From positions 1 to 20,454 of the IMG/VR virus record IMGVR_UViG_3300024239_000033: a DNA stretch of 20,454 bases. One strand, 5' to 3'. The notes beneath the pieces are model-generated. The model was not told the origin of the DNA. It was given only the letters and a program-made list of their open reading frames with translations, and did not search any database. The translations under genes were made by a program, and so were the position numbers. Below, in pieces: positions 1 through 20,454 of this stretch. How positions within the stretch are numbered: position 1 is the stretch's first letter; every line of letters begins with the position of its first letter. The stretch comes from a virus.

Positions 1-648
1 GCAGCAGAATCATATGCTGATGGTCTTGATGGAGCAACAAATACTCGTATTGATAACCTAACAACAACAGATGTTGCTGAGGGTACAAACCAGTATTACA
101 CAACTGCTCGTGCTCAAGGTGATGCAGCATCACTACTTACAGGTGCTACATTAACAAACATTCAGATCACTGGTGACGGAAATGGTCTTACAATTACCGC
201 AGAAAATGGTGTTGCAGACTCTGATACAGATGATCTTGTTGAAGGCTCAACAAACCTTTACTTCACAGATGCTCGTGCAGTATCTGCTCTTGAAGCAGTA
301 GTTCCAAACTTTGAAGCAGTAGAAATTGACTCACTTGCAAAGCAGGTAGCAGCAACAGTTTCTGTCCCAACTGCCTCAACAGTTACAGGATTCTCATGGG
401 CAGCAGCAGACTACAGAACTGCAAAGTTCTTGGTTAAGACTGCTTATGGAACACACACAGATGTAGCAGAAGTTCTTTTGACTCTTGATACATCAGATAA
501 TATTGCTATCACAGAATACGCAATGGTAGGCACAAATGGGTCTGCTATGACAATTTCTGCAGATGTTTCTGCTGGAGATGTCCGTCTTCGTGTAGCAACC
601 GTCAACAATAACTCAACAGTTACTGTTGTAGGTACACTTTTAGCATAA
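1..648 (+). CDS. Tail fibre / virion structural protein, C-terminal part (5' end outside window)
   Basis: The frame is open from the first base of the window to TAA at 646-648, so this is the last 215 residues of a longer gene. Two copies of a fibre motif are visible: TTDVAEGTNQYYTTARA near residues 22-38 and a second with EGSTNLYFTDARA near residues 80-94. This EG-TN-Y-T-AR pattern recurs in long tail fibres and structural proteins of many phages. The last roughly 100 residues look like a beta-sandwich cap (AAADYRTAKFLVKTAYGT, then alternating hydrophobic strands) resembling C-terminal domains of cyanophage structural proteins. It is probably a trimeric fibre or baseplate-associated adhesin on the virion. 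It is followed 30 bases later by another fibre-like gene, which supports an adhesion module. The exact component cannot be told from the fragment. Confidence 0.75.
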   Translation, partial: AAESYADGLDGATNTRIDNLTTTDVAEGTNQYYTTARAQGDAASLLTGATLTNIQITGDGNGLTITAENGVADSDTDDLVEGSTNLYFTDARAVSALEAVVPNFEAVEIDSLAKQVAATVSVPTASTVTGFSWAAADYRTAKFLVKTAYGTHTDVAEVLLTLDTSDNIAITEYAMVGTNGSAMTISADVSAGDVRLRVATVNNNSTVTVVGTLLA

Positions 649-678
649 CAAAATAAATAAAAGAGGGAGTGGTAGATC

Positions 679-1134
679 TTGGCAACAGTAGATAAAGATT
701 TCAAGGTCAAAAATGGGCTAGTCGTCACTAATGGCGGTAGTTTCGGAGGATCTGTAGTTGTAGGAGAACCTACACTTGACACGCATGCTGCTACTAAGGC
801 CTATGTGGATTCACTAGCAAGCGGTATGGTTGTTGGATCTACCGCTCCCGAATCACCAGAAAATGGAGATTTATGGTTTGATACATTGACAGAAAGAGTT
901 AATGTATATTATGGTGGCTCATGGCTTACCATAGCGTCAATTGATGACACCCTAACATTACGGGATCACATTCATGATACTTCAATTGATGGAAATGGAC
1001 TAATAGTTTCTACCTTCATAAGTGGAGGTAGTTTTAATGACCCACAAGGAACGCCAGTAGATGGCGGTACTGCAACAACCTCATCATGGGAAAATACTTA
1101 TGATGGCGGGGTAGCAACAGATAACTTCAACTAA
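679..1134 (+). CDS. Short tail-fibre-like protein (TTG start)
   Basis: A 151-residue protein. The start must be TTG at 679: an in-frame TAG lies at 673-675, the next in-frame ATG is about 50 codons in, and a purine-rich ribosome site (GAGGGAG, 663-669) is well placed. Residues 1-50 hold a motif common in phage fibres (DTHAATKAYVDSL). Residues about 55-85 contain the pattern P-NGDLWFDT followed by VYYGGSWL, seen in many phage structural and receptor-binding proteins. The C-terminus is Gly/Ser/Thr rich. The role is inferred as a small fibre or fibre-tip component on the virion; it could also be a fibre chaperone or connector. It lies between two clear fibre genes, probably co-transcribed with the upstream one. 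Confidence 0.6.
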   Translation: MATVDKDFKVKNGLVVTNGGSFGGSVVVGEPTLDTHAATKAYVDSLASGMVVGSTAPESPENGDLWFDTLTERVNVYYGGSWLTIASIDDTLTLRDHIHDTSIDGNGLIVSTFISGGSFNDPQGTPVDGGTATTSSWENTYDGGVATDNFN

Positions 1135-1141
1135 AAATTGA

Positions 1142-1150
1142 TGTTATAAT
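1142..1150 (+). promoter_or_regulatory. Extended -10 promoter before the long fibre gene
   Basis: TGTTATAAT is a perfect extended -10 element (TGn followed by TATAAT at 1145-1150), 45 bases upstream of the ATG at 1196. No good -35 is seen at the right distance, as expected for extended -10 promoters. An identical 9-mer occurs at 17212-17220 before another gene. Confidence 0.5.
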
Positions 1151-1195
1151 TAGATCGAAAAACTGGTAGAAATACCATAAGGAGAGAATAAAAAT

Positions 1196-2797
1196 ATGGC
1201 AACAAGAATGCAACAGCGCAGAGGGACTGCAGCACAATGGACAGATGCAGATCCAATTTTAGCAGCAGGAGAAATCGGATTTGAGACCGACACTGGTAAA
1301 TTTAAGATTGGTAATGGTACCTCTGAATGGTCTGCTCTCTCCTACTTTACAGACTCACAAGATTTTGATACAACAGATTTTGTTTTAAATGCACAAAAAG
1401 GAATTGCTAATGGTGTGGCAACACTAAATGGTAACGGGCATGTTCCCATTAGCCAATTAGGCGCACTTATTGATAATGCACCAGAAGCATTAAACACATT
1501 AAATGAATTGGCGACAGCAATAACTGATTTAGAAACAAGTCTTACAGCACAAATAACATCACAAATAGACACTAATATTACGGCTCATAGACAAGATACT
1601 ACAGATGTTCATGGAATTGCAGATACATCAGAACTTGCCACACAAGGATATGTTGATACTACATCAAGTAATGCGGTAAGCACACATAATGATTTAACAA
1701 CAAACGTTCATGGTATTGACGATACGACAGATCTTGCAACACAAACCTACGTAGGCACTTCAATATCTACTTCCATAACTACACATAATGAGTTAACTGA
1801 AAATGTACATGGTATAGCAAACACAGGCCTATTAGCAACTTCAGATGATGTTTCTACTTCAGTAACTGCACATAATGACACGACATCAAATGTACATGGT
1901 ATAGCAGATACAACACAACTAGAAACAACAAGTGGCGCACAAGACAAAGCAAACGCAGCACAGGCTGCAGCAGAAGCAACAGCATCGTCAGACGCTACAA
2001 CTAAAGCAAACGCAGCACAGACTGCAGCAGAAGCAACAGCAAGCACTGCTTTAGATAACCACAATTTAGATACAACAAACGTACATGGTATTGCAGATAC
2101 AGCAGACCTTGTTCTTACAAATGATGCTCGTTTGTCTGACGAAAGAACACCACTTGATTCTTCTGTAACAGATGCAAAGATCAATGGAACTCTTTCTCAG
2201 TCATCAATTACAAATCTTACAACAGATCTTGCTGCAAAGGCTCCTCTTGAGTCCCCAGCATTAACTGGAACACCAACTGCTCCAACAGCAACTGCTGGAG
2301 ATAATAGCACTAAAGTTGCCACAACAGCATATGTTGATTCAGCAGTTACAGCACTTGTTGATTCAGCACCAGGAGCACTAGACACTCTTAATGAGTTGGC
2401 TGCTGCGCTTGGAGATGACGCAAACTTCTCAACAACTGTTACAAACAGCCTTGCTTTGAAGTTAGAACAGTCAGATCTTGATAGTGCAACATATTACACA
2501 TTTAATGCTCAAACAGCAAGTTATACTCTTGCATTAACAGATTCAACAAATATGGTTACAGTAAATTCTGGTTCAGGAACAACAGTAACAGTTCCACCAA
2601 ATTCTTCAGTAGCCTTCCCAATCGGAACATATATTGATATTTTCCAATTAGGTGCGGGACAAGTAACAATCGCAGAAGGTTCTGGAGTTACAATTTATGC
2701 AACACCAGGAAAGAAACTTCGTACACAATACTCAGGTGGATCTCTTGTTAAAAGAGATACAGATACCTGGTATTTGACAGGCGATATCGTAGCATAA
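1196..2797 (+). CDS. Long tail fibre with Mtd-like N-terminus and NVHGI repeats
   Basis: A 533-residue virion adhesin, translated from ATG 1196 behind AAGGAGAG (1179-1186). Residues 1-50 (QQRRGTAAQW, then LAAGEIGFETDTGKFKIGNG) match the N-terminal attachment domain shared with the major tropism determinant and many phage fibres. Two segments of the form PEALNTLNELATAI and PGALDTLNELAAALGDD (near residues 100 and 395) are typical of T4-like and cyanophage fibres. Residues 138-299 carry five copies of a V-HGI-DT motif. A lambda-type fibre repeat (LTGTPTAPTA, then VATTAYVDSAV) lies around residues 360-385. The last 110 residues look like a beta-rich tip. Likely role: trimeric host-recognition fibre. 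The repeats could support length change by recombination. Exact receptor unknown. Confidence 0.8.
   Translation: MATRMQQRRGTAAQWTDADPILAAGEIGFETDTGKFKIGNGTSEWSALSYFTDSQDFDTTDFVLNAQKGIANGVATLNGNGHVPISQLGALIDNAPEALNTLNELATAITDLETSLTAQITSQIDTNITAHRQDTTDVHGIADTSELATQGYVDTTSSNAVSTHNDLTTNVHGIDDTTDLATQTYVGTSISTSITTHNELTENVHGIANTGLLATSDDVSTSVTAHNDTTSNVHGIADTTQLETTSGAQDKANAAQAAAEATASSDATTKANAAQTAAEATASTALDNHNLDTTNVHGIADTADLVLTNDARLSDERTPLDSSVTDAKINGTLSQSSITNLTTDLAAKAPLESPALTGTPTAPTATAGDNSTKVATTAYVDSAVTALVDSAPGALDTLNELAAALGDDANFSTTVTNSLALKLEQSDLDSATYYTFNAQTASYTLALTDSTNMVTVNSGSGTTVTVPPNSSVAFPIGTYIDIFQLGAGQVTIAEGSGVTIYATPGKKLRTQYSGGSLVKRDTDTWYLTGDIVA
1607..2092 (+). repeat. Five NVHGI protein repeats in the fibre
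   Basis: The motif V-HGI-(A/D)-(D/N)-T recurs at residues 138, 171, 204, 233 and 296 of the fibre gene, each preceded by an H-N/T-x-x-T-x-N/D segment. The spacings are 33, 33, 29 and 63 residues, so the last gap is widened by the inserted Ala-rich direct repeat at 1946-2041. The nucleotide copies have diverged (gttcatgg versus gtacatgg), so the array is old and maintained at protein level, probably as a repeating shaft unit. Confidence 0.75.
1946..2041 (+). repeat. 39-bp direct repeat encoding an Ala-rich helix
   Basis: Two in-frame copies of a 39-base unit, at 1946-1984 and 2003-2041, begin AAAGCAAACGCAGCACAG and differ at one base. Starts are 57 bases (19 residues) apart. They encode KANAAQAAAEATAS and KANAAQTAAEATAS, a probable alpha-helical coiled-coil stretch in the fibre shaft. 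The near identity points to a recent duplication, unlike the diverged NVHGI repeats around it. Confidence 0.85.
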
Positions 2798-2826
2798 TTA
2801 AATTAAGTTAAAAGGAGAAGATAGAT

Positions 2827-4215
2827 ATGCCAATAAGAGGTAAAGGTGGTAAGGGTAGAGGTGGACGTTCTAAAACACGTCGTGAAGGAACAGTTCCAGG
2901 AGTACCAACTGGCGTAACTGCCACAGATGTTGGAACAAACCGTCCATATAATAACGGTGCAGTAACTGTAACATTTACAGCAGCATCAGACGGATCAACT
3001 CCAGCAACATCTTATACAGCATCAGGATTCTGTAGCGTACATAATACAACACATACAGTAACTGGGGCATCTTCTCCATTAACTATAACTGGCTTTGGCT
3101 CTGGTGTATCAACAACGATTACCGTAAAGGCAAACAACCAATACGGCTCATCTGCTGATTCTTCACCATCTTCATCTGTTACCGTAACAACTGTACCAGC
3201 CACACCTTCTGCACCTTCCGCATCTTCTCCTTCAGCAGGAACAGATAGCGTATCATGGTCAGCGCCAGCAAACGGTGGTAAGGCTATTACAAATTATTAC
3301 TGGACATCATCAGATAGTAAGAGTGGAAATACAACATCTACATCTGTAAGCGTTGCTCAAGAACAGGGAACTGCTCAAACATATAATGTTCGTGCAGATA
3401 ATGCTAACGGTTCTTCTGGAACGTCAGCAAACTCGGGATCTGTTACTACAACATTTTCTTTTACTCCGTTTAGCGTGTTCTCGTTCTCACCATTCGGCGT
3501 GTTCTCGTTCTCACCATTCGGTGTGTTCTCGTTCTCACCATTTGGTTTCTCACCATTCGGCGTGTTCTCGTTCTCACCATTCGGTGTGTTCTCGTTCTCA
3601 CCATTTGGTTTCTCACCATTCAGTTTCTCACCATTTGGTTTCTCACCATTTGGTTTCTCACCATTCAGTTTCTCACCATTTGGTTTTTCACCATTTGGTT
3701 TCTCACCATTCGCTCCACTCTTTGGACCAAGAATTTATTCATTGTCTCCACATACAAAAGTAAGAATGGCTGATGGAACCTTAAAAGAGGCACAAGATAT
3801 TGTTTTAGGAGATGAACTAATGTCTGTGATTCTTCCAGGACTTGGTGATGTATTTACAACAGAAAGTCTTGCTGCATGGTCTACATCCGAAGATATTTCA
3901 GATTTAAATACTGTTTCAACAACTGTAAATAGAATCAAAACTCATACATCTGAGACTCTTCATATAATTAATGGAGATTCTTTCTCTCCTAGCCACCTTG
4001 TTTTAGTAAAAACAGATAATGATGTTTCTATGAAAAAAGTTTCTGACATTGTAGAAACAGATTTCGTTTGGTCTCAAGGGCAGTGGAATGAAATTACTAC
4101 ATTAGAAGTAATAGAATATCAAAATAATGTTATTAATATTAACTGCGAACCATATGATATTTTCTTTACAGAAAATGCCCTAACCCACGATGGCGCCGAA
4201 TACTATAACAATTAA
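2827..4215 (+). CDS. FN3-FN3-(FSPFG)n-Hint fusion, tail-fibre-associated
   Basis: A 462-residue protein behind AAAGGAGA (2811-2818). Order of parts: a basic Gly-rich N-terminus (PIRGKGGKGRGGRSKTRR), two fibronectin-type-III-like beta domains (about residues 24-120 and 122-208), an aromatic tandem repeat of FSPFG and VFSFSPFG units (210-296), and a C-terminal Hint (hedgehog/intein) fold (305-457). The Hint start reads SLSPHTKVRMADG (block A with Ser305 where Cys is usual), block B has SPSH with His390, and the end reads FFTENALTHDG with His454 followed by Asp455 instead of the usual Asn. Hint domains self-cleave or splice; whether this one does is uncertain. FN3 domains are common on virion surfaces. 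Followed at once by a terminator, so it is last in the adhesion operon. Interpretation as an autoprocessed virion adhesin is inference. Confidence 0.7.
   Translation: MPIRGKGGKGRGGRSKTRREGTVPGVPTGVTATDVGTNRPYNNGAVTVTFTAASDGSTPATSYTASGFCSVHNTTHTVTGASSPLTITGFGSGVSTTITVKANNQYGSSADSSPSSSVTVTTVPATPSAPSASSPSAGTDSVSWSAPANGGKAITNYYWTSSDSKSGNTTSTSVSVAQEQGTAQTYNVRADNANGSSGTSANSGSVTTTFSFTPFSVFSFSPFGVFSFSPFGVFSFSPFGFSPFGVFSFSPFGVFSFSPFGFSPFSFSPFGFSPFGFSPFSFSPFGFSPFGFSPFAPLFGPRIYSLSPHTKVRMADGTLKEAQDIVLGDELMSVILPGLGDVFTTESLAAWSTSEDISDLNTVSTTVNRIKTHTSETLHIINGDSFSPSHLVLVKTDNDVSMKKVSDIVETDFVWSQGQWNEITTLEVIEYQNNVININCEPYDIFFTENALTHDGAEYYNN
3454..3711 (+). repeat. FSPFG / VFSFSPFG coding tandem repeat
   Basis: About 258 bases of in-frame repeat built from a 15-base unit (ttctcaccatttggt, FSPFG) and a 24-base unit encoding VFSFSPFG. 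There are 13 SPF copies plus one TPF copy; the 24-base unit occurs five times. Many copies are nearly identical in DNA, so slippage or recombination can change copy number in steps of 5 or 8 residues without breaking the frame. The protein is aromatic and Pro/Gly rich and joins the FN3 domains to the Hint domain. Confidence 0.9.
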
Positions 4216-4228
4216 TAAATAGGAAAAT

Positions 4229-4260
4229 AGCCCCCTATAGCAGGGGGCTTTTTCTTTTTT
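4229..4260 (+). terminator. Intrinsic terminator closing the adhesion module
   Basis: A perfect 8-bp stem (AGCCCCCT / AGGGGGCT) with a five-base loop ATAGC, followed by a T tract (TTTTTCTTTTTT). It starts 14 bases after the Hint gene's stop and immediately precedes a new promoter. Confidence 0.92.
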
Positions 4261-4261
4261 G

Positions 4262-4270
4262 TGGTATACT
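4262..4270 (+). promoter_or_regulatory. Extended -10 promoter (TGGTATACT) of the cargo cassette
   Basis: TGGTATACT, with TATACT at 4265-4270, lies right after the terminator and 20 bases before ATG 4290, with AGGAGA (4281-4286) between. The same 9-mer occurs at 5763-5771 and 12655-12663. No clear -35 is seen. Confidence 0.55.
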
Positions 4271-4289
4271 TAATAAAGATAGGAGAATT

Positions 4290-4946
4290 ATGGATTATAA
4301 CAATATACCCAAAAGCGTTAGTAAATCTACCAAACCTCATAAATTTTTTGAAAGAACTTTGAACAATAATTTAAATATTTTGTCATCTGAACTACATGAT
4401 AGATATGAAAAAATAGAACAGGCAAAATTAATTGGAGTTACTCCTGTGGGCGAAGATGAACTATGGAAGTCTTCAAATAGCGTTTCTACTATGAAATGGA
4501 GACAGTATAATGTTTTTCAATTTCATTCAGTTGGAATATATGATTTATTCAAATCTGTACGAGAAATGACTGTTGAAGCCTGTGATTATTATAATTTAGA
4601 TTTTGAAAAACAAAAATATATGATACAAGGATGGTTTAATATTAATTATTCAAAAAGGGGAAAGTTAGATTGGCATGATCATGGCCCCCACGGCGCTCCT
4701 AATTTTCATGGGTATTATTGTGTAAAAGCAGAACCATCTATAACTTATTATAAAGTATTTGATAAAGATATAGAAAATCATAATATAAATAATCGTGCAA
4801 TTCTTTCAGAAATGGGACATCCCCATGCACAGGCTGACTGGGATTGGGATGGTCCAAGAATTACTATTGCATACGACATTATCCCATTGAGAGATTTGTT
4901 AATGCATGCCAAAGATCAAGAACAGCATTGGATACCACTGGCATGA
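4290..4946 (+). CDS. 2OG-Fe(II) oxygenase-like protein, paralogue 1
   Basis: A 218-residue protein not assigned with certainty. Its C-terminal half looks like a double-stranded beta-helix oxygenase: WHDHG (His129, Asp130, His131) as a possible proximal metal site, HGYYCVKAEPSITYY as core strands, GHPH (His177, His179) as a possible distal ligand, and PRITIAYDI with Arg190 as a possible 2-oxoglutarate binder. The arrangement recalls 2OG oxygenases common in cyanophages. The N-terminal half is helical and charged. The next gene is a clear paralogue sharing PHKFFER, HDH, HGYYCV-AEPSITYYK, GHPH and PRITIAYDII. Stop and next start overlap (ATGA), so they are translationally coupled. Substrate unknown; a fold-only relative without hydroxylase activity is possible. 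The gene is markedly AT-rich even for this window. Confidence 0.6.
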   Translation: MDYNNIPKSVSKSTKPHKFFERTLNNNLNILSSELHDRYEKIEQAKLIGVTPVGEDELWKSSNSVSTMKWRQYNVFQFHSVGIYDLFKSVREMTVEACDYYNLDFEKQKYMIQGWFNINYSKRGKLDWHDHGPHGAPNFHGYYCVKAEPSITYYKVFDKDIENHNINNRAILSEMGHPHAQADWDWDGPRITIAYDIIPLRDLLMHAKDQEQHWIPLA

Positions 4947-5587
4947 TAGCAATGAAACCACCTCATAAATTTTTTGAAAGATATTTAGACAATAATTTAG
5001 ATGAACTTTATAATTATTTAGAAGATCAACTAGATTTATTGATTTCTGGAAAATTGGTAGAAATTGATTCTGAAATTTTGTCAAAATTTAATAAATACAA
5101 TGGTGCACCAACTCAACTAGGCATGCACTATAATATTTTTAATTTTGAAAATAAATTTATAAAAAATTTACAAAATGCATTAAGAGATGCGGTAAAAGAA
5201 GCATGCGAGTATTATGGTCACGATTATGAATCAATGAAATATATGATACATGGTTGGTATAACTATGATCCAAAAACTATGGATGGTTCTTCTGGAGTCA
5301 ACCCACTAAAAAATGATAAATTTTATCACGATCATATGGGCGGAGAAGGCGCCCCAGTTTATCATGGTTATTATTGTGTAAATGCAGAGCCATCAATAAC
5401 ATACTATAAAATAAATAACGAAATTGATTTTGAAAATCATAATAAAAATAATCGAGCAATAGTTTCTGAAACTGGACATCCCCACGGAAGAGATGATTGG
5501 TATCAAGATAAGCCAAGAATTACTATTGCCTACGATATTATTCCAACATCTCACTATACGTTTGATAGTTTATGGATTGATTTATGA
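4943..5587 (+). CDS. 2OG-Fe(II) oxygenase-like protein, paralogue 2
   Basis: A 214-residue protein. The start is taken as ATG 4943, overlapping the previous stop (ATGA). The frame extends further upstream to 4844, but that would overlap the preceding gene by about 100 bases, and similarity to the paralogue begins at PHKFFER just after 4943; ATG 4952 is a second possibility. Candidate metal residues are His129-Asp130-His131 (FYHDHMG), His179/His181 (GHPHG), with Arg192 (PRITIAYDII) as a possible 2-oxoglutarate contact. A roughly 12-residue Gly/Ser insert (around MDGSSGVNPLKNDK) precedes the HDH motif and is absent from paralogue 1. The pair probably arose by tandem duplication and may form a heterodimer or act on related substrates. 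It is coupled to the small cysteine gene downstream through another ATGA overlap. Confidence 0.6.
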   Translation: MIAMKPPHKFFERYLDNNLDELYNYLEDQLDLLISGKLVEIDSEILSKFNKYNGAPTQLGMHYNIFNFENKFIKNLQNALRDAVKEACEYYGHDYESMKYMIHGWYNYDPKTMDGSSGVNPLKNDKFYHDHMGGEGAPVYHGYYCVNAEPSITYYKINNEIDFENHNKNNRAIVSETGHPHGRDDWYQDKPRITIAYDIIPTSHYTFDSLWIDL

Positions 5588-5715
5588 AAAAATTTTTGTG
5601 CTTTGTTTTGGGGCATAAAAAAGAAACAAAAGAATGTCCAATTACAGGTGCTAAACAAATTATATGTTTGAGATGTTTTCCCCAAAAGCATTCATCTAGA
5701 ATGAGTTTTAATTAA
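5584..5715 (+). CDS. 43-residue cysteine miniprotein, DUF1660-like
   Basis: Too short for usual length cut-offs. ATG 5584 overlaps the previous stop (ATGA) and the frame ends at TAA 5713-5715. The protein starts MKKFLCFVLGHKKE and continues with CPITG and CLRCF, giving Cys6, His11, Cys18, Cys28 and Cys31. The order Cys-Leu-Gly-His-Lys, then CPxTG, then CxxC resembles the small prophage and actinophage proteins grouped as DUF1660, which look like tiny zinc-binding ribbons. Function unknown. Coupled translation with the oxygenase pair suggests it belongs to that unit. In the usual members the last CxxC is followed by Gly; here it is followed by FPQK. Confidence 0.65.
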   Translation: MKKFLCFVLGHKKETKECPITGAKQIICLRCFPQKHSSRMSFN

Positions 5716-5738
5716 GTATAAACTTAAAGAATAACATT

Positions 5739-5763
5739 AGAGTTTTGCAAAACTAAAAACTCT
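5739..5763. promoter_or_regulatory. Inverted repeat over the reductase promoter, possible operator
   Basis: AGAGTTTT (5739-5746) and AAAACTCT (5756-5763) form a perfect 8-bp inverted repeat, and the inner TTTTGCAAAA (5743-5752) is itself a palindrome. It covers the -35 region and touches the TG of the extended -10 of the reductase gene. No T tract follows, so it is more likely a protein-binding site than a terminator. It does not match the NrdR box that usually controls nrd genes. Confidence 0.4.
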
Positions 5764-5771
5764 GGTATACT
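5763..5771 (+). promoter_or_regulatory. Extended -10 promoter (TGGTATACT) of the reductase gene
   Basis: TGGTATACT with TATACT at 5766-5771, 32 bases upstream of ATG 5804, with AAGGAG at 5791-5796 between. Identical to the elements at 4262 and 12655. Likely gives the reductase and the two following oxygenase-like genes their own transcript. Confidence 0.55.
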
Positions 5772-5803
5772 TAAACAATAACAGTTTTTAAAGGAGCAAA
5801 TCG

Positions 5804-7834
5804 ATGTCAGATTTTTTTAGTTTTCGTTTGTCTGAAGAATTCGTAAATGAGTATAAAACAAAAGAGGCGCCATTCGGTTTTTCAGACGCAGGTGGCAATT
5901 CATTGGGAGAGATTACATTTATTCGTACCTACTCTCGTATGAAAGAAGATGGAACTAAAGAAAGATGGTATGAGGTTTGTCGTCGTGTAATCGAGGGCAT
6001 GTATTCAGCACAAAAGAATCATGCAAAAGAAAACAGGCTACCGTGGAATGATTATAAGGCTCAATCATCAGCAAAAGAAGCATATGATCGTTTGTTTAAT
6101 TTAAAATGGACACCACCAGGAAGAGGATTGTGGTCTTTTGGCACTGCTCTGACAATGGAAAAGAAAAATTCTGCAGCACTACAAAATTGTGCCATGGTTT
6201 CTACAAAAGACATAGACAGAAATGATCCAGGACAACTATTTGGCTGGGTAATGGATGCCCTTATGATGGGCGTGGGCGTAGGCTTTGATACTTTGGGCGG
6301 GGAGAAAAATTTACCTATTTATGACCCTACGGAGCCAGCACAAATATATGAAATACCAGATACCCGTGAAGGTTGGGTTGAATCTGTTAGATTATTAATT
6401 AATTCATTTTTAAAGCCCAACATGTATATTCAAGAGTTTAATTATGATCTTATTAGGCCCCTAGGCGCCCCTATAAAGGGCTTTGGAGGCACTGCAAGCG
6501 GTCCTGCACCACTTATACAACTACATAAGCAGATTAGGTCTGTAATAGGCGGTAGGGCTGGAGAAACACTAGACTCAAGAGCAATCGTAGATATCGTAAA
6601 CCTTATTGGTACCTGCGTAGTGTCAGGAAATGTTAGACGATCTGCTACCCTGGCTTTAGGCGGAGCAGAAGACAAAGATTTTATGAATTTAAAAAATGCT
6701 GAAGTTTTTCCTGAGCGTAATTCTTTTGATCCAGAAAATCCAGGGTGGGCATGGATGTCTAATAACTCCATTTCTGCGACGGTAGGTACAAAGTATGAAG
6801 ACTATGTAGACCTAATAGTAAACAATGGAGAGCCAGGATTCATTTGGCTTGATGTGGCTAGAAACTATGGTCGTTTGGCTGATCCAAAGGATGGTAAAGA
6901 TTATCGTGTCATGGGCTTTAATCCATGTGCAGAGCAACCATTGGAGTCATACGAATTGTGTACTTTGGTTGAAGTGCACTTAAATCGTCATGAGTCTAAA
7001 GAAGACTTTTTACGTACATTAAAGTTTGCATATTTGTATGGCAAGACGGTAACGCTAATTCCTACACACTGGCAACAGACAAATGGAATCATGCAGCGTA
7101 ATCGTCGTATCGGAACATCTCTTACAGGTATTGCTTCATTCTCAGACAAATTTGGCTTGCCTGTTGTGAGAGAATGGATGGACGAAGGATACAAGACTAT
7201 CCGTAAATATGATCATTCATACTCAGAATGGTTATGTGTTCGTGAATCCATTAGAGTCACAACTGTTAAGCCATCAGGGTCTGTATCAATTCTTTCTGGC
7301 GCAACGCCAGGAGTTCACTGGGCACCAGGCGGAGATTATTTCTTAAGAGCAATTAGATTTGGAAATACTGACCCAATGATTCATTTATTTAAGGCTGCTG
7401 GATATAAGATAGAAGATGATCTTGTATCTGCGAATACAACTGTCGTATATTTCCCAGTGCATTCTGGACATCCAAGATCTGAAAAAGATGTTACCTTATT
7501 TGAAAAGATTGCGCTTGCTGCTACTGCTCAGAAATATTGGTCTGATAATGGCGTTTCTGTAACGCTTTCATTTGACAAAGAAACTGAAGCAAAGCATGTT
7601 GCGCCTGCGCTCCACATGTACGAAGGACAACTAAAGGCTGTTTCATTTTTACCAATGGGCAATACTGTCTATCCACAGCAGCCATATACTCAGATTACTG
7701 AAGAAGAGTATAATAGTTATATCGGCCAGATTAAAAAGATCGATTGGTCTGCTATTTATGATGGCGCCGAGAATTTGGAGGCACAGGGAGAGATGTATTG
7801 TACAACTGATTCTTGTGAAATAAAGATAGGATAA
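5804..7834 (+). CDS. nrdJ: Class II (adenosylcobalamin-dependent) ribonucleoside-triphosphate reductase
   Basis: A 676-residue cytoplasmic enzyme reducing ribonucleotides to deoxyribonucleotides with a B12-derived radical, supplying dNTPs for phage replication. All expected cysteines are present by comparison with the monomeric Lactobacillus leichmannii enzyme. Cys129 (LQNCAMVST) and Cys386 form the reducible pair, Cys375 in NPCAEQ is the thiyl-radical residue, and Glu377 is its partner. The spacing Cys375-Glu377-Cys386 equals the family's 408-410-419. The C-terminal CTTDSC (Cys666, Cys671) is the shuttle pair, with the same +5 spacing as 731/736. Length is slightly below the 739 residues of the reference enzyme, as in mycobacteriophage L5-type reductases. 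Being class II it needs neither oxygen nor a second subunit. It has its own promoter and ribosome site and is followed by two oxygenase-like genes after 2 bases. Confidence 0.92.
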   Translation: MSDFFSFRLSEEFVNEYKTKEAPFGFSDAGGNSLGEITFIRTYSRMKEDGTKERWYEVCRRVIEGMYSAQKNHAKENRLPWNDYKAQSSAKEAYDRLFNLKWTPPGRGLWSFGTALTMEKKNSAALQNCAMVSTKDIDRNDPGQLFGWVMDALMMGVGVGFDTLGGEKNLPIYDPTEPAQIYEIPDTREGWVESVRLLINSFLKPNMYIQEFNYDLIRPLGAPIKGFGGTASGPAPLIQLHKQIRSVIGGRAGETLDSRAIVDIVNLIGTCVVSGNVRRSATLALGGAEDKDFMNLKNAEVFPERNSFDPENPGWAWMSNNSISATVGTKYEDYVDLIVNNGEPGFIWLDVARNYGRLADPKDGKDYRVMGFNPCAEQPLESYELCTLVEVHLNRHESKEDFLRTLKFAYLYGKTVTLIPTHWQQTNGIMQRNRRIGTSLTGIASFSDKFGLPVVREWMDEGYKTIRKYDHSYSEWLCVRESIRVTTVKPSGSVSILSGATPGVHWAPGGDYFLRAIRFGNTDPMIHLFKAAGYKIEDDLVSANTTVVYFPVHSGHPRSEKDVTLFEKIALAATAQKYWSDNGVSVTLSFDKETEAKHVAPALHMYEGQLKAVSFLPMGNTVYPQQPYTQITEEEYNSYIGQIKKIDWSAIYDGAENLEAQGEMYCTTDSCEIKIG

Positions 7835-7836
7835 TT

Positions 7837-8445
7837 ATGAATATTGTAGAAAATTTTATTAGCGAAGAAGATGTTAAAGTAATACAAGAATATATAAAAA
7901 CTATTAAATTTAACACTAAGGAAGATCATGATCCACTACATGATAAATTATTTAGCATAGAAAATAATCATTTTGATATTCACACAAGAGGAGAAATGCC
8001 AGATCATATCCTTGAAATTTTTTCAAAATATTCAAAAGGATTTTATAAAATTGTACAAGATTTAAATGAAGAAGAATATCATCCTCCAATGTTTTCTAAG
8101 CACTACATACTAAGGTATAAGGAGGGCGCTAATTCTCCAGTTCATCATAATGAAGATTCAAAGCCGAAGGGCACGTATGGGTCAATCATTGTTTGGCAAA
8201 ACGCAGACTCTGGAGGAGAAATAACATTCCCTTATTTAGAAAAAACAATTAAAACAAATCCAGGAGATTTAGTTTTCTTTGAAGAATTAGAATTAAATTC
8301 TCGTGGAATTTCAGACATACTTTCTGGCAACATGTTTATTTCTGAAGCCTGGATGGGTAAAAAGGGACAACTTTGGATGGAAAACAGAACCACATATGAA
8401 GAAGTTAACTGGGACGATTGGGAAATAAAAGGATTTCATGAATAA
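7837..8445 (+). CDS. Prolyl-hydroxylase-type 2OG oxygenase homologue, probably inactive
   Basis: A 202-residue protein starting MNIVENFISEEDVKVI, the usual N-terminal helix of prolyl-4-hydroxylase-like proteins. The core is recognisable (SGGEITFPYLEKTIKTNPG, then DLVFF), aligning with the next gene's GGDIYFPELGISIKPGIGDLVCF. The catalytic positions are altered. The HxD site reads VHHNEDS (His103-His104-Asn105-Glu106-Asp107, shifted by one residue), the distal His is Arg156 (SRGISD against VHGVKP), and the 2OG-binding Arg is Met166 (GNMF against GIRY). It may be a pseudoenzyme, a partner of the next protein, or bind another metal or ligand. Its stop overlaps the next gene's start by 8 bases. 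Confidence 0.7.
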   Translation: MNIVENFISEEDVKVIQEYIKTIKFNTKEDHDPLHDKLFSIENNHFDIHTRGEMPDHILEIFSKYSKGFYKIVQDLNEEEYHPPMFSKHYILRYKEGANSPVHHNEDSKPKGTYGSIIVWQNADSGGEITFPYLEKTIKTNPGDLVFFEELELNSRGISDILSGNMFISEAWMGKKGQLWMENRTTYEEVNWDDWEIKGFHE

Positions 8446-8947
8446 TCTTGTTAAACATATTCCAAATTTTATGAATGCAACAGATGCTGTAAACGTTTAT
8501 TTATATGCAAAAGATAATGATTCTTTATTTACAGAATACGGGAATAACGAAAAAGAGTTTACTTTTCATGCTAGTTTTACAGATGAAGATATTAAAAATA
8601 TTTTAAATGAATATGGGAAAAATGTTTGGAATTTTGTTTCTGAAAATTATAACGGAGAATTTGCTCAATATGACAATTCAAAAACACATATTGCCAAATT
8701 TACAGAGGGATACGGAATGCATGAGCATTTTGATTCAACAAAACCAAACGATATAGCAACGTTAATTTATATTAATGACAACTATGATGGAGGAGACATT
8801 TATTTCCCAGAACTTGGAATTTCTATTAAACCAGGCATAGGAGATTTAGTTTGTTTTCCAGATACACCAGACTTTGTCCATGGAGTAAAGCCAATTACAA
8901 ATGGCATAAGATATACGTCTCCAAGATGGATAACACGGCTGGTATGA
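8438..8947 (+). CDS. Prolyl-4-hydroxylase-type 2OG-Fe(II) oxygenase
   Basis: A 169-residue protein beginning MNNLVKHIPNFMNATDAVNV. It keeps every residue expected of an Fe(II)/2-oxoglutarate dioxygenase: HxD as His97-Phe98-Asp99 (MHEHFDS), the GGDIYFPE strand, GDLVCFP, distal His148 (FVHGVKP) and Arg158 (GIRYTSPRW) for the 2OG carboxylate. Such enzymes hydroxylate proline or other side chains, or nucleic acid bases; small phage members are common but their substrates are mostly unknown. ATG 8438 overlaps the preceding gene by 8 bases, so the two are translationally coupled and may form a complex. The TGA stop lies inside the next promoter. Confidence 0.8.
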   Translation: MNNLVKHIPNFMNATDAVNVYLYAKDNDSLFTEYGNNEKEFTFHASFTDEDIKNILNEYGKNVWNFVSENYNGEFAQYDNSKTHIAKFTEGYGMHEHFDSTKPNDIATLIYINDNYDGGDIYFPELGISIKPGIGDLVCFPDTPDFVHGVKPITNGIRYTSPRWITRLV

Positions 8948-8953
8948 TAAAAT
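8940..8953 (+). promoter_or_regulatory. Extended -10 promoter of the 1229-residue gene, very short leader
   Basis: TGGTATGAT (TATGAT at 8943-8948) overlaps the previous gene's stop; TAAAAT at 8948-8953 is an alternative -10. The ATG at 8963 is only 10-15 bases further on and no Shine-Dalgarno is visible, so the transcript would have almost no leader. Confidence 0.45.
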
Positions 8954-8962
8954 ATACCCATA

Positions 8963-11900
8963 ATGTCTAGTCCTTCTAATCTATATGCTGAAAAAATATA
9001 TGCGGAACATCCGCAGTTTTTGTGGGCACTAGATGATCAGGCTGATTATGTATCATTAATATCTGAATCAAACAGAGACATGTCTTTATGGTCAATAGAT
9101 AATGGATCATCTATTGAAACAGAAGAACTTTTAGATGCACCTTTTCCAGACAGTATAATTAACAAGGTTACGCCAACAGCAGTATTATCAGAAACATTTT
9201 CTATGACTCTGGTAAGTCCAGAAATAATCAATGTAGATAATTTAAATCAAATTCTTAAAACATTTTCTATAGGATCCTATTTTTATACTGCAAGCCCATA
9301 TGCCTTAAGTATTGATATTGGATATAGATATTATGATGATGCTCTAGAAACATATGTTGATGTTTTAAAGACATATGACGCATCATTAAAGGATAGATGG
9401 TATTTTCTTTCAGAAACTTTTAGACCTCAATTTGAAAACTCTATAATAAGACTGATTATTAAAATAAATTACTTGGGTACATCAGAAGAATTATCAGATT
9501 ATATATTTTATATTAACGGAGTAACCATAGGTCAATGGGCAGAAGAATTTCAATCAAGTTCTCTAGGCGTTACGCCAATAACCATTCCATCTAATATTGC
9601 ATTAGAAAGTTCAGATGTTGTGCAAGCGTCAGCATATGGATTATCTGAAGATTTTGGATATTATCTAATAAAAGATAATTCTTTGACCGCTAAAAATTTT
9701 GGAGTTCCAATGGTTTTTGGATCTCAGAATGTAACTAAGTTATACGACAACGAAAACAAGCCAAGCGTAATAGTGCCCTCTAATGGCATGTTGTCTAATG
9801 GCGGAAGATATCAAGAATTTACTTTAGAGTTTTGGTTAAGAACAAATAATTCTTCCTCAGTATCAAAAAGATTAGTTGGGCCAATTGGGTCTACAGACGG
9901 TATTTATCTAGACGGACCATTTTTAATATTAAAAATTAACAACGAATATTCTTCTTATTATGTAGGGCAATGGGAAAGGCCAATGCTAATTCATTGGAGG
10001 TATTCCACAAACTTATCTACAGTGCTTTTAAATGGAGAAGAGATTATAAATTTAATTTTAGATAGTTCGGCCTTGTCCTTGCCAGAAAAATTAAATGAAC
10101 TTGATAAAGATCAAGACTGGATAGGCTTTTATGCTTATACAGATATTCAGCCAGTAGAGTTAGACTGTGTGGCAATTTATCCATACCTTGTCCCGTCCTT
10201 GGTTGCAAAAAGAAGGTTTGTATATGGTCAAGGCGTTCAGTATCCAGAGAACCTAAACTCATCTTATGGTGGAAGCACAGTATTGTTTGATTATGCTTTT
10301 GCAGATTATACAAAAAATTATAACTATCCAGATTTAGGTTCATGGAGTCAAGCATCATTAGACAATGTTGTTGTTGAAGATAACTACCTAAAGTCTCCAG
10401 CATTTTCTACTCCAGAAATATTTATAGATGATGTTACTAAAACACAATCTGATCTATTTACAGACTGTGCAGTAATTCAAAATGAAGAATCATTGTTCTT
10501 AGATCTTAGGCCTTCTGGAGATTGGGATAATGTTAATTCGTATTTATATTTTAATAATTTTGCTATAGACGGACAAGTTCCTCATGCTTTTTATGGGTTA
10601 TTTAAAAAATCATCAGTATATCTAGGTACAGAAGTGCTCATAAGGCTAGAGGATCAATCATCTAATTACTTTTCTATAGAAATTGTTGGAAATGACATTC
10701 ATTATATTCTTAAATATGGAGAAGAAAGTCCAATTATTATATATGAGGCCTTGTCTATTCCAGATGATGAAATTTTTGCCGTAGGTGTTGAAATAGATGT
10801 CTTCAGAGATTACTTTGGAAATGATGTAACTTCATTTTTTACAAACCCTAATCTTTCTATGTATGTTGGTGGAACAAAAGAATTTACAAAAACATTTACT
10901 GGTAATATATATAAAATAGGCCTTTCTTCTGAAAAAAATGTAAAAGACATTTCAAATCTTTTCAATTTATTTGGAGTGCCAAAAGATTATGAAAATATAT
11001 TTAATTTGTATGGCCCAACAATTGATTATGATGGCGGAGACGCAGATCAAGAGTTTTGGCAATATGTTCTTGACGGAGGATCTCATTCCGCATTTTTAAC
11101 AAGCCAACTTTCAGGTCATAACCCAAGTTGTGGAATAACTCCTAAAAATTATTTTGACAGTTTTTATTTAGATGTTGATATTCGAGGATCTTGGAAAGAC
11201 TACATTCCATTGTCATATTTTGGGCAGTATATAACTGACGAGTATGGAGACAGTAAGTTTGGTCTAGACTTTATACAGTTTAATATAAATTATCCAGCAC
11301 CAACAAAATTTAAAGAAACAGAATCTATCAGTGAAGATGGATGGCTTTATTCCGAACTTGCAGCAGAATATTCTTATCCAGTTCAAAGAACCTATGAAGC
11401 ATTAGACAATTATCTTTATACTGGATATGTTGATTATCAAGACTTAGCAGAAAAATCTATTAAAACTTATTCTTATGATACCTCAGATGCAATTCTAAAA
11501 ACATATATTACTTTTGAATATTTAGAAACTGGGGCAAATGCAACTAATGGATTTTTTGCAAACACACAATATGTTCCCAAAAATGGCGTAATTTCTCCAG
11601 GGGACGAATGGATAAATACAAAATATGAAGTTGTAGACAATATAATTATTTATCCACCTAAGGGTGCTGACTTTAATGATCTTGCCATAGTCGTGCATTT
11701 AGAGTTTGAGGTAGATGGAATTAAATATCAGCCAGTAAAGATCAAAAATCTACAGTTAGCATCTCAAGCATTTAATTACAACACAGCAAACAATGTTGGT
11801 ACCAGATTTGGTACTAATGTTTATCCATATGTTAACAATGGATATTATTATAATTATAAAGCAAAAAATCCTTTCACCATATACAAGGGGTCATCACCTT

Positions 11901-12652
11901 ACTTATATCTGACAAGATACTCAGGGCTAGAAATGCGGGGAGACTATGATCCACTTATTAATCGTGGAGTAGCCATACCAGTTAATTCAAGCAAAACACA
12001 GAATTACGAAGTTATGGCAATGCAATCTTTGATTAGATTTAATGGAGACTTTTTCCCATATGCACCAACAAAGGTTATGCAAATAAATGCAAAAAATAAA
12101 GTTATTAAATTTTATATGGTAGCAAATCATCCAACTGGCAAAAGGGCAAAAATATATGCAATAGATGGAAACACTGGTGCATTATATGATGGTATTGTAT
12201 TTTATCTAAATGGACAAATTGTTAAGGAGCCTATATTAAATATTAATGAATGGGCGATGCTAGGCATAGGCTTCCCAAGTATTTTAAACTTTAAGTCATA
12301 CGCTGGATCTATTATGATAAATGGTCCTATTATTTTTAATAGCCTATCTTATTATCAGACTACAAATCTTCAGGCAATTCAGTCTGTAACGAAAAGACCA
12401 TGGGCAAGGGTAAAGTTTGCCCTAGAAGGACTGTTTGATTGGGAATACTGGAATCAATATTATTTATGGCAAGGGGTACTGGTTCAGTCGTCAGTTAGTT
12501 ATTATGGAGTAAATCCGTCTGATCTTTATAAGGCCTATACAGGAACAAATAAAATAATTATTGATGATGACCGTGTTTTTAGTATTCAGGAGTACGAATA
12601 CTCAGTATTTAAAGACCTGCTATGGCAATCACAAATATCAGACCCAGTATAA
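8963..12652 (+). CDS. Giant LamG-like virion structural protein (1229 aa)
   Basis: Not recognised as a named family. The protein starts MSSPSNLYAEKIYAEHPQ and is acidic, rich in Tyr, Asn, Ser and Ile, and beta-rich throughout, as expected for a secreted or virion adhesin. A concanavalin/LamG-like jelly roll is suggested at about residues 280-370 (EFTLEFWLRTNNSS, later LIHWRYSTNLSTVLLNGEEI), and a similar sandwich may lie around 490-650. A third carbohydrate-binding-like part near residues 1030-1160 has VMQINAKNKVIKFYMVANH and NINEWAMLGIGFPS. No signal peptide, transmembrane segment or peptidase motif is seen. LamG domains usually bind glycans, so a role in host-surface binding is inferred. 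It is monocistronic by its own promoter and sits between cargo genes and the head module, away from the other fibre genes. A minor tail or capsid-surface protein are both possible. Confidence 0.65.
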   Translation: MSSPSNLYAEKIYAEHPQFLWALDDQADYVSLISESNRDMSLWSIDNGSSIETEELLDAPFPDSIINKVTPTAVLSETFSMTLVSPEIINVDNLNQILKTFSIGSYFYTASPYALSIDIGYRYYDDALETYVDVLKTYDASLKDRWYFLSETFRPQFENSIIRLIIKINYLGTSEELSDYIFYINGVTIGQWAEEFQSSSLGVTPITIPSNIALESSDVVQASAYGLSEDFGYYLIKDNSLTAKNFGVPMVFGSQNVTKLYDNENKPSVIVPSNGMLSNGGRYQEFTLEFWLRTNNSSSVSKRLVGPIGSTDGIYLDGPFLILKINNEYSSYYVGQWERPMLIHWRYSTNLSTVLLNGEEIINLILDSSALSLPEKLNELDKDQDWIGFYAYTDIQPVELDCVAIYPYLVPSLVAKRRFVYGQGVQYPENLNSSYGGSTVLFDYAFADYTKNYNYPDLGSWSQASLDNVVVEDNYLKSPAFSTPEIFIDDVTKTQSDLFTDCAVIQNEESLFLDLRPSGDWDNVNSYLYFNNFAIDGQVPHAFYGLFKKSSVYLGTEVLIRLEDQSSNYFSIEIVGNDIHYILKYGEESPIIIYEALSIPDDEIFAVGVEIDVFRDYFGNDVTSFFTNPNLSMYVGGTKEFTKTFTGNIYKIGLSSEKNVKDISNLFNLFGVPKDYENIFNLYGPTIDYDGGDADQEFWQYVLDGGSHSAFLTSQLSGHNPSCGITPKNYFDSFYLDVDIRGSWKDYIPLSYFGQYITDEYGDSKFGLDFIQFNINYPAPTKFKETESISEDGWLYSELAAEYSYPVQRTYEALDNYLYTGYVDYQDLAEKSIKTYSYDTSDAILKTYITFEYLETGANATNGFFANTQYVPKNGVISPGDEWINTKYEVVDNIIIYPPKGADFNDLAIVVHLEFEVDGIKYQPVKIKNLQLASQAFNYNTANNVGTRFGTNVYPYVNNGYYYNYKAKNPFTIYKGSSPYLYLTRYSGLEMRGDYDPLINRGVAIPVNSSKTQNYEVMAMQSLIRFNGDFFPYAPTKVMQINAKNKVIKFYMVANHPTGKRAKIYAIDGNTGALYDGIVFYLNGQIVKEPILNINEWAMLGIGFPSILNFKSYAGSIMINGPIIFNSLSYYQTTNLQAIQSVTKRPWARVKFALEGLFDWEYWNQYYLWQGVLVQSSVSYYGVNPSDLYKAYTGTNKIIIDDDRVFSIQEYEYSVFKDLLWQSQISDPV

Positions 12653-12654
12653 TA

Positions 12655-12663
12655 TGGTATACT
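12655..12663 (+). promoter_or_regulatory. Extended -10 promoter (TGGTATACT) with a leaderless start
   Basis: TGGTATACT with TATACT at 12658-12663. The expected transcription start, about 7 bases beyond, falls at 12670-12671, exactly at ATG 12671. No Shine-Dalgarno exists, so the head operon appears to start as a leaderless message. Flanking AGTATA (12647-12652) and TATACT also form a small inverted repeat. Confidence 0.55.
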
Positions 12664-12670
12664 ATTGGTA

Positions 12671-13039
12671 ATGAAAAAGAAAAATCCTAACCAAATTGGT
12701 AAGTCAAAGATTAAAGTCATCGATAAGATGTACGACTGGGGCATATATGTCTGGAAAAAACAAAATGGAAAGTGGTTTACAGACGGCCAGGGCAACGTAT
12801 TAAATATACCTTCCATGAAGGGCGATATATCAAAAATAGCAGAATTAAAGAAAGTGGCAGCCCATTATGGCGAGCCAGATGGAGAGGCTGTATTTTTTGC
12901 AGGGCTTAACAGAGTAAGTGATGAAGAGTATGCAGAGCAAAAACAAAGAATGGCAGAAGGACTTATTCCAAATATGAATGATCTTGGAGCCGTACATGCA
13001 GCACAGCAAACAATTAAAAAATATGGAGTTGAAGACTAA
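12671..13039 (+). CDS. Small protein at the start of the head operon, unknown function
   Basis: A 122-residue soluble, charged protein. ATG 12671 (MKKKNPNQIG) is preferred over an in-frame TTG at 12665 because the -10 element places the transcript start right at the ATG. Residues 20-45 (DWGIYVWKKQNGKWFTDGQGN) look like a small beta-hairpin module; residues 50-85 are mixed; the C-terminal half (EEYAEQKQRMAEGLI, then HAAQQTIKKYG) is helical. No enzyme motif is seen. Its TAA overlaps the portal ATG by one base, so it is made together with the portal and could be a head-assembly or packaging accessory. Not recognised as a terminase or scaffold. Confidence 0.6.
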   Translation: MKKKNPNQIGKSKIKVIDKMYDWGIYVWKKQNGKWFTDGQGNVLNIPSMKGDISKIAELKKVAAHYGEPDGEAVFFAGLNRVSDEEYAEQKQRMAEGLIPNMNDLGAVHAAQQTIKKYGVED

Positions 13040-14622
13040 TGTCAGATAGTCAAGAGTTTACTATAGGTGCTAGAATAGATGATCTTTTTAATCCATTAGA
13101 TCAATTTAAAAACGAAGATCCATTTAACAAACCATGGTCAGAACTAAAATCATATTCTGGAATGGACAATAATTTTAAAAGACGCACATCTAGGTTAGTA
13201 GAAAAGGCAATGCCTAATGATCCTACTCAGGGATATCTTGATAGTGCTAGGGCAGAGCAGCACGGTATTGGTGATGCAAAGTCAAAAGAAATTAATCCAG
13301 GAACCGTATATCGTAACGGGTATGGATTATTTGATGTAATTACTCCACCATGGAATGTTTACGAACTTGCAAATTATTATGATACATCTTTTGCTAATCA
13401 TGCTGCAATTGATGCAAAGGTAGAAAACATTGTTGGCCTAGGGTATGACTTTGAAGTTTCTCCAAGTACAATGCTTCGTTTAGAATCTAATAAAGATTCT
13501 GGGCAGGTAGAAAGAGCAAGGAATAGAATTGAACGTGCAAAAATTGAAATGCACGAGTGGATAGAATCATTAAATGATGATGATTCTTTTACAACAACAA
13601 TGATGAAGGTTTATACAGATGTTCAGGCAGTTGGAAATGGATATCTTGAAATAGGAAGAACTACTCGTGGTGAGATAGGATATATTGGACATATACCAGC
13701 AACTACAATGCGTGTTCGTAGACTACGTGATGGATATGTTCAAATTATAGGACAAAAGGTTGTTTATTTTAGAAATTTTGGAGCAAAGAATGCTAATCCA
13801 GTTACCTCTGATCCAAGACCTAATGAAATCATACACTTTAAACAGTATTCGCCTTTAAATACTTTTTATGGTGTTCCAGATATAATGTCGGCAATAAACT
13901 CGCTCCATGGAGACCAGTTAGCGTCACAATATAATATTGACTACTTTAGCAATAAGGCTGTCCCTCGTTATGTTGTGACACTAAAGGGTGCACGACTTTC
14001 TGCAGATGCCGAAGATAAGATGTTTAGATTTTTGCAAACGGGACTCAAAGGACAATCTCATAGAACTCTATATATTCCTCTTCCAGGAGATAGCGATACA
14101 AACAAAGTTGACTTTAAGATGGAGCCAATTGAAAATGGAGTACAAGAGGGATCCTTTGAAAAGTATCGTAAGCAAAATAGAGATGATATTTTAATAGCAC
14201 ATCAAGTTCCGTTGTCAAAGATAGGTGGAGGAGATTCTGGGGCTATTGCAGCAGCATTGGCCCAAGATCGCACCTTTAAAGAGCAGGTAGCACGTCCAGC
14301 CCAAAAAGAATTAGAAAAAATATTAAATAAGATTGTTAAAGAAAAAACAGATGTACTTGTTTTAAAGTTTAAAGAACTCACCCTGACCGATGAAATAGCA
14401 CAATCTCAAATTTTGGAAAGATATGTTAAGACTCAAGTAATGCTTCCAAATGAGGCTAGATCAATCTTGGGTCTTCCACAAAGGGAGGGGGGAGATGAGC
14501 CTTTCCAGCCTAAGCCAGATGTAGAGAGGGCAAGGGACGGAGAACGAACGAATAATCAGTCCGATGGGGCAGCCACAATTAGTGGAAGAAACCCAAAGGG
14601 CGAGGGTAGATCTACTCCATAG
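13039..14622 (+). CDS. Portal protein (HK97/PBSX type)
   Basis: A 527-residue protein forming the dodecameric DNA entry ring at one capsid vertex. The start ATG 13039 overlaps the previous stop (TAATG). Features typical of PBSX-like portals are visible: TPPWNVYELANYYDTSFANHAAIDAKV in the wing (around residues 98-125), VGNGYLEIGRTTRGEIGYI (near 198-216), NEIIHFKQYSPLNTFYGVPDI (near 262-282), and the stem/crown region with HQVPLSKIGGGDSGAIA followed by a long C-terminal helix with the motif LTLTDEIAQSQI. The C-terminal 40 residues are disordered-looking and charged. Length is usual for the family. Protease and capsid genes follow in the standard order. Confidence 0.88.
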   Translation: MSDSQEFTIGARIDDLFNPLDQFKNEDPFNKPWSELKSYSGMDNNFKRRTSRLVEKAMPNDPTQGYLDSARAEQHGIGDAKSKEINPGTVYRNGYGLFDVITPPWNVYELANYYDTSFANHAAIDAKVENIVGLGYDFEVSPSTMLRLESNKDSGQVERARNRIERAKIEMHEWIESLNDDDSFTTTMMKVYTDVQAVGNGYLEIGRTTRGEIGYIGHIPATTMRVRRLRDGYVQIIGQKVVYFRNFGAKNANPVTSDPRPNEIIHFKQYSPLNTFYGVPDIMSAINSLHGDQLASQYNIDYFSNKAVPRYVVTLKGARLSADAEDKMFRFLQTGLKGQSHRTLYIPLPGDSDTNKVDFKMEPIENGVQEGSFEKYRKQNRDDILIAHQVPLSKIGGGDSGAIAAALAQDRTFKEQVARPAQKELEKILNKIVKEKTDVLVLKFKELTLTDEIAQSQILERYVKTQVMLPNEARSILGLPQREGGDEPFQPKPDVERARDGERTNNQSDGAATISGRNPKGEGRSTP

Positions 14623-14665
14623 TTATCCACAAGTTTATTCACAGTTTATTAACATTTGTGTAAAA
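14623..14665. promoter_or_regulatory. Cluster of four DnaA-box-like 9-mers
   Basis: In the 66-base gap between portal and protease genes lie TTATCCACA (14623-14631, +), TTATTCACA (14635-14643, +), TTATTAACA (14646-14654, +, one mismatch) and TTTTACACA on the minus strand (14657-14665). The first, second and fourth match the DnaA-box consensus TTWTNCACA exactly, and the first equals the strong E. coli box. Starts are spaced 12, 11 and 11 bases, about one helical turn. They run into the promoter of the protease gene. Binding by host DnaA is inference; a phage repressor recognising the same repeat is an alternative. Confidence 0.6.
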
Positions 14666-14678
14666 AAGGCTCTATAAT
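14649..14678 (+). promoter_or_regulatory. Promoter of the protease/capsid unit, leaderless or near-leaderless
   Basis: TTAACA (14649-14654, five of six to the -35 consensus) and TATAAT (14673-14678, perfect -10) are 18 bases apart. ATG 14689 lies 10 bases past the -10 with no Shine-Dalgarno. The -35 lies inside the third DnaA-like 9-mer, so any protein bound to that array would be expected to affect this promoter. Confidence 0.65.
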
Positions 14679-14688
14679 ATATACTAGT

Positions 14689-15996
14689 ATGACTATATCT
14701 AAGGCCCATTGGGATACCGATGGCGAATCAGTAAGGCTTTCCCTTCCATTTGCGAAGGTTGATAAGGAGAGACGTATCGTCTCAGGTTTTGCGTCACTTG
14801 ATAACGTTGACAAGCAGGGAGATATAGTAACAGCAGAGGCTTCAATGAAAGCCTTTTCTGCTTTCCGTGGAAATATTCGTGAAATGCACCAGCCATCTGC
14901 TGTAGGCAAAATGGTTTCTTTTAAACAAGATCGTTATTTTGATACAGAAACTAAAAAGTTTTATAATGGCGTTTTTGTTTCAGCATATGTTTCAAAGGGT
15001 GCACAAGATGCATGGGAAAAAGTTTTGGATGGCACATACACAGGATTTTCTATTGGCGGTAGAATGAATAAGTGGGATGACGGATATGATGAGAAATCAG
15101 ATTCCACAATTAGAATTATTAAAGATTATGATCTTGTTGAGTTGAGTCTTGTAGATTCCCCAGCAAATCAATTTGCAAATATTATGCAAGTAGAAAAGGT
15201 AGATGGCAATGTTGTCGTAAAAGGACAAGATGTCGAATTAGAAAATGTTTTTTATGATGCAGAATCTGGAATCGTAATGGTTTCAGATCAAGAAACAGTT
15301 GCAAGTCCAGTTACTGGAAATGAAATGAAAAATATAGGTTTCGTTGAAAAAGAAGACAACGAAAAAATGGATATAGTCAAATTCTTAGTAGATAGTGCTA
15401 AAGGCATTAATACTTCTAAGATAACGAAGGAGGTAAATCCTATGACAGAAGAAACAGCAGTTGTTGAAGAAACAACAGAAGTTACAAAGTCAGAAGAAAT
15501 CGCTCCAGAGGCAGATGCCGTAGTTGAGGCTCCTGTTGCAGAAGAAGTTGCTGAAAAGTCTGATGAGACTCCAGCAGCAGAAGAAGTTGCCAAGGCAGAA
15601 GAAACTGTTGAGGCTCCTGCAGTAGAAGTTACTACAGAAGTATCTAAGTCAGATGAAGCAATTGTTGACGCAGTTGCTGAAATCAAGAACACAATTACAT
15701 CAGCCTTTAGCGATCTAGTTGAAACTGTTAAGTCTTTGCAGGCAGAAGTAGAAATGCTTAAGTCTTCAAAGGTTGATACAGACGCAGTAAAAAGTTCTCT
15801 TGAAGCAGTCGCCAAAGACATTGCTGCTACAACAGAACAAGTTAATAAGTTTGGAAAGCGTGTTGACGCAGTAGAAGCAGATACAGCATTCCGAAAGTCT
15901 GGCGATCTAGGCGAGATCGTGCAGGAGCAACCAGAAATGGTTGAAAAATCCCTATGGGGCGGACGTTTCCTCAAAACAGCCGACTTATTTAATTAA
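14689..15996 (+). CDS. Prohead protease with C-terminal scaffold-like domain
   Basis: 435 residues from ATG 14689; an in-frame TTG at 14656 would start upstream of the -10 element and is rejected. Residues 1-165 resemble HK97/XkdF-type prohead serine proteases: VSGFASLDNVDKQGDIV, then REMHQPSAVGK with candidate catalytic His67, GFSIGGRM, and VELSLVDSPANQ with candidate Ser153. The enzyme would cleave scaffold and capsid parts during head maturation. After a linker, residues 252-320 are an acidic Ala/Glu/Val-rich region with repeated (E/V)APA(V/E)E patterns, and about 325-400 form a coiled coil (IKNTITSAFSDLVETVKSL, then AEVEMLK). This is the layout of a protease-scaffold fusion. A strong internal start at 15442 could release the scaffold separately. 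The capsid gene follows after 23 bases. Confidence 0.8.
   Translation: MTISKAHWDTDGESVRLSLPFAKVDKERRIVSGFASLDNVDKQGDIVTAEASMKAFSAFRGNIREMHQPSAVGKMVSFKQDRYFDTETKKFYNGVFVSAYVSKGAQDAWEKVLDGTYTGFSIGGRMNKWDDGYDEKSDSTIRIIKDYDLVELSLVDSPANQFANIMQVEKVDGNVVVKGQDVELENVFYDAESGIVMVSDQETVASPVTGNEMKNIGFVEKEDNEKMDIVKFLVDSAKGINTSKITKEVNPMTEETAVVEETTEVTKSEEIAPEADAVVEAPVAEEVAEKSDETPAAEEVAKAEETVEAPAVEVTTEVSKSDEAIVDAVAEIKNTITSAFSDLVETVKSLQAEVEMLKSSKVDTDAVKSSLEAVAKDIAATTEQVNKFGKRVDAVEADTAFRKSGDLGEIVQEQPEMVEKSLWGGRFLKTADLFN
15427..15444 (+). promoter_or_regulatory. Internal Shine-Dalgarno and start inside the protease gene
   Basis: AAGGAGG (15427-15433) stands 8 bases before an in-frame ATG (15442-15444) in the middle of the protease gene. 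It is as strong as the sites of the capsid and the gene after it, whereas the upstream protease start has none. It encodes the residues TKEVNP, so it is not explained by a conserved protein motif. Confidence 0.7.
15442..15996 (+). CDS. Nested in-frame scaffolding protein (proposed)
   Basis: A 184-residue product starting MTEETAVVEETTEV, in the same frame and with the same stop as the protease gene. It contains only the acidic region and the coiled coil, the composition expected of a phage scaffold: highly charged, helical, no catalytic residues. The arrangement would copy the lambda C/Nu3 system, where the scaffold is made from an internal start of the protease gene and is needed in many more copies than the protease. 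The support is the internal ribosome site and the domain break; no direct proof of translation exists. Confidence 0.6.
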   Translation: MTEETAVVEETTEVTKSEEIAPEADAVVEAPVAEEVAEKSDETPAAEEVAKAEETVEAPAVEVTTEVSKSDEAIVDAVAEIKNTITSAFSDLVETVKSLQAEVEMLKSSKVDTDAVKSSLEAVAKDIAATTEQVNKFGKRVDAVEADTAFRKSGDLGEIVQEQPEMVEKSLWGGRFLKTADLFN

Positions 15997-16019
15997 GTAA
16001 TCACTTAGGAGGTGACAAT

Positions 16020-17147
16020 ATGTCGGAAGAGATTAAGAAAAACCAGCCAGGAGAATCTGGCGAACTAGGCGGAACCGCACCTGGTCTATACCAGGGACAA
16101 GGCGCTTTCGCTTCAGGTGGTATTGGTGGTGTTACAGATCCAGGTGCAGATACACTTGGAAACATCCCTAATGCGAACTTTGGTGTTACATCTGGTCCAA
16201 ATGCCGTAAATCCTTCGGGTGATGCTGCAAGCGGAATCCTACGCCCTGAACAGGCACGTCGTTTTATTGACTACGTTTGGGATGCTACCGTTCTCGCCCA
16301 AGATGGTCGTCGTGTGACGATGAGAGCAAACACTATGGAACTTGAGAAAGTTAACGTTGGTGAGCGTGTTATCCGTGCTGCTTCACAAGCACTCGGTGAC
16401 TACACAAACACTGGCGCTACCTTCTCTAAGGTAGAACTTACAACCAAGAAACTACGTCTTGATTGGGAAGTATCTGCAGAAGCACTAGAAGACAATGTCG
16501 AGGGGGCTGCATTAGAAGATCATCTCGTACGCTTGATGACAAATGCATTCGCTAACGATATTGAAGATCTTGCGATCAATGGTGACGGTACAACTGCACC
16601 ATTCTTGTCCATCATGGACGGCTTCGTAAAGAAGGAAACAGCAGGCAACTCTCATGAAGCAGTCGTTACTGTTGCTGATAATGCATGGACTCCAGAGGTA
16701 ATGCAGGATATTATCCTTGCAATGCCACGTAAGTATCGTGCAATCAAGAACAACCTTAAGTTCTACGCAGGTACAGATGCCTTCGCAGGTATCGTAAAGA
16801 ATAACGGAACACTTGCTGATGCAGTTGCTGAAGCATTCAGTGGCCGTGTTTCTGGTACCTCTGCAAACCGTCAAGCATACCTTGATGGTGGAGCACAGAC
16901 ATTCGGTGGAGCACGTACAACACGTGTTCTAGGTATCGATGTACAAGAAGTTCCTTACTATCCAGATGGATTTGTCGATTTGACATTCCCTCAGAACCGT
17001 GTATGGGGCTTCCAGCGTGATATCGTTGTAAACCGTGAATACGTAGCGAAGAAGGACACAATTGAATACACTGTATTCGTCCGCTTCGGTATTCAATGGG
17101 AAGAAGAAGACGCTATTGCATACGCTGATGCTGCTTCAGATTCATAA
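16020..17147 (+). CDS. Major capsid protein (HK97 fold)
   Basis: A 375-residue protein behind the strongest ribosome site of the window (TTAGGAGGTGA, 16005-16015). The Gly/Pro-rich N-terminal 75 residues look like a flexible arm. The fold shows HK97-type features: RRFIDYVWDATVLAQDGRRV (N-terminal helix), KKLRLDWEVSAEALEDNV followed by a long helix (LVRLMTNAFANDIEDLAING, the spine helix and P domain), MQDIILAMPRKYRAIKNNLKFY (A domain helix), and a C-terminal beta hairpin with NREYVAKKDTIEYTVFVRFGI. It assembles hundreds of copies into the head shell. Codon choice differs from neighbours: many C-ending codons (ttc, tac, gac, atc) in an otherwise A/T-ending window, typical of the most highly expressed gene. 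A terminator follows. Confidence 0.92.
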   Translation: MSEEIKKNQPGESGELGGTAPGLYQGQGAFASGGIGGVTDPGADTLGNIPNANFGVTSGPNAVNPSGDAASGILRPEQARRFIDYVWDATVLAQDGRRVTMRANTMELEKVNVGERVIRAASQALGDYTNTGATFSKVELTTKKLRLDWEVSAEALEDNVEGAALEDHLVRLMTNAFANDIEDLAINGDGTTAPFLSIMDGFVKKETAGNSHEAVVTVADNAWTPEVMQDIILAMPRKYRAIKNNLKFYAGTDAFAGIVKNNGTLADAVAEAFSGRVSGTSANRQAYLDGGAQTFGGARTTRVLGIDVQEVPYYPDGFVDLTFPQNRVWGFQRDIVVNREYVAKKDTIEYTVFVRFGIQWEEEDAIAYADAASDS

Positions 17148-17164
17148 TCTGAATTAGTACCTTT

Positions 17165-17198
17165 GAGAGGGGGAAGGGGTTAATCTCCTCCCCCTCTT
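17165..17198 (+). terminator. Hairpin terminator after the capsid gene
   Basis: GAGAGGGGGAAGG (17165-17177) pairs with CCTCCCCCTCTT (17187-17198) in an 11-pair stem with one bulged A and a nine-base loop. It is followed by TATCTTTAGTATT, a weak T-rich tail, so termination may be partial, letting some transcription reach the connector genes. Confidence 0.7.
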
Positions 17199-17211
17199 AT
17201 CTTTAGTATTC

Positions 17212-17220
17212 TGTTATAAT
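17212..17220 (+). promoter_or_regulatory. Extended -10 promoter (TGTTATAAT) of the neck genes
   Basis: TGTTATAAT, with TATAAT at 17215-17220, directly follows the capsid terminator. AGGAGGT (17230-17236) and ATG 17243 come next. Same 9-mer as 1142-1150. No clear -35. Confidence 0.6.
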
Positions 17221-17242
17221 AGTTCACATAGGAGGTTAAATA

Positions 17243-17734
17243 ATGGAAGAAAATACTTTTAATAATGAAATGCCAGCAGAAGATTTTATTGCTCCAGAAG
17301 TTACTGTAGAAGCACCATGGGCTGAAGAGCCAGTTGTTGAGGCTCCTATGCCTGAAACTAAGGTGGAAGAAGTTGCTGCAGAAAATAATATTGAGGCTGT
17401 AATATCTGAGGCTGCAGAGCCAGTCGATGCAATTACTACATCTGATTTTAGCAAGTCTTCGTCTGACACAGTTCAGGCTGTAGGCTCTATTGTAAATGGA
17501 GTAATTGGTGTTGCAGAAACTCCAAGAGTGGCCAAGAAAACTGCTGCTCCTTCAAAGAAAAAGAAGGAAAATACAGTTGCCGTATATTCAACTAAAAATG
17601 TAAGTTGGAATGGAGTTGGTAAGGTTAGCAGAGGATATAATATTGTTACTGCAGAACAAGCAGAGCAATGGAAGACTCGTGATCACATACGAATCGCTAC
17701 ACCAGAAGAGGTAGCCAGGGAGTTTGGTCGCTAA
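17243..17734 (+). CDS. Capsid-adjacent protein with C-terminal VYS-K-VSW-GVG domain
   Basis: A 163-residue protein behind AGGAGGT. The N-terminal 70 residues are acidic and Ala/Glu/Val/Pro rich (PEVTVEAPWAEEPVVEAPMP), much like the linker of the upstream scaffold. A lysine-rich patch (KKTAAPSKKKKEN, near residues 98-112) follows. The C-terminal 50 residues (VAVYSTKNVSWNGVGKVSRG, later ATPEEVAREFGR) form a small domain often found in a gene between capsid and connector in actinophages, where it is annotated as hypothetical or head-associated. The end helix resembles peptides fixing capsid or neck parts together. Its role is inferred from position: head decoration or neck assembly. Its stop abuts the next ATG (TAAATG). 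Confidence 0.65.
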   Translation: MEENTFNNEMPAEDFIAPEVTVEAPWAEEPVVEAPMPETKVEEVAAENNIEAVISEAAEPVDAITTSDFSKSSSDTVQAVGSIVNGVIGVAETPRVAKKTAAPSKKKKENTVAVYSTKNVSWNGVGKVSRGYNIVTAEQAEQWKTRDHIRIATPEEVAREFGR

Positions 17735-18613
17735 ATGCAAATTCTTAGAGTTCCGCCATATGATTTATCCGTAACACTAGATGTTTCTGAAGCATCTACT
17801 GAATACGACTACGTTATTGTAGATATGGCGGATCTCTCTGAATCAACTGGAACAATAGTATCAAGTTCTGAAAGCAAGGTAGAAATACCTTTATCATCTG
17901 AATATGATACAGAATATAAAATAACTGTAGATGGATCTGATACATATATTGATGTAGTAAGACCATATGTAGATCCAAACGAGCATGGAACAACTGCAAG
18001 CGAAATTGCAGCATACGCAGCAAATGAAGAATTAGCCAGAGCAATCATTGACTCTGTTTGCGATGTAGATTTTTATTTTAAAAAGAGAATAATTGAAACA
18101 ACAGGTCTTGGGGTAGATTATTTACCAATATGGGTAGATGCACTAGACGTTATTAAGGTTTATGAAAATAATGTACTACTTTATGATGCAAGTGATTTAG
18201 AAAATTCTGTTAGCGAATTTGAAATTATTGCAGACAAATCTGCTATTACAATGACATATAGCGATGCAATTAATAGAGATGAGTCTGCTCGTATTTTGCT
18301 ACCCGCTTCACCAACAGATATTGCAGAACTAGATTATTCTGCACGAGGATTTCCCAAGGGATGGGATTATAGAATTACATTAGAGGTTGGATATCACAAA
18401 GTCCCTGCAGATATCAAGAGGGCAGCAGAATTATTAATTCATGATATTGATTGTGGTAAATTAGATTACTATAAGCGTTATATTAATTCATATAATACAG
18501 ATCAGTTTAGAGTTCAATTTGATAAGGCAGTATTTGAAGGTACTGGCAATTTGATTGTAGATAAAATCCTTGATAAGTACCGCAAACCGATTGAGTTCGT
18601 TGGAGTACTGTAA
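17735..18613 (+). CDS. Head-tail connector (gp6-like adaptor)
   Basis: A 292-residue protein starting at ATG 17735 directly after the previous stop. The N-terminal 90 residues are a beta domain (PPYDLSVTLDVSEASTEYDY) not found in minimal adaptors. The rest fits the HK97 gp6/SPP1 gp15 adaptor: a helix (TASEIAAYAANEELARAIID) near residue 90, a middle beta segment (VKVYENN-like), and a helical end with VGYHKVPADIKRAAELLIHD, then DYYKRYINSY. The VP-DIK-A-ELLI pattern is typical. It would form a ring under the portal. Position after the capsid gene and before the closure-like gene fits. The extra N-terminal domain is unusual and could contact capsid or fibres. Confidence 0.7.
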   Translation: MQILRVPPYDLSVTLDVSEASTEYDYVIVDMADLSESTGTIVSSSESKVEIPLSSEYDTEYKITVDGSDTYIDVVRPYVDPNEHGTTASEIAAYAANEELARAIIDSVCDVDFYFKKRIIETTGLGVDYLPIWVDALDVIKVYENNVLLYDASDLENSVSEFEIIADKSAITMTYSDAINRDESARILLPASPTDIAELDYSARGFPKGWDYRITLEVGYHKVPADIKRAAELLIHDIDCGKLDYYKRYINSYNTDQFRVQFDKAVFEGTGNLIVDKILDKYRKPIEFVGVL

Positions 18614-19062
18614 TGGCTATATGCGAAACTACAGACTTCGCATTTCCTATGCAAGCAGATGTATATCATCCAATTGTTGAACAAGGGCCGTATGGCAACA
18701 TCAAAAAGACTTGGGTTTTAGATAGAACTATTGCTTGTTCTTTTTCTCCAGCAGGATCTGCTTTTAAAGAAGAAGTAACTCCAAACGTAAACATAACACA
18801 AGAAAAGATATTATTAGGTCGTGTCAGAACTGATATTAGGGTGTCTAGCGAAGAAGCCAATAATTCAATTACAAACGTTATTATTACAAACATTAAAGAT
18901 AAAAATTGTAATGAGGTTTATTTAGAAACGGTTGGTCCACGTGCTGGTAAATCAACCATATTTGAAATAGCAACTCAGGACCCATTTGTTGGACCATTTG
19001 GAAATGTTGAATATTATAATGTTGTTATACGTAGGTCAGAAAATCAGGCAAGTGATATATGA
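18613..19062 (+). CDS. Head-closure-like neck protein
   Basis: A 149-residue beta-rich protein whose ATG overlaps the previous stop (TAATG). Visible parts: ADVYHPIVEQGPYGNIKKTW, with DRTIACSFSPAGS, then EKILLGRVRTDIRVS and a C-terminal strand YYNVVIRRSENQ. This matches the general shape of small head-closure (stopper) proteins such as SPP1 gp16: a short beta barrel following the adaptor gene. Sequence similarity alone is weak; the call rests mostly on order and size. It would seal the connector until the tail joins. The next gene overlaps by four bases. Confidence 0.55.
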   Translation: MAICETTDFAFPMQADVYHPIVEQGPYGNIKKTWVLDRTIACSFSPAGSAFKEEVTPNVNITQEKILLGRVRTDIRVSSEEANNSITNVIITNIKDKNCNEVYLETVGPRAGKSTIFEIATQDPFVGPFGNVEYYNVVIRRSENQASDI

Positions 19063-19733
19063 TAGCCGTAAAACTAGATAGCAATTTATTCAGAAAAGAA
19101 ATGAATAACATTATTAATTATTCTACAGGCTTTCTTGATGGAGTTCAAAAGGGAAAGAAAGTATTTCTTGATAACCTAGGAAGAGATACTATTGAATTGC
19201 TTAAACAATATATTGATTCAAGCGCCAGAGTTAGCCCACAAACTTTGCATCATGTTTATGAATGGTATCAGGTTGGAAGTCCAGATGCAAGATTATTTGA
19301 TATAGACTATACATTGAGTGGCCTTGGTCTTTCTTTTAGATCTTCATTTAGGCAATCTTCATCTGTTAAAGATGGATCTAGAGAACCCTTTTACAATAAA
19401 GCAATTATTATGGAACAGGGTCAGCCAGTTATTATTAAACCAAAAAATGCACAGGCTTTAAGATTTGAGGTAGATGGAGAAGAGGTATTTACTAGACAAC
19501 CCGTTGTAGTTAATAATCCTGGTGGCGCAACAGAGCGTGGCTTTGAAAAGGTATTTGATTCATTCTTTAGTAGATATTTTAAGCAAACATTTTTACGTAA
19601 AAGCGGTATGCTAAAAGATTTTGAAAATCCAGTTGCATATAAAAAGAATCTTAAATCAGGTGCTAAACTTGGCAGAGGCAAGGGTATCGAAACAGGATAT
19701 CGTTGGATTGCTAATATAAAGGCGGTTAAATAA
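19059..19733 (+). CDS. Tail-completion / neck protein (HK97 gp10-like by position)
   Basis: A 224-residue basic protein. ATG 19059 overlaps the previous TGA (ATGA). The N-terminus (VKLDSNLFRKEMNNIINYST) and following helices (KKVFLDNLGRDTIELLKQYI) resemble the helical start of gp10-type neck proteins; the middle is beta-rich with FSSFRQSSS-like segments, and the C-terminal 60 residues are strongly basic with helix SFFSRYFKQTFLRKSGML. No enzyme motif. In siphophages this gene position holds the protein joining neck and tail tube. The size is larger than most gp10-like proteins, so the assignment is tentative. Confidence 0.5.
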   Translation: MIAVKLDSNLFRKEMNNIINYSTGFLDGVQKGKKVFLDNLGRDTIELLKQYIDSSARVSPQTLHHVYEWYQVGSPDARLFDIDYTLSGLGLSFRSSFRQSSSVKDGSREPFYNKAIIMEQGQPVIIKPKNAQALRFEVDGEEVFTRQPVVVNNPGGATERGFEKVFDSFFSRYFKQTFLRKSGMLKDFENPVAYKKNLKSGAKLGRGKGIETGYRWIANIKAVK

Positions 19734-20338
19734 TGACTTATGCAGAATTATATGGCCCAAATGCATCATCAATTAATACACCAGTGCTTTGGATAAACAA
19801 ATATCTTGAAGAAAAAATTCCAGAACTATCTGGGCTTGGAAATTTTCCATTTTTTCCTTCTACTCCATCAACAATAAATGATTTAACTGAATACTTTAAC
19901 AGCAGCACAATAGGGGCAGCAGCAACATGGGATAGATTAATAAAAATGAGAAGATCTGCATTTCCACATATAAAGTGTGAACAGGTTATGTATTATTTTT
20001 ATGCACAGGGGTCAAACCCAATAGAGACTATGATTCATATACAAGAAACAGTGCTAAGGCTATTAGATAGAGGAGACGAGTCTGCTCGTGAAATAAACAA
20101 CTGGGCAATGAACAGGCAAATTAGAATTGACAACAATACTGTATTTGACAATCAATTTTATTTTCATGATTTTAAAATATATCAGTTAGAAGAGACTAGG
20201 GATATTATAGATTTTGGCACCGCACGTACATACGGGGGAAATAAGATTATTATAGATTATGACTACCATCAATCCAAAGACCTTACAAATCAAGATTGGC
20301 AGCCAGAACCCAAGGCAGCAACCAAGTTAATAATTTAA
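19733..20338 (+). CDS. Tail-terminator-like protein
   Basis: A 201-residue protein whose ATG 19733 overlaps the previous stop (TAATG). It has TPVLWINKYLEEKIPELSG at the start, a mixed middle with CEQVMYYFYAQGSNPIETMIHIQETVLRLLDR (long strand plus helix), and a C-terminal part with FYFHDFKIYQLEETRDIIDFGT followed by KIIIDYDYH. A strand (YYFYA), then helix, then strands matches the alpha/beta fold of tail-terminator proteins that cap the tail tube. The long N-terminal part is unusual. Last gene before a terminator and the first tail gene. Function inferred from position and fold pattern. Confidence 0.5.
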   Translation: MTYAELYGPNASSINTPVLWINKYLEEKIPELSGLGNFPFFPSTPSTINDLTEYFNSSTIGAAATWDRLIKMRRSAFPHIKCEQVMYYFYAQGSNPIETMIHIQETVLRLLDRGDESAREINNWAMNRQIRIDNNTVFDNQFYFHDFKIYQLEETRDIIDFGTARTYGGNKIIIDYDYHQSKDLTNQDWQPEPKAATKLII

Positions 20339-20381
20339 TAAAAGGCTGTATACTTATACTGAGGAAACACGCCTTTTTATT
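20337..20381 (+). terminator. Long-loop hairpin terminator after the neck genes
   Basis: AATAAAAGGC (20337-20346) pairs with GCCTTTTTATT (20371-20381) apart from one extra T, with a 24-base loop. The 3' arm provides the T tract. It begins at the last codon of the preceding gene. The loop contains two TATACT hexamers, so a promoter sits inside the hairpin. Confidence 0.5.
20349..20360 (+). promoter_or_regulatory. Tandem TATACT -10 elements before the tail gene
   Basis: TATACT occurs twice back to back (20349-20354, 20355-20360), within the terminator loop and 48 bases upstream of ATG 20409. The sequence is the same hexamer used at 4265, 5766 and 12658, but without the correctly spaced TG. Confidence 0.35.
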
Positions 20382-20408
20382 CTATAGAAAAAAAAGAGGT
20401 GAAATAAA

Positions 20409-20454
20409 TGGCTCTAGGTAATAGTAATAATATTATCGTCGGTGCAGCCCAGGT
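20409..20454 (+). CDS. Start of a tail protein gene (truncated by window end)
   Basis: ATG 20409 follows GAGGTGA (20396-20402). Only 15 residues are visible, MALGNSNNIIVGAAQ. The short start with a VGAA-type strand, right after the neck module, is typical of a major tail tube (or sheath) protein, but the fragment is too short to decide. Confidence 0.55.

Follow-up and report, generated by a model that had tools for sequence, protein, structure and literature searches.

A conserved array of DnaA-type boxes overlaps the head-gene promoter of a virus related to actinophages and may place it under host DnaA control

DnaA-type boxes on the protease promoter

The window analyzed here, a stretch of viral DNA of 20,454 nucleotides (IMG/VR record IMGVR_UViG_3300024239_000033), carries on its plus strand a portal protein gene (13039-14622; phrog_12, E 5.6e-54), a head maturation protease gene (14689-15996; phrog_9427, E 1.8e-112) and a capsid gene encoding a virion structural or major head protein (16020-17147; phrog_1623, E 3.5e-73; phrog_10, E 3.8e-8). 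A ribonucleotide reductase gene (5804-7834; phrog_367, E 3.1e-142) precedes the head genes by a few genes. The portal and protease genes are separated by a 66-bp gap (14623-14688) that runs from the portal stop TAG to the protease ATG, and 43 bp of this gap (14623-14665) are occupied by an array of four 9-mers resembling DnaA boxes.

Rescanning recovered the four sites described in the initial annotation, three of them exact matches to TTWTNCACA and one with a single mismatch, with start-to-start distances of 12, 11 and 11 bp, each close to one turn of the helix. Box 1 (TTATCCACA, 14623-14631) and box 2 (TTATTCACA, 14635-14643, 12 bp from box 1) are exact matches on the plus strand, box 3 (TTATTAACA, 14646-14654, plus strand) carries the mismatch, and box 4 (TTTTACACA, 14657-14665, minus strand) is exact and inverted. 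A mechanical scan of positions 12700-16100 returned 17 promoter-like sites (9.2 expected), among which the plus-strand site TTAACA-18-TATAAT (14649-14678) ranked joint first with 11 of 12 consensus bases, and therefore the -35 hexamer TTAACA (14649-14654) falls inside box 3. Box 4 lies within the 18-bp spacer leading to the -10 hexamer TATAAT (14673-14678); both hexamers were scored as consensus matches, and the -10 is kept in relatives. The array thus does run into the -35 of the protease/capsid promoter as first described, and the adjoining stretch 14661-14700 is AT-rich, if mildly so (22.5% GC vs 36.7% across the window).

Boxes with up to one mismatch occur in the window at chance frequency (67 found vs 68.0 expected from shuffles, no over-representation), so a single box carries little weight on its own. 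A set of three exact boxes inside 43 bp arose in 0 of 2000 simulated windows at each of Markov orders 1, 2 and 3, and two exact boxes in 37, 22 and 9 of 2000 at the respective orders; random clusters as dense as the three-box cluster, which the initial annotation had proposed looking for, never appeared. Tandem pairs, defined as two same-strand boxes no more than 6 bp apart, were present in all 12 large relatives, at 23 places in total, while the reversed pattern gave 0, and the full sequences of nine relatives held 19 pairs vs 0.0 expected. Same-strand spacings of up to 60 bp in these nine (n=22) were 12 bp fifteen times, 11 bp four times and another value three times. The form TTATCCACA was found in 60 copies vs 13.6 expected, and the seven remaining TTWTNCACA forms at 0.4 to 1.7 times expectation. 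As a class the motif was not enriched genome-wide in relatives (13-24 boxes per genome vs 18-23 expected). The suggested comparison of overall TTWTNCACA density with random expectation therefore gave no excess, in the window or in the relatives' genomes; the clustering alone exceeds chance, as is characteristic of a DnaA-box cluster.

Conservation and exchange of the array in related phages

The array is real and conserved. Among 80 loci fetched by protease similarity, representing 46 distinct upstream regions, 60 had one or more exact forward boxes no farther than 75 nt from the ATG, 51 had two and 20 had none. When later searches were included, 73 distinct regions were obtained, 44 box-bearing (36 with two boxes, 8 with one) and 29 box-less; membership of this set required a TATA element as well as the start ATGACTATATC, and some of its loci had been fetched by a box pattern, so its fractions are not free of bias. 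The exact inverted box 4 is kept in 40 of the 44 box-bearing regions (37 TTTTACACA, 2 TTTTTCACA and 1 TTTTGCACA), varying at position 5. The box 1 slot holds TTATCCACA, TTTTCCACA or TTATACACA together with a few forms altered at position 1, and slot 3 holds an exact box in 5 of 44.

Relative to the -10, exact boxes start at -50/-49, -40 to -36 and -28/-26. Five of the 44 box-bearing regions (L058, L084, L188, L225 and L042) have their exact boxes one slot lower, a shift of ~11 bp that preserves the phase. The aligned gap thus shows conservation in related phages, with boxes kept in many of them, DnaA-type degeneracy and a helical register with the promoter, and such a fixed register is a mark of a DnaA-regulated promoter of the nrdAB kind. 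The tandem pair stands at the protease promoter in 10 of the 12 large relatives and only elsewhere in the other two, G010 and G012; G010 has one exact forward box at its protease promoter.

Substitutions were analyzed in 34 distinct sequences, chosen on slot 3 and the -10 alone and blind to boxes 1 and 2; as these rows are related, their counts do not represent independent events. Box 1 was invariant at positions 2, 4, 7, 8 and 9; its position 3 was A or T, its position 5 was C, A or T, its position 6 was A once, and its position 1 departed from T in 7 rows. Box 2 was invariant at positions 1, 2, 4, 7, 8 and 9, with T once at position 3, A once at position 6 and all four bases at position 5. 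Spacer and flanking columns varied freely. Variation in boxes 1 and 2 therefore follows the degeneracy of TTWTNCACA, save at box 1 position 1 (seven rows) and at position 6 (one row), and with these same two exceptions it is confined to positions where DnaA tolerates change. In most rows position 6 of box 3 is A, which could be explained by this slot also serving as the -35. One row (L022, ATG at 1574) has three tandem boxes that all read TTATNAACA, giving the impression of a concerted change at position 6.

The ATG of the protease gene follows TATAAT by 10 nt in 71 of the 73 distinct upstream regions and by 9 nt in 2, and TATAAT is kept in 73 of 73, a retention that belongs to a set selected for a TATA element. 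The protease start matches a Shine-Dalgarno sequence at only 2 of 6 bases, compared with 4-6 at 13 of the 14 further starts examined and 3 at the remaining one. The short distance past TATAAT together with the missing Shine-Dalgarno sequence predicts a leaderless protease mRNA.

Loss of the boxes from relatives that keep the promoter, named in the initial annotation as evidence against a functional array, was found in a minority. Boxes are absent from 20 of the 80 protease-similarity loci, and box-less relatives retain the -10 and its spacing to the ATG; the remaining 60 loci keep at least one box. The array is therefore dispensable or exchangeable. In its place, a palindrome with the sequence TCTCA-N5-YGAGA spans the portal stop and the -35 region in 24 of the 29 distinct regions without boxes and in 0 of the 44 that have them. 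It lies just upstream of the protease ATG in L024, L171, L193, L212, L230 and others, its left arm doubles as coding sequence for the portal C-terminus, and it may be another regulator's operator. A protease tree of 83 rows (50 box, 25 palindrome, 6 other, 1 degenerate, 1 outgroup) requires no fewer than 6 changes of the box label vs a mean of 25.6 in shuffles, which indicates that the array was exchanged, lost or gained several times, in a clustered fashion.

Tandem boxes at other phage loci and beside host dnaA

Further pairs in the relatives lie in the leader regions of operons of small genes or adjoin a noncoding stretch that contains GTGGAG repeats. According to a simple ORF caller, 29 of the 60 TTATCCACA copies lie outside called ORFs in genomes that are 93-95% coding. 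Searching 17 records initially taken for box-less, several of them short fragments, gave pair matches in three: G088, which is box-bearing at the protease promoter (L221), and G074 (three pairs) and G012 (one pair), which are box-less at that promoter and carry their pairs elsewhere. In nine named Streptomyces and Rhodococcus relatives, the 150 nt preceding the protease gene contained no box. Three of these nine, all Streptomyces phages, carry one pair each at 7 to 11 kb from the right end, inside a stretch of >1.2 kb without annotated genes in Samisti12 (L280) and Patelgo (L281) and at the edge of a small annotated ORF in BillNye (L282). This region is a candidate origin or control region. 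The pairs in the three phages are tandem TTATCCACA, and extra inverted TGTGGATAA copies are present in Samisti12 and BillNye.

The noncoding locus with GTGGAG repeats every 10 bp was seen in 10 of the 12 large relatives (for example L288, at about 5677-5760 of G005, L286 and L287). Exact DnaA boxes lie 46-59 bp upstream of the repeats in 5 of the 9 checked, and by eye the locus resembles the region upstream of mraZ in the metagenome-assembled genome (MAG) G013 (L417). MraZ itself was encoded in 0 of the 12 large relatives.

Across viral contigs more broadly, the strict tandem pair was found in at least 120 stretches, with 8 in all for the reversed control. Tandem DnaA boxes are therefore widespread in viral contigs and the pair itself is not new; the unusual part is its conserved place on a capsid promoter. 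Among the titles and opening lines of abstracts examined, all from open-licence papers, none was found to describe DnaA boxes at a phage head-gene promoter.

Named relatives of the protease come mostly from actinophages (Streptomyces in 127 of 140, Rhodococcus in 9 of 140). One contig of a GTDB MAG, from an Actinomycetota bacterium, encodes a portal protein 79% identical to that of the phage, and the presumed host family was assigned from this one contig. There was no second match to the phage among 296 genomes of that MAG's order, so the contig is possibly misbinned. Its own portal-protease gap holds degenerate boxes only. The same MAG has two tandem copies of TTATCCACA, 12 bp apart, upstream of dnaA, and its DnaA carries GGRDHTTVMHADRKI, which we take to resemble the DnaA signature.

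Of 61 genomes in the presumed host family, 26 contain the strict tandem pair, at 28 places compared with 0 for the reversed control, and the other 35 lack it. All 12 pair loci examined in this family adjoin dnaA within ~90 bp, 7 upstream and 5 downstream. With a looser pair pattern, 20 of 24 genomes of the family matched, with two control matches. The host copies resemble those of the phage in being tandem TTATCCACA on the same strand, 10-12 bp apart, and differ in being chromosomal and beside dnaA, whereas the phage array has four boxes and more sequence variants. For the presumed host, the same motif in the same arrangement thus sits in the dnaA region, where a DnaA-box cluster is expected.

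Regulation by host DnaA and alternative readings

Taken together, these results make it probable that host DnaA binds and regulates the head-gene promoter of this actinophage, whatever the sign of the regulation. Among the functions put forward in the initial annotation, it is plausible both that host DnaA controls the capsid promoter and that the phage boxes titrate DnaA: the boxes are of DnaA type, conserved, in register with the promoter and like the pair beside host dnaA. The third proposed function, a replication origin, was not supported.

The main alternative is a phage regulator unrelated to DnaA that binds the repeats and controls several phage promoters, as the initial annotation had also considered. 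The repeats recur at several phage loci, the palindrome that replaces the boxes in other lineages (24 of 29 box-less regions) indicates that regulators at this promoter do change, and the genomes are rich in unknown small genes and encode WhiB in 11 of the 12 large relatives (10 above the cut-off). We nevertheless judge this reading unlikely: in degenerate positions, orientation and spacing the motif agrees with DnaA boxes and with the host's dnaA-adjacent pair, which weakens the reading while leaving it a rival. DnaA domain IV (Bac_DnaA_C, PF08299) was encoded above the cut-off in 0 of the 12 large relatives, with one weak match (E 0.02, G010), which counts against a phage reader of this type and led us to reject a phage-encoded DnaA system.

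A still weaker candidate reading is that the array forms all or part of a phage replication origin to which host DnaA is recruited. Tandem boxes next to AT-rich DNA look origin-like, a predicted origin with DnaA boxes has been described in a Pseudomonas phage (PMC11512268), and phage lambda uses DnaA near its origin. Cumulative GC skew argues against such a role, since its extremes lay at least 11 kb from the array in the six of nine relatives that could be judged (G001-G005 and G010), the array being <2 kb from the contig end in G007, G008 and G009. The array also overlaps a promoter inside the head operon and is missing from 20 of 80 relatives, and pairs are present at several loci, the long noncoding regions among them being better origin candidates. 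An origin at the array was accordingly considered very unlikely. Chance clustering preserved by shared ancestry, with functionless boxes, would agree with the chance frequency of one-mismatch boxes in the window and the 29 of 73 regions that have no box, and was rejected as scarcely credible in view of the simulations, the spacing spectrum, the tandem pairs in relatives (23 vs 0 reversed) and the substitution pattern.

How host DnaA might act can be considered by comparison with Escherichia coli nrdAB, where DnaA activates or represses by occupancy and nucleotide state, with activation at low occupancy and repression by high ATP-DnaA, presumably through exclusion of RNA polymerase (PMC8203912). 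The likeness lies in high-affinity boxes by a promoter and in the occupancy scheme, which fits the phage array because its weaker boxes are on the -35 and spacer and its stronger boxes are upstream. The difference is that nrdAB is a host nucleotide-reduction gene, whereas the phage array precedes head genes and places two boxes on the -35 and spacer themselves. In phage lambda, DnaA stimulates transcription at ori-lambda (PMC8203912), and box-like sites located downstream of pO are protected by it (PMC3985674), a case in which a phage employs host DnaA at promoters of its own; there DnaA serves replication, and here the boxes lie on a capsid-maturation promoter. Multicopy DNA carrying additional boxes has been described to titrate DnaA and to derepress a promoter under DnaA control (PMC5835720). 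In the phage, the difference from such initiator titration would be that phage DNA is the proposed signal to its own head genes.

Regulation by host DnaA could then proceed as follows. DnaA would first occupy the strong upstream boxes 1 and 2, centered at about -59 and -47 relative to the expected start site; as occupancy rises, it would also fill the weaker boxes that cover the -35 and spacer, blocking RNA polymerase. As phage DNA multiplies, the few paired-box sites per genome would titrate DnaA and release the promoter, so that the head genes switch on after replication begins. The occupancy scheme of nrdAB and titration by multicopy boxes together lead us to favor gating relieved by phage replication; DnaA on boxes 1 and 2 could instead be an activator, and both signs are seen at E. 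coli nrdAB.

A wider proposal, which we regard as possible and rather doubtful, is that host DnaA serves as a copy-number clock, the head promoter staying shut until phage genomes titrate DnaA and host oriC being starved of it. With DnaA boxes next to MraZ-operator-like GTGGAG repeats, these phages may tap or decoy two host cell-cycle regulators. The general idea that such phages make use of host DnaA could be tested in culture, because three of the nine named relatives carry the tandem pair elsewhere in their genomes.

For tailed phages, control of when late genes are expressed is generally attributed to phage-encoded activators, sigma factors or antiterminators. If regulation by host DnaA is correct, a conserved host-DnaA element on a capsid promoter would couple the making of heads directly to how far host or phage replication has progressed, and would do so in relatives of Actinomycetota-infecting phages.
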